Source: an uncultured Candidatus Melainabacteria bacterium (GTDB taxonomy: Bacteria; Cyanobacteriota; Vampirovibrionia; Gastranaerophilales; Gastranaerophilaceae). Taken from it: a stretch of DNA of 64,000 nucleotides. Under the pieces are notes generated by a model that was not told where the DNA came from, searched no databases, and saw only the letters and a program-made list of their open reading frames with translations. The stretch is taken from contig CANAJP010000002.1 in assembly GCA_947361615.1 (NCBI GenBank), forward strand, positions 18,344-82,343. The letters are read 5' to 3'. The position numbers and the translations under genes were made by a program. Below, piece after piece: positions 1 to 64,000 of the stretch; the first letter of the stretch is position 1, and each line of letters begins with the position of its first letter.

Positions 1-43
1 CCAGTGTTATACTCGTAGCACTTAGCCATTAGGAGTACCCAAA

Positions 44-1045
44 ATGATTCCAGCAATTTCAGCACGTATCGAAAACAAAACATTTACCGCACCAAAACAA
101 TCAAAAAACAATACTGTACCATTTGCAGGACGACCGCCACAATTCCATCAGGAAAAAACGGTTAACTTTTTCACAGAACTGGTAAAGTGCTGTCTTGAAG
201 AGTCCACATTTTTAGAACGTCACAGACAAATTATAGGTGAAACTCTTGCAAGCATTATGCCAAGAATCAATGCCGGACTACACAACAACGAAAGTGGTAT
301 GAGAGGTTTTGTTTCGAGACTTGACGATGACTTTGTACTCAAAGCACCACACTGGTTCAAAAAGGCAACACCTGAAGCTATTCAACGCAACTGCGCACAA
401 GGAATGGTTCGCCCGAATAAATTTGAAGCGCTTGAGGATTACTTCGGTCATCACGTTATGACCTTCGGCGACATCGCAATTATGAAAAACGCAACCGCTC
501 CAGGTTCTTATGTACGAGTTGGCAGACCGTTTGAAATGGCACTTGATGATGGTGGTTTTGAATACTATTCAGAAACATATCTTCCAACCTGCGCGGCATT
601 ACCGCAAGATACCTTCGACAGATTAGCTAATAACCTGAAAAAATTAAACGGCATAACTTCGGGAGAATATCACTATGAACCAGACACAATCAACCCGAAT
701 AATTTTCTAATATTTAATGAACATTTTAGAATTGTTGATGATATGGATCCTGTTAAACTGGATGAACCAAACAACTTAACAACGATGTTACGTCCGCTAA
801 TCAACAACACATCGACTGACGAAAAAGCGGTATTTTCCACAGAACTCGTTCCACTACGCAGAGAAATTTTCAAAAAAAGCTCAATTGCATCTGTAAAACA
901 TGAGCTTCCTCTTGCCTCATCATTTATGGAAGAAGCTGAATTCGAGGAAACTTGCCAGCTTACAGGCGTTGAAAAGCACATTCTTAAACTCAAACAATAT
1001 ATTCAAGAAAGAAGCGTTGACGGAATTAAACAAATCTTAAAATAA
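44..1045 (+). CDS. hypothetical protein with N-terminal low-complexity leader (…KNNTVPFAGRP)
   Basis: Long ORF; no family recognised. Confidence 0.7.
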   Translation: MIPAISARIENKTFTAPKQSKNNTVPFAGRPPQFHQEKTVNFFTELVKCCLEESTFLERHRQIIGETLASIMPRINAGLHNNESGMRGFVSRLDDDFVLKAPHWFKKATPEAIQRNCAQGMVRPNKFEALEDYFGHHVMTFGDIAIMKNATAPGSYVRVGRPFEMALDDGGFEYYSETYLPTCAALPQDTFDRLANNLKKLNGITSGEYHYEPDTINPNNFLIFNEHFRIVDDMDPVKLDEPNNLTTMLRPLINNTSTDEKAVFSTELVPLRREIFKKSSIASVKHELPLASSFMEEAEFEETCQLTGVEKHILKLKQYIQERSVDGIKQILK

Positions 1046-1155
1046 TAAAAAGATGTCATTCAAGCCCCCGAGCCGAAATCTTACAAGCGTTGAATACTTA
1101 CACGCCCTGCCGGCCAGACCCTGAATCAAGTTCAGGGTGACAGGGGATGTCACAT

Positions 1156-1803
1156 CTACGAATGAACAAAACGCTCTTCCGGTAAAATAACCGCCGTTAA
1201 AAGGGCATTAGGATATTTTCCACATCCAGTATCAATACAAATTTTATCAACCTGAACCTGAGGTTCTTTAAAATCAGTATGTCCAAAAATAATTTTTTGA
1301 GGCAAGTTGTGTTTTTTATAAATAAATTCACCGCGAATATAATAAAAATCACGTTCATCTTGCGCTTCAAACGGAATATCAGGTCTTATTCCTGCGTGGA
1401 CAAAAAGATAATCGTCCGTCATATAATAAGATTTCAAATTATCCAAAAACTCCCCGTGAACCTTATATATCTCATCAAAATTCCCGTAACTTTCAACCGT
1501 CTGCACCCCACCGTATGTCCAGAACAGATGTGTATAATATCTTTCCCCCTCACGTGCTTTCAAATAAGCATATTCATGAGATCCCTTAAGATATATACAC
1601 CTGCAAACATCACCCATTGCAATAACTTTATCGATTACGCCTTTTGAATCCGGCCCGCGATCAATAAAATCGCCCATAAAAATAAGTGTATCATCATTTG
1701 ATACGGCCAGTTTATCAATAAGCGAATTTAGTTTATCCAATTCTCCGTGAATATCTGTTATGGCTATAATTCTTCCCTGTGTCATAATAAAATTATAGCG
1801 CAA
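1156..1803 (-). CDS. PPP-type serine/threonine phosphatase / calcineurin-like metallophosphoesterase
   Basis: Motifs ITDIHGELDKL, FMGDFIDRGPDSKGV, GSHEYAYL, VHAGIRPD; start probably at the internal Met (MTQGRIIAITDIHG). Confidence 0.85.
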   Translation of the reverse strand: MRYNFIMTQGRIIAITDIHGELDKLNSLIDKLAVSNDDTLIFMGDFIDRGPDSKGVIDKVIAMGDVCRCIYLKGSHEYAYLKAREGERYYTHLFWTYGGVQTVESYGNFDEIYKVHGEFLDNLKSYYMTDDYLFVHAGIRPDIPFEAQDERDFYYIRGEFIYKKHNLPQKIIFGHTDFKEPQVQVDKICIDTGCGKYPNALLTAVILPEERFVHS

Positions 1804-1805
1804 AA

Positions 1806-2603
1806 TTATATTTTTAGTACATCCACCATTGACATAACAATATCTCTCGAAATATCGAGTACACGCTCTTTAACCGAAGACGATTCAAAGGACTCATCCG
1901 CCAATAACCTCTTATAATCCGAATGTACATCGGTAAGATATTGAATTTTTCCATTTTCATCCAGCTTTGGCAAGTCCTCAGCCGCATAAATCACGTGTCT
2001 TAAATCATCATATAAGACTTTCACGGTACCTTCTTCTACATCCTTAGAAAAGGATATATCATTCATTATCTTAATAAAACGATTTTGTTGTTCCGGAGTC
2101 GCCTTTGCCAGTGCCTCAAGCGGTTTGGCCGCCCCTTCGCACAATTCATGTTGCGTAAAACCTATAAGCCCCAAACGTTCATATTCATCACAATTTTTAG
2201 CGACCTTTAAGTAATTTCTTATTAAAGCAGCATCGGGTGTCGCACTTGCTAAGGGCGCACCAAATTCCTCAAAACAAATTTTATAAGTCATAAAAAGTTC
2301 ATTAACAACTTTTTTCATATCTTTTTCACGTGGATTTGCACGCAATTCATTCATAAATCCGATAATTTCCGGCTCTGTAAACTTACGGCAACGTTTGTGG
2401 CGAACCTTACGAAACAGTGTAATACAAGCATCTTCGGCCTCATTTGTACCTTTTGTCCAGCAGCCAAACGGTAGCACAAGCCCCTTTTTATCATAAATCG
2501 ATGTTTCAACAGAAGATATTTCTGAAACAGAAGCACGTGAAGGCACAGGCTGAGCCAATTTCACCTGCGAAATATTATTAAATTGTATATTTTCTATACG
2601 CAT
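1806..2603 (-). CDS. hypothetical protein
   Basis: 265-aa ORF, no family recognised. Confidence 0.6.
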   Translation of the reverse strand: MRIENIQFNNISQVKLAQPVPSRASVSEISSVETSIYDKKGLVLPFGCWTKGTNEAEDACITLFRKVRHKRCRKFTEPEIIGFMNELRANPREKDMKKVVNELFMTYKICFEEFGAPLASATPDAALIRNYLKVAKNCDEYERLGLIGFTQHELCEGAAKPLEALAKATPEQQNRFIKIMNDISFSKDVEEGTVKVLYDDLRHVIYAAEDLPKLDENGKIQYLTDVHSDYKRLLADESFESSSVKERVLDISRDIVMSMVDVLKI

Positions 2604-2670
2604 ACTACACCATTCAATCGCATAAAATATACTAAAGGTAAAAATTTGCCTTTTGTATTAAGAAATATTA

Positions 2671-3384
2671 CTAACCTAAATCCTTGTAAAGATTATAAGC
2701 ACGAATTAGTTTAGAATTATTCTGAATTTGATAAATTCTCACAAGCGCCCACTCTGAGGTGGAAGTACATTTTTCACGTGTCATTTCACCGGCCTCACAG
2801 CATAAACGAAGCCTTGTATCAATAACATTATAAAGCTTACCAAGAGTCTTATTGTCCATCCTGTGAATAGGTCTTGAAAAATAACCTACAAGCCCGCCGG
2901 AATTATCATCAAGAGTTTTGTATAGTTTTGCCAGCGTAGTTTTAACATTTGACAATTCATAATCCAAAAATCTAACAACATCATCCTTTTTACCGTGACG
3001 GTAAACATAGGTTTTGACCTTATCAATTGCCTCCGGTGGGGCGTCGCCAAAATTCATATTATTGATATAACTGTCAACATCGGTTTGATTAATCCCCAAC
3101 GCCTTAGCAAGAAGGATTTTATCCCCCTTTTTAGTAAACGAATTTTTTAGCGGACGAAAACGAATAAGCGGACGGTTTTTCATAATATAAGCAAATTCTT
3201 CTTTAGAAATTCTGGTTTTCATGACCTGCTTAATTTCAACCGCGTTATTATGTATAAACTCCGCTTTCTGGGCATCAGTAAGCTTGGACGAGCCAAGGAC
3301 TTTTTGAATATTAACAGCGTTTATAGATGTAATTTTAAAATCTTCCATAAAAAAGACTTTAACATAAATATTGTTGCGTATCAA
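2671..3384 (-). CDS. hypothetical protein
   Basis: 237-aa ORF; true start may be internal MEDFKITSINAVNIQ. Confidence 0.6.
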   Translation of the reverse strand: MIRNNIYVKVFFMEDFKITSINAVNIQKVLGSSKLTDAQKAEFIHNNAVEIKQVMKTRISKEEFAYIMKNRPLIRFRPLKNSFTKKGDKILLAKALGINQTDVDSYINNMNFGDAPPEAIDKVKTYVYRHGKKDDVVRFLDYELSNVKTTLAKLYKTLDDNSGGLVGYFSRPIHRMDNKTLGKLYNVIDTRLRLCCEAGEMTREKCTSTSEWALVRIYQIQNNSKLIRAYNLYKDLG

Positions 3385-3415
3385 ACATTGCCGTGTTAAA
3401 ATTTTAATATAACAT

Positions 3416-3488
3416 GCCGTTGTGGCTCAGGTGGTAGAGCAGCTGATTCGTAATCAGCAGGTCACGGGTTCGAGTCCCGTCAACGGCT
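3416..3488 (+). tRNA. tRNA-Thr (CGT anticodon)
   Basis: Cloverleaf: GCCGTTG…CAACGGC acceptor, GCTGA-TTCGTAA-TCAGC anticodon arm, GGGTTCGAGTCCC T-arm. Confidence 0.95.
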
Positions 3489-3495
3489 TGTTTTT

Positions 3496-4302
3496 ATGAA
3501 AAACATTCTTCAACTAAATAACGCACGCAACTGTCTTAGAATTTTTCTGCGCACCGCTGGTGTGCAAGAATTATTTGTGCCTTATGAGCTTTGTTCTGTC
3601 GTATTTAAAGCCGCACGACAAGAAAATGTAAGGCTTAAATTCTACCATATCGACGAAAATTTTATGCCTTCCCCACAAAGTCCCCGCCACGCGTTCATTC
3701 TTTACCCGAACTATTTTGGAATTTGTGATGAAAACGCGCGCATACTGGCGTCAAAATACCCTAATTTAATCTATGACGCAACACAAAGTTTTTTCTCAGA
3801 ACCGCTCGGGACTGCGACGATTTATTCTCCGAGGAAATTCTTTAACGTAACAGATGGCGGAATTCTCGTTACAGATTTAGAAATACCGGCAAAATTTCCA
3901 AAAGAGTCAGATGGTGAAGATTTTTCAACAGATCCGATGAATTTTGATTATGAAAAATTTCTTAGAAATGAATTAAAATTCAATAATTCTAACGAAATCA
4001 AATTAATTTCAGATAAAACACGCCTAAAACTTTCACAAATAAATTTTGAGGCAGAAAAGACTGAACGCGCAGAAAACTTTTGGAAACTTCATGAAATATT
4101 TGGTACAATCAATGAGTTAAAAATTCCATCCACCGTTACTGCCCCCATGGTTTACCCGCTAAAAACCAAAAACCCTCCGCTTGTGGATTGCGGAGTATTT
4201 ATTCTCAGATACAACTATATGAAAAATATTATACCGTTACCGTTAAAAATGGCGGGTAATAAACCCGCCATTGAAAAATTACTTGCAAATATAATTTATT
4301 AA
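3496..4302 (+). CDS. DegT/DnrJ/EryC1-like PLP-dependent aminotransferase-related protein
   Basis: LIYDATQSFFSEPLGTATIYSPRKFFNVTDGGILVTD resembles the DegT catalytic-lysine region. Confidence 0.55.
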   Translation: MKNILQLNNARNCLRIFLRTAGVQELFVPYELCSVVFKAARQENVRLKFYHIDENFMPSPQSPRHAFILYPNYFGICDENARILASKYPNLIYDATQSFFSEPLGTATIYSPRKFFNVTDGGILVTDLEIPAKFPKESDGEDFSTDPMNFDYEKFLRNELKFNNSNEIKLISDKTRLKLSQINFEAEKTERAENFWKLHEIFGTINELKIPSTVTAPMVYPLKTKNPPLVDCGVFILRYNYMKNIIPLPLKMAGNKPAIEKLLANIIY

Positions 4303-5676
4303 AGCTCTTACCCCTGAGCCGGTTGAACCTTTAATAAATTCGTTCAACGGTGCGTCCAAAAACGCAACGCCTGCGATATCTATATGCGCCCATTTTGCAT
4401 TGCTTACAAATTCTTTCAAGAATAAGCCCGCAGATGAAGCGCCGCCTGAACGTCCACCGGTGTTACGCATATCTGCAACTTCAGATTTCAAACCGTTTTT
4501 GTATTCTTCGTAAGTCGGAAGTTCCCAGTATTTTTCACCTATTTCAAATGCTGCGTCTTTAACATTTCTAACGAGTTCATCGCAGTTTCCGAGGATTCCC
4601 GCGCAAACAGCACCGAATGCTACTGAGCAAGCACCTGTAAGCGTTGCTATATCGATAATTTCATCAACACCTAATTCTGACGCATAGCAAAGTGCATCCG
4701 CAAGGGTCAAACGGCCTTCTGCATCCGTATTATCAACTTCAATGGTTTTACCGTTTTTAGCTGTCAAAATATCACCAGGTTTATACGCAGTACCACTAGG
4801 CATATTTTCGCAAGCTGCAATTATTCCGTGAACCTCAACTTCAGGGTTAAGTTTTTTAATAACGCTCATAATACCGAGAACACATGCAGCACCTGCCATA
4901 TCGTCTTTCATGGTCAGCATTGAAGCCGCAGGCTTAATATCAAGTCCGCCACTATCAAAACAGATACCTTTACCGATAATCGCGATACGTTTCTTCGCGT
5001 TAGGCGCTGAATATTTCATGTGAATAAATTTTGGCGGGTTAGCGCTTCCTTGACCTACTGCCAAATATGCGCCCATTTTCATAGCCTTAATTTCTTCAAC
5101 ATCATAAACCTTTGTTTCCACGCCATCAAGTGACAGTGCAATCTCAGCAAGTTTTTGCGGAGTTGCATATTGCGCGGGTTCATTAGCCAAATCTCTTGCA
5201 AAATTCATCGCTTTTGCTATCAATTCACCCTCTTCAATCTGGCAAGGGCAAACTTTTGTGAAATAAACTTCTTCCACACGTTCATTTTTCTTGTTTTTAT
5301 ATTTATCGAAAGAATAGTTTCCAATATATGCACCGATTGTTCCGAATTTACCATAGTCAAATCCAAAATCCAAATCAAACGCAACTTTTTTCATTTTTAA
5401 TGCAGCGAGAGTCTTAACGGCTTTTGCAATCACAACTCTTGCTTTGTTTTCAGAAAACTCTTCTTTTTTCCCGCAACCCAAAACAAGGATTTTCGCGATA
5501 TCAAACTGACCCAAAGTCGACAAAAGATAAGTTGTGTTATATTTACCATCAAAATCCTTTGTATCAACCACATGCTTATTCACGAAATCAATGTGAGTAT
5601 AAGAATTTTCAAAAAGGCTGACAACAAGTACATCAGGATTAACCTGCGTAAATGATTCAATTGATTTAACTAACAT
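4279..5676 (-). CDS. pepA: leucyl aminopeptidase (M17)
   Basis: Signature NTDAEGRLTLADAL plus GKGICFDSGGLDIKP. Confidence 0.96.
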   Translation of the reverse strand: MLVKSIESFTQVNPDVLVVSLFENSYTHIDFVNKHVVDTKDFDGKYNTTYLLSTLGQFDIAKILVLGCGKKEEFSENKARVVIAKAVKTLAALKMKKVAFDLDFGFDYGKFGTIGAYIGNYSFDKYKNKKNERVEEVYFTKVCPCQIEEGELIAKAMNFARDLANEPAQYATPQKLAEIALSLDGVETKVYDVEEIKAMKMGAYLAVGQGSANPPKFIHMKYSAPNAKKRIAIIGKGICFDSGGLDIKPAASMLTMKDDMAGAACVLGIMSVIKKLNPEVEVHGIIAACENMPSGTAYKPGDILTAKNGKTIEVDNTDAEGRLTLADALCYASELGVDEIIDIATLTGACSVAFGAVCAGILGNCDELVRNVKDAAFEIGEKYWELPTYEEYKNGLKSEVADMRNTGGRSGGASSAGLFLKEFVSNAKWAHIDIAGVAFLDAPLNEFIKGSTGSGVRALINYICK

Positions 5677-5700
5677 ATAAATTCCCTCTTACTTAATATA

Positions 5701-6648
5701 CTAACGGCCTACACACCGTAAATCCATTTCAGTATCTCTGTCTAACGGTTCACGTAAGATTAAGCCCGTTGTTCCCCAGAGATACCAGGCATAATTGGCG
5801 GAATAGAGCGAAGATGACCAATAATATCCTTCGTGCATACCTAAAAGCTGCGTATTTACAAACATCGCCGCCAATTCATAATCAGTAGGCGCTCTGAGTG
5901 AACTTTTTTGAAGATGGCAGGCTTTGCCTGAAGCTTCAGACTGCGTTTTAGAGTCCACATCTTCATAATGCGGCACAGGAGCGACAATTACACTATCCAC
6001 CGGTTTAAAAATAGTAATAAACCCAATATCTTTACCAACCTTATTAGGCGGTTTATTACCGTTAAGGTCATAAATCATATTGATACAAACAGATGAAGCG
6101 GAGAAATAATTAGGATTTTCTTTCTGGTCAAAAACCTTACAAACCGGATTAAAGAAAAGGTTAATACTTTCCTGGTTATCTGTTATAAATGCAACGCTGT
6201 CAAAATCTTCCTGATGGTAAGAATATATTTTGCCTGTTTCTGCATCTTCATAGAACATATCAACCAATTTTGAATTCAACTGGCTCCAGGAACGAGGCAT
6301 ACGATGCATCATACCATCTGTGCCTTCATACACCTGCGGAAGCCCGCAGCCAAAAAATTTATCATCATCACAAACCATGTGAACTTTAACAAGGTCACGA
6401 TATTTATCGACAAAATCTTCACCGGAATGAAAATCTTTCAGGGTATCCATAAGAGGAATAGCTTGCGCAACACGGGTATGCAGGACTTTCTTCCGAACCC
6501 TGAAAATCATATCCTGAATATTTGCCTGCAAAGCAGGAAGAGTCAAAACCGTAACAACTCCGACAACAGTCAGAGCAATAACGACTTCGACAAGTGTAAA
6601 TGCTTTTTTCTTAGTTTTATCTAATAAACCAACTCTTCTATTCAACAT
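5701..6648 (-). CDS. type IV prepilin-like protein, N-terminal cleavage/methylation motif, conventional short leader
   Basis: KKAFTLVEVVIALTVVGVVTVLTLPAL; C-terminal YYWSSSLYS…LRCVGR; no poly-G tract upstream. Confidence 0.85.
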   Translation of the reverse strand: MLNRRVGLLDKTKKKAFTLVEVVIALTVVGVVTVLTLPALQANIQDMIFRVRKKVLHTRVAQAIPLMDTLKDFHSGEDFVDKYRDLVKVHMVCDDDKFFGCGLPQVYEGTDGMMHRMPRSWSQLNSKLVDMFYEDAETGKIYSYHQEDFDSVAFITDNQESINLFFNPVCKVFDQKENPNYFSASSVCINMIYDLNGNKPPNKVGKDIGFITIFKPVDSVIVAPVPHYEDVDSKTQSEASGKACHLQKSSLRAPTDYELAAMFVNTQLLGMHEGYYWSSSLYSANYAWYLWGTTGLILREPLDRDTEMDLRCVGR

Positions 6649-6714
6649 ATTACTTTCTTTTATAAATTAATATACTGTAATCATCATAACATATTTAATA
6701 TTTTTTGCAAATCC

Positions 6715-7806
6715 CTAATTTTCAAGAAATTCCGCGAGAATATAATTACTTACCAGAAACCCTTTTTTTGAGAACATATATGCCCCGTTTTTATTTAAAA
6801 TATGGCCTGTTTGTAAATATTTGTTTAAAATATTTTTGTATTTATTTTCAAAATCAATATTAAATTTTTCATTAATTTTATGAGCATTTAAGCCTTCAAC
6901 CAGACGAAGTCCGAGGAAGATTTCTTCTTCTAACATTTCTTGAGGTGAAAGATTTTGAGAAAAATCTTTTTCTAACGGGTTAAAACAATAATCCTCGAAA
7001 TTTGTTTTGTTAGAATACCTTATTCCATCAACATAACCGTGTGCTGCAAGGCCAAACCCGTAATATTCCTGATTTCTCCAGTAATTAATGTTATGTCGGG
7101 AAGATTTTCCATTGCGAGAAAAATTACTAATTTCATAATGCTCAAAACCGTTTTGGGTCAAACACTCAATAGCGTTACTGTACATATCCGCCTGAAGTTC
7201 GTCATCTGCAAGATTTTTAGGATACTGCCGCGCAAAAAAACATCCCTCTTCTATTTTCAAGCCATAAAGAGAAATATGTTCAACCCCTAATTCTGCAGCC
7301 GTTTTCAGGTCTGAAACAAAACTTTCCAAGGACTGCTCCGGAAGTCCGTAAATAAAATCAAGGCTTATATTATTAAAACCGGCGTCACGCGATTCCTCAA
7401 CTACTCTAAAAACATCAGCAGATTTATGCCGGCGCCCGATTTTTTTTAGTATTTTATCATCAAAAGTCTGAGAACCGATACTCAAACGATTAACACGTGT
7501 ATTTTTTAGATTGTCAAAATACTCTTTATCAACCGTTTCAGGGTTAACCTCAAGTGTAACCTCCGCGTTATCTGCAATATTCAGCGTTCCAAAAATTTCA
7601 TTAATCTGGGACGCAGTTAAAAGTGACGGGGTTCCCCCGCCAAGATAAACAGTATCAAGAATTTCGCCCTTATACTCGTTCAAAATCTGCGTTTTCAATG
7701 AATTCAAATACTGCCCTTTACGCTCCAGTATCGGAAACGATACAAACGAGCAATAATGACACTTACTCCTACAAAACGGGATATGAATATAAGCACTTTT
7801 AACCAT
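6715..7806 (-). CDS. hemW: HemW-like radical SAM protein (coproporphyrinogen III oxidase-like)
   Basis: AYIHIPFCRSKCHYCSF radical SAM motif; YLGGGTPSLL. Confidence 0.92.
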   Translation of the reverse strand: MVKSAYIHIPFCRSKCHYCSFVSFPILERKGQYLNSLKTQILNEYKGEILDTVYLGGGTPSLLTASQINEIFGTLNIADNAEVTLEVNPETVDKEYFDNLKNTRVNRLSIGSQTFDDKILKKIGRRHKSADVFRVVEESRDAGFNNISLDFIYGLPEQSLESFVSDLKTAAELGVEHISLYGLKIEEGCFFARQYPKNLADDELQADMYSNAIECLTQNGFEHYEISNFSRNGKSSRHNINYWRNQEYYGFGLAAHGYVDGIRYSNKTNFEDYCFNPLEKDFSQNLSPQEMLEEEIFLGLRLVEGLNAHKINEKFNIDFENKYKNILNKYLQTGHILNKNGAYMFSKKGFLVSNYILAEFLEN

Positions 7807-7868
7807 AAAAAATTTATATCATAAAAAACACACTTGCGCTTATTTTTTTATGCTAAAATTAACTCTGT

Positions 7869-9269
7869 ATGAACACAAAAAATATAAAATGGACAATATT
7901 TCTTATAACAGTTGTCGGTAACTTCCTCGGGATGTTCGATTCGACAACTGTAAACCTTGCGTTGTATGCGATGTCCACAGATTTGGGCGTAAGTCTTGAA
8001 CAAATCCAGTGGGTTGTAATCGCTTATATGTTAATTTTGACTGTTTTATTACCGTTTTTCGGCAAATTGGGCGATATTCTTCCCAGAAACAAACTTTATG
8101 CAACGGGATTTTCGCTGTTTGCGCTGGGTTCTTTCCTGAATTTCACCGCAAACAATTTTTATTTGCTGGTTTTATACAGATGTATTGAGGCTGTCGGGGC
8201 ATCAATAATGATTTCCAACGCACCCGCGATTATCGCCTCTATTTTCAAAAGCGAAAAACGCGGCAAAGCGCTCGGGTTAAACGGATGCGTCGTAGCTATC
8301 GGAGGATTGAGCGGCCCCGCAATGAGCGGAATTTTAATAAACTTTTTCGGCTGGCATTCAATATTCCTGCCAAGCATACCAGTTGCGCTATTGGGGGCGT
8401 ATTTTGCGTATAAATTATTACCATCACACGTCTTACATAAAGAAAACTTTAAATTCGATTACCTCGGATTTGCATATTTTTCTGTTGGAATTTTCGCACT
8501 CCTTCTTGCAATTTCCGAGGGACATGTATGGGGCTGGACATCTCTAAAAATAATTTTCTTAGGGTTTATCACGCTTGTATTTGGTACATTATTCTACCTG
8601 CGCGATCATAATATTGACTACCCGATGATAAACTTTAAACTGTTTGAAATAAGAGAGTTTACATTCGGAAACCTCGCAATAATGACATCATATATGGCGA
8701 TGTTTACAAATAGCGTACTTCTGCCTTTTTATTTACAGGAAATTCTGTTATACAGCCCGATGAAAACAGGTTTAATCGTTTTATCTTATGCGCTTGTACT
8801 TTCAATAACAGCGCCATTCGCAGGGCGATATGCAGGAAAACACGGAAGTAAATACATTACCTTATGCGGTGCAGCAATTTATGTTCTATCATTGCTGATG
8901 TTTATAACATTTAACGAAACAACCTCAACGATTGCAATCATTCTTGTTTCTGGTTTTATGGGAATAGGAAACGGCCTTTTCCAATCACCGTCAAACAACG
9001 CAATCCTATCGAATGTTCCCAAACCGGAACTCGGTATTGCAAGCGGAATTCTCGCACTTTCAAGAAATGTTGGAAACATTTTAGGCGTTGCAATTACGAT
9101 AACTCTTTTTGCAAGTTTCAAATCCATGTTCTTGCATCAAGATTTACTCTACAACGAAGCCTTCCTTAAATCTTTCCATTACACAATGAGTGTAGGTGTA
9201 TTCTTCGGGGTAGCCTGCTTTATGCTGGCGTTCCTCGCATATAAAAACGAAAAGCTGGACAGACATTAA
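7869..9269 (+). CDS. MFS transporter, DHA2/EmrB-like drug efflux
   Basis: Multiple TM segments; FDSTTVNLALYAMSTDLGVSLEQIQWVVIAYML. Confidence 0.9.
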   Translation: MNTKNIKWTIFLITVVGNFLGMFDSTTVNLALYAMSTDLGVSLEQIQWVVIAYMLILTVLLPFFGKLGDILPRNKLYATGFSLFALGSFLNFTANNFYLLVLYRCIEAVGASIMISNAPAIIASIFKSEKRGKALGLNGCVVAIGGLSGPAMSGILINFFGWHSIFLPSIPVALLGAYFAYKLLPSHVLHKENFKFDYLGFAYFSVGIFALLLAISEGHVWGWTSLKIIFLGFITLVFGTLFYLRDHNIDYPMINFKLFEIREFTFGNLAIMTSYMAMFTNSVLLPFYLQEILLYSPMKTGLIVLSYALVLSITAPFAGRYAGKHGSKYITLCGAAIYVLSLLMFITFNETTSTIAIILVSGFMGIGNGLFQSPSNNAILSNVPKPELGIASGILALSRNVGNILGVAITITLFASFKSMFLHQDLLYNEAFLKSFHYTMSVGVFFGVACFMLAFLAYKNEKLDRH

Positions 9270-9289
9270 TTATAGGATATAATCTAAAT

Positions 9290-11041
9290 ATGGATAAAAT
9301 AAACGAATTAATAGCAAGTGAAGATTTTGAAACAGCCAAAAAAGAGCTTTTAGAGATCATAAAAAATGACGAGAAAGATATCGAAAACCTTAAACTTCTC
9401 GGACTTTGTCATGTTAACCTCGGAGAATATGATGAAGGACGCAAGGCGTTTGAAACTGTAATAAAATACAAACAGGACGACGCGACAAGCTGGTTTTATC
9501 TTGCAAACTGCTATGATAATTTAGACAATTTTATCAGCGCCGAAAATGCATACCTTGAAGTTATTAAACTTCGTGAAACATACCTTGACGCATACAAAAA
9601 CCTTGCAATTTTATATATTAAAAACAAAAAAGAAGAAGAAGCTGTTGAATTAATCAAAAAGACACTCGATTTTGAAGATGTAGACTACTCAATTTACTAC
9701 ATCCTCGGGACCTCAACAATGTCACTCAAACGCTATGAGGAAAGCATTGAGTACTTACAAAAAGCGATTGAACTTAATCCAGACCATTCGCAGTTATACA
9801 ACAATGTTGGAACCTGCTATACTGCAATAAGCGATTTTGAACACGCACTTGATTATTTTGAAAAAGCAGTTGAAATCGACCCGAACGAGTCAATTTCTTA
9901 CTACAATCTCGCCTCCCTGCTTCAAAGCGAAAACCGACATGAAGAAGCAGCAAAATTCTTAGAAAAAGCTTACACTCTTGAACCTAAAGATAATTACCTT
10001 GTGGCACTTGCGCTTTCAATGGTGAAACTTGAAGAATACGAACGAGCAATAAAATATTATAAAATATTGATTTCACATAATCCGGGTGTTACGACCTACC
10101 AGTACAATATTGCGTGCTGTTTTGAAAAGCTGAAAATGTACGAACACGCAATTTCAATTCTTGCGCATCTGGCAGTTCTAAACCCGAAATCTGTCAATAT
10201 TATGCAAAAATTAGGCCAGATGTATGTAAATATTTGCCAGTTCGGTAACGCTAAAATGGTTTACGAAAAACTCATTTTACAAGGTAACATCTCTGCTGAC
10301 ATTTATTTTGAATACGCTCAGATTTGCGCAAACGTTAACGATCTGGACAACGCTGAAAAATACTTGAGAAAAGTTATTACAATTGACGAAAATTATGCGC
10401 TTGCCTACAAAGATTTAGGCATAATTTACCTGTCACGCAAGCAGTTTGATTACGCAGAAATCGAGTTCAAAAACGCACTCAAAATTAAACCTGACGATTT
10501 TTCAATTTTGTTTGAATACGCAAACTTCCTCCACGCAACAACAAATTTTGAAGAAGCAGACAAAATTTATGAAAAAGCACTTGCTGTAGAACCGGAAGAC
10601 CATCAGGCACTGGCGTTCTCGGCACTAAATAAAATTTTACTAAAAGACTTTGAAACAGCTTCAGAAAGAATTACAAAAGCAATCGAAAAACAGCCAAATT
10701 CAGCGTTCTATCTTTATATTGCTGCAAAAATCAAATACAACGCAAAAGATTATGAAGAAGCAAAAAGATATTTAATTAGCGCATACGAAAAAAATCCTAC
10801 GCTGGAAGTTGAAAACCTGCTTGCCCTAACCTACTATGAACTCGGGAAATGGGAAACTGCAGCAAACCTTTTCAACAAAATTATTAACGAAAACGGCGAT
10901 AATTTAAATCTATTATTATATCTAGCTGAATGCTATGAAAAACTCGGCAGAATTGATGACGCCTTAAACAAACTTTACATTATAACCGACTTATTCCCTG
11001 ATTGTGAATCTGCTCAAGAGATGATTAGACGTATCTCCTAG
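9290..11041 (+). CDS. tetratricopeptide-repeat protein
   Basis: Many TPR units (e.g. SQLYNNVGTCYTAISDFEHALDYFEKAVEIDPNE). Confidence 0.95.
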   Translation: MDKINELIASEDFETAKKELLEIIKNDEKDIENLKLLGLCHVNLGEYDEGRKAFETVIKYKQDDATSWFYLANCYDNLDNFISAENAYLEVIKLRETYLDAYKNLAILYIKNKKEEEAVELIKKTLDFEDVDYSIYYILGTSTMSLKRYEESIEYLQKAIELNPDHSQLYNNVGTCYTAISDFEHALDYFEKAVEIDPNESISYYNLASLLQSENRHEEAAKFLEKAYTLEPKDNYLVALALSMVKLEEYERAIKYYKILISHNPGVTTYQYNIACCFEKLKMYEHAISILAHLAVLNPKSVNIMQKLGQMYVNICQFGNAKMVYEKLILQGNISADIYFEYAQICANVNDLDNAEKYLRKVITIDENYALAYKDLGIIYLSRKQFDYAEIEFKNALKIKPDDFSILFEYANFLHATTNFEEADKIYEKALAVEPEDHQALAFSALNKILLKDFETASERITKAIEKQPNSAFYLYIAAKIKYNAKDYEEAKRYLISAYEKNPTLEVENLLALTYYELGKWETAANLFNKIINENGDNLNLLLYLAECYEKLGRIDDALNKLYIITDLFPDCESAQEMIRRIS

Positions 11042-11248
11042 ACATAGCCTACCGGTGTATTAGCCACATGGCCAATTGCCCGTATTGATGGTTTGTTAAA
11101 TTTTGTAAACATGCTAAAAAACATGTAGCAAAATTTATACTTGACATACTTTTAGATTTTCAATAAAATAGACAAAATTATTTTATTAACTCAAAATAGC
11201 AACTCGAAAAATTTAAAAGTATTCAAATACAGCAACAGGAGACAATCC

Positions 11249-11668
11249 ATGAACTTAACAATTACCCCGGTCAATGTTAACAGTACATTACCACATCAAA
11301 ACAACAATTCACATCAAACACAAAATCAAAACTTTGGAGCACTACAGGCTCAATTCAAGCCACAAACAAGAATTCCAAGAGAAGCAGATATAATTCTTGA
11401 CAAATTTCTTTTCCACTTCGAAAATATCGCGAAACGAATTGGCTTGGACACACAAAAACTCGAAAACAAAGGAATTAAACTATGCCTTGACTCCAGCAAA
11501 ACCGAAGACATGGATCTAGGAATTTTAAAAGGCGTAATAAAAAATAAAGATGGCAATGTTGTTAAAAATAACGGAAAAACCTTAGACCTCACTATTACGG
11601 ACTTTTCCGAAAAAGAATGTGCCGAATCACTAGCTAATACAATTAAAAAATTAGATATTGCAGCGTAA
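11249..11668 (+). CDS. hypothetical protein with Q/N-rich …NQNFGALQ N-terminus; paralogue of the next ORF
   Basis: Shares FENIAKRIGLDTQKLENKGIKL with LEETAKRIGLDTDKMAEKGFSL of the downstream ORF. Confidence 0.75.
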   Translation: MNLTITPVNVNSTLPHQNNNSHQTQNQNFGALQAQFKPQTRIPREADIILDKFLFHFENIAKRIGLDTQKLENKGIKLCLDSSKTEDMDLGILKGVIKNKDGNVVKNNGKTLDLTITDFSEKECAESLANTIKKLDIAA

Positions 11669-11686
11669 ATATAAAGGAGCAAACTC

Positions 11687-12151
11687 ATGAATCTTAGTAT
11701 ATCCCCTATCAATTTCAACAACCACTCAGCTGCTCAAAACTGCAGAAGAAATAACAATCAGACTCAAAATTTTCAAGCTTTACCTATTACTGTATTTCAA
11801 CATCCGGCAGAAAGCAGAGATGTTATAAAAGCTTTTGAAAGAAGAGATAGAGTCATTGATGTTTTCTGTGGAGTACTTGAAGAAACAGCAAAACGTATTG
11901 GCCTTGATACAGATAAAATGGCTGAAAAAGGATTTTCATTGGAATTCATTCCGAAATTCCGTTCAAGCTCAAAAATGCGTGTATCTTTAGTAGATAAAAA
12001 ACATGACGTTGTAACATTCGCACGTCATCAAAAGCCAATTACTACAAATGTTTCTGATTCATCTTTTCTGGATGAACCTTACGGCGTAGCACGTCAAGAA
12101 GCCGAAAACATTGCATATATGATTAAAGCGGCAAAATTAACCAGAGAATAA
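11687..12151 (+). CDS. hypothetical protein, paralogue of 11249..11668
   Basis: Shared AKRIGLDT core and Asn/Gln-rich N-terminus; ribosome-binding site AAAGGAG. Confidence 0.75.
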   Translation: MNLSISPINFNNHSAAQNCRRNNNQTQNFQALPITVFQHPAESRDVIKAFERRDRVIDVFCGVLEETAKRIGLDTDKMAEKGFSLEFIPKFRSSSKMRVSLVDKKHDVVTFARHQKPITTNVSDSSFLDEPYGVARQEAENIAYMIKAAKLTRE

Positions 12152-12152
12152 A

Positions 12153-13034
12153 CTAATTTAAAACATTGTGTTGTTCAACAACACTGCGGATATAATTATA
12201 GTAATCATTATTTTTAAATTTCGCAATTTTATCAAGTAAATCGCCGGCAGAAATAAAACCTTTTAAATAAGCTATTTCTTCAAGACAAGCGATTTTAACA
12301 CCCTTATTAAGTTCCATGGACTGAACGAAATTGCTAGCCTGCAACATAGATTCATGAGTTCCGGTATCAAGCCAGGCAAATCCGCGGCCAAGGATTTCCA
12401 CATCTAACAGTCCTTTTTCCAGATAAATTTTATTCAAATCAGTAATCTCAAGTTCTCCTCTAGCGGACGGCTTGAGATTTTTGGCATATTGACAAACTTT
12501 ATTATCATAGAAATATAACCCCGTTACAGCGTAATTAGATTTAGGGTTTTGCGGTTTTTCTTCTAGAGACAACACTTTTTTATTCTCATCAAACTCAACG
12601 ACCCCAAAACGCTCAGGATCTTTTACCGTATATCCGAAAACAGTTGCGCCGCGTTTGTTTTTAATAGCGTTTTCCATAATCGTTGAAAATCCGTGCCCGT
12701 GGAAAATATTATCTCCCAAAATCAACGCTACATCATCGGTACCAATAAAATCTTCAGCGAGTAGAAACGCATCGGCAATTCCACGTTGAACATATTGAAT
12801 TTTGTATTCAAGTTTCAATCCGAACTGCGAACCGTCCCCGAGAACTTTTTTAAAATTCTCAAAATCTGCCTCATTAGTAATAATCATAATCTCACGAATT
12901 CCAGCTAACATAAGAGTTGAAAGCGGATAGTAAATCATTGGTTTGTCAAAAATCGGAAGCAAAATTTTCGAAATCGGAAGCGACGCCGGATATAAACGGG
13001 TTCCTGCACCACCAGCTAAAACAATACCTTTCAT
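12153..13034 (-). CDS. rfbA: glucose-1-phosphate thymidylyltransferase
   Basis: MKGIVLAGGAGTRLYPASLPISKILLPIFDKPMIYYPLSTLMLAGI; start placed at MKG rather than ORF-track 13067. Confidence 0.95.
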   Translation of the reverse strand: MKGIVLAGGAGTRLYPASLPISKILLPIFDKPMIYYPLSTLMLAGIREIMIITNEADFENFKKVLGDGSQFGLKLEYKIQYVQRGIADAFLLAEDFIGTDDVALILGDNIFHGHGFSTIMENAIKNKRGATVFGYTVKDPERFGVVEFDENKKVLSLEEKPQNPKSNYAVTGLYFYDNKVCQYAKNLKPSARGELEITDLNKIYLEKGLLDVEILGRGFAWLDTGTHESMLQASNFVQSMELNKGVKIACLEEIAYLKGFISAGDLLDKIAKFKNNDYYNYIRSVVEQHNVLN

Positions 13035-13434
13035 TAAATACTCTCCTAAAATCCTATAGTCAACCACCCAAGAATAACATAACTATCCACTAGTGTCAAA
13101 CATTCTTCTCCCTGTCATCCCGAACTTGCCGCCGGTCAAGGCGGTTTCTTAACCAATTTGTCGGCTACGACTCCTGTCATCCTGAACTCGTTTCAGGATC
13201 TGGCCAGCGACACCTTTTAAGAAGAAACAAAGGAATTATTTTTACATGTTACGTTGAAATTTTTGTTGAATTTTTCTATTTAACTTATCCACGGAATACT
13301 GGATAGATCCTGAAACAAGTTCAGGATGACAATTGGGGATTTTATCAATTACGTCTTTATGGCTGTCGACTGAGTCGACCATTAATTTGTATTAAGATTC
13401 AGACACATTACACATAAAATGCTATAATCATAAA

Positions 13435-14232
13435 ATGGAAGATTTAATAGAAAAGTTGAAAGATATCGGGCTTAACGGAAACGAGGCAAAAGTTTACATC
13501 GCACTGGTTAAAAAATTTCCGTTAACAGGCTATGAAATAAGTAAAATAGCAAACATTCAACAGGCAAGGGCTTATGACGCCCTAAAATCACTTGAAGCCA
13601 AACAAATTGTGCTTCCATCTAACACAAAACCTGTTTCTTATACCCCTATTCGCCCCAAAGAACTCACCAAACGTTTCAAACGTAAAATCAATTCCACAAT
13701 CGATTTTCTGGAAAAAAAACTTCCTGAAATCAAAGAAAATTCAATAGAGCCTATAGTTCCAGTTTCCGGAAGTTCCAACGCTCACGAAAAAATCATTGAA
13801 CTCATACAATCAGCTAAAAAAGAAATATTTCTTCTGATAAGTTCAAGCGACCACAAATATTTTGAACAAGCTTTGATGGACGCATACAACCGCGGAGTAG
13901 AAATTAAAATTTCAGGCTACGACAATTTTGGCCAAACATTTGGAAGAATTTTTGTACAATCGCCGATGTCTGTTCTAGATAACAAAACCAATTTAAAAAC
14001 AATTTTACTTGTAATTGACAACAGCGAGGGGCTTTACGGTGCGCTCAAGCCGAACCCCAAATCCGGTGACATCGAATTAATCTGGACCCAAAATTCCGAT
14101 ATTGTTTATTTAATTAAATCATATATTACACATAGCATGTACCTGACAGACATCGAAGAAAAATTCCCTGAACAATTAAAGTATTTCTACGGCGCTGGAA
14201 TGAAAAAGCTTAGAGAAAAAGTACTTAATTAA
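13435..14232 (+). CDS. TrmB-family transcriptional regulator
   Basis: N-terminal wHTH LKDIGLNGNEAKVYIALVKKFPLTGYEISKIANIQQARAYDALKSLEAK. Confidence 0.85.
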   Translation: MEDLIEKLKDIGLNGNEAKVYIALVKKFPLTGYEISKIANIQQARAYDALKSLEAKQIVLPSNTKPVSYTPIRPKELTKRFKRKINSTIDFLEKKLPEIKENSIEPIVPVSGSSNAHEKIIELIQSAKKEIFLLISSSDHKYFEQALMDAYNRGVEIKISGYDNFGQTFGRIFVQSPMSVLDNKTNLKTILLVIDNSEGLYGALKPNPKSGDIELIWTQNSDIVYLIKSYITHSMYLTDIEEKFPEQLKYFYGAGMKKLREKVLN

Positions 14233-14352
14233 ACTTTTTCTCATCAATGCGACAATCTGAGTTAAAATTTAACGCTTAATATATCGCAATAAACTAACAA
14301 ATTTCATCTTGCTATTTTTTTAAAATTATGTATCATTAAAATAGAGGTTAGA

Positions 14353-15510
14353 ATGGAAAGTGGAAAAAACTTTACGCTAAAAAACAGCTTAACACAAATT
14401 TCTATAAATGAATTTATGACGGAACTCCCTGAATTAAAAAACATCACGGAGTCAAAAGCTTCTGCGATTGGTAAATGGCTTATAGGCAAGATTGAAAATG
14501 GTTTACAGACAGGGCACTTTCAAACCGGCCAACTTATGCCGTCAAAAGCTGAATTGGCGTACCGTCTTGGAGTCAGTATAGGAACTGTTCAGAATGCTCT
14601 AAAATACGTTGAAGACCACGGCCACATTGAGGCTAAACCTTGCATTGGCACAATTCTTCGTGACAAAAATCAACCTGCACTTTTTAGCAAAAAATCAACC
14701 TCAAAACGTGATATAATCATTTCTCAGATAAAAAATTATATTAAAGAAAACGGGTTTCAAGTAGGTGAAAGTATTTCGTCCTCAAAACATATTGCGCAAA
14801 CCCTAAATCACCCTGTAAATACAGTCCGCCTTGCGCTCGAAAATCTTTGCACTCAGGGGATTTTAAAACATAATTTCAAAAACTCGGACGAACAAACAGG
14901 CTGGTTCCTTGCTTCAAATGATTTTGAAATAGAAGCTTCTGCACCAAACCGTGAAACTCTCGTCGAAAAAGTCGTCAAAGACATGAAGCAATACATTACA
15001 GAAAACTACAGAACCGGTGACAGAATAAGTTCGCACGCAGAATTCTCGCAAATTCTTCAAGCAAGTATGAGTACAATTCACACAGCGTTCAAAATCCTGA
15101 CCGATGAAGGAATTTTAATGACAAGAAGGGGCCAATACGGAACAATTATTATGAAAATGCCTGATGAAAAAACAAAATTAAATATGCCAAAAGAAACTTC
15201 AATCTTTGCACCCGCGGCAGAAGCAGCGGTTTATTATTACGAAAAAACTCAAAACCACATCAAAAAAATTATCGCTCAAAACTATTCAGTTGGCGATAAG
15301 CTTCCGCCAATTTCAGAATTTGCACGAGAATTGAACTTAAGCCCGAACACAATCCGCAAAGCATTCACAAACCTTGCACAAGAAGGATATCTAACATCAT
15401 CACGTGGCAGATACGGTGGAACATATGTCCTTGATATTCCGGAAACAGAAGTCCAAAACTTCAAATGGCTGGCCGTTAACCCAAAATACGCAGAAGTTTT
15501 AAATAATTAA
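14353..15510 (+). CDS. transcriptional regulator with four tandem GntR-type winged-helix units
   Basis: Four repeats of the form GxxxxSxxExAxxLxxSxxTVxxALxxLxxxGxLxxxxxxxGT. Confidence 0.85.
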   Translation: MESGKNFTLKNSLTQISINEFMTELPELKNITESKASAIGKWLIGKIENGLQTGHFQTGQLMPSKAELAYRLGVSIGTVQNALKYVEDHGHIEAKPCIGTILRDKNQPALFSKKSTSKRDIIISQIKNYIKENGFQVGESISSSKHIAQTLNHPVNTVRLALENLCTQGILKHNFKNSDEQTGWFLASNDFEIEASAPNRETLVEKVVKDMKQYITENYRTGDRISSHAEFSQILQASMSTIHTAFKILTDEGILMTRRGQYGTIIMKMPDEKTKLNMPKETSIFAPAAEAAVYYYEKTQNHIKKIIAQNYSVGDKLPPISEFARELNLSPNTIRKAFTNLAQEGYLTSSRGRYGGTYVLDIPETEVQNFKWLAVNPKYAEVLNN

Positions 15511-15568
15511 CATTTTACACATGTTTATTGTATAATTTCTCCATAAAGAACATTTATGGAGAAGTTTT

Positions 15569-17281
15569 ATGATAAAAGATTATTTTTTAAATAGAATAGA
15601 AGACGCGATTATTTCCGCTGTTAAAGCCGGCAAGCTTGGTGCAATGGAAGAATACACCCGTGGCGCACTTGTTATTGAACGTCCAAAAAACGCAGAATTT
15701 GGTGATTACGCAGTTAACGTTTCATCATTAGCACGAACTGCCAGAATTGCACCACCGCAAATTGCACAGGCCATTGTCGCAGAATTAAACGACACTGAAA
15801 ACGAATACTCTGTTATTGGCGGATTTATCAACTTCAAATGCGGCAAAAATTTATTAAAAAATCTTGTTGCCGAAATCTTTGAAAAAAAAGAATCTTTCGG
15901 AAAACCTGAAAACGTAGAAACCGAAAAAATTATTCTTGAATACGTTTCAGCCAACCCTACCGGCCCGTTCCACATCGGCCACGGCCGTTGGGCTGCAATG
16001 GGAAGCGTTCTGGCAAACTTACTCAAATTCTACGGCCACGAAGTTTATCAAGAATTCTACATCAATGACGCCGGTTCACAAATCCAAAAACTCGGCAACT
16101 CGCTTGCTATCAGAATTAAGCAGGAACTGGGCGAAGACATAGATTTCCCTACAGATGAAATCGAAAGAAAAAATTTCTACCCTGGAGATTACTTGATTCC
16201 TGTGGCAAAAAAATTCCTTTCTGAACACGAACCTACTGACGACGTAAAAATTCTTTCTGACTACGCTAAAAAGGAAATGGAAGCGCTCCAAAAAGAACTT
16301 CTCGAAAACTTCCGTGTTCATTTTGACAAATTCTACTCAGAACTCGATCTTCACCAATCAGGTAAGGTTGACGAATGTGTTAATAAACTTAAAGCCAGCG
16401 GCAAAATCTATCAAAAAGACGGTGCAGACTGGTTCAAATCTTCTGACTACGGCGACGACCAGGACCGAGTAATCAAAAAAGCCGACGGTTCAAACACTTA
16501 CTTGACCGCTGATATCGCTTATCACATCGACAAACTCGAACGCGGCTTTGACAGAATGATTAACATCTGGGGCGCAGACCACCACGGTTACGTTGCCCGC
16601 GTTAAAGCTTCAATAGAAGCACTCGGCTACGATCCGAACAAACTTGAAATCTTACTCGGACAACTCGTTAATCTTGTTATTAACGGTAACGAAGTCCGTA
16701 TGGGCAAACGTAAAAACATGGTTACTTTAGACGACTTAATCGAAGAAGTTGGCGTCGACGCAACACGTTTCTGGATGGCAATGAGAAACATCGACACCAC
16801 TCTCGATTTCGACATTGAACTTGCAAAAACAAAATCCGATGAAAACCCTGTGTTCTATGTTCAATACGCACACGCACGCGCTTGCTCAATTATGAGAAAC
16901 CTCGTAACAGACAAACTCAACACCGAAACAGGCGAAAAAACTCCGGCACCTTTGGCACAAAACGAACTTGATGAACTTATTAATAATTTCAAACCGGAAA
17001 TAGTAGAACCGACAATCGACACAGCAAAAGCTTTATTATTAAAGCTTGAAGAATACAAAAACGTAATCAAAACATCAGCTGAAACCCGTCAAGTTTATAC
17101 CATTTGCCGCTACGTTCAGGAACTTGCAAGCGAATTCCACTCATTCTACAACGCAAACCGCGTAATCTGCGATGATAAAGCGTTGATGAAATCAAGAATT
17201 GCGCTTGTCTGGGCTGTTAAAACCGTTCTAAGAAACGCGATGGAAGATATTCTGGGCGTCAGCGCACCTGAAAAAATGTGA
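15569..17281 (+). CDS. argS: arginyl-tRNA synthetase
   Basis: EYVSANPTGPFHIGHGRWAAMGSVLANLLKFYGHEVYQEFYINDAG. Confidence 0.97.
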   Translation: MIKDYFLNRIEDAIISAVKAGKLGAMEEYTRGALVIERPKNAEFGDYAVNVSSLARTARIAPPQIAQAIVAELNDTENEYSVIGGFINFKCGKNLLKNLVAEIFEKKESFGKPENVETEKIILEYVSANPTGPFHIGHGRWAAMGSVLANLLKFYGHEVYQEFYINDAGSQIQKLGNSLAIRIKQELGEDIDFPTDEIERKNFYPGDYLIPVAKKFLSEHEPTDDVKILSDYAKKEMEALQKELLENFRVHFDKFYSELDLHQSGKVDECVNKLKASGKIYQKDGADWFKSSDYGDDQDRVIKKADGSNTYLTADIAYHIDKLERGFDRMINIWGADHHGYVARVKASIEALGYDPNKLEILLGQLVNLVINGNEVRMGKRKNMVTLDDLIEEVGVDATRFWMAMRNIDTTLDFDIELAKTKSDENPVFYVQYAHARACSIMRNLVTDKLNTETGEKTPAPLAQNELDELINNFKPEIVEPTIDTAKALLLKLEEYKNVIKTSAETRQVYTICRYVQELASEFHSFYNANRVICDDKALMKSRIALVWAVKTVLRNAMEDILGVSAPEKM

Positions 17282-17306
17282 GGCTGAGCCTCCTCTATTA
17301 TATAAA

Positions 17307-17340
17307 AAAAAGAGAGTGGCAAGTCCACTCTGTTTTTTTG
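17307..17340. terminator. bidirectional-looking intrinsic terminator after argS
   Basis: Inverted repeat AGAGTGG…CCACTCT flanked by A-run and T-run. Confidence 0.8.
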
Positions 17341-17428
17341 CACAAAATAGCAAAAATTTTCTTCTTTGTTACTTAATAAATTTACAAAATTACTTGAAAA
17401 AAAATGGAATTAGTGTAAAATTAACATT

Positions 17429-18874
17429 ATGACGTACGTAACAAAACAGAAAAGATTTCAAAACACAAAAAAATATACAAAAACTAAAGCCCCGATTGTT
17501 GAAGCTCTTCAACAGGCTTATCTGAACCCTACATACCAGTTCCATATTCCGGGACACACAAAAGGAGCGGGCGCTTTGCCTGAATTCAAACGTTTAATCG
17601 GAAGCCGCGCGTTGAACATCGATACAACTGATGAATTCGACAATCTTGGCACACTTCACCCTGCAACTGGCCCGATTAAAGAAGCCCAAGAACTAGCGGC
17701 AAAAGCTTTTGGCGCAGAAAAAACATTTTTTCTGCTCAATGGTTCAACAGCCGGAAACCTTGCCATTGCAATGGCTTTGACTAAAAAAGGGCAAAAAGTT
17801 ATTATTAACAGAAACTGCCACCGCTCAGCTTTAACAGGTATGATTATTTCAGGTGCAGACCCGATCTGGGTGAACCCTACCCGTTTTGAAGAATGGGGAA
17901 TCTGGGGCAATATGGCTCCTGAAACGATAGAAGAAACACTTAAAAACCACGATGATGTTTCAATGGTTTGGATTACAAACCCGACCTATGAGGGCGTTGT
18001 TTCTGATATCAAATCAATTTCCGCAATCTGTAAAAAATACAATGTGCCGTTAATCGTTGACGAAGCGCACGCATGTTTGTGGAATTTTAACGAACATCTT
18101 CCAACATCAGCACTCAAACTCGGCGCCGATGCAGTTGTTCACTCTCTTCACAAAACAGGCGGAAGCATGAGCCAGAGTTCAATGCTTCACATTGCGAAAA
18201 ACTCTTTAATCAACGCTGATGATGTCGAAAAAGCATTAAAACTTCTGCACACAACCAGTCCGTCAATGATTTTACTTGCAAGTCTTGACGCGGCAAGAGC
18301 AAATCTTGATTCTCAACGTGGAAGAAAAGCACTTTCAAGAGCCGTTGCAAACGCTAAATACTTACGCAAAGAAATCGACAAGATGGAACACATTCACCAT
18401 CTTCGTCCAGACTTCGGCTACAAAACAGATGTAACAAAAGTTTTCATCAAAGCTGATGGACTCTCAGGCAAAAGATTAGAAAGTATTTTGGAAATCGACT
18501 TTAACATTGAAGTTGAAAGCGCGTCCGATAATGGTCTGTTAATCCTTTCCAACATCGGCAACAAGCGTTCTGACATTGAATATCTTGTAAAATGCCTGAA
18601 TAAAATTGATAAAGCGCACTATTCAGACATCTATTATCTTGAAAACAAAAAACACATGCCAATGCTAACCCCGCAAATAAAAATGAGTTTGCGCGATGCA
18701 TATTATGCAGAAAAAGAAACTCTGCCCAAAGCACAGGCAATCGGTAGAATTTGTGCGGAAGTAATCGCTGAATGCCCGCCGGGTATCGCAATTTTGCTTC
18801 CTGGAGAATTGATTACGGAAAAACATCTTCCATATCTGACCGATTACGAATGTATCGAAGTTATTAAAGCTTAA
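17429..18874 (+). CDS. Orn/Lys/Arg decarboxylase (PLP, group III)
   Basis: QFHIPGHTKGAGALPEF, VDEAHACLWNF, HSLHKTGGSMSQSSMLH. Confidence 0.93.
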   Translation: MTYVTKQKRFQNTKKYTKTKAPIVEALQQAYLNPTYQFHIPGHTKGAGALPEFKRLIGSRALNIDTTDEFDNLGTLHPATGPIKEAQELAAKAFGAEKTFFLLNGSTAGNLAIAMALTKKGQKVIINRNCHRSALTGMIISGADPIWVNPTRFEEWGIWGNMAPETIEETLKNHDDVSMVWITNPTYEGVVSDIKSISAICKKYNVPLIVDEAHACLWNFNEHLPTSALKLGADAVVHSLHKTGGSMSQSSMLHIAKNSLINADDVEKALKLLHTTSPSMILLASLDAARANLDSQRGRKALSRAVANAKYLRKEIDKMEHIHHLRPDFGYKTDVTKVFIKADGLSGKRLESILEIDFNIEVESASDNGLLILSNIGNKRSDIEYLVKCLNKIDKAHYSDIYYLENKKHMPMLTPQIKMSLRDAYYAEKETLPKAQAIGRICAEVIAECPPGIAILLPGELITEKHLPYLTDYECIEVIKA

Positions 18875-18914
18875 ATGATGTGCCTCGCAGCATTTTATAA
18901 GATTGAGGTTAAAC

Positions 18915-19082
18915 ATGATAGAAAAAAAAATGGTTCAAATTGGAAATAGTTGGGGCATTGTCATTCCTAAAGCATTAATTGACGGATTGAGAATTAATAC
19001 AGCAGACGATAAATTACAAATTTACATTGAAGACAACGAAATACACATTCGAAAAAAAACAGATAGCTCTAACAAAGCTTAA
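18915..19082 (+). CDS. AbrB/MazE/SpoVT-type swapped-hairpin DNA-binding protein (55 aa)
   Basis: Translation MIEKKMVQIGNSWGIVIPKALIDGLRINTADDKLQIYIEDNEIHIRKKTDSSNKA; below the ORF-track length cutoff. Confidence 0.85.
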   Translation: MIEKKMVQIGNSWGIVIPKALIDGLRINTADDKLQIYIEDNEIHIRKKTDSSNKA

Positions 19083-20495
<1,413 letters not shown>

Positions 20496-20532
20496 TCGAA
20501 TACAGTAAACATCAGCAAGACAAGCATACGGA

Positions 20533-20563
20533 AGCGGGTATCATTGATACCCGCTTCTATTTT
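20533..20563 (+). terminator. intrinsic terminator after eno
   Basis: AGCGGGTATCATTGATACCCGCTTCTATTTT hairpin. Confidence 0.75.
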
Positions 20564-20629
20564 ATAAGTCTTTACATTGCGGCATGTCTTTTCTATAATT
20601 GCATTATAAAATATTATAAGGTGAGAAAG

Positions 20630-22618
20630 ATGAGTAAATATTTATTAGAAATAGGTACAGAAGAATTACCATACAGGTTTATCCCTAGCGCAATTGAACA
20701 ATTGCAAAAAAGTTTTGAAACACTTCTAAATACAAATAAAATCGACTATACAGATATAAAAGTTTACGCGACCCCGCGCCGCTTGGCAGTAATCTTAGAC
20801 GGGCTTTCAAAAGAAGGCAAAGATGAAGTTAAAATCGTCAAAGGCCCTATCAAAAACGTTGCGTATAATGAAAACGGCAACTTCACAAAAGCCGCTGAGG
20901 GTTTCTGCAAGAAAAACGGTATCGAAACAAAAGATTTGTACCTTGAAGATAATTATGTACACGCGAAGATTTCAATCAAGGGTAAATCAGCGGTAGAAGT
21001 TTTACAAACCAATGTTCCGGCATTAATCTTGAAACTTCAAGGCTCTCACTTTATGCGCTGGAGCGCTAACGACGAGAAATTTTCACGTCCAATCAGATGG
21101 ATTGTTTCAATACTCGACAGCGAAGAAGTTAAGATAAAAATTATCGACAAAGAATCATCAACTTACTCACGCGGTCACAGATTTGCACCGGAAAAATCTT
21201 TCAAAATTTCTCACCCTGACGAATATCTGGACTTAATGAGAAAACATTACGTAATTGCAGACCAGAACGAACGCCGCGCACGTATTATCGAGTTAGCGCA
21301 AAAAGAAGCAGAAAAACTTGGCGCAACGGCTCACTATACAGATGACCTGCTTGATGAAGTAACATTCATCACCGAATACCCTGTTCCTGCGGTTTGCGAT
21401 TTCGACCCTAAATATTTAGAAATTCCGGAAGAAGTAACCGTAACAGTTATGGCTGTTCACCAACGCTACTTTGCGCTTTACAAAGGCGGCAAGTTGATAA
21501 ACAAATTTATCACAATGACTAACTACCTTGGTAATGAGTTCGAAAACATCGCGGCAGGTAACGTTCGAGTAATTAAAGCAAGACTTGACGACGCTGTATT
21601 TTTCTTCAACGAAGACACAGCAAAACCGCTCGCGGATTACATTGAAGACCTCAAAGGCATTACGTTCCAAAAAGGGATGGGCTCAATGTACGACAAAGCA
21701 CAAAGAATGGTTACATTAAGCCAGCACTTGATGAAAGAACTCGGCGAAACTTCACCTACAATTGAACGCTCTGCATTATTAGCAAAAGCGGATTTAACAA
21801 CGAAATTAGTGTTTGAATTCACAGAACTTCAAGGCTTTATCGGTGCTGATTACGCAAGAGTTTCAGGCGAAGACGCAAAAGTTTGCGACGGTATCAAGGA
21901 ACACTACTTCCCACTCAACGCCGAAAGCGAAACCGCAAAATCAATCGAGGGTCAAATCGCAGGCATTGCGGACAAAATTGACAACATTTGTGCAGTATTT
22001 GTAGACGGTAAAAAACCTACCGGCTCTTCTGACCCGCTTGGCGTAAGACGTGCGGCACTTGGTATTATCAGAACAGTTCTTGAATACGGGTTGAAAATAG
22101 ACATCAACGCACTTATAGACAAAACTCTTGAATTACTCCCAATCAAACGCGATTGCGGTGACGAAATCAGAGAGTTTTTCATCCAGCGTTTAGTAATCTT
22201 CTTGAACGATAATTACAAGAAAACCGTTCTTGAAGCTTGTTCAGATAAAGCATTGGCGAATTTGACCGACTACGTAGAACGTGTGAAAGTTGTTTCAACA
22301 CTTGACAATCCTGAATTGTTAGAAAGCGCAAACCGCGTATTGAGAATAACTAAAGATGTTGAAAACAACAAAGTTAGCCCTGCTTTACTAAAAGAAACGG
22401 CAGAAAAAGACCTCTTTTCGCAAGTTGGTAAAATCGATGAAAACATTGATTACACCGCATACTTAGCACAACTGGTTGCAATCAACCCATACGTAGTTAA
22501 ATTCTTTGAAGATGTACTCGTAATGGATAAAGATGAAAACGTAAAAGCAAACCGTCTGGCACTTTTAAACATCTTGAGAGGCAAGTATAATCACCTTACA
22601 GACTTTGCGAAATTATAA
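20630..22618 (+). CDS. glyS: glycyl-tRNA synthetase beta subunit
   Basis: MSKYLLEIGTEELPYRFIPSAIEQL; start placed at ATG 20630 rather than 20474. Confidence 0.96.
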   Translation: MSKYLLEIGTEELPYRFIPSAIEQLQKSFETLLNTNKIDYTDIKVYATPRRLAVILDGLSKEGKDEVKIVKGPIKNVAYNENGNFTKAAEGFCKKNGIETKDLYLEDNYVHAKISIKGKSAVEVLQTNVPALILKLQGSHFMRWSANDEKFSRPIRWIVSILDSEEVKIKIIDKESSTYSRGHRFAPEKSFKISHPDEYLDLMRKHYVIADQNERRARIIELAQKEAEKLGATAHYTDDLLDEVTFITEYPVPAVCDFDPKYLEIPEEVTVTVMAVHQRYFALYKGGKLINKFITMTNYLGNEFENIAAGNVRVIKARLDDAVFFFNEDTAKPLADYIEDLKGITFQKGMGSMYDKAQRMVTLSQHLMKELGETSPTIERSALLAKADLTTKLVFEFTELQGFIGADYARVSGEDAKVCDGIKEHYFPLNAESETAKSIEGQIAGIADKIDNICAVFVDGKKPTGSSDPLGVRRAALGIIRTVLEYGLKIDINALIDKTLELLPIKRDCGDEIREFFIQRLVIFLNDNYKKTVLEACSDKALANLTDYVERVKVVSTLDNPELLESANRVLRITKDVENNKVSPALLKETAEKDLFSQVGKIDENIDYTAYLAQLVAINPYVVKFFEDVLVMDKDENVKANRLALLNILRGKYNHLTDFAKL

Positions 22619-22717
22619 TTGTAACAAAAAGTTAACAAAGTGCTTAAAAAAGGAAATATTTCCCTTGAGGATGCTTTAAAATAGTACAAAGAAGGTTAGA
22701 AAAACTAGGAGCATAAA

Positions 22718-22981
22718 ATGCTTGAAAAATCAAACAAAACGGAAAATAAAGAAATAAAGAAAAGTAGCGCGAAATCTTCATATATGAGTGAAGTAAACGG
22801 CATTGAGCGAATGAGTTTCCACGAAATGGAAGCGAAACTTGAGCGCGAGGTTATTTCGCAATTAAAGTCCGAGTTTCCGGGTATAGAAAGCTCCAAATCA
22901 TTCAGCTTACTGGTAGACGCAGTTGTGAATAACATCAAAAACAAAGATCTCGCGATATCAGAAAGCAGAGAAATAGAATAA
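22718..22981 (+). CDS. hypothetical protein
   Basis: 87-aa ORF followed by an intrinsic terminator. Confidence 0.6.
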   Translation: MLEKSNKTENKEIKKSSAKSSYMSEVNGIERMSFHEMEAKLEREVISQLKSEFPGIESSKSFSLLVDAVVNNIKNKDLAISESREIE

Positions 22982-22986
22982 ATATA

Positions 22987-23013
22987 AAAAAGCGCCGTTG
23001 AGGCGCTTTTTTA
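22987..23013 (+). terminator. intrinsic terminator
   Basis: AAAAAAGCGCCGTTGAGGCGCTTTTTTA. Confidence 0.85.
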
Positions 23014-23205
23014 TTATGAAAATTCTATATCTATCAATTCTGCGTATATATTATCAATCTCACGATGCAACATTTGCATAACCGGCAAAAGCGCCTGAAA
23101 TTCTTCAATATCGTTATAATAATATTGAATAAAAGCTTTTATCACAACGCTTAAATGATAAGCTTCCTCTGACTTTTGGAAAATTTTCTTCAATGCCGCA
23201 TCCAT
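23014..23205 (-). CDS. hypothetical small protein
   Basis: 63-aa ORF; RBS-like GGAATAAT upstream. Confidence 0.5.
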   Translation of the reverse strand: MDAALKKIFQKSEEAYHLSVVIKAFIQYYYNDIEEFQALLPVMQMLHREIDNIYAELIDIEFS

Positions 23206-23319
23206 ATTATTCCTTTCGTAAGTTTTGTTAAAAATACGTAAAACATTAATTCACCATGGTGAATATTTGTTCACATGTTACCATATATTCAAATGTGTGT
23301 CAATATAATAATATCATAT

Positions 23320-23405
23320 TGTCATGCTGAACTTGTTTCAGCATCTGTCCAACGCCCCGACCAGAGTTCAACGCTGGACAGATCCCGAAACGAGTTCGGG
23401 ATGAC
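23320..23405. repeat. palindromic intergenic repeat (GTCATGCTGAACTTGTTTCAGCATCTG … CAGATCCCGAAACGAGTTCGGGATGAC)
   Basis: Imperfect inverted repeat; related copies near 1108, 13113-13335, 29211-29296 and 39880-39965. Confidence 0.85.
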
Positions 23406-23431
23406 AAAATATAAATAGAATAGGAGCAATC

Positions 23432-23650
23432 ATGGGAGTTAGAGAAGATATAAAAGTTCTACTATCACGAGAGAATTGGACAATGACAGAACTTGTAGCC
23501 GAAATAAATAGACGGACAGGCAAAGACAGCTCTCGTTCCAATTTTTCACATAAACTAGCACAAAAAACCTTACGCTATGAAGAAGCAAAGCTTATAGGTG
23601 AGATATTAGGCTACGATTTAACATTCGTTAAACGGCAACAAGGTTCTTAA
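23432..23650 (+). CDS. small HTH-like protein
   Basis: DIKVLLSRENWTMTELVAEINRRTGKDSSRSNFSHKLAQKTLRYEEAKLIGEILGYDLTFV resembles a phage-type repressor HTH. Confidence 0.6.
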   Translation: MGVREDIKVLLSRENWTMTELVAEINRRTGKDSSRSNFSHKLAQKTLRYEEAKLIGEILGYDLTFVKRQQGS

Positions 23651-23730
23651 CCTCTGTGCTGCTATTTTTATTGACAGAAGTTGAGAAATGATTTAAAATA
23701 AAAATATAGTAAGAAAGGATTTTATAAGGT

Positions 23731-24890
23731 ATGAAAAACTTAAAAGCTGAAAACCCTTGTAGTGTAGCCTTTTCCACTGAGGGGGGGGGGGGCAAGACTT
23801 AGTTAGTGAAAAGTCGTTAGTTAAGAGTCAAGAGTTCAATATGGGGAATAAACCCGTGCGTAGCGCGCATAACGAACTCCTTACTCATTACTCTTCACTC
23901 CTCACTAACTCTGCGTTTACGATGGCTGAAATATTATTATCCCTCACCATCATCGGCGTGGTTGCGGCAATTACATTACCAAGTTTAACCGGAAACATTA
24001 ACGAGCGCATGTGGAACACGCAGCGCAAAGCACTTTATGCTAGATTTTCACAGGCTATTTCTTTAATGCCTGCTCTTAACGGATATGGAACTTTAACTCA
24101 GGACGCTAGCGGAAGTGTTACGACAGATACAGCAACGGAAACTTTTATCACCGCAGGACTGGCCAAAGTTTTAAAAATTAACAACATTTGTGATAACGAT
24201 CACCTGCCTGAGTGCGGAATTGTATCTTCCATCATAAATATGGGTGTGACTAAAATCACAACGCCTAAAAATCTTTACGAATTAAATAACCACTTCCAAA
24301 GTGCTTCGGTGTATGGGTTAGCAAATTTTTCGGCTATTAATACCAAAGCTGCCGCGTTTGAAACACAAAATGGGGAAAGTATCATTGCCTACTATAACCC
24401 CTCTTGTAGGACTCAATATTTGAGCAACGAACAAATGAGTTCAACTATGAATACTTTTGGGTACCCGCAAACTACTATGTGTGCGAATTTTATCTATGAC
24501 TTAAACGGGCTTAAAGGGCCGAACACTGTTGGAAAAGATATTGGTTTTATAACTGTATTCAATGCCATTGATTCAATCGTAGTCGCTCCAATGCCGTCTG
24601 CTAATACAAATGCAACATTCGAAGGTTCTAATAATATGATTTGGAATAACGCAGCAAAAGCATGTACGCTTCAGGATTCAGAAAGCAGAATTCCAAATAT
24701 TGAAGAAGCATCTGCTATGTTAATTAATAAAAATTTAATCAATTTAAGCAGCGCACCAGCAAATTATTATTGGACAAGCACAATTCTTGCAACTAACCCT
24801 AGACAAGCCTGGCAAATTGTTCCCAACAAAGGGATTCGAACAACTGAGTACAAAACACAGCTACGCTTTGTTAGATGTATAAAACGTTAG
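23731..24890 (+). CDS. type IV prepilin-like surface protein, poly-G contingency gene (frame broken by G12 at 23781-23792); ORF-track start 23841
   Basis: SAFTMAEILLSLTIIGVVAAITLPSL; C-terminal YYWTSTI…LRFVRCIKR; an upstream ATG with RBS is fused in-frame if the G tract is 13 nt. Confidence 0.8.
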
Positions 24891-25522
24891 CACGCAAGCA
24901 ACGGCTTTTGCATTCCGACACTTGATTTTACATCAATAACTCTTTGCCCTTTAAAGGTGAAGAGTTGTTTGATGTTATCAGGATTTTTAGTGTTTTCCAT
25001 TGCCAGAATCGCACCTACAATCGCTTCCAACTGCGACATTGGCATCATATTTACAGGCAAATCTATTCCCCATTCGTTCGTCAACACCTGTTGTAAAAAC
25101 TTACAATCTGCAGGTGTTCTTTCGCGAAAACATGAATTCAAATGTAAGCTCTGGCGGGTTAAATAAAGTTCAAAACGGCTCACGTCAATCCCCTGTTCCA
25201 GCAAACTATTAAAGAAATCACAACCGCGAGTTGAATATCGTTGTGTCCAGTTATCAATATTTCTTATATGCGGGTTTGTCGCAACAAGCTGATACGGCTT
25301 TGACAAAATCCTCCACTTTCCGTTCAATAGCGTTCTATCCCATGGGAGTGAAACACAAATTTTTGACTGCTTTAATGAAGAAAAATTCTCAAAAAAGAAA
25401 ATTACATCACTCATTTTATACAGTTTGTCGACCATAATAAGGTTATAATCTTCGTCTAAAACAGCAAGTCCTGTATCCATTGTTGACCCTGCCGTCAGCG
25501 ATAAACCTACGTAATAATTCAT
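24887..25522 (-). CDS. DUF429-like protein (tentative)
   Basis: N-terminal YYVGLSLTAGSTMDTGLAVLDEDY, ICVSLPWDR pattern. Confidence 0.4.
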   Translation of the reverse strand: MNYYVGLSLTAGSTMDTGLAVLDEDYNLIMVDKLYKMSDVIFFFENFSSLKQSKICVSLPWDRTLLNGKWRILSKPYQLVATNPHIRNIDNWTQRYSTRGCDFFNSLLEQGIDVSRFELYLTRQSLHLNSCFRERTPADCKFLQQVLTNEWGIDLPVNMMPMSQLEAIVGAILAMENTKNPDNIKQLFTFKGQRVIDVKSSVGMQKPLLAC

Positions 25523-25542
25523 AAAGCTCCTTTATAAGTCAG

Positions 25543-25566
25543 GAGGCGCGGCGCTCGCGCCGCGCC
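25543..25566. terminator. GC-rich hairpin between convergent/adjacent genes
   Basis: GGCGCGGCGCTCGCGCCGCGCC. Confidence 0.5.
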
Positions 25567-25569
25567 ATA

Positions 25570-26325
25570 CTATACCATTAATCGTGTAGTAATAAGCGGC
25601 TCATTGTCAGTCACAATAACCGTATGTTCAAAGTGCGCAGCAGGCATTTTTTCAACAGAACTTACAGTCCACTCATCATCCGCAACAACAACTTCATCAA
25701 CTCCGCCCATAATAAACATCGGCTCAATTGCAATCGCCATGCCGGATTTAAGCTGTGTTTTGTCACCGACTGAATAGTTAAACAAAAACGGTTCTTCATG
25801 CATTGCGCGTCCTACACCGTGACCGCCGTATTGACGAACGATTCCGAGTTTTTCACGGTTTGCGACAGCCTCAATCGCCGCTGAAACATCATCTAAAACA
25901 TTACCTTCGTGCATTTTTGCGATACCCGCCCAGAGGCCCTCTTCCGTATATTTCAAAAGACTTGCGACTTCATCACTAATTTTACCGACACCGTAAGTCC
26001 AAGCGCTATCGCCCACAAAACCGCCGTATGTGGCGCCAACATCAATACTGATTACATCGCCCTCTTTGAGAATAATATTTTCATCAGGAATTCCGTGGAC
26101 AACCTGTTCATTAACAGATGTACAAATGCATGCCGGAAAACCGTTATAACCCAAGAATGTCGGAATGGCGCGATTTTCTTTAATAATTTTCATCGCAATA
26201 TTATCCAATTCCTTTGTAGAAATTCCGGGTTCCACAACGCGTTTCATTTCTTGATGCACCAGCGCAACAATGTGACCTGCGTGGCGCATACGTTTTATAT
26301 CATCTCTTGATTTTCTGTTTATCAT
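25570..26325 (-). CDS. map: methionine aminopeptidase type I
   Basis: VNEQVVHGIPDENIILKEGDVISIDVGATYGGFVGDSAWTYGVG; GGHGVGRAMHEEP. Confidence 0.95.
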   Translation of the reverse strand: MINRKSRDDIKRMRHAGHIVALVHQEMKRVVEPGISTKELDNIAMKIIKENRAIPTFLGYNGFPACICTSVNEQVVHGIPDENIILKEGDVISIDVGATYGGFVGDSAWTYGVGKISDEVASLLKYTEEGLWAGIAKMHEGNVLDDVSAAIEAVANREKLGIVRQYGGHGVGRAMHEEPFLFNYSVGDKTQLKSGMAIAIEPMFIMGGVDEVVVADDEWTVSSVEKMPAAHFEHTVIVTDNEPLITTRLMV

Positions 26326-26349
26326 TTTTCAACTCCATGCCCTGCAGCA

Positions 26350-26946
26350 TTAAATTTCTCTCCTACCCTCTATTGCTCTTGCAAGAGTAATTTCATCCGC
26401 ATATTCAAGGTCAGAACCTATCGGCAGACCGAACGCAATACGCGAAACCTTTATATTAAAAGGTTTTATAAGTTTCGTCAAATAAAGGCTTGTTGCTTCG
26501 CCCTCAACCGACGGGCTTAGCGCAAGAATAACCTCTTTTACCTCTTCGTTAACAAGTCGGTTCAAAAGTTCTTTTATTCTAATATCATCAGCCCCTATAC
26601 TATCCATTGGCGAAATCAAACCCTGTAACACATGGTATAAGCCTTTATATTCATTGGTTTTTTCAATTGCGATCAAGTCTTTTGTTTCTGCAACAACACA
26701 AATCGTTGAGCGGTCGCGGCTTGTTGAGGCGCAAATCTCACACGGTGTTGAGGTCGAAATATTAAAACAGATTTCGCAGTTTTTAATATTATTTTTCGCC
26801 TCTAACATCGCCTGAGAAAACTTTTCCACCTCAGTAATCGGCATTCTAAGAAGATAGAACGCCATACGCTGCGCGGATTTCGGCCCGATTGACGGAAACT
26901 TTTGAAAATACTCTATTAATGTCGCAATAGATTTAGGATAAATCAT
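26350..26946 (-). CDS. recR: recombination protein RecR
   Basis: FPSIGPKSAQRMAFYLL; C4 motif CEICFNISTSTPCEIC; Toprim. Confidence 0.96.
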   Translation of the reverse strand: MIYPKSIATLIEYFQKFPSIGPKSAQRMAFYLLRMPITEVEKFSQAMLEAKNNIKNCEICFNISTSTPCEICASTSRDRSTICVVAETKDLIAIEKTNEYKGLYHVLQGLISPMDSIGADDIRIKELLNRLVNEEVKEVILALSPSVEGEATSLYLTKLIKPFNIKVSRIAFGLPIGSDLEYADEITLARAIEGRREI

Positions 26947-27284
26947 TATTGAAATAATCCTTGCAATCCTGGAATATTCAAACCACCGGTAACTGCAGTC
27001 ATTCTAGATTCCATTTCTTTATTAGCTTTATCGCCTGCCTGTTTGATTGCTGCAGATACAACATCTTCAAGCATTTCGATAGTGTCTTTGTCAACAGATG
27101 ACGGATTTTCAGGATTTATAGCTTCTGCTGCAATAGAGATTGATTTGAATTTACCTTGACCGTCGCAAACGACTTTAACGCCGCCTTTTTCACCGACAAC
27201 TTCAAGGTTAGCAAGTTCTACCTGTGTATCTTTTAATCTTTTTTGCAAGCCTTGTGCTTGTTTCATCATTTGCATAATATTCAT
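26946..27284 (-). CDS. YbaB/EbfC family nucleoid-associated protein
   Basis: MNIMQMMKQAQGLQKRLKDTQVELANLEVVG; upstream of recR. Confidence 0.93.
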   Translation of the reverse strand: MNIMQMMKQAQGLQKRLKDTQVELANLEVVGEKGGVKVVCDGQGKFKSISIAAEAINPENPSSVDKDTIEMLEDVVSAAIKQAGDKANKEMESRMTAVTGGLNIPGLQGLFQ

Positions 27285-27346
27285 TTATACATATCCTCCT
27301 AATTAAATGTCTTCCCTAATATTTAATCTTATTATATAATAAAAAT

Positions 27347-28144
27347 ATGGAAAATGGAAGAACATATCTCTTAGAATCTTTAAAAAACGGGCGTTTAATG
27401 CGCTGGACATTTATGCCGCTAAAAGTTTATATTGCGCCGATGAATTTTTACTCTAAACAGGGGGAAGATTACAAATACCGTGCGATGGTAAAACAGGCAC
27501 TGGAAGCATGGCAAAAAGTTTCAAACGGAAAAATTTCGTTTAAGATTGTCAGCACGCTTCTGGAATCTAACGTTAATATTGAATGGAAACGCGTAGATAG
27601 ACAAGCCTTGGGGTATTGTACATTTCAATATGACCCGAACAACAGACTTTATAGCGCAGAAGTTCAAATCGGACTGACCGAGGGACTGGTTCACGCCCAA
27701 TATATGGATGAAGACGAGGTTTACCACACAATCCTGCACGAAATCGGCCACGCACTGGGTTTAGGCCATAGCCCTTATAAAACAGATATTATGTATACTC
27801 CGCACCAGAAAGGCATTAAAAATCTTTCAACAAATGATAAGCTTACACTCAAATGGCTTTATAATTTTCCACAAGGTGCAACACCCGCTGAAATTGCGAA
27901 CAAATACGGCACAAGCGGTTCAAATATTGATGAAATCACATCAAAAATTATTAACAAACAAAACAAATCAGGCTTTGAAGAGGTAAAAAAATCCATAAAA
28001 CCTCAAACGGGACGTGACCTTGTTGAAGAACAAGAACGAATTGCCCTAATGCGCAAACATCACATGGCCCTTCAAAATGTAACTATTTCACAGGATATAA
28101 AAAATTATTTAATAAATCACAAAAATCAGCCAAGACAATTTTGA
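27347..28144 (+). CDS. matrixin-like zinc metalloprotease
   Basis: HEIGHALGLGHSPYKTDIMY metzincin motif. Confidence 0.88.
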   Translation: MENGRTYLLESLKNGRLMRWTFMPLKVYIAPMNFYSKQGEDYKYRAMVKQALEAWQKVSNGKISFKIVSTLLESNVNIEWKRVDRQALGYCTFQYDPNNRLYSAEVQIGLTEGLVHAQYMDEDEVYHTILHEIGHALGLGHSPYKTDIMYTPHQKGIKNLSTNDKLTLKWLYNFPQGATPAEIANKYGTSGSNIDEITSKIINKQNKSGFEEVKKSIKPQTGRDLVEEQERIALMRKHHMALQNVTISQDIKNYLINHKNQPRQF

Positions 28145-28145
28145 A

Positions 28146-28170
28146 GAATAGGCGGCACTGGGTGCCGCCT
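28146..28170 (+). terminator. hairpin terminator
   Basis: AATAGGCGGCACTGGGTGCCGCCTATT. Confidence 0.7.
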
Positions 28171-28176
28171 ATTAAC

Positions 28177-29378
28177 TTATCGTTTAACACACCAGACAGG
28201 ATAGTTTGTACCAACACCCCAATCGTCAATCTCTCCAGTGCCCATATTTGCTGCAATACCAACAAGGTTGCCGTCCCTCGGCCTTGTTTGAACGGTTGAC
28301 GACCAATAAGTGGTATTTGTAAATCCTACCGGTTGCAACAATTGTTTATTTACGAACATTGCATAAGTTTCTTCCAGATTAGGCAAACGGTATTCCGCAT
28401 CCATGTTCGTACAAGCTTTTCCCGCGTTTCTTTGTGCTGATGCAGGTAATGTTTTCGCTGCCGCTTGCGGCGCAATAACTACCGGATCACTTGGATATAA
28501 AACTGTCATAACTCCAATATCTTTACCCACAGTATTAGGGCCTTTGTTACCGTTTAAATCAAAAACAAAATTTGCACAAACCGTTCGTTGATAAAGAGAA
28601 CCAGCCGCCTGGCCTGATGAATTAACACCCCAATTGATATCATTCAAGGAGCCCATACAATACGGATTTACATAAGCTATAATACTTTCTCCATTTTTCG
28701 TTTCAAATGCAGCAGCTTTTGTATCCTTGACATAGAAAGACTGAACACCATTATTGAGAGAGCCAACCATTTTAGGGTTTAATTCTTTCATAGTTGTCGG
28801 TACGCTTTGGGTAGAGCCAGCCATTGTCGTGATTTTACTTGAAATTCCGCAATCATTTAAATGAGTATTATCGCAAACATTATTAACTTGAAGAACTTTA
28901 CCTAATACATTTGTCACAAAAGTTTCGGCTGCGGTATCAACACCATCACCGGCACCTGAAGAACTTTCTTCTGTTACAGTTGCATAACCGTTCAACGCCG
29001 GCATTAGGGCAATTGCCTGTGAAAATCGCGCATAAAGAGCTTTTCTCTGAGTGTTCCATGTACGTTCGTTAATGTTACCGGTTAGCGATGGCAACGTTAT
29101 CGCTGCGACCACGCCGATAATTGTTAATGATAGCAGGATTTCGGCCATGGTGAAAGCTACTCGTTGTACAGTAGCCCGCAAACCCATTATGGAACCCGCT
29201 TGACCGCGGGTGTCATGCTGAACTCGTTTCAGCATCTGGCCAGCGTGGAATTCTACCAGTGACGTTTGACAGATCCCGAAACAAGTTCGGGATGACAAGT
29301 GGGAGTAGAACGCCCCACTATTTCTACCAAAGAGGCTCCCCCCCCCCCTGTCAAAGTGTTTACAATTTTGTTTTTCAT
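28177..29378 (-). CDS. type IV prepilin-like surface protein, poly-G contingency gene (frame broken by G11 at 29338-29348)
   Basis: AFTMAEILLSLTIIGVVAAITLPSL; ATG at 29378 (MKNKIVNTLT-GGGG…) fuses in-frame if the tract is 12 nt; ORF-track start 29298 is a TTG inside a palindromic repeat. Confidence 0.8.
29211..29296. repeat. palindromic repeat of the GTCATGCTGAAC family, inside the prepilin leader region
   Basis: GTCATGCTGAACTCGTTTCAGCATCTG … CAGATCCCGAAACAAGTTCGGGATGAC. Confidence 0.85.
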
Positions 29379-29511
29379 TAGTTTTTCCTTCCTTTCTGTT
29401 TGCATTATGTATTATTTTTCACAACATGTCAAGACGCTGCTTTTGTAACAATTTCTTTACCTACTGGCAAAAAAAATTTTTACACTTGTTTAGGCTAAAG
29501 GGATTACTAAA

Positions 29512-31173
29512 GTGTCAATCAATCCAGTAACAAATAGCGTCAATACTTCTATCAATCGCAATCTCACAGCAGATTCGCGGACAGGACAAATCAAAAGCAG
29601 TTCTCCGCCACCTGCTTGCCCTGCTCCCGCAGGTCAACCCGTGGCTACGCTGTCTAATACGCCACTCAAAAGTTTCGCTAGCGAAACTTTCTCGGACAAA
29701 CAACCTGTTAAAGCAAGTATTTTTTACATTAACGATATTCACGGAAAATCTATTAATATGGAACGACTCGCAAGCGTTTCAAACGCATTTGATTCGTTTC
29801 AAAAAACACAGCCGGATGTAGATAGCTTAAAGCTTTCATCAGGTGATATTCAACTCGGCCACGATGAGAAAATTAACGAAGTCGCTGTTAAGTTCCAGAA
29901 TGCAATCGGAATTCAAGCAACTGCAATGGGCAACCACGAGTTTGATCTGGCGTGGAAAAGATCCGGTAAATTATTGAATGTTTTAGAACAAATCCAATAC
30001 AAACTTCTTGCCAATAATGTTTATATCAAGAACAGTGAAAAGGTTCAAAACAAACTTCAAAACTACACAATCCAAGAAATTAACGGCCACAAATACGGAA
30101 TAATTGGCACTGCACCTGTAGATTTAGTATCCCGTCTGCGCCAGGGAACCCTAACACAAAACCTGCAAGTCCACACCCTTGAAGAAACAATCAAACAGGT
30201 ACAAAAAGATGCAGACGAACTGAAAGCGCAGGGCATTGATAAGATAATTCTACTCTCACACGTAGGCTACGAAGGCGATGTACTTCTGGCACGTGCGACT
30301 GACGGAATTGATATTATTCTTGGCGGCCACTCACACGACCTTTTAAGAGATATCAAAAAAGACAAAAACCTATTCTACTCCAAATCAAACGAACCGGTTA
30401 TCATAACACAGGGCGGTCGTGACGGAAACCACTTCGGTGTTTTGAATGTTGAATTTGACGAAAAGGGAATCATTAAAAAAGCACAAAATAATATTTCATA
30501 TACAAATTATTTCCGAAGAAATATGCCGATGAGATACATTTTTGAAACGATTTTAGGTAAACCTGAAAAAATCGGATATGTTCAAAGTGCCGAAAAAGCG
30601 CCAAAGAATGTACTTCTTGAGCCAACTGCACATGCAAACTTTATTCTTGACTGCATGAAAGAAGACTGCAAGGCTGACATTGCAATGATGCCATCGCCTG
30701 AAATCCGCGGCTTCTTTGAAGAAGGAACTGTCGACACAAGAACTTTAAATGAAATCTTACCGTTCAAAAACAAGGCTGTAGTTGTGAATTACAGTGAAAA
30801 AGAAATCGTTGATGCAATCAAATTCGCTGCGACCTCATTTGGCAATAAAGACGGAAAACCTGGGATAATGGAAGTTTCAGGTCTTGAATATTCAGTCACA
30901 AAAGACGGTGAAGTTCTCTCTATAAACTACGTTGACAAAGACGGTAAAAAAACACCGATAGACATTAAAACCCCGCGTGAATATAAATTCTACAAAACAG
31001 TAATCAACGATTTTCACGCTCAGGGTAATGACAATTATACAATGCTAAATAAGTTCAACGAAGCAGAAAGAGTAACAGAATACGACATAACAGGTTGCGT
31101 CATTAATTGCTTGAAAAAGAGAAATGAACCGATAAAAATCGTCGACGATGGCAGAATTAAAGTTGTAGATTAA
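29512..31173 (+). CDS. 5'-nucleotidase/UshA-like metallophosphoesterase
   Basis: FYINDIHGKSINMERL, SSGDIQLG, AMGNHEFDLAW, DIILGGHSHDLL; C-terminal 5'-nucleotidase domain. Confidence 0.9.
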   Translation: MSINPVTNSVNTSINRNLTADSRTGQIKSSSPPPACPAPAGQPVATLSNTPLKSFASETFSDKQPVKASIFYINDIHGKSINMERLASVSNAFDSFQKTQPDVDSLKLSSGDIQLGHDEKINEVAVKFQNAIGIQATAMGNHEFDLAWKRSGKLLNVLEQIQYKLLANNVYIKNSEKVQNKLQNYTIQEINGHKYGIIGTAPVDLVSRLRQGTLTQNLQVHTLEETIKQVQKDADELKAQGIDKIILLSHVGYEGDVLLARATDGIDIILGGHSHDLLRDIKKDKNLFYSKSNEPVIITQGGRDGNHFGVLNVEFDEKGIIKKAQNNISYTNYFRRNMPMRYIFETILGKPEKIGYVQSAEKAPKNVLLEPTAHANFILDCMKEDCKADIAMMPSPEIRGFFEEGTVDTRTLNEILPFKNKAVVVNYSEKEIVDAIKFAATSFGNKDGKPGIMEVSGLEYSVTKDGEVLSINYVDKDGKKTPIDIKTPREYKFYKTVINDFHAQGNDNYTMLNKFNEAERVTEYDITGCVINCLKKRNEPIKIVDDGRIKVVD

Positions 31174-31177
31174 AACA

Positions 31178-31201
31178 AAAAGGGCGCCTAAACGCCCTTC
31201 C
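31178..31201. terminator. intrinsic terminator
   Basis: AAAAGGGCGCCTAAACGCCCTTCC. Confidence 0.7.
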
Positions 31202-31236
31202 AATTCCCTTGTTATATATGTGTGTTACTAGATAAA

Positions 31237-31773
31237 TCACTTGTTTGTTTTATACTTATAACTCAAAATACTATAGCTTCCGGTGCTGGATGATGAATCA
31301 TCGCCGTAAAAAGTTGACATATTAGACGCAAATTTATGGTTCATCTCATCTTCTTTTTCCATCTTAGCAGCTTTAAGTTTATATGCCGCGATTTCAGCAT
31401 CTGTAATTCTTCCGTCCCCGTTAGAATCCATTGCCTCAAAGTTTTCCAGAATATAAGAATAATCAGCGTTTGAAATTCCAGCAGCCCCTGACGCCTGCAA
31501 TTGTGTTAACTGCGCTTTAGTCAAACCGCTTGCAGACATCTGGCTGATTGTATTATTCGCCTCTGACGCTGAAATCACCCCGTCACCATCCGCGTCAAGT
31601 GCTGAAAAATTTGTTTGCAAATATGACGCAAAAGTTTGGTTTAAATTCATCAAATTATCTGTATTTGTCCGTGCTTCTGCGATATTTTCAAGCGTAAGCC
31701 CGTCTTTATATTGTGAAGCCAAATATGCATAAGTGCTGTTCAACCCCGCATAAATTCCTGATAATGAAGTCAT
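31237..31773 (-). CDS. EF-hand protein with two canonical calcium loops
   Basis: DADGDGVISASE and DSNGDGRITDAE. Confidence 0.85.
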   Translation of the reverse strand: MTSLSGIYAGLNSTYAYLASQYKDGLTLENIAEARTNTDNLMNLNQTFASYLQTNFSALDADGDGVISASEANNTISQMSASGLTKAQLTQLQASGAAGISNADYSYILENFEAMDSNGDGRITDAEIAAYKLKAAKMEKEDEMNHKFASNMSTFYGDDSSSSTGSYSILSYKYKTNK

Positions 31774-31907
31774 AACTACCTCCTAATTCATTATTTAATG
31801 ATATAAGTCAAAAAATCAACCTCTAAATAAAGTATTTTTACCTCCCCCCTCCCCAGCGATTTTTTTTGTCGTTTATGCTATACTGATGAAAAAGAAGGAG
31901 AGAAAAC

Positions 31908-32150
31908 ATGGCAGAAGCAAAAATTTTAGCGACTATACCTAGAACTGATACAGAACAATTACAGATTTCAATAAGCGAATACAGAGGCAAAAGCTATTTC
32001 AATTTACGTATTCACTACACAACTGACGGCGGTGCAACCTGGTTACCGACAAAAAAAGGCGTAACTTTCGCACCTGAACAACTTGATTTGTTATCAGAAG
32101 CGATTGAAGAAGCGAAGAAAGAATTCATGGCTGAGGGCGAGGGCGAATAA
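31908..32150 (+). CDS. PC4/YdbC-like ssDNA-binding protein
   Basis: YRGKSYFNLRIHYTTDGGATWLPTKKGVTFAPEQLDLLSEAI. Confidence 0.75.
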   Translation: MAEAKILATIPRTDTEQLQISISEYRGKSYFNLRIHYTTDGGATWLPTKKGVTFAPEQLDLLSEAIEEAKKEFMAEGEGE

Positions 32151-32205
32151 TTCGCCCCCTCTTATTTGGCTTACTGGCAAGACTTTATAGCTTGGGGAAT
32201 AGACA

Positions 32206-34413
32206 TTGTCAAAATACGCTTTAGCATTAGTAAATATCAAGGGATTGGGGGTAAAGACATACAGTTACCTTATTCCTGATGAAATGCAGGGCAAAATCCA
32301 AATCGGTCAGGTTATTCTTGTACCTTTTGGAAGACAAGGACTCGTAAATGCTTTTTGTGTGGGGTTTTCCGACTACTTACCACCCGAAATCAGGGCTAAA
32401 AAGGTGAGTAAAATTCTGGAGGGAAATCCCCTTTTTAATATTGATTATTTGAAGCTTCTTGAATGGGTTGCGAATTACTATTGCACGGATTTAATTACGG
32501 TTATAAATGCTGCAATTCCTTTAAAATTAATCGAGAAAGCCTCAAAAACCGAACAGTATTTAGAATTTGTACACTTTGATGGAGCAACAAAACGTCAGGT
32601 TGAAGTGCTTGAAAAACTTCAAACACGTGGCAAATGCAATCTTATTGTGTTTGAAAAAGAGGCAAAAACAACCCGCGCAACAATCAAAAAGCTTGAAGAA
32701 CTCGGCTGTCTGCGCCTGAGTAACGAGGAGCTTTACCGCAACCCGCTTGATGTTCTGCGCATAACTGAGCGCGAAGAACTTTTTGAACTTTCCCCGGAAC
32801 AAAATACCGTTTATGAGGGCATAAAAAAGAAAATAGCTCAAACGCCGACAGATACGATTCTTTTGCACGGTGTTACTGCAAGCGGAAAGACAGAAGTTTA
32901 TTTCAAACTCATTGATGATTGTATAAAATCAGGCAAAAATGTTCTTTTTCTTGCGCCTGAAATTGCACTTGCCTCACAGCTTACCAAACGTCTTGCGCGA
33001 AAATTCGGGACCGAAGATGTTGCCATCTGGCACAGTAGTATTTCAGACGGCGAACGGTACGACGTCTGGCAAAAACTTTACCGTGACGAAATAAAAATAC
33101 TCGCAGGCGCACGATCTGCGGTTTTTGCCCCGCTAAAAAACATCGGCCTGATTATTATTGACGAAGAACACGAAGGCGCATACAAACAAACCAGCCCTGC
33201 TCCGCGTTATGACGCAAAAGTGGTTGCGCAAAAATTACAGGAGTTTCACAACTGCCCGATGATTTTAGGCTCTGCAACTCCTGATATTTCAAGTTATTAT
33301 CGCGCAATAAACAGCAAAAACCTTTTTGAAATGCTTAAACGCTACAATAACGCCAAAGTTCCGCCTGTGTCGGTTATAAACATGCAAAATCACGGCAAAG
33401 CCGCATATAAAAACCTTATTTCCAAACCCTTGCAGACTGCAATCACCGAAACCCTTGAAAAGGGTCAACAGATAATTCTGCTTATCAATCGCCGCGGATT
33501 TTCGACATACTCACAATGTCAGGCCTGCGGCCATGTAATAGAATGTCCGCATTGTGCAATTCCGATGATTTGGCACGCAAAAGACCAGCGCTTAAAATGC
33601 CACTACTGCAATCATACTGAATACTTCCCTGATTTTTGCCCGTCCTGCGGCTCAGACTCATTCAAAAACAGCGGGGTCGGAACACAAAAAATAGAGCAGT
33701 ACATAAAAGAACTTTACCCTGAAAACAATGTTGAGCGTATCGACAGCGACATTCTAACCCGCAAAGGCGAACATGTTCGCTTGCTAGAAAAATTCCAACG
33801 GGGTGAAATTGATATTCTTGTCGGCACACAAATGATTGCCAAAGGCCTCGACAACCCGAACGTAACCCTTGTCGGCGTAATCTCAGCGGACGCAAGTTTT
33901 AACCTGCCGGATTTTAGGGCATCAGAGCGCGGATTTCAACTTCTAACGCAGGTGGCAGGACGCGCAGGACGCGGAGAATTCTCGGGAAGCGTAATTTTCC
34001 AAACATACAACCCCGACTACTACGCTCTTGCAAGCGCAAAATCACAAAACTACAAAGAATTTTATGATACCGAAATTGTAGCACGTGAAGAATTCGACTA
34101 CCCGCCATTCAGCCAGATTATCCGTATAATTCTTAGTAGTGAAAACAACTTCCGCGCCGAAAAATCAGCGCAGGAAATTGTTTTACGACTTGCCACTATG
34201 ATTGAAAAATTCGGGGTTTCCGAACGTCTTGAGGTGCTGGGGCCAACACCTTGTGTAATTGAACGCATCAACGGACTTTATCGCTTCCAAATAATCATCA
34301 AAAACAAACTTGGTGAAAAAGGTCACAGTTTTATTTCTAGTTTCATAGGAAAGATAACGATGCCACGCGACATCCGTATGGCCGTTGACGTAGATCCTCT
34401 GGATATCCTTTAA
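32206..34413 (+). CDS. priA: primosomal protein N' (replication restart helicase)
   Basis: GVTASGKTEVYF, DEEHEGAYKQ, Zn-binding CQACGHVIECPHC, GRAGRGEFSG. Confidence 0.97.
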   Translation: MSKYALALVNIKGLGVKTYSYLIPDEMQGKIQIGQVILVPFGRQGLVNAFCVGFSDYLPPEIRAKKVSKILEGNPLFNIDYLKLLEWVANYYCTDLITVINAAIPLKLIEKASKTEQYLEFVHFDGATKRQVEVLEKLQTRGKCNLIVFEKEAKTTRATIKKLEELGCLRLSNEELYRNPLDVLRITEREELFELSPEQNTVYEGIKKKIAQTPTDTILLHGVTASGKTEVYFKLIDDCIKSGKNVLFLAPEIALASQLTKRLARKFGTEDVAIWHSSISDGERYDVWQKLYRDEIKILAGARSAVFAPLKNIGLIIIDEEHEGAYKQTSPAPRYDAKVVAQKLQEFHNCPMILGSATPDISSYYRAINSKNLFEMLKRYNNAKVPPVSVINMQNHGKAAYKNLISKPLQTAITETLEKGQQIILLINRRGFSTYSQCQACGHVIECPHCAIPMIWHAKDQRLKCHYCNHTEYFPDFCPSCGSDSFKNSGVGTQKIEQYIKELYPENNVERIDSDILTRKGEHVRLLEKFQRGEIDILVGTQMIAKGLDNPNVTLVGVISADASFNLPDFRASERGFQLLTQVAGRAGRGEFSGSVIFQTYNPDYYALASAKSQNYKEFYDTEIVAREEFDYPPFSQIIRIILSSENNFRAEKSAQEIVLRLATMIEKFGVSERLEVLGPTPCVIERINGLYRFQIIIKNKLGEKGHSFISSFIGKITMPRDIRMAVDVDPLDIL

Positions 34414-35559
34414 TCCATCCGACGAATACAGTATAAACTCATACCACGCAATTCTGCTTTAGTTGTACAGTTACGATAGCCTATAGCTGTACTTACCCGC
34501 CAGGCCTTTCCACTATCGCATGAACTTGTTGTCCAAAGTATTTCTGGAAGCGAAGAGCCTAAGAATTTTTTATTTACAAATACAGCCGCACCCTCGTCAT
34601 AATTAGGTGCTCTGCCTTCACCATAACGTTCCTTGCATAATCTATTAGCTGCACTAAAATCACCACCTTGTCCAGAAAGCGAACCGTATGGTGAAACAGC
34701 TACTACATTTGAGTCTGACGGATACATTACGGTAATAAACCCGATATCTTTACCAACCGTGTTCGGGCCTTTAGAACCATTCAAATCATAAACAAAATTA
34801 ACACACATAGATTTTTGTGCATAATTAAGTTTTTCACCGTTTGAACGTTGTTCATCTATATCCGCAGTACAAGCAGGGTTATAATATGCAATAATACTCT
34901 CACCGCTGATCGTTTCAAAGGCTCCCGCATCAACATCAGCAACAGTCACCGAATGTGTATACGTACCACCGGCAGAATTAGTAAATACTTTATAATAGCT
35001 AAATGCAGAGTTTAAATTATATAGAGTATCAGGAACAGAAGCAAGCTGCGAACCGTTAAAATCAGTAATTTTAGACGGAATTCCACAATCAGCTAAATGC
35101 TTGTTATCACAAATATTATTAATTTTTAAAACTTTTGACAAACCATCGGTCAAAAAGGTCTGTGTTGCTATAGATTTTGTTTCTGACGTAGTTGCCCCTT
35201 GCCCATAACCATTCAATGCAGGCATTAAAGCTATTGCCTGTGACATACGTGCATAAAGTGCTTTTCGCTGCGTATTCCATGTGCGCTCGTTTATGTTTCC
35301 TGTCAATGACGGCAAAGTTATCGCCGCAACTACACCGATAATTGTGAGAGATAATAATATTTCCGCCATAGTAAAGGCCAAGCCGAGCGGAGCCACGGAG
35401 CGAAGCGGAGAGACGAGCGCGCGACGCGGCAAACCGCGCTTTGGCACGCAAGCGCGAGCGGTGGCGTTCAACGCGAGGCGCAGTTCTAACGCCCCACTAA
35501 ATATACCTAAGAGAGGCCCCCCCCCCCCCTGTCCATGTTAAGACATTAAGTTTTTTCAT
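34410..35559 (-). CDS. type IV prepilin-like surface protein, poly-G contingency gene (frame broken by G13 at 35517-35529)
   Basis: AFTMAEILLSLTIIGVVAAITLPSL; ATG at 35559 (MKKLNVLTWT-GGGG…) in-frame with 12 G; ORF-track start 35471 is a TTG. Confidence 0.8.
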
Positions 35560-35631
35560 AAGTTTCTTCCTTTCTGTATAAAATTATTATGCAGCATGTT
35601 TTAAGATATGTCAACCTTGTATGACACAGCC

Positions 35632-36246
35632 TTAGCGTGCATTCGCCGGTGCGCTCAAATATAACGGCGTAAGTTTTCCCCAGTCGCCATCCTCATTTTC
35701 AGCTTTTTTAACCGCAATTTGCGCGATAATTTCACCCAAATTCAGATTCAACGCCTGATATGAAACTCCACCCAAAAACGGTTGCAATTTATCATCAGTC
35801 ACAACAAAATATCCGTCAGTCACAATTTCACCCAACGGCAAAATTCCTTTAATTTCACCATCAATCGCGACATAAGCACTTTCGCGACGTGCGTCAAGCG
35901 CGATTAATTTCTTTTTGCCCTCAAAATCGACCGGTAAATTTTCTAAAACCTCAAAAGATGTAACGCCAATAAGTTTTTTGCCCAATTCCTGCGCCATAAC
36001 CCGAGCAACAGTCATACAGGTTCTAATTGCCGTAAACCCGCCGGGGCCTACGCTTGTTGCAATCAAATCCAAATCCGCAAATGTTAAACCGTTTGAAATC
36101 AAGGCATATTTAATAGTTTGGTGCAACAATGGTGATCGAGTTTGCATTTCCTCGTAAGAAACAGCAACGGCACTAAGTGAAACACCGTCACGAACCAAAG
36201 TTACATACATTTTATCCATACAAGTATCAAACGCTAAAACTAACAT
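35632..36246 (-). CDS. tsaB: tRNA threonylcarbamoyladenosine biosynthesis protein TsaB
   Basis: MLVLAFDTCMDKMYVTLV; DLIATSVGPGGFTAIRTCM. Confidence 0.93.
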   Translation of the reverse strand: MLVLAFDTCMDKMYVTLVRDGVSLSAVAVSYEEMQTRSPLLHQTIKYALISNGLTFADLDLIATSVGPGGFTAIRTCMTVARVMAQELGKKLIGVTSFEVLENLPVDFEGKKKLIALDARRESAYVAIDGEIKGILPLGEIVTDGYFVVTDDKLQPFLGGVSYQALNLNLGEIIAQIAVKKAENEDGDWGKLTPLYLSAPANAR

Positions 36247-36707
36247 GTTTCCAGCCCCTCAATAATATATTCAAACCCTTTTCCGCTCGGCTCAAAAGTA
36301 TAAACACGCGCGTCATCATCGTTATAAGTTACGTTGATTTTCAAATGATTAAACGGGATTTCGTTTTGCGAAAACTCTGCCCATTCAACAAACGTAATGT
36401 TTTTCCCCTCTGAATACTCACGAAGCTCATCAGCTATAGTTTTAACCCCCTCGTGTTCAAGACGATACAAATCAAAATGATAAATCGGAAGTCTAGCGCT
36501 GTGGTATTCATTAAGAATTACAAAACTCGGGCTTGTAACTTTTTCCTGAACCCCAAGAGCATCGGCAACAAGTTTTACAAAAGCGGTTTTCCCCGCACCA
36601 ATTTCACCGTAAAGGTTCACAAAACAGCCACTTTCAATAAGGCTTGCAAAATCTTGCGCAAGTTTTTTCGTATCATCCAAACTATTACAAACTCTTGAAT
36701 ACTTCAT
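36240..36707 (-). CDS. tsaE: tRNA threonylcarbamoyladenosine biosynthesis ATPase TsaE
   Basis: LYGEIGAGKTAFVK; VTSPSFVILNEY; HFDLYRL. Confidence 0.94.
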   Translation of the reverse strand: MKYSRVCNSLDDTKKLAQDFASLIESGCFVNLYGEIGAGKTAFVKLVADALGVQEKVTSPSFVILNEYHSARLPIYHFDLYRLEHEGVKTIADELREYSEGKNITFVEWAEFSQNEIPFNHLKINVTYNDDDARVYTFEPSGKGFEYIIEGLETC

Positions 36708-36708
36708 T

Positions 36709-38073
36709 TTACACCTCTAATGCGGACACAACCCTGTTACGTCCGCCAGTTTTTGCCTCATACAGCGCTTTATCTGCCTTGATAATTAGGTCAGAAATCT
36801 CATCACCCTCTTGCATTTGATAAACCCCAAGACTTATTGTGACATTAATATTTTTGTGTTCAGGCGTAAGTTTTGAGATATCAATCAAACGCTTTTCAAC
36901 AGCTTTTCTAAGACGTTCGGCAACCATACAAGCGTCTTTTATCGCTGCACTCGGGAGCAATATTGTAAACTCTTCACCGCCGTAACGACCCGCCACGTCG
37001 TATTCACGAAGCTGTGAGCGAATAACATCCGACACATTTTTCAAAACCAAATCGCCAACCGCGTGGCCATAAGTATCATTCACGCTTTTGAAGAAGTCAA
37101 TATCCGTCATAATAACCGACAACGGCAACTTTTGACGACGGGAACTTGAAACTTCTTGTTTTAAACGTTCTTCAAGCTGACGTTTATTATAAAAACCGGT
37201 CAAAGCGTCAAGCGTTGCGTGTTTAAGGATTTCCGCGTAAACATTTGCACGGTTGATGGTTGTCGCAACTTGATTTGTAAGCTGTTCGATATAATCAACT
37301 TCTTTGTCGTTGAGTTTACCCTCCATGCTTTTTGTAACTATACAGCCAAAAAGCTTACCCTCGCTCACAAGCGGAAAAACCCCGGTTTTCTTGTCTGCCG
37401 TCAGAATACAATCCGAGTCACTTCGCAAAATACTTATAAGTCCGTAGATTTTTTCATCGTTGCACGCCCCGGGCCAAACAAGCGAAAAATCTTCATTATC
37501 TTCTTTTTTCAAGAAAATATAAATAAGATGATTTGACACAAATTTATCAAACATTTCACCAATCAGCGGTACGATATAATTCAATTCGTACTGAGTTTCG
37601 ATGATTTTTGCTATATTCTTCATCGAATCGTGAAAATTAATATTTTTCTGCATTTTTTCGTTCAGAATAATATTTTGAACTTTTAACGAAATAACATCCG
37701 CAGCGATTTCAAGAAATTTCAAGAGTTCTACCTCGTCGCCGCTATGAGTAAACTCAAGCATTCCCACAAACTTTGCCTGTTTCTTGAGCGGGAAATAAAG
37801 TTTTCCGCCAAAAAATTTGTGCTGACACCCAGCCTCAAATTCCTCGTGAATTTTATAATACTCGCCGACAACCTTTTTTTCAAAAATATCATCGATGTAG
37901 AGCCAATTTCTTGAAAAATCTCTTAGTTGCGCTGTTGTACTATCCCACGTATAAAGTTCAGTTTTTTGCACCTCAAAATAGTCCGCAAAAAAGTCGTGCA
38001 AAGAGTTCAAAATACTTTTTGCACTGTACGAACTATTCAAAAGCTTAGATAATTCGGCAATCTTCTGAAGCAT
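36709..38073 (-). CDS. diguanylate cyclase (GAF-like + GGDEF)
   Basis: DALTGFYNKRQLEE…DIDFFKSVNDTYGHAVGD…YGGEEF (GGEEF active site). Confidence 0.92.
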   Translation of the reverse strand: MLQKIAELSKLLNSSYSAKSILNSLHDFFADYFEVQKTELYTWDSTTAQLRDFSRNWLYIDDIFEKKVVGEYYKIHEEFEAGCQHKFFGGKLYFPLKKQAKFVGMLEFTHSGDEVELLKFLEIAADVISLKVQNIILNEKMQKNINFHDSMKNIAKIIETQYELNYIVPLIGEMFDKFVSNHLIYIFLKKEDNEDFSLVWPGACNDEKIYGLISILRSDSDCILTADKKTGVFPLVSEGKLFGCIVTKSMEGKLNDKEVDYIEQLTNQVATTINRANVYAEILKHATLDALTGFYNKRQLEERLKQEVSSSRRQKLPLSVIMTDIDFFKSVNDTYGHAVGDLVLKNVSDVIRSQLREYDVAGRYGGEEFTILLPSAAIKDACMVAERLRKAVEKRLIDISKLTPEHKNINVTISLGVYQMQEGDEISDLIIKADKALYEAKTGGRNRVVSALEV

Positions 38074-38828
38074 TATACGTCCAATTTTTCCATAATTTCG
38101 TCCGGAATGTCAAAATTCATATAGACATTTTGAACATCATCGTGTTCTTCAAGTCTATCTAATAAACGCATAACCTGTTGCGCTGTTTTTTCATCAGTCA
38201 CAGCAACAGTGTTTTGCGGAATTCTTGTAAATTCGGCAGTTTGAGGCTTAAACCCTGCGCCCTCAAGCCCTTCAACAACTTTTTGGAAATTTTCAACAGA
38301 TGTTAAAACTGTATAAGTATCGTCCTCATCAACGATATCTTCCGCGTCGAAATTGATAGCAGTTTCAAAAAGCGTATCAAAATCAATACCCTCTTTGTTG
38401 AAAATCAATTGACCGCGTTGGTCAAACATCCAACTGACTGCACCAGTTGTGCCAAGGTTTCCGTTGAATTTTGTGAAATAACTTCTAATATCGCCTGCAG
38501 TTCTATTTCTGTTATCAGTCATTGTTTCAACGACAACAGCGACACCGCCTGCCGCGTAACCCTCGTAAACCAATTCTTCATAGTTTTCACTTGAGCCAGC
38601 GCCTGCACCTTTTTCGATTGCACGTTTAATATTATCGTTCGGAAGCCCTGCAGCTTTAGCTTTTTCAATTGCTGTTCTTAAACGGAAGTTACCAGCAGGA
38701 TCTGCGCCGCCCAAGCGCGCCGCAACGATTAATTCTCTTGAATATCTTTGAAACACAACCGCACGTTGTGAATCAACTTTTGCTTTCTTATGTTTAATTG
38801 TAGACCACTTGGAATGTCCTGACATAAA
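38073..38828 (-). CDS. YebC/PmpR family transcriptional regulator
   Basis: MSGHSKWSTIKHKKAKVDSQRA; start moved to MSGHSK. Confidence 0.95.
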   Translation of the reverse strand, partial: FMSGHSKWSTIKHKKAKVDSQRAVVFQRYSRELIVAARLGGADPAGNFRLRTAIEKAKAAGLPNDNIKRAIEKGAGAGSSENYEELVYEGYAAGGVAVVVETMTDNRNRTAGDIRSYFTKFNGNLGTTGAVSWMFDQRGQLIFNKEGIDFDTLFETAINFDAEDIVDEDDTYTVLTSVENFQKVVEGLEGAGFKPQTAEFTRIPQNTVAVTDEKTAQQVMRLLDRLEEHDDVQNVYMNFDIPDEIMEKLDV

Positions 38829-38889
38829 ATTTTCCTCTCTATTTTCACCTGATATGCTTAAATAATATCGCAAACAAAGAAGAAAAACA

Positions 38890-38916
38890 AGGCGCCAGCC
38901 TTTCGGCTGGCGCCCT
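38890..38916 (-). terminator. intrinsic terminator of the prepilin-like gene
   Basis: GGGCGCCAGCCGAAAGGCTGGCGCCTTGTTTTT on minus strand. Confidence 0.8.
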
Positions 38917-38924
38917 TCTATAAA

Positions 38925-40104
38925 TCACCGTTTCACACAATACGCATCCAATCTATCCGCAGGAGTGGAACCACCAAATCCTTGGACCAAAACAGCGGTA
39001 CCGGCATTTGTAAACAACCCTTTGACTTTACCACCTTCAACAGCCGTAGATGACCACAAATGCTGCCCCGTCTTAATATCATATAATTTGTGGTTAACAA
39101 ATAACGAAACCAATTCCTCAAAATTGGGCAGACGATATTCCTCATCCATTTTTCTACAAGCAGATACTCCCTCTTGGAAATAAACGTGGTGCAAAGCTTC
39201 TTTATTATTAATAACCGGCGCAACTACAACGCTATCGCTTGAATATAATGCCGTCATGACACCAATATCTTTGCCCACAGTATTTGGCCCTTTTGAACCA
39301 TTCAAATCATAAAGAAAATTCACACAAACTTTCGACTGTACTTTATAAGAAGTTCTTTCATTCATGTTGGATGTACATTTCGGGTTATAATATACTACAA
39401 GACTTTCGCCGTTAGCCGTTTCAAAGGCCGCTACCTTTGTATTTTTAAACATTGAATAAGAAAGCATTTCGCCGTTCAAATCTGCGAAAGTAGCAGGAAA
39501 AGAAGCTACTTTATTTCCATTTACTGTATTAAAACCTTTGCTAGTAATACCACAATCATATAAATGTTCGCTGGCACAAATATTATTTATCTTTAACACT
39601 TTGGACAGTCCGGCCACAACAAAAGTTTCTGCGGCAGTATCTTCTGCATCGCTTGCACCTGCTGAACTTTCTTCTTTTAGGGTTCCATAACCATTTAATG
39701 CAGGCATTAACGCTATCGCCTGCGAAAATCTCGCATAAAGCGCTTTACGCTGAGTATTCCAGGTTCGCTCGTTAATGTTACCTGTTAATGACGGCAACGT
39801 TATCGCAGCAACTACACCGATTATCGTTAGGGATAAAAGAATTTCAGCCATAGTAAATGCAATACAGGTCACCCTTTTTCTGTCATGCTGAACTCGTTTC
39901 AGCATCTGTCCAGCGCTACATTCTACCGGTGTCGTTTGACAGATCCCGAAACAAGTTCGGGATGACAAATGTAGTAAACACATTATCCTTATTAACTTAT
40001 TAACATGCCAACTTATTAACTCGGCGTTCTCTTCTATTAGGCGTGGGCCGTTAAGAAAACTCCCCCCCCCCCCCTGATAAAATGTTTACATTTCTCTTGT
40101 TCAT
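38925..40104 (-). CDS. type IV prepilin-like surface protein, poly-G contingency gene (frame broken by G13 at 40062-40074)
   Basis: AFTMAEILLSLTIIGVVAAITLPSL; ATG at 40104 (MNKRNVNILS-GGGG…) in-frame with 12 G. Confidence 0.8.
39880..39965. repeat. palindromic repeat of the GTCATGCTGAAC family, inside the prepilin leader region
   Basis: Same inverted-repeat arms as 29211-29296. Confidence 0.85.
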
Positions 40105-40187
40105 AATAATCCTTTCTTGGCGTATCGCCATTATCTAATTATGGAAGCCGCTCAGCGGCACATCCTTTCTTTTAAATATATTATGTA

Positions 40188-41069
40188 TTATTTTTTGTAT
40201 TTAGTCAAGTTACGCATCAAAACCCCACGCCCGTCAGCACAACGCGCAATAATTTTACCATTCTTCAATGTAACACCAGCCTCACAAGTTTCAAGTATAT
40301 CTATTTCATACGGGTTCACAATATAGAAATCTTCGCCCAACGTAACATAACACGGGAGCCACGGGTGTAACGCTCTTACACGCGCACAAATTTCATCAGC
40401 AGTTTCACGCTCAAAATCCAACATCATTTCGTCTTCCGTAATATTTGGATAATACGTCGCCAGCGCTTCATTTTGCTCAAGCGGTATTATTTCCCCTTTA
40501 TCCAGCGCAACCAAAAACTCCGGTAAAGACTGGCGAACTTCAAACGCTGTCTTTTCTCTCAATTCTTTCGATGTATAATAGGGCAGAATTTCAACACGTT
40601 TCTGGTACAAAATCGCACCTGAATCAAACTTTTCATCAATCAGGTGAAAAGTAAATCCCGAAAAATATTCACGATTTTTTATCGTCTGCAAATACGGATT
40701 AGGCCCGCGATATTTTGGCAAAAGCGAAGGATGAACATTCACACTCGCAAGCTTTGGTGTTTCGAAAATCTCACGCTTAATCCTCTCACGCCAAGTCCCA
40801 ACAAGCATTAAGTCAACATTATTTTGTAGCAAAAATTTCCTAAATTCTTTACTATTTACAGACTTAAAATGCAAATCACGCAAACCATATTTTTTTATAA
40901 GTGTGTTTTCTAAAGATGGTCGCAAAAAATCTCTCAAGCCAAGACGCCAACGAGGATAAATCAAATTATCATAACGAAAAACGCCGACAATTTCAACACC
41001 GCCGCATGCCATACAGCCCTCAATAAGCGAGCATAACATCGGTTCTTTTCCAACAAGAACTACCTTCAT
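40188..41069 (-). CDS. formyltransferase-like protein (Fmt/ArnA-type fold)
   Basis: NVHPSLLPKYRGPNPYLQTI; HLIDEKFDSGAIL. Confidence 0.88.
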   Translation of the reverse strand: MKVVLVGKEPMLCSLIEGCMACGGVEIVGVFRYDNLIYPRWRLGLRDFLRPSLENTLIKKYGLRDLHFKSVNSKEFRKFLLQNNVDLMLVGTWRERIKREIFETPKLASVNVHPSLLPKYRGPNPYLQTIKNREYFSGFTFHLIDEKFDSGAILYQKRVEILPYYTSKELREKTAFEVRQSLPEFLVALDKGEIIPLEQNEALATYYPNITEDEMMLDFERETADEICARVRALHPWLPCYVTLGEDFYIVNPYEIDILETCEAGVTLKNGKIIARCADGRGVLMRNLTKYKK

Positions 41070-41525
41070 TTACCCTCTGATTTTTGAAGCACGATCCATA
41101 TCACGCTTTTGGTCTTTTTTCGTTAAATCCTCACGCTTATCGTGCAACTTTTTACCCTTAACAAGTGCAATTTCAAGTTTAGCAAGCCCCTGTATAAAAA
41201 ACATTTCAAGCGGGACTATAGTATACCCCTCTTTTTTCACTTTTTGCGAAATTTTTAATAATTCTTTTTTAGTTAGCAATAACTTTCTAATTCTCTCAGG
41301 TTCATGGTTATAACGGTTACCGTGATCGTAAGGCGAGATATGACATTTATAAAGGAACAATTCTCCCTCAGAGCTGAAAGAACAAAAACTATCTTTCAAA
41401 TTAACCAGGTTTTGTCTTATTGATTTAATTTCAGTTCCGGATAGAACAATGCCTGCTACATATTTTTCAAAAATAGTGTAGTCATGAAAAGCTTTTCGAT
41501 TTGTTGTGATAATTTTTCTATCCAT
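41070..41525 (-). CDS. smpB: SsrA-binding protein
   Basis: KAFHDYTIFEKYVAGIVLSGTEIKSIRQNLVNLKDSF. Confidence 0.96.
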   Translation of the reverse strand: MDRKIITTNRKAFHDYTIFEKYVAGIVLSGTEIKSIRQNLVNLKDSFCSFSSEGELFLYKCHISPYDHGNRYNHEPERIRKLLLTKKELLKISQKVKKEGYTIVPLEMFFIQGLAKLEIALVKGKKLHDKREDLTKKDQKRDMDRASKIRG

Positions 41526-41545
41526 AAATAAATTGTAACACAAAA

Positions 41546-42259
41546 TTACTTTTTAACGTGGAAAATTTCAGCCATTTCCTGAACACTTTTATGGAAATCA
41601 TCATTTTGTAAAATAACATCATATTTATCTTTGAAAGACAGTTCATATTTAGCTTTTTGCAAACGTTCTGAAACAGCTTTTGCAGTTTCTGTTCCACGCC
41701 CGCGCAAACGTGCAGCAAGTTCTTTCATAGACGGAGGAGTGATAAACATCATTAAGATATCAGAACGTTCTTTTTTGACTTTCATCGCACCATCAACATC
41801 AATCGCCATAACAGCATTTTTGCCTGTTGCCAGAGCAGAGTCAATGTCTTTTTTTCTTGTACCATAGAACGTATCAGTATAAACATTAACAAATTCTATG
41901 AATTCATTATTCTCGATACCTTTTCTAAATTCATCAGGAGATAAGAAATGATAATTAACCCCATCAATTTCACCCGGTCGAGGTTTTCTTGTTGTACAGG
42001 TAACAACTCTTGCAAAGAAATCATAAACCCTGTCAAATTCGTTAATAACAGTATCTTTCCCTACACCTGATGGCCCTGAAACAACACAAACAAATTTATC
42101 TTTTATACCTTCTTCTGCAACATTAAGCACTTTTGACAGATTATTTTTAACTATCTGTCCAAAAGCCATATTAGTTCTAGCACCTGCCTGCTGGCAAGAA
42201 TTCATATTATTCTTTGTATTTCGGCAACTTAAATTTGAGCTTAATAAGCTAACTTGCAT
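41546..42259 (-). CDS. gmk: guanylate kinase with ~45-aa N-terminal extension
   Basis: VCVVSGPSGVGKDTVINEF; TCTTRKPRPGEIDGVNYHFLS; extension contains …NMAFGQIV. Confidence 0.92.
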   Translation of the reverse strand: MQVSLLSSNLSCRNTKNNMNSCQQAGARTNMAFGQIVKNNLSKVLNVAEEGIKDKFVCVVSGPSGVGKDTVINEFDRVYDFFARVVTCTTRKPRPGEIDGVNYHFLSPDEFRKGIENNEFIEFVNVYTDTFYGTRKKDIDSALATGKNAVMAIDVDGAMKVKKERSDILMMFITPPSMKELAARLRGRGTETAKAVSERLQKAKYELSFKDKYDVILQNDDFHKSVQEMAEIFHVKK

Positions 42260-42343
42260 AACTTTTTCCTTTTCCCTAATTTCGCGTAAAAAGAGCGCTT
42301 ATGGTGGGGCGCTCTCTACAATTTCACTAATTTAAAAAATAAA

Positions 42344-42601
42344 CTAGCCAGCTGCATAAACGCTAACTTGTCTTCTATCACGTCTGTATGCTTCAAATTT
42401 AACGGTACCGTCAATCAAAGCAAATAATGTATCGTCACTACCGATGCCTACGTTGTTACCAGGGTGGAATTTAGTACCTCTCTGGCGAACGATAATATTA
42501 CCGGCTTTAACATTTTCACCACCGAACTTTTTGACACCCAAGCGCTTCGCTTCGGAGTCACGACCGTTACGGGTGGATCCCATACCTTTCTTATGTGCCA
42601 T
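42344..42601 (-). CDS. rpmA: 50S ribosomal protein L27
   Basis: [28 protein letters not shown]. Confidence 0.98.
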
Positions 42602-42700
42602 TGTTATATCTCCTTTATAATTCTTTCGTTAAGTAATATTTAGAAAGCTGTTCTCAACCGTTTCGTCTTGCTGAACGCAAGCCGAATGCGGCTACGCTGT

Positions 42701-43051
42701 CTATTCTTCTGAAGCTGCTTCCTCAGTCTTTTTTTGAGCAGAAGTTCTGATTTTGTTAATCATAACTCTTGTGAAGCCTTGTCTGTGGCCTTGTTTTTTT
42801 CTATAACCTTTTTTAGGTCTTTGTTTGAACACGATAACCTTTTTAGATTTGTCGTGAAGCATAATAGTACCTTCAGCAGATGCACCTGCAACGTAAGGTT
42901 GACCTACTTTAGATTTTTTACCGTTAACTACCATAACGATTTTATCAAAAACTACTTTTGAATCTTTTTCGCCTTCAAGCAATTCAACGTCTAAATAACG
43001 TCCTTCTTCTACCTGGTATTGCTTTCCGCCTGTTTCAACGATTGCGTACAT
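42701..43051 (-). CDS. rplU: 50S ribosomal protein L21
   Basis: MYAIVETGGKQYQVEEGRYLDVELL; RPKKGYRKKQGHRQ. Confidence 0.98.
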   Translation of the reverse strand: MYAIVETGGKQYQVEEGRYLDVELLEGEKDSKVVFDKIVMVVNGKKSKVGQPYVAGASAEGTIMLHDKSKKVIVFKQRPKKGYRKKQGHRQGFTRVMINKIRTSAQKKTEEAASEE

Positions 43052-43188
43052 ATTTATATTTCCTTTCGCTTAGGGTTTCGTAACTTGTCGAACAAGTTTT
43101 ATTGAACGAGTTACCCACTAATACACTATTATGATTATTGCAAAGAGAAAATTTGTTGTCAAGTAAAACGCAAGAGTTTTAAGAAGTG

Positions 43189-44463
43189 TTACAAACTTGC
43201 AAACAAGCCCAAGAATTCAGGGAACGAAATATCTACCCATTCAAAATCTTTAACCAGAATTTCTTTTTCAGCAACAAGGCCTGCAACATATAAACTCATT
43301 GCTAAACGATGGTCGTGATAAGTTTCAACCTCCGCACCGCCCGTAATTTTGGCCTTACCATTGACAATAAATCCATCAGAAGTTTCTTCTATGTCTATGC
43401 CGATTTTTTTCAATTCACAAACCAGCGCAGAAATCCTATCTGATTCCTTGTTGCGCAAATCTCCTGCATCTTTTACAACCGTTTGACCCGCAGCCTGAGA
43501 GGCGAGAACGGCAATGACCGGAAGTTCATCAATCAAACGCGGAATAATTTCTCCACAGATTTGACATGCCCGTAAGTCAGAATATTTTACACGTAAATCG
43601 CCGACAGGTTCGCCTGCACTTTCACGCGCGTCCAAAATTTCAATATCTCCACCCATAGCGCGTACAACATCTAAAATCCCCGTTCTTGTAGGATTTAGCC
43701 CGACATTTTTCAAAATAATATCACTATTTGGAACAATCAACCCTGCAACGATAAAAAATGCGGCTGAGGAAATATCTCCGCAAATATCAATTTCTTTTGC
43801 GGTCAACCCAGAGCGTTTCACGGAAACCTTTTTACCCTCTACCGTCAAATCTGCGCCTAAATACTTAAGCATTAATTCGGTATGATTTCTGGAAACATAA
43901 GGTTCTGTAACCGACGTAATGCCATCGGCAAAAAGTCCTGCCAGAAGTACACAGGATTTAACCTGCGCAGACGCAATTTTAGAAACATAATCAATCCCAT
44001 TCAATTCACGCCCGAAAATTTTCAAAGGAGCATGCCCGTCCACGGCCTCGACACACCCACCCATAAGCGAAACCGGCTCAATAACACGTTTCATAGGACG
44101 TTTAGAAAGACTCGTATCACCAATTAACGTGCAATCAAAATTCTGACCGGCTAAAATCCCCGTCATCAATCGCATAGTTGTACCGGAATTCCCACAATCA
44201 AGTGCTTGCAAAGGCAGTTGCAATTTTCCGTCCGAAAAAATTTCCAATGTTTTTTCATCAAGGAATTCATGCCTGATACCCAGCCGCGAAAAAACCTCAA
44301 GCGTCGAATGCGGGTCAGCACCACTCGAAAAATTCTTTATCAACGATTTTCCTTTTGCAAGAGATGAAAACATAACCGCTCTATGCGAAATCGACTTATC
44401 AGCAGGAATTTCAACACAGCCGCGCAACCCGTTTTGATTTTTTGAAACTTTTATATTTGTCAT
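43189..44463 (-). CDS. aroA: 3-phosphoshikimate 1-carboxyvinyltransferase
   Basis: PADKSISHRAVMFSSLAKG; DCGNSGTTMRLMTG; KESDRISAL. Confidence 0.96.
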   Translation of the reverse strand: MTNIKVSKNQNGLRGCVEIPADKSISHRAVMFSSLAKGKSLIKNFSSGADPHSTLEVFSRLGIRHEFLDEKTLEIFSDGKLQLPLQALDCGNSGTTMRLMTGILAGQNFDCTLIGDTSLSKRPMKRVIEPVSLMGGCVEAVDGHAPLKIFGRELNGIDYVSKIASAQVKSCVLLAGLFADGITSVTEPYVSRNHTELMLKYLGADLTVEGKKVSVKRSGLTAKEIDICGDISSAAFFIVAGLIVPNSDIILKNVGLNPTRTGILDVVRAMGGDIEILDARESAGEPVGDLRVKYSDLRACQICGEIIPRLIDELPVIAVLASQAAGQTVVKDAGDLRNKESDRISALVCELKKIGIDIEETSDGFIVNGKAKITGGAEVETYHDHRLAMSLYVAGLVAEKEILVKDFEWVDISFPEFLGLFASL

Positions 44464-44467
44464 TGCG

Positions 44468-47137
44468 TTATTTTAACATAAATTTTAAATTTTTATAAGG
44501 GATATCTAATTTCCAATTAGCTTTGTCAAAAATATTATCTTTAACAAAATGAAGATTATCATTATCATTAAACGGATTAGTTTTTCCCTCATAGCAAGAT
44601 GGCTGCCAAACATGACCTGCTTTGATATAAACACCATTTTTCTTTTCAGTTATAATTTTTTTACCAGTGAATGGATTCACAGCGTCTTTAATAAGGCCTT
44701 TTACCGCGATATATGGAACATCCGCATTAGTCATAAATTCCTGCGAAGTTTTAAATTCATCCTTTGAATTAAAATCTTTTATAATTAACAATGGATTATA
44801 AGGCATAATATACGTATTCTCAAACTTCGAAAATGTTGGGTTAACAACATCCCGTCCATGGTCAGAAACAATTATAATTCTTGTGTTATTATAAACACCG
44901 TTTTCTTTTAGAAAATCCATATATTTACCAAGCATTATCAAAGAAGTGGCATTAACATGGTAATGCTTTAATGCATGAGAGTTATCCAAAAATCCATGTA
45001 TATCGTCAGGAACGCCAAGAGAGGCGTCCAGAGTAAAATCATCTCCGTAAAGTAAATTAGGTTCATGAGGTAAATCGTTATTAATTACAATAAATGAATT
45101 TTTACCTTTTGAAAAACCTGTTAACTGAGGCAGGTAATAAAGTTCTGCATAATTTTCCACCAAATACGAAGAATGATAATCTATCAGATTTGAATTAAGG
45201 TATTTCCCTTTATTATAAATATATTTTCTAACAGCCGGTTGCGATACAGTCATCAAACTATAATATAGAAAGTTTCGCATAGTTAATTTCGTATTCTTAT
45301 CATCCAAATCACCATTAGCCATAAATGCAGAGCCTAAATCGCCTCTGACCTTTTTATAATTGACGCCTCTTTCACCGTAAATTTTGTCTGTTTCAAGCCA
45401 TTTATAACTCCAATCATCCCCCGGAGCATCCGCAACAGTCGCTTGCCATCCTTCTTTCGCAAATAAAGCAGGAAGCATTCCCAACGCTTCAATATATTTA
45501 TCAATAACAGAACCCGTCGTATTTTTAGCCATATTTAATGGAGTGTACTCATATCCGCCTAATATCGTCTGATATCCAAGGAAAGTATACCCCGCCATCG
45601 AAACAGTGTTCGGATAATAAACAAATCCAGAAAATTCATCTTTCAACTCGGGTTTTTCACTGAAAATCAACGGCAAATAAGAACTCAATGCCCTATCGAG
45701 GAATATAATCAATACATTCTTATTATCCGTGCTAAAGTTAAACGTATTCGATTTGTCATAAGATTTAGCATTCGCAACAGACGCCCTGTAAGTACGATGT
45801 TCCTTATAGATTTTCACATAATTTACGCCTGTTGAAACAATAAGAGAGCAGGCAACAATCATCACCAAACTTTTAAGGGATTTTCTCGCGAATAAAAACA
45901 ACGCAACAATAACAATAAATCCACCCAAAAGACACAGCGGATACAACATACCCTCAGGCGATGAAAAATATACAGTTTCGGCATCAAATTTTAGCGTATT
46001 CAACAAACTACACTCAGGCATAGGTATCAAATAGACATTCAAAATCCAGTAAAACAAAAGTAAGCTACTGACAAATGCCATAATTTTACGAGTATTCTGT
46101 GACGAAAGAACAAAAAAGCATCCACCCCAGAATAAAAACAATCCGAAAGCCTGTAATGCCGGAACCATCATTATTCCAAAAGGTGTTATGCCGGAAGCTA
46201 GGAAAGTAAATTCCACCGGTGAAGTTACAACGACATTTGATGGTAGCAAAACGCCGACAAACAGCCACAATGCCGCACAAGTTATAAAATATAGCCACTT
46301 TGGATTAAAGTTGCAGAGAAACTTTTTAATAAATCCCATCTTCGGCGCCAAAACCATCAAGCCAAGTATTATAATGATTATATCCAGATTCAAATAATAT
46401 TTCTTCGCAATTACATAATAAATTACCAACGCCGAAGCCATAACACATTTAACAAACGCTTTTTCACCCAGCCCTCTCAGCCCGAGATTTTTGATTAATG
46501 AAAAGAAGTTGTTAAACGTCCAATACAAAACAAGCCCTGATGGCGAATTATATAAAAGTACCAAAAACACTAAACTCATAATATACAATTGAGCATTTTT
46601 CTTAAACGACTTATCTTCTGTATAAACATAAGCCGCGCAAATATTCACAAGTGTCATTACAATTGGAAGAAGATTTATAGACACAGCTCCAAGCTTAATA
46701 AGTCTATCCGGTTCCGCAAGACTTGAAACATTTAACAAGGCCGTTTCATTGAATATCTGCAAATGCGAAAAGAACAAATACGCAGCAAGAAAAAACGGTA
46801 TTTGCAGTAATAAACTAAAACTTAATCGTAATGCCATCACAGGATGGTAATTATTCTGCCTGTAATAAGTCTGTAACAAAAGATGTTTTTCATCACCGGA
46901 AAAATTCTTCTTGATACTGTTAACACGCGCAGCCATTTTAGCCTGAATGCTCTCTTCTTCATGTTGAAGTTTCGCAGCATTCAAATACAATGGTAAACAA
47001 AACAAAAAAACAATATAACTTATCAACAAGATAGTAAGCGCAATATTAGCATTCGTCATCGTATATAACGCATAAAACGAACTCTCAAGAGCTGCATAAA
47101 TAGGATAAATTATGATTTGAAATAGTGCCTCTAACAT
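44468..47137 (-). CDS. YidC/Oxa1-like insertase domain fused to a sulfatase/alkaline-phosphatase-superfamily domain
   Basis: N-term YYRQNNYHPVMALRLSFSLLLQIPFFLAAYLFFS…LYNSPSGLVLYWTFNNFFSLIKN; further TM helices; C-term NVLIIFLDRALSSYL…INNDLPHEP…IIIVSDHGRDV. Confidence 0.85.
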   Translation of the reverse strand: MLEALFQIIIYPIYAALESSFYALYTMTNANIALTILLISYIVFLFCLPLYLNAAKLQHEEESIQAKMAARVNSIKKNFSGDEKHLLLQTYYRQNNYHPVMALRLSFSLLLQIPFFLAAYLFFSHLQIFNETALLNVSSLAEPDRLIKLGAVSINLLPIVMTLVNICAAYVYTEDKSFKKNAQLYIMSLVFLVLLYNSPSGLVLYWTFNNFFSLIKNLGLRGLGEKAFVKCVMASALVIYYVIAKKYYLNLDIIIIILGLMVLAPKMGFIKKFLCNFNPKWLYFITCAALWLFVGVLLPSNVVVTSPVEFTFLASGITPFGIMMVPALQAFGLFLFWGGCFFVLSSQNTRKIMAFVSSLLLFYWILNVYLIPMPECSLLNTLKFDAETVYFSSPEGMLYPLCLLGGFIVIVALFLFARKSLKSLVMIVACSLIVSTGVNYVKIYKEHRTYRASVANAKSYDKSNTFNFSTDNKNVLIIFLDRALSSYLPLIFSEKPELKDEFSGFVYYPNTVSMAGYTFLGYQTILGGYEYTPLNMAKNTTGSVIDKYIEALGMLPALFAKEGWQATVADAPGDDWSYKWLETDKIYGERGVNYKKVRGDLGSAFMANGDLDDKNTKLTMRNFLYYSLMTVSQPAVRKYIYNKGKYLNSNLIDYHSSYLVENYAELYYLPQLTGFSKGKNSFIVINNDLPHEPNLLYGDDFTLDASLGVPDDIHGFLDNSHALKHYHVNATSLIMLGKYMDFLKENGVYNNTRIIIVSDHGRDVVNPTFSKFENTYIMPYNPLLIIKDFNSKDEFKTSQEFMTNADVPYIAVKGLIKDAVNPFTGKKIITEKKNGVYIKAGHVWQPSCYEGKTNPFNDNDNLHFVKDNIFDKANWKLDIPYKNLKFMLK

Positions 47138-48528
47138 TCGCTAACTTCTTTCTGCTTTGCAACCAAAAAATCTACAACTCTAACAGCACTTTCACCTCTA
47201 TACTGCCAGGCTACATCTTTTGCCGACTCAATAACATTCTGAGGAACAGTTTCCCCTATCTCACTTATTATTTGAACAACATCAGAAAGATTTTCTCTGT
47301 TTAATTCTTTGCCAATCTCTTTAACAACACAGTAACGCCAAGGAGTTTCATCCAAATCAGACATATCGTATAAATCAATATTCATCTCTGTATCTATATA
47401 TATAAAAGGTCTGTTAAATAAAAATGCATAATCAAACATTACACACGAAAAATCACTTATCATAATATCAGCTTTGCTCAAAACATCAAGGTTGTTAGAA
47501 TCAAAATTCCAGCTAATATTCTCATAATCTTTAAAATCATTCATTAATTTTTCAACGACATCACGCTCAGCAGTCATTGATTGTGGGTGCGGTCTAACAA
47601 CGATATTAAACGAAGATTTTGATAAATGACCTAAAAGCTCGGCACCAAATTTGCACAATAACCCATCCGGCCCCCAACTCGGTGCAACCAAAACCGTAAC
47701 TGAATTGTCATTCCTTGAGAGGAGGCCCCCCCCCCCCCCGGCTAGTTCGGCCGCGAGAAAATCCATATATGTACTTCCAACAACCGGTAATTCCTTGGCC
47801 GGAAGATTTCTTTTCATTTCTAATTCACGGATTAATGGAACCTGATATTCTCCATCACACAAAACTGAATCATAATAATCAACCCCAAATAAATGGTAAT
47901 CAACAGATATCCCTATAGAATGAAAAATATGACTATAATGCTTCACAAACTTAGAACGTTTTAACTGCAATACATCCAACTGTGGAGTCGTCATCAAACA
48001 AACATCCGCACGCAAAAAAGCCAGCTTAAAATATGCACTGTTTCCCTGTCCGATATATTCGCCTGTAACATATTCATATTTTTCATCGAAAAACGGATCA
48101 TCATCGCTAGAAGTCAAATAAACAAGCGGAATCTTACGTCGTTCAAACTCATCAAGAACGGGTTTAAAAACCGGGAAATATCTTGTGCCCTCAGAATAAA
48201 TTACAAAAGTTTTATTATCCTTGCTCAAACCACGTGAGGCAAAAAGAGAACCTTTCAGTTTTATAAATAAAGAATACAACACGAAATAAGCCGTCGCGCA
48301 CATACCTAATACGACAGAAAAGAGCATACTTCCCGTTCCCGGGTCAATATACGCCCACGCAGGAGTATAAAATCCGATTGCTATAAATATAAACAAAACA
48401 CTTGTAATAATCCGTGCAAAAGAAATTCCCATTTCCAGCTCTCCTAACAAGGAGTATCGCATAAAAATTTCAGAATAGCAAAAAAAATTTTTCAGGAGTT
48501 TATAATAAAAAATCATGGACATGTTCAC
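47131..48528 (-). CDS. CDP-glycerol:poly(glycerophosphate) glycerophosphotransferase-like protein containing an in-frame G14 tract
   Basis: SVTVLVAPSWGPDGLLCKFG, VVRPHPQS, ADIMISDFSCVMFDYAFLFNRPFIYID; poly-G encodes AGGGGGLL; true start likely downstream of 48528. Confidence 0.88.
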   Translation of the reverse strand: MNMSMIFYYKLLKNFFCYSEIFMRYSLLGELEMGISFARIITSVLFIFIAIGFYTPAWAYIDPGTGSMLFSVVLGMCATAYFVLYSLFIKLKGSLFASRGLSKDNKTFVIYSEGTRYFPVFKPVLDEFERRKIPLVYLTSSDDDPFFDEKYEYVTGEYIGQGNSAYFKLAFLRADVCLMTTPQLDVLQLKRSKFVKHYSHIFHSIGISVDYHLFGVDYYDSVLCDGEYQVPLIRELEMKRNLPAKELPVVGSTYMDFLAAELAGGGGGLLSRNDNSVTVLVAPSWGPDGLLCKFGAELLGHLSKSSFNIVVRPHPQSMTAERDVVEKLMNDFKDYENISWNFDSNNLDVLSKADIMISDFSCVMFDYAFLFNRPFIYIDTEMNIDLYDMSDLDETPWRYCVVKEIGKELNRENLSDVVQIISEIGETVPQNVIESAKDVAWQYRGESAVRVVDFLVAKQKEVSEC

Positions 48529-50197
48529 AGACTACAAAGCATATAAAGAATACCAGCCACAATATGCGAACTGGAAATATCAAAGGGATAAGCAGGAAGC
48601 TAAAAGACTCGCTTATCTTGAAAAGCATCCTGAATTAAAAAGCGAAAAAGATATTCAACGCGGCAAAACGTTATTAAAAGCCATTGACATTTTGGATGAG
48701 TATTCACAATCAAGCGCAGAAAACACAGAAATTACCACTGAAGTCGTTTCACAACAAATTCTCGGTATAATATCGCTTGCCGGAAGCGCCCTAGGATTTG
48801 GCGCAATGTATCTCAAACCAATCCGCAAACATTTTGATAAAATGGCAAAATCCAGCCAAACCCTTGAATTAATCGCCTCCCTTGTTCCAATGACCGTAGG
48901 TGGTGCAATTGCTTCTCTTGCAGCATTTCCAATAATGGCTTGGGCCGCTAAGACCGAAGTAGGTGCCTCACGCAAAGGACGCCTCGAAGCGATGAAAACA
49001 AAACTTCAAAACCCTGCGAACTTTGCCGTCTTAACCGATGAACAACTCACAAAGGTGAAAGAAGAAGCCCAAAACATAAAATTATCTAAAGAAGAAACCC
49101 AAACTTCAACGCCTAAATTCTCGTTCAAAGAATCTGTAAATATGCTCAAAAATTTTAATAAGCAGGAAGAACTCGAACGTCAAGACCGTGAAGAATTTAA
49201 AAAATTAATCAACGCTGAAAACGTTGAAGAAAATAACGAACTATCTGCCAAACAACTTGAAAACGCAAAACGCGATCAGCAAATTTTAACAAAACTCGTT
49301 GAAAAAATCGACATTGCCTCACAAGATTATGCTGAAAACGTCGAGTTTGCAACGAATTCTTTAACAATTTTATCACCGCTTTTCGGTGCTGGCGTAGGCT
49401 GGACAGCCAGCAAAATTAACAAACTCTTAAAAGTTAATGAGGGGAAAATCATCGGGAAAGTTGCACCTTGGGCCATTGGGCTTGTTGGCACAATAGCATT
49501 AGCCTCGCTATCAACGACACTTCAAAAACAAGCGTCCCGTGTCGGTCGTTTCAACGTAAGACAAGAACTTGCACGAAACCCTGAACAACTTATATACCTT
49601 GATGACGAAAAAGTTAACGCCGAAATCGATGACAATATAGCAGTAACGACTAAAAAACGCCCGAACTTCTTCAAATTCTTATGGCAAGTATTCAAAGATA
49701 ATCGGGCTTACAAAAAATATCAAAAAACAGAAGGACTTGAAGATAAAAAATTCAATAAAGCACTTGAAAAAATCGAATTAAGCGACGAACAACTTGCAGA
49801 AGCGAAAGTTCTTCAACGTAACACTTTCAAAACATTCAACAAACTTGATGAAATGTCTCAAAAATATTCTGAAAATGTTGAAGCAGTCGGGAACGCACTC
49901 AAACAACCAATAGGGCTGGTCTGCGGTACCATTGGCGCGCTGGTCGGCTTTAAATATTTAACAAGAATACCGGATTCAGTAGGAACAAAAGCTAACACGA
50001 TTAAAAATCTTGATGCGATATTAAAAGGTTCGCTGAAATATGTAACGAGTGTACTAATAAGTTACGTGCCCTTGATAGCATTTGATTTTTATATAACAAA
50101 AGAACAAAAGGCGGCATCCCGTGTAGCGAATATGCATGCTATAAACGAGCTAGGAGATGTTAAAAAATTTGCCGGTTATGACAGATTGACTGAATAA
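48515..50197 (+). CDS. membrane protein with three internal repeats
   Basis: IDILDEYSQSSAENTE, IDIASQDYAENVE, FNKLDEMSQKYSENVE, each followed by a hydrophobic hairpin. Confidence 0.75.
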   Translation: MDMFTDYKAYKEYQPQYANWKYQRDKQEAKRLAYLEKHPELKSEKDIQRGKTLLKAIDILDEYSQSSAENTEITTEVVSQQILGIISLAGSALGFGAMYLKPIRKHFDKMAKSSQTLELIASLVPMTVGGAIASLAAFPIMAWAAKTEVGASRKGRLEAMKTKLQNPANFAVLTDEQLTKVKEEAQNIKLSKEETQTSTPKFSFKESVNMLKNFNKQEELERQDREEFKKLINAENVEENNELSAKQLENAKRDQQILTKLVEKIDIASQDYAENVEFATNSLTILSPLFGAGVGWTASKINKLLKVNEGKIIGKVAPWAIGLVGTIALASLSTTLQKQASRVGRFNVRQELARNPEQLIYLDDEKVNAEIDDNIAVTTKKRPNFFKFLWQVFKDNRAYKKYQKTEGLEDKKFNKALEKIELSDEQLAEAKVLQRNTFKTFNKLDEMSQKYSENVEAVGNALKQPIGLVCGTIGALVGFKYLTRIPDSVGTKANTIKNLDAILKGSLKYVTSVLISYVPLIAFDFYITKEQKAASRVANMHAINELGDVKKFAGYDRLTE

Positions 50198-50226
50198 AAT
50201 TTTTCGGTTAGAATATATGGGCATAA

Positions 50227-50313
50227 AGAGAGGTGTCCGAGCGGTTTAAGGTGCAATCTTGGAAAGGTTGTGTGGGAGTAATTCCACCGTGGGTTCGAAT
50301 CCCATCCTCTCTG
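50227..50313 (+). tRNA. tRNA-Ser (GGA anticodon)
   Basis: AGAGAGG…CCTCTCT acceptor, CAATC-TTGGAAA-GGTTG anticodon arm, long variable arm, GGGTTCGAATCCC. Confidence 0.95.
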
Positions 50314-50317
50314 AATA

Positions 50318-50352
50318 AAACGGGTCTAGCAAAAGCTAACCCGTTTTTTATT
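50318..50352 (+). terminator. tRNA-Ser terminator
   Basis: AACGGGTCTAGCAAAAGCTAACCCGTTTTTTATTTT. Confidence 0.75.
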
Positions 50353-50374
50353 TTATTTCACTGTATTTTAACGT

Positions 50375-50586
50375 CCATTTTGATTATTATCACCAGTTTG
50401 ATTATTTTGTGGAAAGGCACACTGTGTTTACGTTTCGGCGGTCGGAAGTATTCTGATTCGCAAAAATCAAACTGGACGAAAACGGACTTTTTTTACCATT
50501 TTTCAACAGTTTGATTTTACACCTTAAATCCTTGTTATGCCTATATCTTACACACAGTTTGATTTTTATCGACAATTTGATTATTT
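50375..50586. repeat. six copies of ~14-bp motif CAGTTTGATTWTT (putative transposase end-binding sites)
   Basis: 50375-50389, 50393-50407, 50462-50475 (inverted), 50506-50519, 50554-50567, 50572-50586. Confidence 0.8.
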
Positions 50587-50698
50587 CCGGCAAAGTCCGT
50601 TTTCCAATTTTACCCGTTTTGTCGTGATTTTTTATTGATACAAAACAGACACAAAGCTCGGAAGTAGTGTTCCAATTCCTCGCACTCAGAGTTATTCT

Positions 50699-52687
50699 GT
50701 GAGTATGGACAATGCTTATATAAATATTAATAAGATAGCAGAAGCTAAAGGGTTGAAAAGTAATCGCTCTCTGCGATTAGAAATTAACAAACCACTCAGC
50801 AAATACGTTTCACGTAAGGTTCAAGTCAATGGCGGAACATCATACGAAATTTTGTTTGCAAGTCTTGAGCCAGAACTTCAAGAAAAATTAAGAGAGTGCG
50901 AAACCAAATCCACTGCAATCGTTCCATTAAGTTATACTCCAACTAATTTCGTTTCCGAAAGTGCAAGGTTAACAGCCTTAGCGAGAACAGACATCGTTAT
51001 AGCTTTATTAAAGTTTAGAACTAAATATTCCACCAAGAAGCAAGCAGATGCAGACTTTTTAGATTTATATAATTCAGGATTATATATGCCGAAAGTATTT
51101 AAGTTTATTGGCACAATCTCCATTGGGACTCTGCATCGGTGGGTCAGGGCTTATGAAAAATATGAAACATTTGAGTGCCTTACTCCGCAATACAAAGTTG
51201 CGAAGCAAGGTGAGTACAATTCAATCTTAAATCAGGAAATGAAAGATATTTTACTCAGTCTATTATGCCACCAAAATCAGTTTAATTTCGGTAAAGCTAT
51301 TCGTTTAACTAAAGAAATTCTTAGAAAACGAGGCTATGAGCATTTACCTTGTGATTTATCTTTTAAACGTTTTGCCGAAAACTTCAAACAAAACAACTAT
51401 GCAGAATGGGTTCTGAAACGTGAAGGCATGAAAGCATATCATGACAAGGTTGAACCATATATTGAGAGAGATATTTCTAAAATTGATGTCGGTGATGTGA
51501 TTGTTGCTGACGGTCACGTTCTAAACTTCCATGTTATTAATCCATTTACTGGCAAGCCGACTAGAGCAACTCTAGTCGGCTTTTTAGATTGGAAATCCAC
51601 AGCTCTTGTTGGCTACGAAATTATGATGACAGAAAATACGCAATGTGTTGCATCGGCTTTACGTAACTCAATTTTAAATCTCGGGTTAATCCCAAAAGTT
51701 GTGTATCAAGATAACGGAAAGGCTTTCAAATCAAGATTTTTTCAAAACGTAGACTTCGAAGAGGAGGGGTTTAACGGAGTGTATGCAAATCTAGGTATCC
51801 ACTCCGTTTTTGCTAGACCGTATAATGCCAGAGCTAAAGTTATTGAACGCTTTTTCTTAGAATTCCAAGAAGAATTCGAAAAACTCATGCCTTCATATAT
51901 TGGTACTTCAATCGAAGATAAGCCTGCGTGGAAGAAGCGCGGAGAAAAGTTACATCTTGAAATGCATCAAAAAACAGATGCGAATATTCCAACGATTCAA
52001 GAAGTGATTAAATATATTGATTGTTGGCTTGAGTTTCACAACAAAAAGCCGTGTCCTAATAATCGTTCAAAAAGTATTCAAGAGATGTTAAACAGTGTTT
52101 CAAAACAAAATATTAATCCGCTTATTTTGAACGATTTGATGATGAAAACTGAATGTAGAACAATCAACAAACATGGAATCACTTTCCTTGGAATGCATTA
52201 CAGAAGTGAAGTTATTCTGGGGTTAAGAGAAAGAGTTTTTATACGTTACAGCCTATTTGATTTATCCAAAATACACGTTTATTCAGCAAAAGGTGAATTC
52301 TTGTGTATTGCGCATCGGGTTCAAAAGGTTCATCCGATGGCAAATGCTCTCGGAACCGTCAAGGATATGGAAGAATTTAAGCAACAAATTACTAAACAAA
52401 GAAAACTCAAAAATCGATTGATTAAAGAAGTCAAGAAAACCTTTAGCAAGGATGAACTTCAGGTATTAGAGATAGAACAAGAACCGATTATTGAAGTAAT
52501 TACTGAAAAGCCAAAGCGTGAAAGGAAGTTAAGTGTTCGTGAACAGCAGATGAACAGACCATTTTTTAATACTAATTACGAAAAGTACGAATGGTTAAAA
52601 CAGCACGGCTGTACAAGTGCAGAAGATAGAATTTGGATTAGTAATTATATAAAGTCTGATGAATATATTAATTTATACGGAGAATAA
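50699..52687 (+). CDS. MuA/TnsB-type DDE transposase (module 1)
   Basis: N-terminal HTH; core VIVADGHVLNFHVINPFTGKPTRATLVGFLDWKST…VYQDNGKAFKS…RPYNARAKVIERFFLEFQEEFEKL. Confidence 0.9.
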   Translation: MSMDNAYININKIAEAKGLKSNRSLRLEINKPLSKYVSRKVQVNGGTSYEILFASLEPELQEKLRECETKSTAIVPLSYTPTNFVSESARLTALARTDIVIALLKFRTKYSTKKQADADFLDLYNSGLYMPKVFKFIGTISIGTLHRWVRAYEKYETFECLTPQYKVAKQGEYNSILNQEMKDILLSLLCHQNQFNFGKAIRLTKEILRKRGYEHLPCDLSFKRFAENFKQNNYAEWVLKREGMKAYHDKVEPYIERDISKIDVGDVIVADGHVLNFHVINPFTGKPTRATLVGFLDWKSTALVGYEIMMTENTQCVASALRNSILNLGLIPKVVYQDNGKAFKSRFFQNVDFEEEGFNGVYANLGIHSVFARPYNARAKVIERFFLEFQEEFEKLMPSYIGTSIEDKPAWKKRGEKLHLEMHQKTDANIPTIQEVIKYIDCWLEFHNKKPCPNNRSKSIQEMLNSVSKQNINPLILNDLMMKTECRTINKHGITFLGMHYRSEVILGLRERVFIRYSLFDLSKIHVYSAKGEFLCIAHRVQKVHPMANALGTVKDMEEFKQQITKQRKLKNRLIKEVKKTFSKDELQVLEIEQEPIIEVITEKPKRERKLSVREQQMNRPFFNTNYEKYEWLKQHGCTSAEDRIWISNYIKSDEYINLYGE

Positions 52688-52689
52688 TC

Positions 52690-53421
52690 ATGAAAAAAAC
52701 ATTTGTTAAAACTAAAAACGTCAAGAAATTTGTATCTTTGATGGATGAGTTACAAAAACTTCCGCCCAATATTCCAAGGTTAGCGCTTGTGTATGGCGAA
52801 CACGGTTTAGGCAAAACCAAAACAATTATATGGTGGGCAACCAGAAACGATGCCGTTTATGTTAGGGCGAATAATGAAATGACACAAGCAGGGTTACTAC
52901 GTGAGATTGTAGAAGAGCTTGGAGAGCGTTCTTTTTACATAGCCCAAGAAAATCTTAATCTGATAACAAAAATTTTGAAGCAAAACCCTAAAATAATTAT
53001 AGTTGATGAGGTTGATTATTTAGTTGGGAATAAAAATGTTATTGAAGTTTTACGCGATATTCAGGATTTAACCGGGTCGCCGATAGTTCTATCTGGAATG
53101 GGAGCTATGGACAAAAAGATTGCAAGGTTTAAACACTTTGAGGACAGGATTTACAAAAAATTGAAGTTTGAATATTTTAATCAAGAAGATATTTCTGAAA
53201 TCTTAGAACAATTAACTGACTTATCTTTTGACGACACAGCCATTCAATATTTAGCAAGCAGAACCAATCAGTTCAGACAGCTTGTTAAGGTAATTAATAA
53301 GATTGAAAAACTTGCAGAAACTAACCAATTTAATGTTATTGATGAATATATTTTGAAAGGAATAATTAATGAAAGACAAGTTATTACAACTCTGCCGGCG
53401 ATTGAAAAAATCTACGCGTGA
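52690..53421 (+). CDS. MuB/TnsC-type AAA+ ATPase (module 1)
   Basis: LVYGEHGLGKTKTIIWWA Walker A; KIIIVDEVDYL Walker B. Confidence 0.9.
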   Translation: MKKTFVKTKNVKKFVSLMDELQKLPPNIPRLALVYGEHGLGKTKTIIWWATRNDAVYVRANNEMTQAGLLREIVEELGERSFYIAQENLNLITKILKQNPKIIIVDEVDYLVGNKNVIEVLRDIQDLTGSPIVLSGMGAMDKKIARFKHFEDRIYKKLKFEYFNQEDISEILEQLTDLSFDDTAIQYLASRTNQFRQLVKVINKIEKLAETNQFNVIDEYILKGIINERQVITTLPAIEKIYA

Positions 53422-54052
53422 TGAACTCTTAGAACTGTTGGATATTCAAGAAGATGTTCTAAACTTCGCTCTGCTTTATTTAATGAACGAGGGCAGAATT
53501 CAAGAAAGTAACGGTTATTATTTCTATATTGATAAACAACCTCACAAACTCCACGGGAAAAATAAAAACCTTGCTAATATGTGTCAGCATCACCCACCGG
53601 AAACTATTGATTTAATTATTAGATGTTTTTGTACTAATATTGCATCCCCAAAGGTTTCATGCTTAACTGGACTCAGCTCTAGTTGTATAAATAATTTCTA
53701 CTACTTATTCAGGGAAACTCTCTATACCCGACAACAAAAAGAACTCTTTAATTTATATCACTTAAAACCCCAAAAATGCAGGTACAGAATATTCTTTAAT
53801 AAACAAGCATACTTTTATATTTATAATAATAAACTATATGTCACCTCAAAACCATTTCTCGGAAGCAATGAACAATTATTTTCTAAACACGACATTCAAA
53901 CTTTCAAAAAAATTTATTGCTACCTTGCACGCATTGAAAGCCATAATAAAAATGAATTTAACATACACCAAAATCTTGCGGAACTAATTTGGAAAAGGAA
54001 CAAAATCTTTGATGAATTATACATTGATCTCAAAAACCTAGTAAATTTGTAA
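53369..54052 (+). CDS. element-encoded third protein (ORF3); possible DNA-binding accessory
   Basis: Overlaps end of MuB-1; HTH-like DLIIRCFCTNIASPKVSCLTGLSSSCINNFYYLFRETL. Confidence 0.6.
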   Translation: MKDKLLQLCRRLKKSTRDELLELLDIQEDVLNFALLYLMNEGRIQESNGYYFYIDKQPHKLHGKNKNLANMCQHHPPETIDLIIRCFCTNIASPKVSCLTGLSSSCINNFYYLFRETLYTRQQKELFNLYHLKPQKCRYRIFFNKQAYFYIYNNKLYVTSKPFLGSNEQLFSKHDIQTFKKIYCYLARIESHNKNEFNIHQNLAELIWKRNKIFDELYIDLKNLVNL

Positions 54053-54396
54053 CATTTCTTAATACCAATTGGGACAATTTTATTTCTTAAGGACGCATTA
54101 AATCTGGATTTTAGATTTGCTACTTTTTTACAAATTGCTCTTAATCGCTTTTCTTAAACAATTTTTCAATTTGTCACAAACAGGACAGCACAAAGATTTC
54201 CAATGTTTAACTAATAACATATTTAATTATAATCAAAAATGTAAAAGGTTAATTGATGGGAAAAAACCAAATATCTTTCCAACATACTTAGTTTGACTGA
54301 TTTTATTTTATGCCCAGTTGACCTATTAAATCTCAAAGAAATTTTAGCTTGATTAATATAGCTCTGCTGTATTAACCGACAAAGGAATTTACATTT

Positions 54397-54603
54397 ATGA
54401 TGAATTGTGCTACGTGCCAGAAAAAAATCTTACTTAAATTTATAATGATGATTTATAATCTTACATCTATTGAAATTGCAAAAGAGATTCACGTTTCTGA
54501 CAGTTTAGTGCGAAAACATATAGATGGTGTTAGGCAATGTAAACCTGTTGATGCATATATTATAAATAAATGCTTTGGCATTTCTCTTGGTGGTTCATTA
54601 TGA
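54397..54603 (+). CDS. small HTH protein (Ner/Cro-like position)
   Basis: YNLTSIEIAKEIHVSDSLVRKHIDGVRQCKPVDAYIINKCFGI. Confidence 0.6.
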   Translation: MMNCATCQKKILLKFIMMIYNLTSIEIAKEIHVSDSLVRKHIDGVRQCKPVDAYIINKCFGISLGGSL

Positions 54604-56525
54604 TGCTTGAAGCAAATACGAAATGGATTTCTGAAGAACTTGCCTGTCAACACTTGATGATTAAGCCTAAAACGTTAAAAGAACGTTGTAGAAATGGTGA
54701 ATTCATTTATAGAATAGAGAAAAAAGGTAGACAAACCACCTATTCTATCAATATAAATTCTCTGCCTCAGAAATTTCAAGAAAACATTTCACAAGATAAT
54801 TATTCTGACGCGCCCAATTGGGCTAAAGCCCAAGCGGATAAATATATCTGCATTATTAAAGCCGCACAAAACCTTAAAGGTCTTGAATTACAAAAATTTA
54901 TTACAGAATGGAATATTGCAAACCCAGACTTAAAAACATCATATCCGGCTTTTATAAAAATGCGACGCAGATACCAGACCGAGGGGATATGCGGTCTCTT
55001 AGCCCGATATGGTCATACAAACTTACAATATGTAATATCAGAGAATTATTTTGAATATTTTAAAAATTTATATCTAATTGAAGGAGCGCCTTCATTACAG
55101 TCATGTTGGGAACTTACCTTAGGCTACGCGATGAAAAATGATGGCATCACCAAATCGGAATTTCCATCACCTATGTCATTCAGACGTAAGCTGCAACGAG
55201 AAATTCCTAAACAAAGTATTTATTTAGCGAGATTCGGCGAGGCTGCTTGGAATAGAAAATATGGCGGCTATATTGAGAGAGATTATTCTAACATCACCTG
55301 TTGTAGTGTATGGGTATCCGACCATGCACAAATCGACATTGCCTGTCTTTCCCCAGACGGCAATGTCGTTTTTCCTTGGGTAACCGCATGGAGAGATTAT
55401 AAGTCCGGCAAATGGCTCGGTTGGATTCTTCAATGCGCGCACCCAAATTCTGACCATATTTTTCAAAGTTTTTACTACGCGGCGACAACTTACGGTCTCC
55501 CCAAAGATGTAATTATAGATAACGGAAAAGATTATCGTTGCAAAGATTTTGCAGGTGGCAGAAAAACAATAAAAATTGATACAAACCAGACAAGAACAAC
55601 AAGTATGCTTTCTGAATTAAATATCGATGTACACTTCGCATTGCCATACAATGCACAGACAAAACCCATTGAACGTGATTTTTTAAAGATTAAGGAACTA
55701 CTATCCAAACACTGTATAGGTTACCGAGGAGGCAATGTCGTAGAACGTCCCGAGAAACTCGCAGAAGAAATCAAAAAAGGTAAGCTGATGTCTTTTGAAG
55801 ATTTCAATAATCTATTTAACGATTTCATAATTAATGTTTTAAATAAACGTCCATCACAGGGTAAAAACCTTAAAGGTCTGTCACCTGATGAACTTTTTAA
55901 TCAAGAGTTTAAAGAAAAAATCACGACATCAAATGATGCTTTAAAATTATTCTGTATGCGCACATCTAAAATATTCACAATTGGTAGAAACGGGATCAAG
56001 GATTCTGAGTTAGGAATTACTTACTGGGCAGACTGGATGATTGCGCAAACTGGATTAAAAGTTTATCTTCGCCGTGACATTCAAAACTACAAAGAAGCAT
56101 GGGCATTCAAAGCTAGCAATGACGAATTTGTGGGCAAAATTAGCGCCGTGAGAGCGGTAGCCGCACTTCATGCAGATAAAATTTCAAAAGAAGAATTCAA
56201 AGAAGCTATGTCCATAAAAAAACGCAACTTGAAAGTTGCAAAAACATTCATTAAACAATCGCAAGAAATTTCGCTTGAAGAACAATGCGAAAACTATAAA
56301 ACTGCTTTTGCTTGCGTTGAAAAGCAGGCGCGACCAAGAATTTCCAAACTTGCTAATACTAATATGGATAAAGCAATACGAAAAAATAAAGACATGGAAG
56401 CTCGTGGTAAAAATGATTTATCAATGTTTATTAAAGAAAACGTTATTGATGATGAACCATTATATTTATTTGCTACAGACAAAATTCTTGAAGACGAGCT
56501 AAAAGGAGTTGCGTATGGATATTAG
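54570..56525 (+). CDS. MuA-type DDE transposase (module 2, prophage); probable start ATG 54600 or 54603
   Basis: Mu-type N-terminal HTH; VSDHAQIDIACLSPDGNVVFPWVTAWRDYKSGKWLGW…VIIDNGKDYRCKDF…LPYNAQTKPIERDFLKIKELLSKH. Confidence 0.92.
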   Translation: MLWHFSWWFIMMLEANTKWISEELACQHLMIKPKTLKERCRNGEFIYRIEKKGRQTTYSININSLPQKFQENISQDNYSDAPNWAKAQADKYICIIKAAQNLKGLELQKFITEWNIANPDLKTSYPAFIKMRRRYQTEGICGLLARYGHTNLQYVISENYFEYFKNLYLIEGAPSLQSCWELTLGYAMKNDGITKSEFPSPMSFRRKLQREIPKQSIYLARFGEAAWNRKYGGYIERDYSNITCCSVWVSDHAQIDIACLSPDGNVVFPWVTAWRDYKSGKWLGWILQCAHPNSDHIFQSFYYAATTYGLPKDVIIDNGKDYRCKDFAGGRKTIKIDTNQTRTTSMLSELNIDVHFALPYNAQTKPIERDFLKIKELLSKHCIGYRGGNVVERPEKLAEEIKKGKLMSFEDFNNLFNDFIINVLNKRPSQGKNLKGLSPDELFNQEFKEKITTSNDALKLFCMRTSKIFTIGRNGIKDSELGITYWADWMIAQTGLKVYLRRDIQNYKEAWAFKASNDEFVGKISAVRAVAALHADKISKEEFKEAMSIKKRNLKVAKTFIKQSQEISLEEQCENYKTAFACVEKQARPRISKLANTNMDKAIRKNKDMEARGKNDLSMFIKENVIDDEPLYLFATDKILEDELKGVAYGY

Positions 56526-57393
56526 GACTCAATTACGCGAACTCATGGAAAAGAATAATTATAGTATGGCTTATATAGCAACTGCTACTGGAATTGCAAA
56601 ATCCACAATCAGCATGTGGCTTAACGAAAACTATAACGGTAAAAATGATAAAATTACAGATGTTATTAACAATTTTATTCAACGCGAAAAAGAACGCACC
56701 TTTGATGAAGATTTACCAATTGTTGATATTTCAATCATAAAATATATTTCAGAAATAGGCAGACTTTGTCATACAAAAGGAAAAATCGGTGTTTGTGTCG
56801 GGGTTGCAGGCTTAGGGAAAACAGTTGCGGTTAAAGAATATGCCAAAACAGCTCTTGATGCAATATTAATCGAAAGTGATTCCGGCTACACAGCCAAATC
56901 GTTACTCAAAGAAATACACAGAAGACTTGGACTTTCTGGCAAAGGTTCCGTTTACGATCTAATGTCAGAAGTCGTCAACAAGTTAAACCAATCCGGCAGA
57001 CTTTTAATTATAGATGAAGCGGAGAACTTACCATACCGAGCCTTGGAAATTACCCGCAGGATCCACGATAAAACAGGAGTTGGTGTACTTTTAGTTGGTA
57101 GAAATATCTTATATGAAAACCTGAGAGGTTTCAACAATCAGTACGATCAACTATATTCAAGAGTCAAATATTACAAACAACTCGATAGATTATTTTTACA
57201 AGATGTTATTAGAATTCTTGATGCCGCAGGACAAAATCCTAGACTTGCAGACACGTATCTGCAATATTCCGGCGGGAACACAAGGAAACTAGAACATCTA
57301 ATTAGCCACAGCAACAGTATTGCCCAATTTAACGGAAAAACTGAGGTCGATGTTGCGGTTATTAAGAAAACTTCCAAATTATTAATGGGATAA
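56509..57393 (+). CDS. MuB-like target-selection ATPase with N-terminal HTH (module 2)
   Basis: HTH YSMAYIATATGIAKSTISMWLNENYNG; GVAGLGKTVAVKEYAK; RLLIIDEAENL. Confidence 0.92.
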   Translation: MRMDIRTQLRELMEKNNYSMAYIATATGIAKSTISMWLNENYNGKNDKITDVINNFIQREKERTFDEDLPIVDISIIKYISEIGRLCHTKGKIGVCVGVAGLGKTVAVKEYAKTALDAILIESDSGYTAKSLLKEIHRRLGLSGKGSVYDLMSEVVNKLNQSGRLLIIDEAENLPYRALEITRRIHDKTGVGVLLVGRNILYENLRGFNNQYDQLYSRVKYYKQLDRLFLQDVIRILDAAGQNPRLADTYLQYSGGNTRKLEHLISHSNSIAQFNGKTEVDVAVIKKTSKLLMG

Positions 57394-57394
57394 A

Positions 57395-57841
57395 ATGGCA
57401 ACAAAGTTTCAAATAAAAAAAATACATACGTTAAAAAACATCTTAGGCTTAAATGAAGATATATATAGAGAGATTTTAAATTCTTTTAACGCGCAGTCAT
57501 CAAAAGAATTAAATTTCAATGCTGCAAATCGTCTGCTTAACCAATTAGAAAATAAAGCTGTTTCACTTAATCGTTGGGAAAAGCAATCTAAAAAATATGA
57601 AAGTCTAAAACGTCCACAACACATGGCGACAGCATCCCAAATGCGTATGTTAGAAAGTTTATGGCGCGAGCTTTGCTATATTGATTCTGATAAATTCGCT
57701 AAAACTTCACTCAGAAAAATCTTAAAGATGAAGTTACAAATTGATGACATAATGTTCCTGACTAAAAAACAAGCCAATAAAGCCATAAATTTAGTATTAG
57801 GGATGAAAGAAAATTTAAAAGATGCGGCCACATCGTTATGA
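57395..57841 (+). CDS. Mu Gp16/GemA-like protein (DUF1018 type)
   Basis: IKKIHTLKNILGLNEDIYREIL…ATASQMRMLESLWREL. Confidence 0.8.
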   Translation: MATKFQIKKIHTLKNILGLNEDIYREILNSFNAQSSKELNFNAANRLLNQLENKAVSLNRWEKQSKKYESLKRPQHMATASQMRMLESLWRELCYIDSDKFAKTSLRKILKMKLQIDDIMFLTKKQANKAINLVLGMKENLKDAATSL

Positions 57842-58188
57842 TAGAAGAAAAACAAGGAGAAACTACAATGGAAACAATCACGGAAAACAAACCAAATCGA
57901 ATTGGAAATCAATTTTTTGGAGACATAAAGGATCCCAATGAACCTTTAGACTGCAACTGTATAATCAACGGGTTAATCAAAAATCAGATTATTGAACTTG
58001 AAGAAAAATTAAAAAATAATGCATATAAACTTTTTAGACTTGCTAGTAGTTCTGAAAAAAATGCATCTAATATTACATCGGCAATGGTTACTCTTGATGA
58101 TAGCAAAGTGCTTGACGGACAAATTGATATTCTTAAAAAACTGCAAGCTGATTTACAAACAGCACTTCAGCCAACAATAGCAGCCTAG
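57838..58188 (+). CDS. phage hypothetical protein
   Basis: 116-aa ORF in early region. Confidence 0.6.
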   Translation: MIEEKQGETTMETITENKPNRIGNQFFGDIKDPNEPLDCNCIINGLIKNQIIELEEKLKNNAYKLFRLASSSEKNASNITSAMVTLDDSKVLDGQIDILKKLQADLQTALQPTIAA

Positions 58189-58199
58189 CACAGGTCGAA

Positions 58200-58245
58200 A
58201 CGGTCGGCTAACAGTGCAAGCTGACCGTCTTAGAGTAGACTCTAA
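58200..58245 (+). promoter_or_regulatory. two adjacent hairpins immediately upstream of the Mor-like gene
   Basis: ACGGTCgGCT…AGCtGACCGT (58200-58228) and TTAGAGTagACTCTAA (58230-58245). Confidence 0.6.
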
Positions 58246-58248
58246 CTG

Positions 58249-58584
58249 ATGATGACCAAGCTAAAAGAAGAGGAATTTATGCAGTACAAACCTTGGATGG
58301 ATTATATAAAACCAGAAGATATGCCCAATGATGACCTGAAATTCATTGCAGAAAATGCCGGCATTAAATCAGCAATCGCATTAGTTTTTTGTACTCCGGG
58401 ATTAACAGTTAATATCCCCAAAAATCCTTTCAAAGAGGTTAAAGAACGTTACATTATTGACCAATATGACGGGACTAAATATACCATCAACAGACTTGCT
58501 GTGGAATGCAACTTATCCCAAAGATATATTTATAAAATTTTAAAACGAAATCTCGAAAAGAAAAAAAAGAAAATTGATCCATAA
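58249..58584 (+). CDS. Mor-like transcriptional activator
   Basis: C-terminal HTH IDQYDGTKYTINRLAVECNLSQRYIYKILKRN; position after GemA-like gene. Confidence 0.6.
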   Translation: MMTKLKEEEFMQYKPWMDYIKPEDMPNDDLKFIAENAGIKSAIALVFCTPGLTVNIPKNPFKEVKERYIIDQYDGTKYTINRLAVECNLSQRYIYKILKRNLEKKKKKIDP

Positions 58585-59617
58585 CCAATCCACACAACTT
58601 ACCATCATACTCTCCACGTCAATGTTATTCATTGACGTTTTTTTTGTTTTATGTAAAAATTGTACAATGAGACATTTGGGCAGATTAAAATATATAGTTG
58701 ATACTCTACATAACACAATACAAAAATCGACCCTTTATGGCTTTAAACAATTTATACAGTTAAATGACCAACATGTTGGTTGGACAATAATTAGTGATTA
58801 TTGTATTGACGCTATGGACAAGCCTAATAATTGTCTGACATTTTCAATCACTCCCATGTCCCCGAGCTTGTATCATACTATCAATTGGGCTATTGAACAG
58901 GATATTCCTAAAGATTTGAAGAAAACAAAAGACATCCCAGACAAAACAATTAAATTCCTTAGATACAATTGTTTTTTCTATAATTTTAACTTTCTCATTG
59001 ACGATTTTAGATATATAATATCACCATCAGGTGACACAAAAGACACACAAAGAATACTATTAAATGACGTAAAAAGAATAATAAACCAATATAAATATGA
59101 TGATAATTTTGCAAAAACTTATAAATTTTTTCTACAAGAACTTGAACGACCCAATTTTAACATAGCACTTTTCAACAGAATTTATATCGCTTGTGTTATT
59201 TGCTCATATCTACATATTCAAATACTAAAATATGCAAAAAAGGCTACTACGGTGTCATGGTTATCTGATAGAGGAAAAATTGCAGATGCATACAATCACT
59301 TTGCGATGTGTTTATACCAGACATTTTATGACAATTTACGATTGAAATATAAAATAACAAATGCTGAAAAAAGTGTAATATTTGGAGCACAAGACGCAAA
59401 TAAAAAACTATTTTACGATAACTGTATAAAAATTCCTGATTACCTTGCAGGTACATTAGCATCTTATGACATGGAGAAAAATGACATTGAAAAAGAAAAG
59501 CACAGAAAAATAATTGACGAAGTTTTTGCGAATAATAATAAAATTACGACATTCAAGTTATCATTCAAAGATGGAATAAAATGTTCTAAAATAATATTTT
59601 CTAAGCCCGATTGTTAA
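58574..59617 (+). CDS. orphan hypothetical protein; cargo/moron candidate
   Basis: 347-aa ORF; start possibly later (MRHLGRLKYIVDTLHN); no family recognised. Confidence 0.6.
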   Translation: MIHNQSTQLTIILSTSMLFIDVFFVLCKNCTMRHLGRLKYIVDTLHNTIQKSTLYGFKQFIQLNDQHVGWTIISDYCIDAMDKPNNCLTFSITPMSPSLYHTINWAIEQDIPKDLKKTKDIPDKTIKFLRYNCFFYNFNFLIDDFRYIISPSGDTKDTQRILLNDVKRIINQYKYDDNFAKTYKFFLQELERPNFNIALFNRIYIACVICSYLHIQILKYAKKATTVSWLSDRGKIADAYNHFAMCLYQTFYDNLRLKYKITNAEKSVIFGAQDANKKLFYDNCIKIPDYLAGTLASYDMEKNDIEKEKHRKIIDEVFANNNKITTFKLSFKDGIKCSKIIFSKPDC

Positions 59618-59808
59618 CTTTCAATCGGGCTTATGAAATCCATATTAATATTATATTTTTTACCTTTTACGTCTACGCAAGTCGCGAATTGAACATCTTT
59701 GTCGGCATAACTATTATCCCAAGTAAAAAGAATTAAGCCTAATTCATTAGTTTCGTTGTTAATAATCTTGGTCCCAAACAATGTGTAGTCTTGATTTTTA
59801 AATGTCAT
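59614..59808 (-). CDS. small prophage protein in its own terminator-promoter cassette
   Basis: 64 aa; RBS GGAGG upstream; 64-bp repeat module upstream. Confidence 0.65.
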   Translation of the reverse strand: MTFKNQDYTLFGTKIINNETNELGLILFTWDNSYADKDVQFATCVDVKGKKYNINMDFISPIES

Positions 59809-59843
59809 AATTTTTACCTCCGTTTGTTATTTTCTACATTTAC

Positions 59844-59907
59844 ATTAATCACTCTCAATGCTATGGATATCAAGCCATTACAAGTATTTTGTATCATTCG
59901 GACACAT
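59844..59907 (-). promoter_or_regulatory. cassette promoter/operator module, copy A
   Basis: 64-bp repeat; 35 nt upstream of ATG at 59808. Confidence 0.75.
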
Positions 59908-59917
59908 AAATTGGGGT

Positions 59918-60115
59918 TTAATACCCCAATTCAGTCAAAACTTTGTCCATATCTGATTCGCTTGGACTATCATCAAGCCAACAATAAGCATTACTATCAC
60001 TAAAGAATTCTGAATGTTCAATAAATTTTAACTTTTCTAAAACATTTAAAACCTCTTCAACATTTGTTAAAATTTCATAACTTAAGGCTGATACTTTTAA
60101 ATTTTTCTTTGCCAT
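59918..60115 (-). CDS. small prophage protein in its own cassette
   Basis: 65 aa; RBS AGGAGGTCATATTATG. Confidence 0.65.
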   Translation of the reverse strand: MAKKNLKVSALSYEILTNVEEVLNVLEKLKFIEHSEFFSDSNAYCWLDDSPSESDMDKVLTELGY

Positions 60116-60146
60116 AATATGACCTCCTTTATTTGTCTACATACAT

Positions 60147-60210
60147 ATTAATCACTCTCAATGCTGTGGATATCAAGTTATCGCAAGTATTTCGTATCAT
60201 TCGGACACAT
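60147..60210 (-). promoter_or_regulatory. cassette promoter/operator module, copy B
   Basis: 58 of 64 positions identical to copy A by eye. Confidence 0.75.
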
Positions 60211-60232
60211 TAAAGGGGCTTTCGCCCCTTCA

Positions 60233-61054
60233 CTATAAATATTTATGCGCAATTACCTTAAGCTCTGCTCCCATATCTACTAATTTCAGTACAGCTTGTT
60301 CATAATTTTCTGAGTCACTTAAATCAACACTAAATATTTTTCTAATTTTGGATGATTTATTGTTTTCTTTCGAATCCCATAAAAGTGTACCTATTTCACT
60401 TTCAACTTCAACTTTATGTTCTAGCAACTTTTCAAACTTCGTTTTATCATTATTTATTAGAATTTCAGATGCTACAAAATTCTTCTCTGTATTGATTGTT
60501 TGTAAAATTTGGACACCTGACTTATTAATTGCTACATATTGATAATGTCTCGGCAAGGCTTCCTTTATTTGCATATCCGGATGTTCACTTTGGTCACAGA
60601 TATCAATATATTTTTCCCATAGTGTTTTTTGAAGTAATTTAGATGGGGTGTTTTCATTGACTTTTCTTTCGCTTTTAATTTTGAATGGTGGTTTTAAAAG
60701 GCATTCAAAGTCCATTTTATCGTCATTCAAGACAGCTTTAAAGATAAAAATTTTAAGTTTACCCTTGGAATGTTCATTAATAAGTCGCATAAATTTCGTA
60801 ATATTTTCTTTCGGATTTGTTATTACCCAAACAAAATATGGTGTTTTAGTTTGTTTTTGTACAATATCATCGCTGACCACATTAAGAAAAGTTTCAATAT
60901 TCTGTGTTAGTTCAGCAATAGTAACTACGACTTTACCTTTTGAGTTTTGATACTCTGCAATTGTGTTTGTAATGATTTCAGGTGTATTATCTGCTAAATA
61001 CTCTGAAAAATTTTGTTTGCTCTTAAAAGCCTGTTCTGGTGTAATTGTCGTCAT
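60233..61054 (-). CDS. DUF4268-like protein (tentative) in its own cassette
   Basis: C-terminal RHYQYVAINKSGVQILQTINTEKNFVASEILINNDKTKFEKLLEHKVEVESEIGTLLWDSKENNKSSKIRKIF; start placed at MTTITPEQ after AAGGAGGTC. Confidence 0.55.
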   Translation of the reverse strand: MTTITPEQAFKSKQNFSEYLADNTPEIITNTIAEYQNSKGKVVVTIAELTQNIETFLNVVSDDIVQKQTKTPYFVWVITNPKENITKFMRLINEHSKGKLKIFIFKAVLNDDKMDFECLLKPPFKIKSERKVNENTPSKLLQKTLWEKYIDICDQSEHPDMQIKEALPRHYQYVAINKSGVQILQTINTEKNFVASEILINNDKTKFEKLLEHKVEVESEIGTLLWDSKENNKSSKIRKIFSVDLSDSENYEQAVLKLVDMGAELKVIAHKYL

Positions 61055-61084
61055 AATGACCTCCTTTATTATTTGTACACAGGC

Positions 61085-61149
61085 ATTCATCACTCTTATC
61101 GTAAATTAATACAAGTCATTACGACTTATTTTGTATCATTCAGACACAT
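61085..61149 (-). promoter_or_regulatory. cassette promoter/operator module, copy C (more divergent)
   Basis: Retains GAATGATACAAAATA…TTG…AGAGTGAT-AAT; one indel versus A/B. Confidence 0.65.
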
Positions 61150-61151
61150 TA

Positions 61152-61190
61152 ATTTCTGCAAAAGCGGTGCATAGCACCGCTTTTTTATTC
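61152..61190 (-). terminator. intrinsic terminator after lysis-region gene
   Basis: AAAAAGCGGTGCTATGCACCGCTTTTGC on minus strand. Confidence 0.8.
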
Positions 61191-61475
61191 TTTTAATTTT
61201 TTAATTTCCTCCGTAAGATAAATATTATATGCTTCTAGCGTTGAAACACCTATATTAAAACATTCATCATCTAATTGGTTTGGTGTTTCCTTTATTTTAT
61301 TTTTCAGTTTATGCAAACTATTAATTAGTGGTTCGTGAACTTTTGCAATATTTTCATAAAGCCTAGTAACAGATGCGGGGACTTTCTTTTGTAAAAGTTT
61401 CAAAACAAAAGGATGAATAACAGACCAGATAGCGCTTAAATCTTTCCAATTGCTAAGCAGAGATAAAAAATTCAT
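61185..61475 (-). CDS. phage lysis-region hypothetical protein
   Basis: Start likely MNFLSLLSNWKDL; next to endolysin. Confidence 0.55.
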   Translation of the reverse strand: MNFLSLLSNWKDLSAIWSVIHPFVLKLLQKKVPASVTRLYENIAKVHEPLINSLHKLKNKIKETPNQLDDECFNIGVSTLEAYNIYLTEEIKKLKE

Positions 61476-62010
61476 AATAATTTCCTTTCTTAATAAACTT
61501 GTATTTATTATTTTCAATCTTGGAGCGATACCAAGATATTTTTTGCCTTAAATAATTTCCAACACTGTTCTGCGATAAATTGGGCAGATAATGAATATAT
61601 GCTATATCCGACTTGCCCTTACGCTTTTGTCGTGGACATTTTTGGTCAAATTCATAGTGAGTAAACACCGATTTTCCAGAAACAACAATCCCATATTTAA
61701 AACTCAAATAAGCTGCCAAACAACATAGTGACTCAAGCTGCTTTTGCGACAATGGATATTTTGTTTGTTTTTTAGATAAATCAAACCCTGCCATGCCACA
61801 AACAGATAAACCTATACATCCTGTGTTACCACCGCCACAATGTTGAGCGTAATTACCATCCTGACAATTCAGATTATCTTCAGGTTTATGAATTCCTGCA
61901 TAAATTCGCCCGAATTTATCGACACAATAATGATAAGCATTCAAATCCGTTGCACAGGGTGAATTTGAACCTCCTGTCCAATGTAAACAAATTTTATTTA
62001 ATGATGCCAT
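61453..62010 (-). CDS. N-acetylmuramoyl-L-alanine amidase (phage endolysin)
   Basis: ICLHWTGGSNSPCATDLNAYHYCVDKFGRIYAG…GCIGLSVCGMAG…VFTHYEFDQKCPRQKRKGKSDIAYI. Confidence 0.88.
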   Translation of the reverse strand: MASLNKICLHWTGGSNSPCATDLNAYHYCVDKFGRIYAGIHKPEDNLNCQDGNYAQHCGGGNTGCIGLSVCGMAGFDLSKKQTKYPLSQKQLESLCCLAAYLSFKYGIVVSGKSVFTHYEFDQKCPRQKRKGKSDIAYIHYLPNLSQNSVGNYLRQKISWYRSKIENNKYKFIKKGNYYEFFISA

Positions 62011-62011
62011 T

Positions 62012-62386
62012 CTATTCCTTTCTGCTTTTTTCTAACAATCTTAATTCCTCGCGAAGTTTCTGAACTTCTTTAAGTCTAAAATCAAGCCAAGTTTCGCCAG
62101 TACTTTCGTCTTTAACTGCGGGTTCTCTTATTGCACGTAAACACTTTGTATCAAGTACACATAACTCCTGTTTAATTCCCAAAATCCTTGTATTTTGCTC
62201 CTGCTGAGCCTGTAACTGCTTATAAGTTGCAGCCTCACGCAAATCAACAATACCTGATGAAGTGATGTCGTATTCTTTTCCCAATGTACAACAGCAAAAA
62301 ACTTGCCAAATTTCTTCACTCACAGTACATAAAGGTTCTTTTATAGCATAACCATATGCTTGTTTATTAAAATCAAAATAAATCAT
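62012..62386 (-). CDS. tail-associated hypothetical protein (paralogue-like to 62816..63178)
   Basis: ILGIKQELCVLDTKCLRAIREPAVKDE…LREELRLLEKSRKE. Confidence 0.6.
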   Translation of the reverse strand: MIYFDFNKQAYGYAIKEPLCTVSEEIWQVFCCCTLGKEYDITSSGIVDLREAATYKQLQAQQEQNTRILGIKQELCVLDTKCLRAIREPAVKDESTGETWLDFRLKEVQKLREELRLLEKSRKE

Positions 62387-62397
62387 ATAATTTCCCT

Positions 62398-62841
62398 TTA
62401 ATTCTTTTTCAATGGATAAAAAATCAGGGCTACAGAATGAATATGACCAGTATTTTGAAGAAATGCCTGATACATTTTATAAGTTTGCCCCTTATAAATA
62501 CGTTGAAAGCCGCTAGATTGATTTGCAACCCGCACGGTACCATTTGGCAGATCCCAAGAACATTGCGCTTTATTATGATAAATTTCTTGACCATCAACAC
62601 TCGTTACTACATCAATGCAACTTGTTCCCCCGGCGCCCTGATTATTAGCAGAAGCGATCAATATTGATGCAGAATACAGCCATCCGTCTTCAACAGCAAC
62701 ATATTCGGTATTAAATGCCCTAACCAAGCCAGTACTTAAATCTGGCTCGTCACGATTAACTTCGGCATACTTAACCTGTTCTATACCATTTTTATTATAA
62801 AATTTAGGGAACAAACTAGCGCTCAAAAGTATCTCCTTCAA
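62398..62841 (-). CDS. tail-associated hypothetical protein
   Basis: Located between two tail-accessory ORFs, same strand. Confidence 0.55.
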   Translation of the reverse strand: MKEILLSASLFPKFYNKNGIEQVKYAEVNRDEPDLSTGLVRAFNTEYVAVEDGWLYSASILIASANNQGAGGTSCIDVVTSVDGQEIYHNKAQCSWDLPNGTVRVANQSSGFQRIYKGQTYKMYQAFLQNTGHIHSVALIFYPLKKN

Positions 62842-63178
62842 GTTGCTTTAACTGTTCCCGTAAAAGAAGAGCTTGCAACTCGTATGTTTCTAAATAAGAA
62901 ATCTCATTTGCACGTAATGCACGAATGCTTTTCATATCTAAATCTGCTAATTCCGTTTTAATTGAAGCAATTTTTTGTACCTTTAATTCTAAATCTGTAC
63001 GCTCAGGGATTTTTAAAATTTTAAACCTTTGGATGGAATTAATACCCTCAATCTCTGCGATATAACAATCCGCACGATTATTACACCACTCCGCCGCTTT
63101 AACAGGATAATCAACTTCAAAAATTTGACCGATATAAAAATTTTCTGACATATTTTCTCTCTTATTTTCCAATAGCAA
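62816..63178 (-). CDS. tail-associated hypothetical protein
   Basis: IASIKTELADLDMKSIRALRANEISYLETYELQALLLREQLKQLE. Confidence 0.6.
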   Translation of the reverse strand: MLLENKRENMSENFYIGQIFEVDYPVKAAEWCNNRADCYIAEIEGINSIQRFKILKIPERTDLELKVQKIASIKTELADLDMKSIRALRANEISYLETYELQALLLREQLKQLEGDTFER

Positions 63179-63935
63179 ACCAGTAATTCGTTACATTTGC
63201 ACGATCCTCGTGTTTTCCACCATGAATAGCATTCGCGACATAAAAATTACTTACAGTTACACTAGAAACTGGCGAACCTATACAATATTCACCTGAAATA
63301 GCACTCGCAAGCACAATCGGAACCACAGAATATTTCTTAGGGAAAGTATGTGTATTAAAACCTACAGCCTTTCCCCATTGTAATAACAGTATACGTGTTG
63401 TTTTTGAACTGTTTGAGAATAATTCAAAATAACTATCACCAGTTGTAACTGAAATATTGTAATATAGCCCATTAGCTGTTGCCGTAGATATCGCCGATTT
63501 TACGAATGCCGTTGTAGCTATTTTGGTCGAATTATCTCCCGTTGGGGGGGTAGGTGCCGCAGTGATGACATTACCATTTTTATCAACTGTTGCTTCAAGC
63601 ATAGCCGTAACATTGGTTCCATCAGGCTTGTTAAGTCTAGCAATCATTTGAGAACCCACTGCTCCTGATGTGGAAACGAAACTACGAAAATCACTGCGTA
63701 TTGTATTATTAGCATTTAATGTTCGAAAACTACGAATACGAACACTTTCAGGAACGCTTCCATTACCAGTAAAACCTGTATCTTTTAGCATGTGATGAAC
63801 TTGTCCATCTGCTAAAGTCGAAGATACAAATAGAGAATTTAAAAATGTCTTTATACCACTTATAGTTTCATTCCCAACTAAATGCATAAATTTTTTATCA
63901 ATGATACCATTTTCATTGTACAAATAAGCGGTTCG
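63162..63935 (-). CDS. phage tail fibre protein, C-terminal part (truncated by contig end)
   Basis: HLVGNETISGIKTFLNS; APTPPTGDNSTKIATTAFVKSAI; frame open up to the terminal poly-G. Confidence 0.8.
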   Translation of the reverse strand, partial: RTAYLYNENGIIDKKFMHLVGNETISGIKTFLNSLFVSSTLADGQVHHMLKDTGFTGNGSVPESVRIRSFRTLNANNTIRSDFRSFVSTSGAVGSQMIARLNKPDGTNVTAMLEATVDKNGNVITAAPTPPTGDNSTKIATTAFVKSAISTATANGLYYNISVTTGDSYFELFSNSSKTTRILLLQWGKAVGFNTHTFPKKYSVVPIVLASAISGEYCIGSPVSSVTVSNFYVANAIHGGKHEDRANVTNYWFAIGK

Positions 63936-63968
63936 GGGGGGGGGCCGGGGGGGGGGGGGGGGGGGGGT

Positions 63969-64000
<32 letters not shown>

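Follow-up and report, generated by a model that had tools for sequence, protein, structure and literature searches.

Organization of the c1 locus

The stretch of DNA analysed in the current study (the window) is 64,000 nt in length and corresponds to nt 18344 – 82343 of contig C2 of the host assembly. Its first tract-bearing prepilin-like gene, c1, has the following features:

nt 23671 – 23699, plus strand: promoter-like sequence TTGACA-N17-TAAAAT (motif match)
nt 23712 – 23719, plus strand: ribosome-binding site AGAAAGGA (read from the sequence)
nt 23731 – 23780, plus strand: first part of the leader, MKNLKAENPCSVAFSTE (frame reading), with the ATG at nt 23731 – 23733
nt 23781 – 23792, plus strand: tract of 12 G (G12); ON lengths 10 and 13, OFF as assembled
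nt 23793 – 23912, plus strand: tract-to-core insert, open in the pilin frame only (0, 2 and 7 stops across the three frames)
nt 23913 – 24890, plus strand: prepilin core, A|FTMAEILL to stop (mechanical ORF, nt 23841 – 24890)

An earlier note had described a G12 run within a prepilin-like gene that was out of frame by one nucleotide. The run was found at exactly the coordinates that it gave, beginning 50 nt inside the ORF that opens at ATG 23731, and both this start codon and the ribosome-binding site upstream of it are present. When tract lengths are modelled, 12 G leads to a TAG at nt 23800 – 23802 and a product of 23 aa, the stop that the note had foreseen. Its proposal that 13 G would rescue the frame also holds: this length gives a protein of 386 aa, and 10 G likewise gives one of 385 aa, each passing through SAFTMAEILL into an intact prepilin that ends at the natural stop. 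Modelled lengths of 9, 11, 14 or 15 G give short products only. According to the frame models and stop counts, tract length modulo 3 sets whether the product is full-length (ON) or truncated (OFF). As is typical of phase-variable loci, the long homopolymer lies 3' of the start, in the 5' part of the coding sequence. Tract lengths were taken from assemblies, one genome per species, and in a draft assembly the exact length is uncertain by about one base and not reliable locus by locus; the OFF call at c1 could be wrong, which would leave the mechanism unchanged.

An internal ATG in c1 (nt 23841) was considered as a start and rejected, as it has no good SD-like motif and the sequence before it is open solely in the pilin frame. 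Internal initiation was also rejected as a general route of translation, the insert offering an in-frame start and SD-like motif in only 7 of 76 tract copies.

Other tract genes in the window

Four further genes of the window carry long G tracts:

nt 28177 – 29378, minus strand: prepilin c2; ATG at nt 29378, G11 tract at nt 29338 – 29348, core at nt 28180 – 29157
nt 34410 – 35559, minus strand: prepilin c3; ATG at nt 35559, G13 tract at nt 35517 – 35529, core at nt 34413 – 35378
nt 38925 – 40104, minus strand: prepilin c4; ATG at nt 40104, G13 tract at nt 40062 – 40074, core at nt 38928 – 39860
nt 47131 – 48528, minus strand: Glyphos_transf-like gene, a separate tract gene; G14 at nt 47726 – 47739, mid-ORF, ON as assembled

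The layout is common to c1 – c4, and all four copies are OFF in the assembly. Gene c2 would be ON with 9 or 12 G and c4 with 12 or 15, and in both the insert is a palindromic element; c3 as assembled is one base above an ON length (ON+1), hence OFF. The prepilin genes stand singly among housekeeping genes (map, ybaB, priA, fmt and a gene that we take to be recR). All five interior G or C runs of at least 11 nt in the 64-kb window (37.5% G+C) fall within coding frames, four of them 30 – 50 nt inside prepilin leaders, which argues that the G12 of c1 is not a chance run.

The end of the window (nt 63935 – 64000) and many contig ends of the host genome are made up of extended runs of G or C that include odd bases, often beside a pilin leader, and are likely to be sequencing or assembly artefacts.

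The prepilin family of the host genome

The host is an uncultured gut bacterium of the Gastranaerophilales, and the relatives of its RecR come from Candidatus Gastranaerophilales MAGs. Its genome assembly (1.83 Mb, 108 contigs, 95.6% complete) gave 107 matches when searched with the c4 core, from which 88 distinct N-terminal prepilin cores were recovered. Tract and start are readable in 49 copies, and all 49 show the same order: ribosome-binding site, ATG, leader of 10 – 17 codons, G9 – G14, variable insert and core AFTMAEILLSLTIIGVVAA. Their tracts range from 9 to 14 G with a mode of 13, and as assembled 6 are ON, 40 are ON+1 and 3 are one base below an ON length (ON-1). The motif AAAGGA precedes most copies. 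For 25 cores a contig end cuts the upstream sequence within 200 nt, indicating that the assembly breaks preferentially at pilin leaders. Most of the approximately 90 pilin-like genes of the host appear to have a G9 – 14 leader tract of their own. Tract switching does not control every family member: about 10 copies with upstream sequence have no tract within reach, and several among them (L084, L109, L118 and the second copy at L067, for instance) have an ordinary short leader that a tract would not govern. In three prepilin leaders (L053, L236, L245) AFTMA(G) is duplicated on either side of a short insert, as would result from entry of an element at the cleavage site with target duplication.

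The N-terminus of c1 scores 17.4 bits against the prepilin model TIGR02532 (cut-off 16.3), in agreement with the earlier reading of the gene as prepilin-like. Across 70 paralogs the sequence FTMAE, including Glu5 of the cleavage/methylation motif, is invariant, and column entropy is close to 0 over the first 40 residues and roughly 3 bits in some regions of the middle and C-terminal domains. An AlphaFold model of c4, made with the 70 paralogs, has a mean pLDDT of 90.4 and consists of a helix (residues 2 – 51) followed by a globular head; pLDDT is 59 – 72 over the first 30 residues and 87 – 96 in the rest of the helix. The Lcl_C profile (PF07603) is matched by 44 of the 70 paralogs at E<0.01, and c1 itself reaches 26.3 bits, under the cut-off of 34.9. 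With Foldseek, the C-terminal domain of the c4 model matches that of Legionella Lcl (8q4e_A, probability 1.00, TMt 0.62) as well as the C-terminal domain of Bdellovibrio Bd2740 and C-type lectins. The mature protein is predicted to comprise a pilin helix and a C-type-lectin-like (Lcl_C) domain, and from the model we infer a role of the family in adhesion. The resemblance to the Legionella domain (PF07603, PDB 8q4e) extends to both profile and fold, but Legionella Lcl is a collagen-like protein, whereas here a type IV pilin-like protein would carry the domain as its head.

PilB/PilT-type ATPases were found in the host genome. A prepilin peptidase (PF01478) was not found in the host assembly (95.6% complete), while each of six congeners has one; its absence is likely to reflect assembly loss.

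Inserts and selection on the reading frame

The inserts between tract and core vary from 1 to about 500 nt and are frequently palindromic repeats, which occur in either orientation. Stops were counted in 51 inserts of at least 45 nt, each from a different copy, in three genomes (9,887 nt in total). The pilin frame contains 12, compared with 190 and 207 in the other two frames, and is fully open in 47 of the 51 inserts (4 and 0 in the others). With one copy per insert family, 12 of 14 are open in the pilin frame versus 2 and 0. Since stops are depleted in the pilin frame alone, the inserts are translated from upstream in that frame, and translation through the tract is, judging from these counts, under selection. 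Two of the exceptions to the open inserts are L034 and L048, in both of which the same insert supplies a site resembling a ribosome-binding site and a start right before the core; this would release the two copies from tract control.

A syntenic ortholog of c1 occurs in congener G005 (78% protein identity, versus 50 – 56% for paralogs), where the gene has G12 and no insert. Comparison of the two gives pN 0.128, pS 0.73 and a dN/dS of about 0.05, with dS saturated. The c1 core is thus kept by purifying selection despite its OFF frame in the assembly.

These data bear on whether c1 could be a frameshifted pseudogene, or owe its state to an error in homopolymer length. Individual tract lengths are indeed unreliable, some contig ends have implausible G runs (nt 63935 – 64000), the tracts of G005 contain NN joins, and at least two copies (L056, L211) have a stop within the leader. 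Set against this, the c1 core is under purifying selection, its insert is open and its promoter intact, dozens of copies share the architecture, which also occurs in other species, and a length error would alter the called state of c1, not the mechanism. A dead gene or artefact is on this evidence extremely improbable.

Promoters and the independence of the copies

The motif TTGACN-N15-19-(T/C)ANN(T/A)T was found in 49 of 74 upstream regions, compared with a mean of 0.6 and a maximum of 4 in mononucleotide shuffles, so that the family copies are likely to be separate transcription units. The promoter candidate of c1 is sigma-70-like.

In Neisseria, the pilE/pilS system has many pilin copies with a conserved N-terminus and a variable C-terminus. 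The copies described here show the same contrast between their nearly identical N-termini and diverse C-termini, and could by analogy be a store of mostly unexpressed donors that recombine into a few expressed loci. Consistent with exchange, the c2 locus in congener G003 has a syntenic promoter and leader matching those of the host but a core that is only 60% identical, which suggests that pilin cores have been exchanged between loci. Unlike pilS copies, which have neither promoter nor start, those found here are complete: they have their own promoter, ribosome-binding site and start, and each retains an insert that is open from tract to core. It is very unlikely that most are silent cassettes.

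Distribution among relatives

Five of the six congeners have 95 – 110 copies each, and the tract module is present in all five (0 for a reversed-pattern control); the sixth, G006, has 6 copies and no tract module. The c1 site itself is without a pilin in G001, G002, G003, G004 and G006. At the syntenic c2 locus the tract is G11 in the host (OFF) and G12 in G003 (ON), a difference at one locus between different species. At loci anchored on RecR, other Gastranaerophilales have hardly any tracts, because conservation of the pilin copies does not extend to those sites.

Genus G028 has at least 16 tract genes. Among the matches listed, all 16 that were resolved are prepilins of other subfamilies, whose leaders contain the G run and which have N-termini such as GFTLAEVLITLGIIGVVAAL. 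The leader tracts at L288 – L302 in this genus are mainly G10, one base below ON, on unrelated prepilins.

The ON+1 regularity

Among 45 clean host copies, 37 are exactly ON+1, whatever their absolute length, and 5 are ON. Copies that require a length of 0, 1 or 2 modulo 3 have modal tracts of 13, 11 and 12, respectively. Shuffling lengths among copies places a mean of 23.5 at ON+1, and none of 20,000 shuffles reached 37, a p-value that overstates independence, as the permutation treats related copies as independent. ON+1 is also the commonest state in G004 (p 0.08) and G005 (p 0.03), whereas G028 leans the opposite way, with ON-1 in 13 of 16 among the matches listed. The strong excess of ON+1 among OFF copies is not what a simple random walk predicts; it could stem from selection that keeps copies silent yet poised, from slippage during expression, or from descent.

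If RNA polymerase or the ribosome slipped on the G run, copies that are one G off ON would still make some pilin in every cell, and the ON+1 excess in the host, G004 and G005 speaks for such recoding. The mostly ON-1 tracts of G028 would require the opposite slip, ON, ON+1 and ON-1 copies occur together in a single genome, and the permutation test takes no account of kinship, all of which makes recoding improbable. Rather unlikely, too, is a tuned, family-wide switch in place of independent random walks, in which the tracts would be held one G above their own ON frame, silent by default and one contraction, or one polymerase or ribosome slip, away from expression.

A proposed frame switch

The G12 of c1 is very probably a slipped-strand contingency switch, one member of a very large pilin-adhesin repertoire of about 90 paralogs. 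A working frame switch is much likelier than a broken gene, given the open inserts, the copies' own promoters, selection on the c1 core and the presence of the module in paralogs and five congeners. The earlier note's reading of c1 as a prepilin gene that is OFF with 12 G and ON with 13 or 10 is correct. Under the proposed mechanism, replication slippage in the G run would shift the frame between the leader ATG and the pilin core, such that about a third of lengths would yield the full prepilin and the others would stop within a few dozen codons. Prepilin peptidase would then cut at A|FTMAE and remove the entire leader together with any element between tract and core; because none of the leader is kept, neither the tract nor the inserted elements would harm the mature protein. 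The ON product would be displayed on a type IV pilus or pseudopilus as a long N-terminal helix with a C-type-lectin-like head, and cells would express shifting small subsets of the repertoire. What the analysis shows directly is the gene anatomy, the reading frames, selection acting on inserts and core, the size and distribution of the family, and a predicted fold; we infer switching in living populations, removal of the leader, surface display, adhesion and a benefit to the cell.

Comparison with known systems

Poly-G contingency loci, pilC of Neisseria among them, have been described in Neisseria and Campylobacter jejuni (PMC5953494, PMC8437040, PMC5084427). The present loci resemble these in having a homopolymeric G run near the 5' end of a surface gene, frame-dependent ON and OFF states, and many loci per genome. 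They differ in that the former are mostly diverse genes, whereas in the present case some 90 paralogs belonging to one pilin family share the switch in a 1.8-Mb genome, and in that the switch lies within a presumably cleaved leader, in a non-photosynthetic cyanobacterial lineage. The vlhA genes of Mycoplasma gallisepticum are a large surface family in which each member has a variable repeat and is active at one repeat number (PMC6258824). The two families are alike in being large, paralogous and surface-related, with a variable repeat for each member, but vlhA has promoter GAA repeats that act on transcription, whereas here the G run is coding, lies within the leader ORF and would act on translation. 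Palindromic repeats inserted in frame in coding genes are known from Rickettsia, among others. The inserts described here are similar, but differ in lying inside the leader, after the switch and before the core, and in being tolerated in either orientation.

In the literature searched, no paper links Gastranaerophilales with phase variation, and the one that combines Melainabacteria, pilin and phase variation deals with flagellin diversity. A 2025 review of phase variation mentions neither cyanobacteria nor Melainabacteria (PMC11868660). For Neisseria meningitidis, 115 phase-variable genes are predicted (PMC5084427); if the present interpretation is correct, the number of switches would be comparable in order to that full predicted set. 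A common uncultured lineage of the animal gut would then devote about 5% of its genome to one switchable pilin-adhesin family, by a simple design that places a hypermutable switch and adjacent junk in a leader removed by cleavage, and surface variation in relation to host immunity, phages and changing attachment sites would become testable. Annotation pipelines will miss or truncate such genes, and assemblies break at them.

Tracts outside the pilin family

The glycerophosphotransferase-like surface-polymer gene of the window (nt 47131 – 48528) is open with 11 or 14 G and truncated with 12, 13, 15 or 16, and is probably another phase-variable gene. Elsewhere in the host genome, L209 and L218 have C10 runs that encode a proline linker (PVK-APPPT) and stand apart from the pilin tracts. 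The sequence CTTAACCGG, found 3' of non-pilin tracts (5 of 9, background 1%), at first suggested a mobile tract module, but two of the cases, L209 and L218, read on the opposite strand as proline-rich coding sequence, and such a module is therefore not claimed. At L212, L213, L217 and L219, non-pilin loci, G13 – 14 lies close to or within the ORF; these four include an ABC1-kinase-like gene that is out of frame as assembled and a PRTase-CE protein.

Follow-up and report, generated by a model that had tools for sequence, protein, structure and literature searches.

Does a run of 13 Gs in the leader of a prepilin-like gene mark a gene that has been switched off and can be switched on again, or is the run irrelevant, compensated during expression, or an error? 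The question is raised by a gene, hereafter referred to as copy 3, on the minus strand of a 64,000-nt stretch of DNA (the window) taken from a MAG of a Gastranaerophilus bacterium (genome G000). In our view, the run is very probably a slipped-strand phase variation switch, one of many in a very large adhesin repertoire that is mostly OFF but poised. Here, we will describe the reading frames of copy 3 and the family to which it belongs, weigh the alternatives against the lengths of the tracts, and then turn to the predicted product and to related systems.

The tract and reading frames of copy 3

Copy 3 is located between tsaB (35632-36246, minus strand) and the convergent priA (32206-34413, plus strand). 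Its features, in window coordinates, are:

35586-35614, minus: sigma-70-type promoter, from sequence (-35 TTGACA at 35609-35614, 17 nt, -10 CATAAT at 35586-35591)
35566-35575, minus: Shine-Dalgarno sequence AGAAAGGAAG, from sequence, 6 nt upstream of ATG 35559
35530-35559, minus: 5' leader MKKLNVLTWT of the common class A, 30 nt from ATG to tract as read from the sequence
35517-35529, minus: G13 tract; 12 Gs join ATG 35559 to the prepilin frame, and the assembled state is OFF by +1
35376-35516, minus: in-frame spacer of 141 nt from tract to prepilin motif, without a stop in the pilin frame
35376-35484, minus: GC-rich interspersed element within this spacer, LRLALNATARAC...ALVSPLRSVAPLGLA
34410-35375, minus: mature prepilin body, 321 aa plus stop, intact
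35310-35375, minus: type IV pilin N-terminal segment FTMAEILLSLTIIGVVAAITLP with predicted prepilin peptidase site A|F (weak profile matches, modelled helix)
34413-34763, minus: C-terminal Lcl_C/C-type-lectin-like domain, residues ~205-321 (model, fold and profile comparisons)

The tract is exactly where a first-pass annotation, made from the letters alone, had placed it: the plus strand reads C13, flanked by G and T. From base frequencies, 8e-5 G or C runs of at least 13 nt are expected in the window, and runs of at least 9 nt far exceed those in dinucleotide shuffles (a count that takes in contig-end poly-G); the G13 run of copy 3 is not due to chance. Translation from ATG 35559 through 13 Gs gives MKKLNVLTWTGGGGASLRYI and stops after 20 codons, and with 14 Gs it ends in ...GGGGGLS, so that both lengths close the frame as had been claimed. 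A tract of 11 Gs ends in ...GGGGLS, all three lengths stopping after 16-20 codons. The length proposed to restore the gene, 12 Gs, does give a single prepilin ORF of 382 aa, MKKLNVLTWTGGGGPLLGIFSGALELRLALNATARACVPKRGLPRRALVSPLRSVAPLGLA-FTMAEILLSL...YCIRRMD. The likeness of its post-tract text, GGGGPLLGxxSGA, to that of a second copy in the window, copy 2 (GGGGSLFGRNSGA), is real and is shared by several other paralogues. Comparison of paralogues and species, used in place of the strain comparison that had been suggested, strongly supports 12 Gs as the coding (ON) length.

There are four other long tracts within the window, three of which are likewise found in prepilin leaders:

23781-23792, plus: G12 tract of another prepilin-like copy with a class B leader, ON = 13, OFF
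29338-29348, minus: G11 tract of prepilin-like copy 2, ON = 12, OFF
40062-40074, minus: G13 tract of a fourth prepilin-like copy, ON = 12, OFF

A G14 tract (47726-47739, minus) is seen inside a Glyphos_transf (CDP-glycerol glycerophosphotransferase-like) gene whose frame is intact; this is probably a second, glycan-related contingency gene.

A paralogue family with tracts and spacers in its leaders

Queried with the mature copy 3 protein, its own 1.83-Mb genome yields 108 matches, and the six congeners (G001-G006) yield 96-128 each except for G002, which has 13; with the conserved 60-residue N-terminus there are 103 matches in G000 and 112 in G001. The pilin-lectin family thus comprises ~100 genes in each of these genomes but G002, roughly 6% of the 1.8-Mb G000. 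The genome set holds one genome per species, consists of MAGs and covers G003-G006 in part. Within the fetched G000 regions, 91 genes carry an FTMAEILLSL-type motif: 55 have an upstream tract, ~6 are tract-free and start directly before the motif, and for the remainder a contig end comes first. Nearly all G000 paralogues with readable upstream sequence therefore bear a leader G tract. Two of the 13 members in G002 were inspected and have short leaders without G tracts, a possible ancestral state. Beyond the genus, many prepilin genes are present in a good part of the bacterial family, with tracts shortly before FTMAE in Gastranaerophilus and one further genus and G tracts shortly before FTLAE in 13 of 41 genera; these genus counts are undercounts, since both patterns admit only short spacers.

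Two classes of leader are common. In class A (MKxxxVLxxA-GGGG), 30 or 33 nt separate ATG and tract and ON is 12; in class B (MKxLxxENPCxMxLLSR-GGG), the distance is ~49 nt and ON is 11, or 10 if the spacer is 1 mod 3. Of 51 G000 tract genes, 33 are preceded by a promoter of the form TTGAC[A/T]-17-[CT]A.., the spacing being 17 nt in every case; among control windows the figure is 51 of 4534.

The distance from tract to motif is 10 to 381 nt for G000 spacers and reaches 504 nt in G005. Spacers of 12-504 nt with unrelated sequences are nearly always open in the pilin frame and rich in stops in the other two. Among 86 non-redundant spacers of at least 30 nt from six species, 77 leave a single frame open, which for 76 of them is the pilin frame (P about 3e-35; as paralogues are not independent, P values are rough guides). 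In G000, the pilin frame is open in 37 of 41 such spacers, the other frames in 1 and 5, and stops number 12 in the pilin frame against 165 and 143 in the other two. Spacers with several pilin-frame stops (L081 and L111 in G000, L229 in G006) have their own ATG directly before the motif, those in G000 ending in ...LMKRIA-FTMAEIL, and the genes behind a few other spacers with stops look, from their sequence, as if locked OFF.

These spacers bear on whether translation might begin downstream of the tract, for example at TTG 35471, which would make the tract irrelevant. The ORF listing does open the gene there, as a 353-aa ORF, and a few tract-free paralogues start right before FTMAEIL; however, TTG 35471 is without a Shine-Dalgarno sequence, ATG 35559 by contrast is preceded by both AGAAAGGAAG and a promoter, and a downstream start leaves unexplained why spacers stay open in the pilin frame from the tract on. 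We regard such a start as very improbable and continue with ATG 35559 as the start of a putatively switchable gene.

The first-pass annotation had also expected a synonymous bias in the ON frame of the spacer, and this expectation failed: in homologous spacers synonymous counts are equal in all frames, being no higher in the ON frame than in the other two, and all three codon positions take a similar share of the differences (12, 16 and 15% of sites). What is constrained in 35376-35516 is therefore openness and frame, and not amino acids. The syntenic gene of a sister species, G003 (72% identical, with tsaB as neighbour), has 12 Gs and reads ON; its spacer is 15 nt long and without the GC-rich element, that of copy 3 being longer by 126 nt, a multiple of three. 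Spacers are built largely of interspersed repeats. The copy 3 element recurs in the leaders of other pilin genes, in either orientation, and a single time outside leaders in the regions fetched. For the copy 2 element, the counts are 52 in leaders and 30 outside them. At 28177-29298 and 38925-39983 of the window (minus), the repeats are short, palindromic and interspersed (HPELVSGS / GQMLKRVQHD / RNKFGMT); prepilin leaders carry them as in-frame fusions in either orientation (the same counts of 52 and 30).

G tracts are also found away from prepilin genes, in either orientation (L064:1196-1209, L072:1202-1211, L080:6591-6601, L086:1202-1214, L099:1196-1209, L101:11695-11704 and L108:19-28). 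A 3' flank [CT]T[TC]AAC[AC]G is present within 24 nt in 6 of 15 such tracts, against a background of ~0.005, as if tract and flank formed a dispersed DNA motif.

Tract length and the state of the genes

ON length is not constant (9-13), being 10, 11, 12 or 13 depending on leader class, and the observed tract length tracks it: G000 tracts are 13 where ON is 12, 12 where ON is 11, 11 where ON is 10 and 14 where ON is 13. The 48 usable G000 tracts comprise 5 at ON, 40 at ON+1 and 3 at ON-1, and when tract lengths were shuffled among genes none of 20,000 trials reached the observed number of +1 cases. Pooling G000, G004, G005 and G006 (104 tracts) gives 16, 84 and 4 for ON, ON+1 and ON-1, tract length again following ON length (chi2 p 2e-16); G001 was left out of the pooled counts because there are Ns or scaffold joins within its tracts. 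The other genomes differ: G003 is mostly ON (12, 4 and 5), G121, from another genus, has 1, 0 and 14, and G047 is mixed (7, 6 and 3).

Polymerases and ribosomes tend to slip on long runs of G, which brings up the alternative that the off-by-one length is itself the working state, the frame being corrected by RNA polymerase slippage or programmed ribosomal frameshifting; all copies would then have a fixed low expression and nothing would be switched. This slipperiness speaks for it, as does the dominance of one offset in most genomes (ON+1 in G000, G004, G005 and G006). However, fixed recoding needs one constant offset, and the offset is not universal: the 12 of 21 ON tracts in G003, the 14 of 15 at ON-1 in G121 and the mixture in G047 count against it. 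Moreover, slippage that erases the frame should leave tract length untied to the frame that is needed. We therefore think such recoding improbable and return to the switch.

A reading in which tract lengths are assembly or sequencing artefacts, or copy 3 is a decaying pseudogene, draws on the state of the assemblies: the MAG consists of 108 contigs, many of which end at G tracts and some of which have poly-G artefact at their ends, and G001 has Ns at tracts. An assembler is blind to frame, though, and yet tract lengths track frame, so the pattern does not come from assembly; it also recurs in independent assemblies. As for decay, OFF genes keep intact bodies under purifying selection. OFF bodies differ from one another by 32, 25 and 57% at codon positions 1, 2 and 3, and family bodies are at least 257 aa (median 316), apart from a few copies cut at contig ends. 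Artefact or pseudogene is largely refuted, and we consider either extremely improbable. Long poly-G is present at window positions 63935-64000 and at contig ends in L063, L080, L097, L105, L112, L115 and L129, where it looks like the two-colour Illumina artefact, and pilin leaders are frequent break points between the contigs of this MAG. Dual coding in the +1 frame past the motif was considered and rejected: this frame is open for ~95 codons in copy 3, but only 6 of 88 paralogues are open, and their mean of 2.0 stops in 58 codons is about what shuffling codons within columns gives (2.06).

What is left is a switch whose state would be under selection: free switching would put one third of tracts at each offset, and 40 of 48 G000 tracts at a single one call for selection on state. 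We infer that most copies are selected OFF and that slippage favouring contraction piles Gastranaerophilus tracts just above ON, an account that does not cover G121 with its 14 of 15 tracts at ON-1. Recent duplicates were also compared: in a G121 pair, 97% identical, one gene has 11 Gs (ON) and the other 10 (OFF). A duplicate pair in G000 differs by a substitution beside the tract, and one in G047 is less clear.

In the proposed model, the strong promoter would produce copy 3 mRNA, and translation would begin at ATG 35559 and pass the poly-G run into the variable, repeat-filled leader. The prepilin frame would be entered only at 12 Gs (or 9, or 15), 13 Gs stopping it after 20 codons, and gain or loss of one G at replication would flip the gene at random in single cells. 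The prepilin peptidase is predicted to cut downstream of both tract and spacer, so that the mature protein would be unaffected by tract length. About 100 such genes per genome would be mostly OFF, each one slip from ON. The tract, the frames, the open spacers across the family, the tract lengths that follow the frame, the intact bodies under purifying selection, the promoters and the fold are what has been shown for this model; that the tracts slip in living cells and switch expression, that the long leader is cleaved and that the product adheres are its inferred parts.

The predicted product, a diversity-generating retroelement and known systems

Judged from sequence profiles and a structural model, the product is type IV pilin-like and ends in a lectin-like domain; it is most likely a minor pilin or an adhesin. 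In 40 aligned paralogues FTMAEILLSLTIIGV is invariant, and the [GA]|F-T-x-x-E5 pattern is present with ~20 hydrophobic residues; the N-terminal 40 residues are nearly invariant across paralogues and the lectin-like part is variable. GspG, GspH and ComGE models match the pilin N-terminus weakly (E about 1e-3, below curated cut-offs), and PF07963 has 34 matches in the G000 genome. An AlphaFold2 model from the 40 paralogues (pLDDT 89, pTM 0.87) shows a pilin helix and a globular domain, the last ~115 residues of which resemble the Legionella Lcl C-terminal domain (8q4e: Z 6.8, 114 residues, rmsd 4.6), followed by Bdellovibrio Bd2740 (8oks: Z 5.9, 97 residues, rmsd 3.6) and then C-type lectins; the two named matches are the best of 991 chains and their scores are moderate. 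Pfam Lcl_C (PF07603) matches 22 of the 40 paralogues, at best with 2e-7, and copy 3 has no match at 0.1. Matches of single members to Adeno_knob, RxLR and similar Pfam models are below cut-offs and were dismissed as chance.

Pilus assembly ATPases are represented in G000 by four T2SSE matches over the cut-off. No Peptidase_A24 prepilin peptidase was found in this MAG of 108 contigs; congener G006 does have one, as do 39 of 45 sampled genomes of the bacterial family. Copy 3 does not have the short, positively charged leader typical of prepilins, its ON leader being 61 aa, and ON leaders of other copies reach well over 100 aa. Because some tract-free paralogues have short leaders, this mismatch concerns the leader and not the signature of the mature family.

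At least one RT, about 410-430 aa long, is encoded in each of the seven congeners. Diversity-generating retroelements (DGRs), composed of an avd-like ORF, TR and RT, are located at:

L190:6996-10058 (G003 C22)
L407 (G006 C19)
L403 (own genome C32)

In G003 the order is tract-free pilin-lectin, avd-like ORF, TR and RT, and a 166-nt VR is 98% identical to the TR. In G006, 13 of 14 differences between the TR and the 3' VR of the DGR-linked family member fall at TR adenines, the hallmark of DGRs. A member of the pilin-lectin family is a DGR target in the genus. Across ~290 paralogues, variable positions coincide with the codons that the DGR can mutate (3.66 bits of entropy versus 2.24, p 1.5e-6). 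In G001 the tail of a poly-G copy shares 90% identity with the TR; of its 13 mismatches, 9 are at TR adenines (P 4e-4). Copy 3 has no match to the TR, and the window copy does not adjoin a DGR. The bulk of the paralogues were rejected as recent DGR products, the pyrimidine-ending, K/E/Q/M/W-poor codon signature being absent in most, which are therefore either old or diversified otherwise; the poly-G copy in G001 is an exception. That the DGR mutates the pilin-lectin tail, and that poly-G paralogues serve as a tail archive, selected OFF and one slip from ON, is a tentative proposal that we hold to be possible but would not bet on.

Homopolymer-driven frame switching is known from Neisseria pilC and from the poly-G/poly-C contingency genes of Campylobacter and Helicobacter, which resemble the present case in that surface genes are switched. 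Those contingency genes, however, are mixed and unrelated, whereas here most tracts are in one paralogous family. A genome-wide survey confirmed tract variation in 115 meningococcal genes (PMC5084427). In the Neisseria opa genes, CTCTT repeats lie in the sequence coding for the leader peptide, and the repeat number sets the frame of each copy (PMC3745409). Opa and the pilin-lectins are thus both scattered multi-gene adhesin families with a frame-switching repeat in the leader coding sequence (PMC3745409); they differ in number (~11 genes versus ~100), in the repeat (pentamer versus G tract) and in the product (outer-membrane protein versus pilin-lectin), and Opa is without a long repeat-filled spacer, its copies not being known to share an offset from ON. 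The DUF1566/PF07603 domain at the C-terminus of Legionella Lcl (PMC11162425) shares the C-terminal fold but is carried on a collagen-like stalk, in contrast to the type IV pilin helix here. DGRs with DUF1566 targets are also known (PMC6642488); as in these, an avd-TR-RT module adjoins a pilin-lectin family target in Gastranaerophilus, but the window copy lies apart from a DGR and most poly-G copies are without the codon signature of recent mutagenesis. In the literature searched for phase variation, contingency loci, prepilins or homopolymers in this group, no description of the repertoire was found; the one relevant paper deals with pili in a termite-gut member (PMC5877343).

Annotators should be warned that gene calls for OFF copies begin at a false internal start and that the tracts interrupt MAG assemblies. 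Frame switching by leader repeats is already known from Opa, with about eleven genes there. What the frame-tracking offset provides is a sign of selection on phase state that can be read from a genome, and with it the question of whether contingency loci are kept OFF but poised becomes directly testable. The DGR link joins two diversity mechanisms that are usually studied apart. For this non-photosynthetic cyanobacterial relative from animal guts, ~100 phase-variable pilin-lectins would be an unusually large switchable surface repertoire.

Follow-up and report, generated by a model that had tools for sequence, protein, structure and literature searches.

The window, which is the whole analysed stretch of 64,000 nucleotides from an uncultured Candidatus Melainabacteria bacterium, carries two overlapping minus-strand genes between aroA and a plus-strand gene. 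The downstream gene of the two encodes a fusion protein of 889 aa, and the upstream gene encodes a partner that resembles CDP-glycerol glycerophosphotransferases. The open reading frame of the fusion (44468-47137, minus strand) has no internal stops. In the encoded protein, an N-terminal YidC/Oxa1 core is followed by about seven more transmembrane (TM) helices and, at the C-terminus, by a domain of the sulfatase/alkaline-phosphatase superfamily. The main features at this site are as follows:

43189..44463, minus strand: aroA, flanking the inserted pair on the left
44468..47137, minus strand: 889-aa fusion of YidC-like, multi-TM and sulfatase-superfamily parts
47131..48528, minus strand: partner, CDP-glycerol glycerophosphotransferase-like, with a match to PF04464, upstream of the fusion
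47726..47739, minus strand: in-frame homopolymer of 14 G in the partner, a candidate phase-variation switch
48515..50197, plus strand: 560-aa gene with no match in Pfam, flanking the pair on the right

The first-pass annotation of this DNA had proposed that a YidC/Oxa1 domain and a sulfatase-superfamily domain are joined in one 889-aa protein, and this description holds: Pfam 60KD_IMP matches all 15 intact family members and Pfam Sulfatase 13 of the 15 at E<=0.01, and the motifs quoted at the time are present at their positions in the fusion. An assembly chimera was considered and is ruled out, since 14 further intact copies, taken from independent genomes, have the same architecture at 34-81% identity. 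The fusion protein is thus confirmed as genuine. Full-length relatives are encoded in ten genomes of the same class (G003, G023, G030, G048, G212, G231, G235, G241, G288 and G292), of which the G003 fusion is 81% identical to the window protein, and in two genomes of a second phylum sample, namely G314 (a 'Candidatus Riflebacteria' MAG) and G334. The frequency of the fusion is 9 of 289 genomes for the class, 9 of 386 for the phylum and 2 of 39 for the phylum of G314. Beyond these two phyla, close relatives were sought in a scan of 84,980 species. In the family alignment, which comprises the 15 intact copies, the mean pairwise identity is 0.55 for the YidC core, 0.23 for the fast-evolving middle region and 0.41 for the C-terminal domain. 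A full-length structure model of the fusion, built from three sequences, reached a pLDDT of only 34.9 and was discarded.

The genomes G231 and G241 belong to one genus and have sister ordinary YidC proteins, yet their fusions stand apart in the tree, suggesting on phylogenetic grounds that the fusion has moved by horizontal transfer. No fusion relatives were found in viral contigs. A viral or plasmid origin was rejected, as the matches on plasmids and phages are restricted to the YidC part, with an identity of about 23%, and both of the plasmid matches examined are ordinary YidC proteins. Three intact copies of the fusion are present in G334, and G314 has one intact copy and two that are frameshifted in the YidC part. 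These last two (locus L033, 10483-13207 and 13307-16025) each consist of two ORFs and are broken at nearly the same place; they may be pseudogenes, result from an error in the assembly or share a lesion inherited from an ancestor.

The N-terminal module of the window protein and the codon of its most unusual position are located as follows:

46472..47125, minus strand: YidC/Oxa1-like core, aa 5-222
47006..47008, minus strand: codon of F44, the counterpart of the groove Arg (R366 in E. coli); the residue is F/N/S/T/C in 15 of 15 copies

The core has an amphipathic N-terminal helix, five TM helices and the C1 hairpin, and is marked by the signatures IKKNFxGDE, YRQNNYxPxxxLR and LYNSPSxLVLYWTFNN. 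The window fusion matches 60KD_IMP (PF02096) over aa 33-218 (E=1.2e-18, 68 bits, cut-off 35) and scores 66.5 bits against TIGR03592, below the cut-off of 84.3. With hhalign, the family is aligned to E. coli YidC with a probability of 97 (E=1e-10), and a PDB search with the family profile matched YidC structures (6y86, E=2.6e-7). The AF2 model of the domain is weak (pLDDT 50.8, only three sequences); the top three Foldseek matches of this low-confidence model are 3wo6/3wo7, with probabilities of 0.96, 0.91 and 0.85 and E values of 0.12-0.47, and the following matches have probabilities of at most 0.25. These top matches are to B. halodurans YidC. The five-TM core, the C1 coiled hairpin and the LYxxPSGLxLYW-NN core end are shared with the YidC/Oxa1/Alb3 family. 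The fusion differs from this family in the attached catalytic domain, in three additional residues, among them a conserved Arg/Lys, that are inserted ahead of the following TM helix, and in the replacement of the positive groove residue in all copies.

This positive groove residue has been described as strictly conserved in the YidC family (PMC8920935). It is absent from all 15 fused copies, whereas the ordinary YidC of the same hosts, which is encoded by a separate gene in every fusion host, has Arg at this position. In E. coli YidC, the charge of R366 is dispensable if residue 517 is aromatic (PMC8920935). The equivalent residue of the fusion, W206, is an invariant Trp, and a groove function of the fused module is consequently possible. 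Within the same hosts, the identity is 0.56 among fused cores and 0.58 among ordinary YidC proteins, indicating constraint on the module. A branch of 1.93 with a support of 1.0 divides the fused cores from every ordinary YidC in the tree.

The remainder of the fusion consists of a membrane region and the catalytic domain:

45803..46471, minus strand: middle region, aa 223-445, about seven TM helices
44471..45730, minus strand: sulfatase/alkaline-phosphatase-superfamily domain, aa 470-889
45695..45697, minus strand: D481, putative metal ligand, invariant in 15 of 15
45584..45586, minus strand: T518, putative nucleophile, invariant in 15 of 15
45065..45067, minus strand: H691, putative metal/active-site residue, invariant in 15 of 15
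44858..44863, minus strand: D759-H760, putative metal ligands in the SDHG motif, D and H invariant in 15 of 15

The loop charges of the fusion alternate, with a net charge of +1.2 to +3.6 for loops predicted inside and -1.7 to +0.5 for those predicted outside, placing the C-terminal domain outside the cytoplasm; an extracytoplasmic catalytic domain would also be expected by analogy with the related families. Pfam Sulfatase (PF00884) matches the window protein over aa 474-807 with E=0.0028 and 17.4 bits, below the gathering score of 25, and the best family member reaches 2.2e-7; weak Phosphodiest matches are seen in 10 of the 15 members. It had been asked earlier whether the metal and nucleophile residues are intact, and D481, T518, H691, D759 and H760 are indeed invariant, with roles assigned by motif rather than from a structure. 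The Cys/Ser-x-Pro-x-Arg motif of sulfatases is absent and a Thr is found where sulfatases carry Cys or Ser, indicating transfer chemistry of the LtaS/OpgB/EptA type and implying, from these residues, that the domain would not be a sulfatase but would transfer phospho groups by means of a Thr nucleophile. Judging from these families, the reaction would proceed through a Thr-enzyme intermediate.

Profile matches of this domain in the PDB include sulfatases, a choline-sulfatase, a phosphonate monoester hydrolase and LtaS (4uoo, E=0.0014), and these are weak and mostly centred on the SDHG motif. No full-domain hhalign alignment was found to E. coli OpgB, EptA or a neighbouring sulfatase; OpgB and EptA gave short motif matches only, covering 41 columns with a probability of 1.6 for OpgB. 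The fusion resembles LtaS, OpgB/MdoB and EptA in that an extracytoplasmic domain of the sulfatase superfamily, with the D, T, H, D-H set, comes after a TM region; with EptA, it also has the short motif Y-F/Y-PNTxS in common. It differs from them in the YidC core in front, in the missing full-length match to OpgB or EptA, and in a partner that suggests CDP- or CMP-type donor chemistry.

The adjoining gene had been annotated as a CDP-glycerol glycerophosphotransferase, and the score of 40.3 bits against PF04464 (cut-off 22.1) bears this out. In the window, the gene overlaps the fusion by 7 nt. The relatives of the partner likewise score above the cut-off. The probable start of the partner is the ATG at 48432, as in relatives. 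The catalytic region resembles that of TagF/TagB, with conserved HIFH and RPHP motifs, but the partner has its own hydrophobic N-terminal segment AYIDPGTGSMLFSVVLG (AYIDPGTGSM) and belongs to a clade tied to PepM clusters; it scores far below the cut-offs for TarF/TarL, and its profile gave no PDB match at E<=0.01. In every pair examined, the fusion overlaps or abuts the partner. Close partner homologues (E<=1e-88) are present in exactly the nine fusion genomes of the 289, with a Fisher p of 3e-17, which, like the other p values given here, is overstated because the sampled genomes are related.

Genes for head-group synthesis, either for phosphonates (PepM, Ppd, PhnW) or a TagD-like cytidylyltransferase, have been observed near the pair in six genomes. 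In G023, a PepM with a cytidylyltransferase domain, Ppd and an Fe-ADH are directly upstream of the pair; PepM and Ppd are near it in G314, and PepM, Ppd and PhnW in G334. A TagD-like gene lies beside the pair together with a methyltransferase in both G212 and G288, and near it with a class V aminotransferase in G292. On the level of whole genomes, PepM is found in 5 of 9 hosts vs 33 of 280 others (nominal p=0.0026), and PepM or a TagD-like gene in 9 of 9 hosts vs 92 of 280 non-hosts (nominal p=6e-5). Distant partner homologues occur without the fusion in 11 genomes, of which eight are PepM-positive (nominal p=2e-6), and in three of them (G072, G104 and G180) the homologue adjoins PepM and Ppd. 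In G072, which was counted as lacking the fusion, the contig breaks off within the partner, and a fusion is possible there.

In the window itself, head-group genes are not beside the pair. The same genome has Ppd, an NTP transferase, PepM, PhnW and LicD on another contig (C52), where PepM scores 418.9 bits against TIGR02320 (cut-off 319.55). As LicD is part of this aminoethylphosphonate (AEP) cluster, AEP may be the substrate of LicD rather than of the pair. A PepM is also present in G005, a genome in which the pair is absent. At the apparently matching site of G003, the LicD region is interrupted and contains a G15 tract, and it is accompanied by a TagD-like gene and a class V aminotransferase. 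The two loci (L145 on contig C52 of the window genome, 29-5307, and L149 on contig C7 of G003, 73-2770) are apparently one site with different cassettes, and an exchange of AEP/LicD and TagD-like/class V aminotransferase cassettes between genomes is possible.

The partner gene of G003 has 12 G in its tract and is split into ORFs of 245 and 215 aa. The comparison of these two genomes suggests that the tract could act as a phase-variation switch. A comparable case is Campylobacter jejuni NCTC12662, in which a CDP-glycerol glycerophosphotransferase in a surface-glycan locus frequently switches by loss of function, leading to phage resistance (PMC8949473); its mutations are spread over nine sites, one of them in a poly-T tract, whereas a single long G tract is present here. 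In the close relatives G002 and G005, the pair is absent and aroA directly adjoins the 560-aa gene, indicating that the pair was gained or lost as a unit at this site.

Taking these data together, we lean towards the reading that the overlapping pair is a system that decorates the cell surface and draws on cytidylyl-activated phospho- or phosphono-alcohols. Points that weigh against it are the absence of head-group genes beside the pair in the window, the LicD in the AEP cluster of the same genome, the presence of PepM in G005, which lacks the pair, and the weak profile matches of the C-terminal domain. As working hypotheses for the substrate, the acceptor and the role of the YidC-like module, the TagF-like partner, facing the cytoplasm, would take a phosphorus-bearing head group from a CDP-alcohol or CMP-phosphonate and load it onto a membrane carrier or growing chain. 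The extracytoplasmic Thr-type domain of the fusion would then hand this phospho- or phosphono-alcohol on to its acceptor, a glycan or lipid of the cell surface, via a Thr-bound intermediate, and slippage of the poly-G tract in the partner would probably toggle the system on and off. The YidC-like groove would most likely help the polar head of the lipid-linked intermediate to cross the bilayer, or present this head to the outer domain. This transport step is suggested by analogy, because purified E. coli YidC and other insertases scramble lipids in vitro (PMC10491306) and because the module is conserved. That the YidC/Oxa1 module has turned into a flippase specialised in a lipid-linked phospho- or phosphono-alcohol, fused to the extracytoplasmic transferase that uses this lipid, is put forward as a tentative and somewhat doubtful idea. 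The head group probably varies among loci, since related loci hold phosphonate-synthesis or TagD-like genes near the pair, and may be aminoethyl- or hydroxyethylphosphonate, glycerol-P or another group. Of the LtaS/MdoB-like phosphoglycerol transferase role that had been suggested at first, the data support a membrane-anchored transferase with a Thr nucleophile, of the kind seen in LtaS, OpgB and EptA, which carries a YidC-derived module and is encoded next to a CDP-glycerol transferase-like gene; phosphoglycerol is one of several candidates for the group that is moved.

A plain LtaS/OpgB-like phosphoglycerol transferase, which would use outer-leaflet phosphatidylglycerol independently of the partner and keep the YidC module as an anchor or assembly scaffold, appears unlikely. 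Its Thr-type active site and the LtaS match in the PDB (4uoo) would both be explained, and LtaS/OpgB-like enzymes are generally known to take an outer-leaflet phospholipid as donor, for which a flippase is unnecessary. The strict pairing with the partner and the repeated phosphonate or TagD-like neighbours, however, point to a cytidylyl-activated head group, and with a mere anchor one would not expect the YidC core to show stronger conservation (0.55) than the catalytic domain does (0.41). The improbable case of a hydrolase, in which the C-terminal domain would remove surface groups as a sulfatase, phosphodiesterase or phosphonate monoester hydrolase, could draw on the choline-sulfatase and phosphonate monoester hydrolase among the profile matches and on the weak Phosphodiest matches in 10 of 15 members; transfer is the better fit to multi-TM anchoring, a Thr nucleophile, the lack of a C/S-x-P-x-R motif and the strict association with a transferase gene, making this reading very hard to favour.

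YidC relatives are known as membrane-protein insertases, and the module could still be an insertase or chaperone dedicated to the TM region of the fusion itself or to the partner, which we regard as rather improbable. An ordinary YidC is already available in every host, the positive groove residue is missing in 15 of 15 copies, and both the family-specific YRQNNYxPxxxLR signature and the branch of 1.93 separate the module from ordinary YidC. The retention of the C1 hairpin and all core helices and the hhalign probability of 97 to E. coli YidC speak for such an activity, as does the tolerated loss of R366 with an aromatic residue at 517 (PMC8920935), given the invariant W206. Compared with these alternatives, the decoration system with cytidylyl-activated head groups remains the preferred reading.

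A YidC-sulfatase fusion was not found in the open-access subset of the literature that was searched, and the architecture may already be listed in a database. We know of no cellular reason for lipid scrambling by YidC relatives. A natural system for testing this scrambling activity would be a YidC core that is joined to a surface transferase and is about as well conserved as a genuine YidC, and the flippase reading, if true, would give the insertase fold a physiological role in lipid transport. The proposal also offers a late step for surface phosphonate pathways, of which the steps past C-P bond formation have been called enigmatic (PMC6697681). In the Pnt (phosphonyl tailoring) pathways described there, PepM, Ppd, PhnW and nucleotidyl activation likewise feed surface decoration, but the final step is performed by a LicD-like or glycosyl transferase, and neither YidC nor sulfatase is mentioned (0 occurrences). 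In addition, a phase-variable phosphonate or teichoic-like decoration is suggested in an uncultured gut-type lineage.

Some further observations concern the surroundings of the pair. Shortly past a tRNA-Ser at 50227, a Mu-type transposase (Mu-transpos_C) is encoded at 50699-52687 on the plus strand, and a Mu-like element probably lies to the right. The contig end at 63935-64000 has long G runs (10, 21 and 32), which are probably a sequencing or assembly artefact. Other G tracts of 11-13 in the window (23781-23792, plus strand; 29338-29348, 35517-35529 and 40062-40074, minus strand) are located upstream of a prepilin-like motif, AFTMAEILLSLTIIGVVAAITLPSLTGNINERTWNTQRKALYAR; for those on the minus strand, the upstream ATG and the pilin-like sequence are in different frames. 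Overlapping 10-G windows number 339-903 each in four sampled genomes of the genus, with none in G030, and a large phase-variable pilin-like family in the genus is possible.
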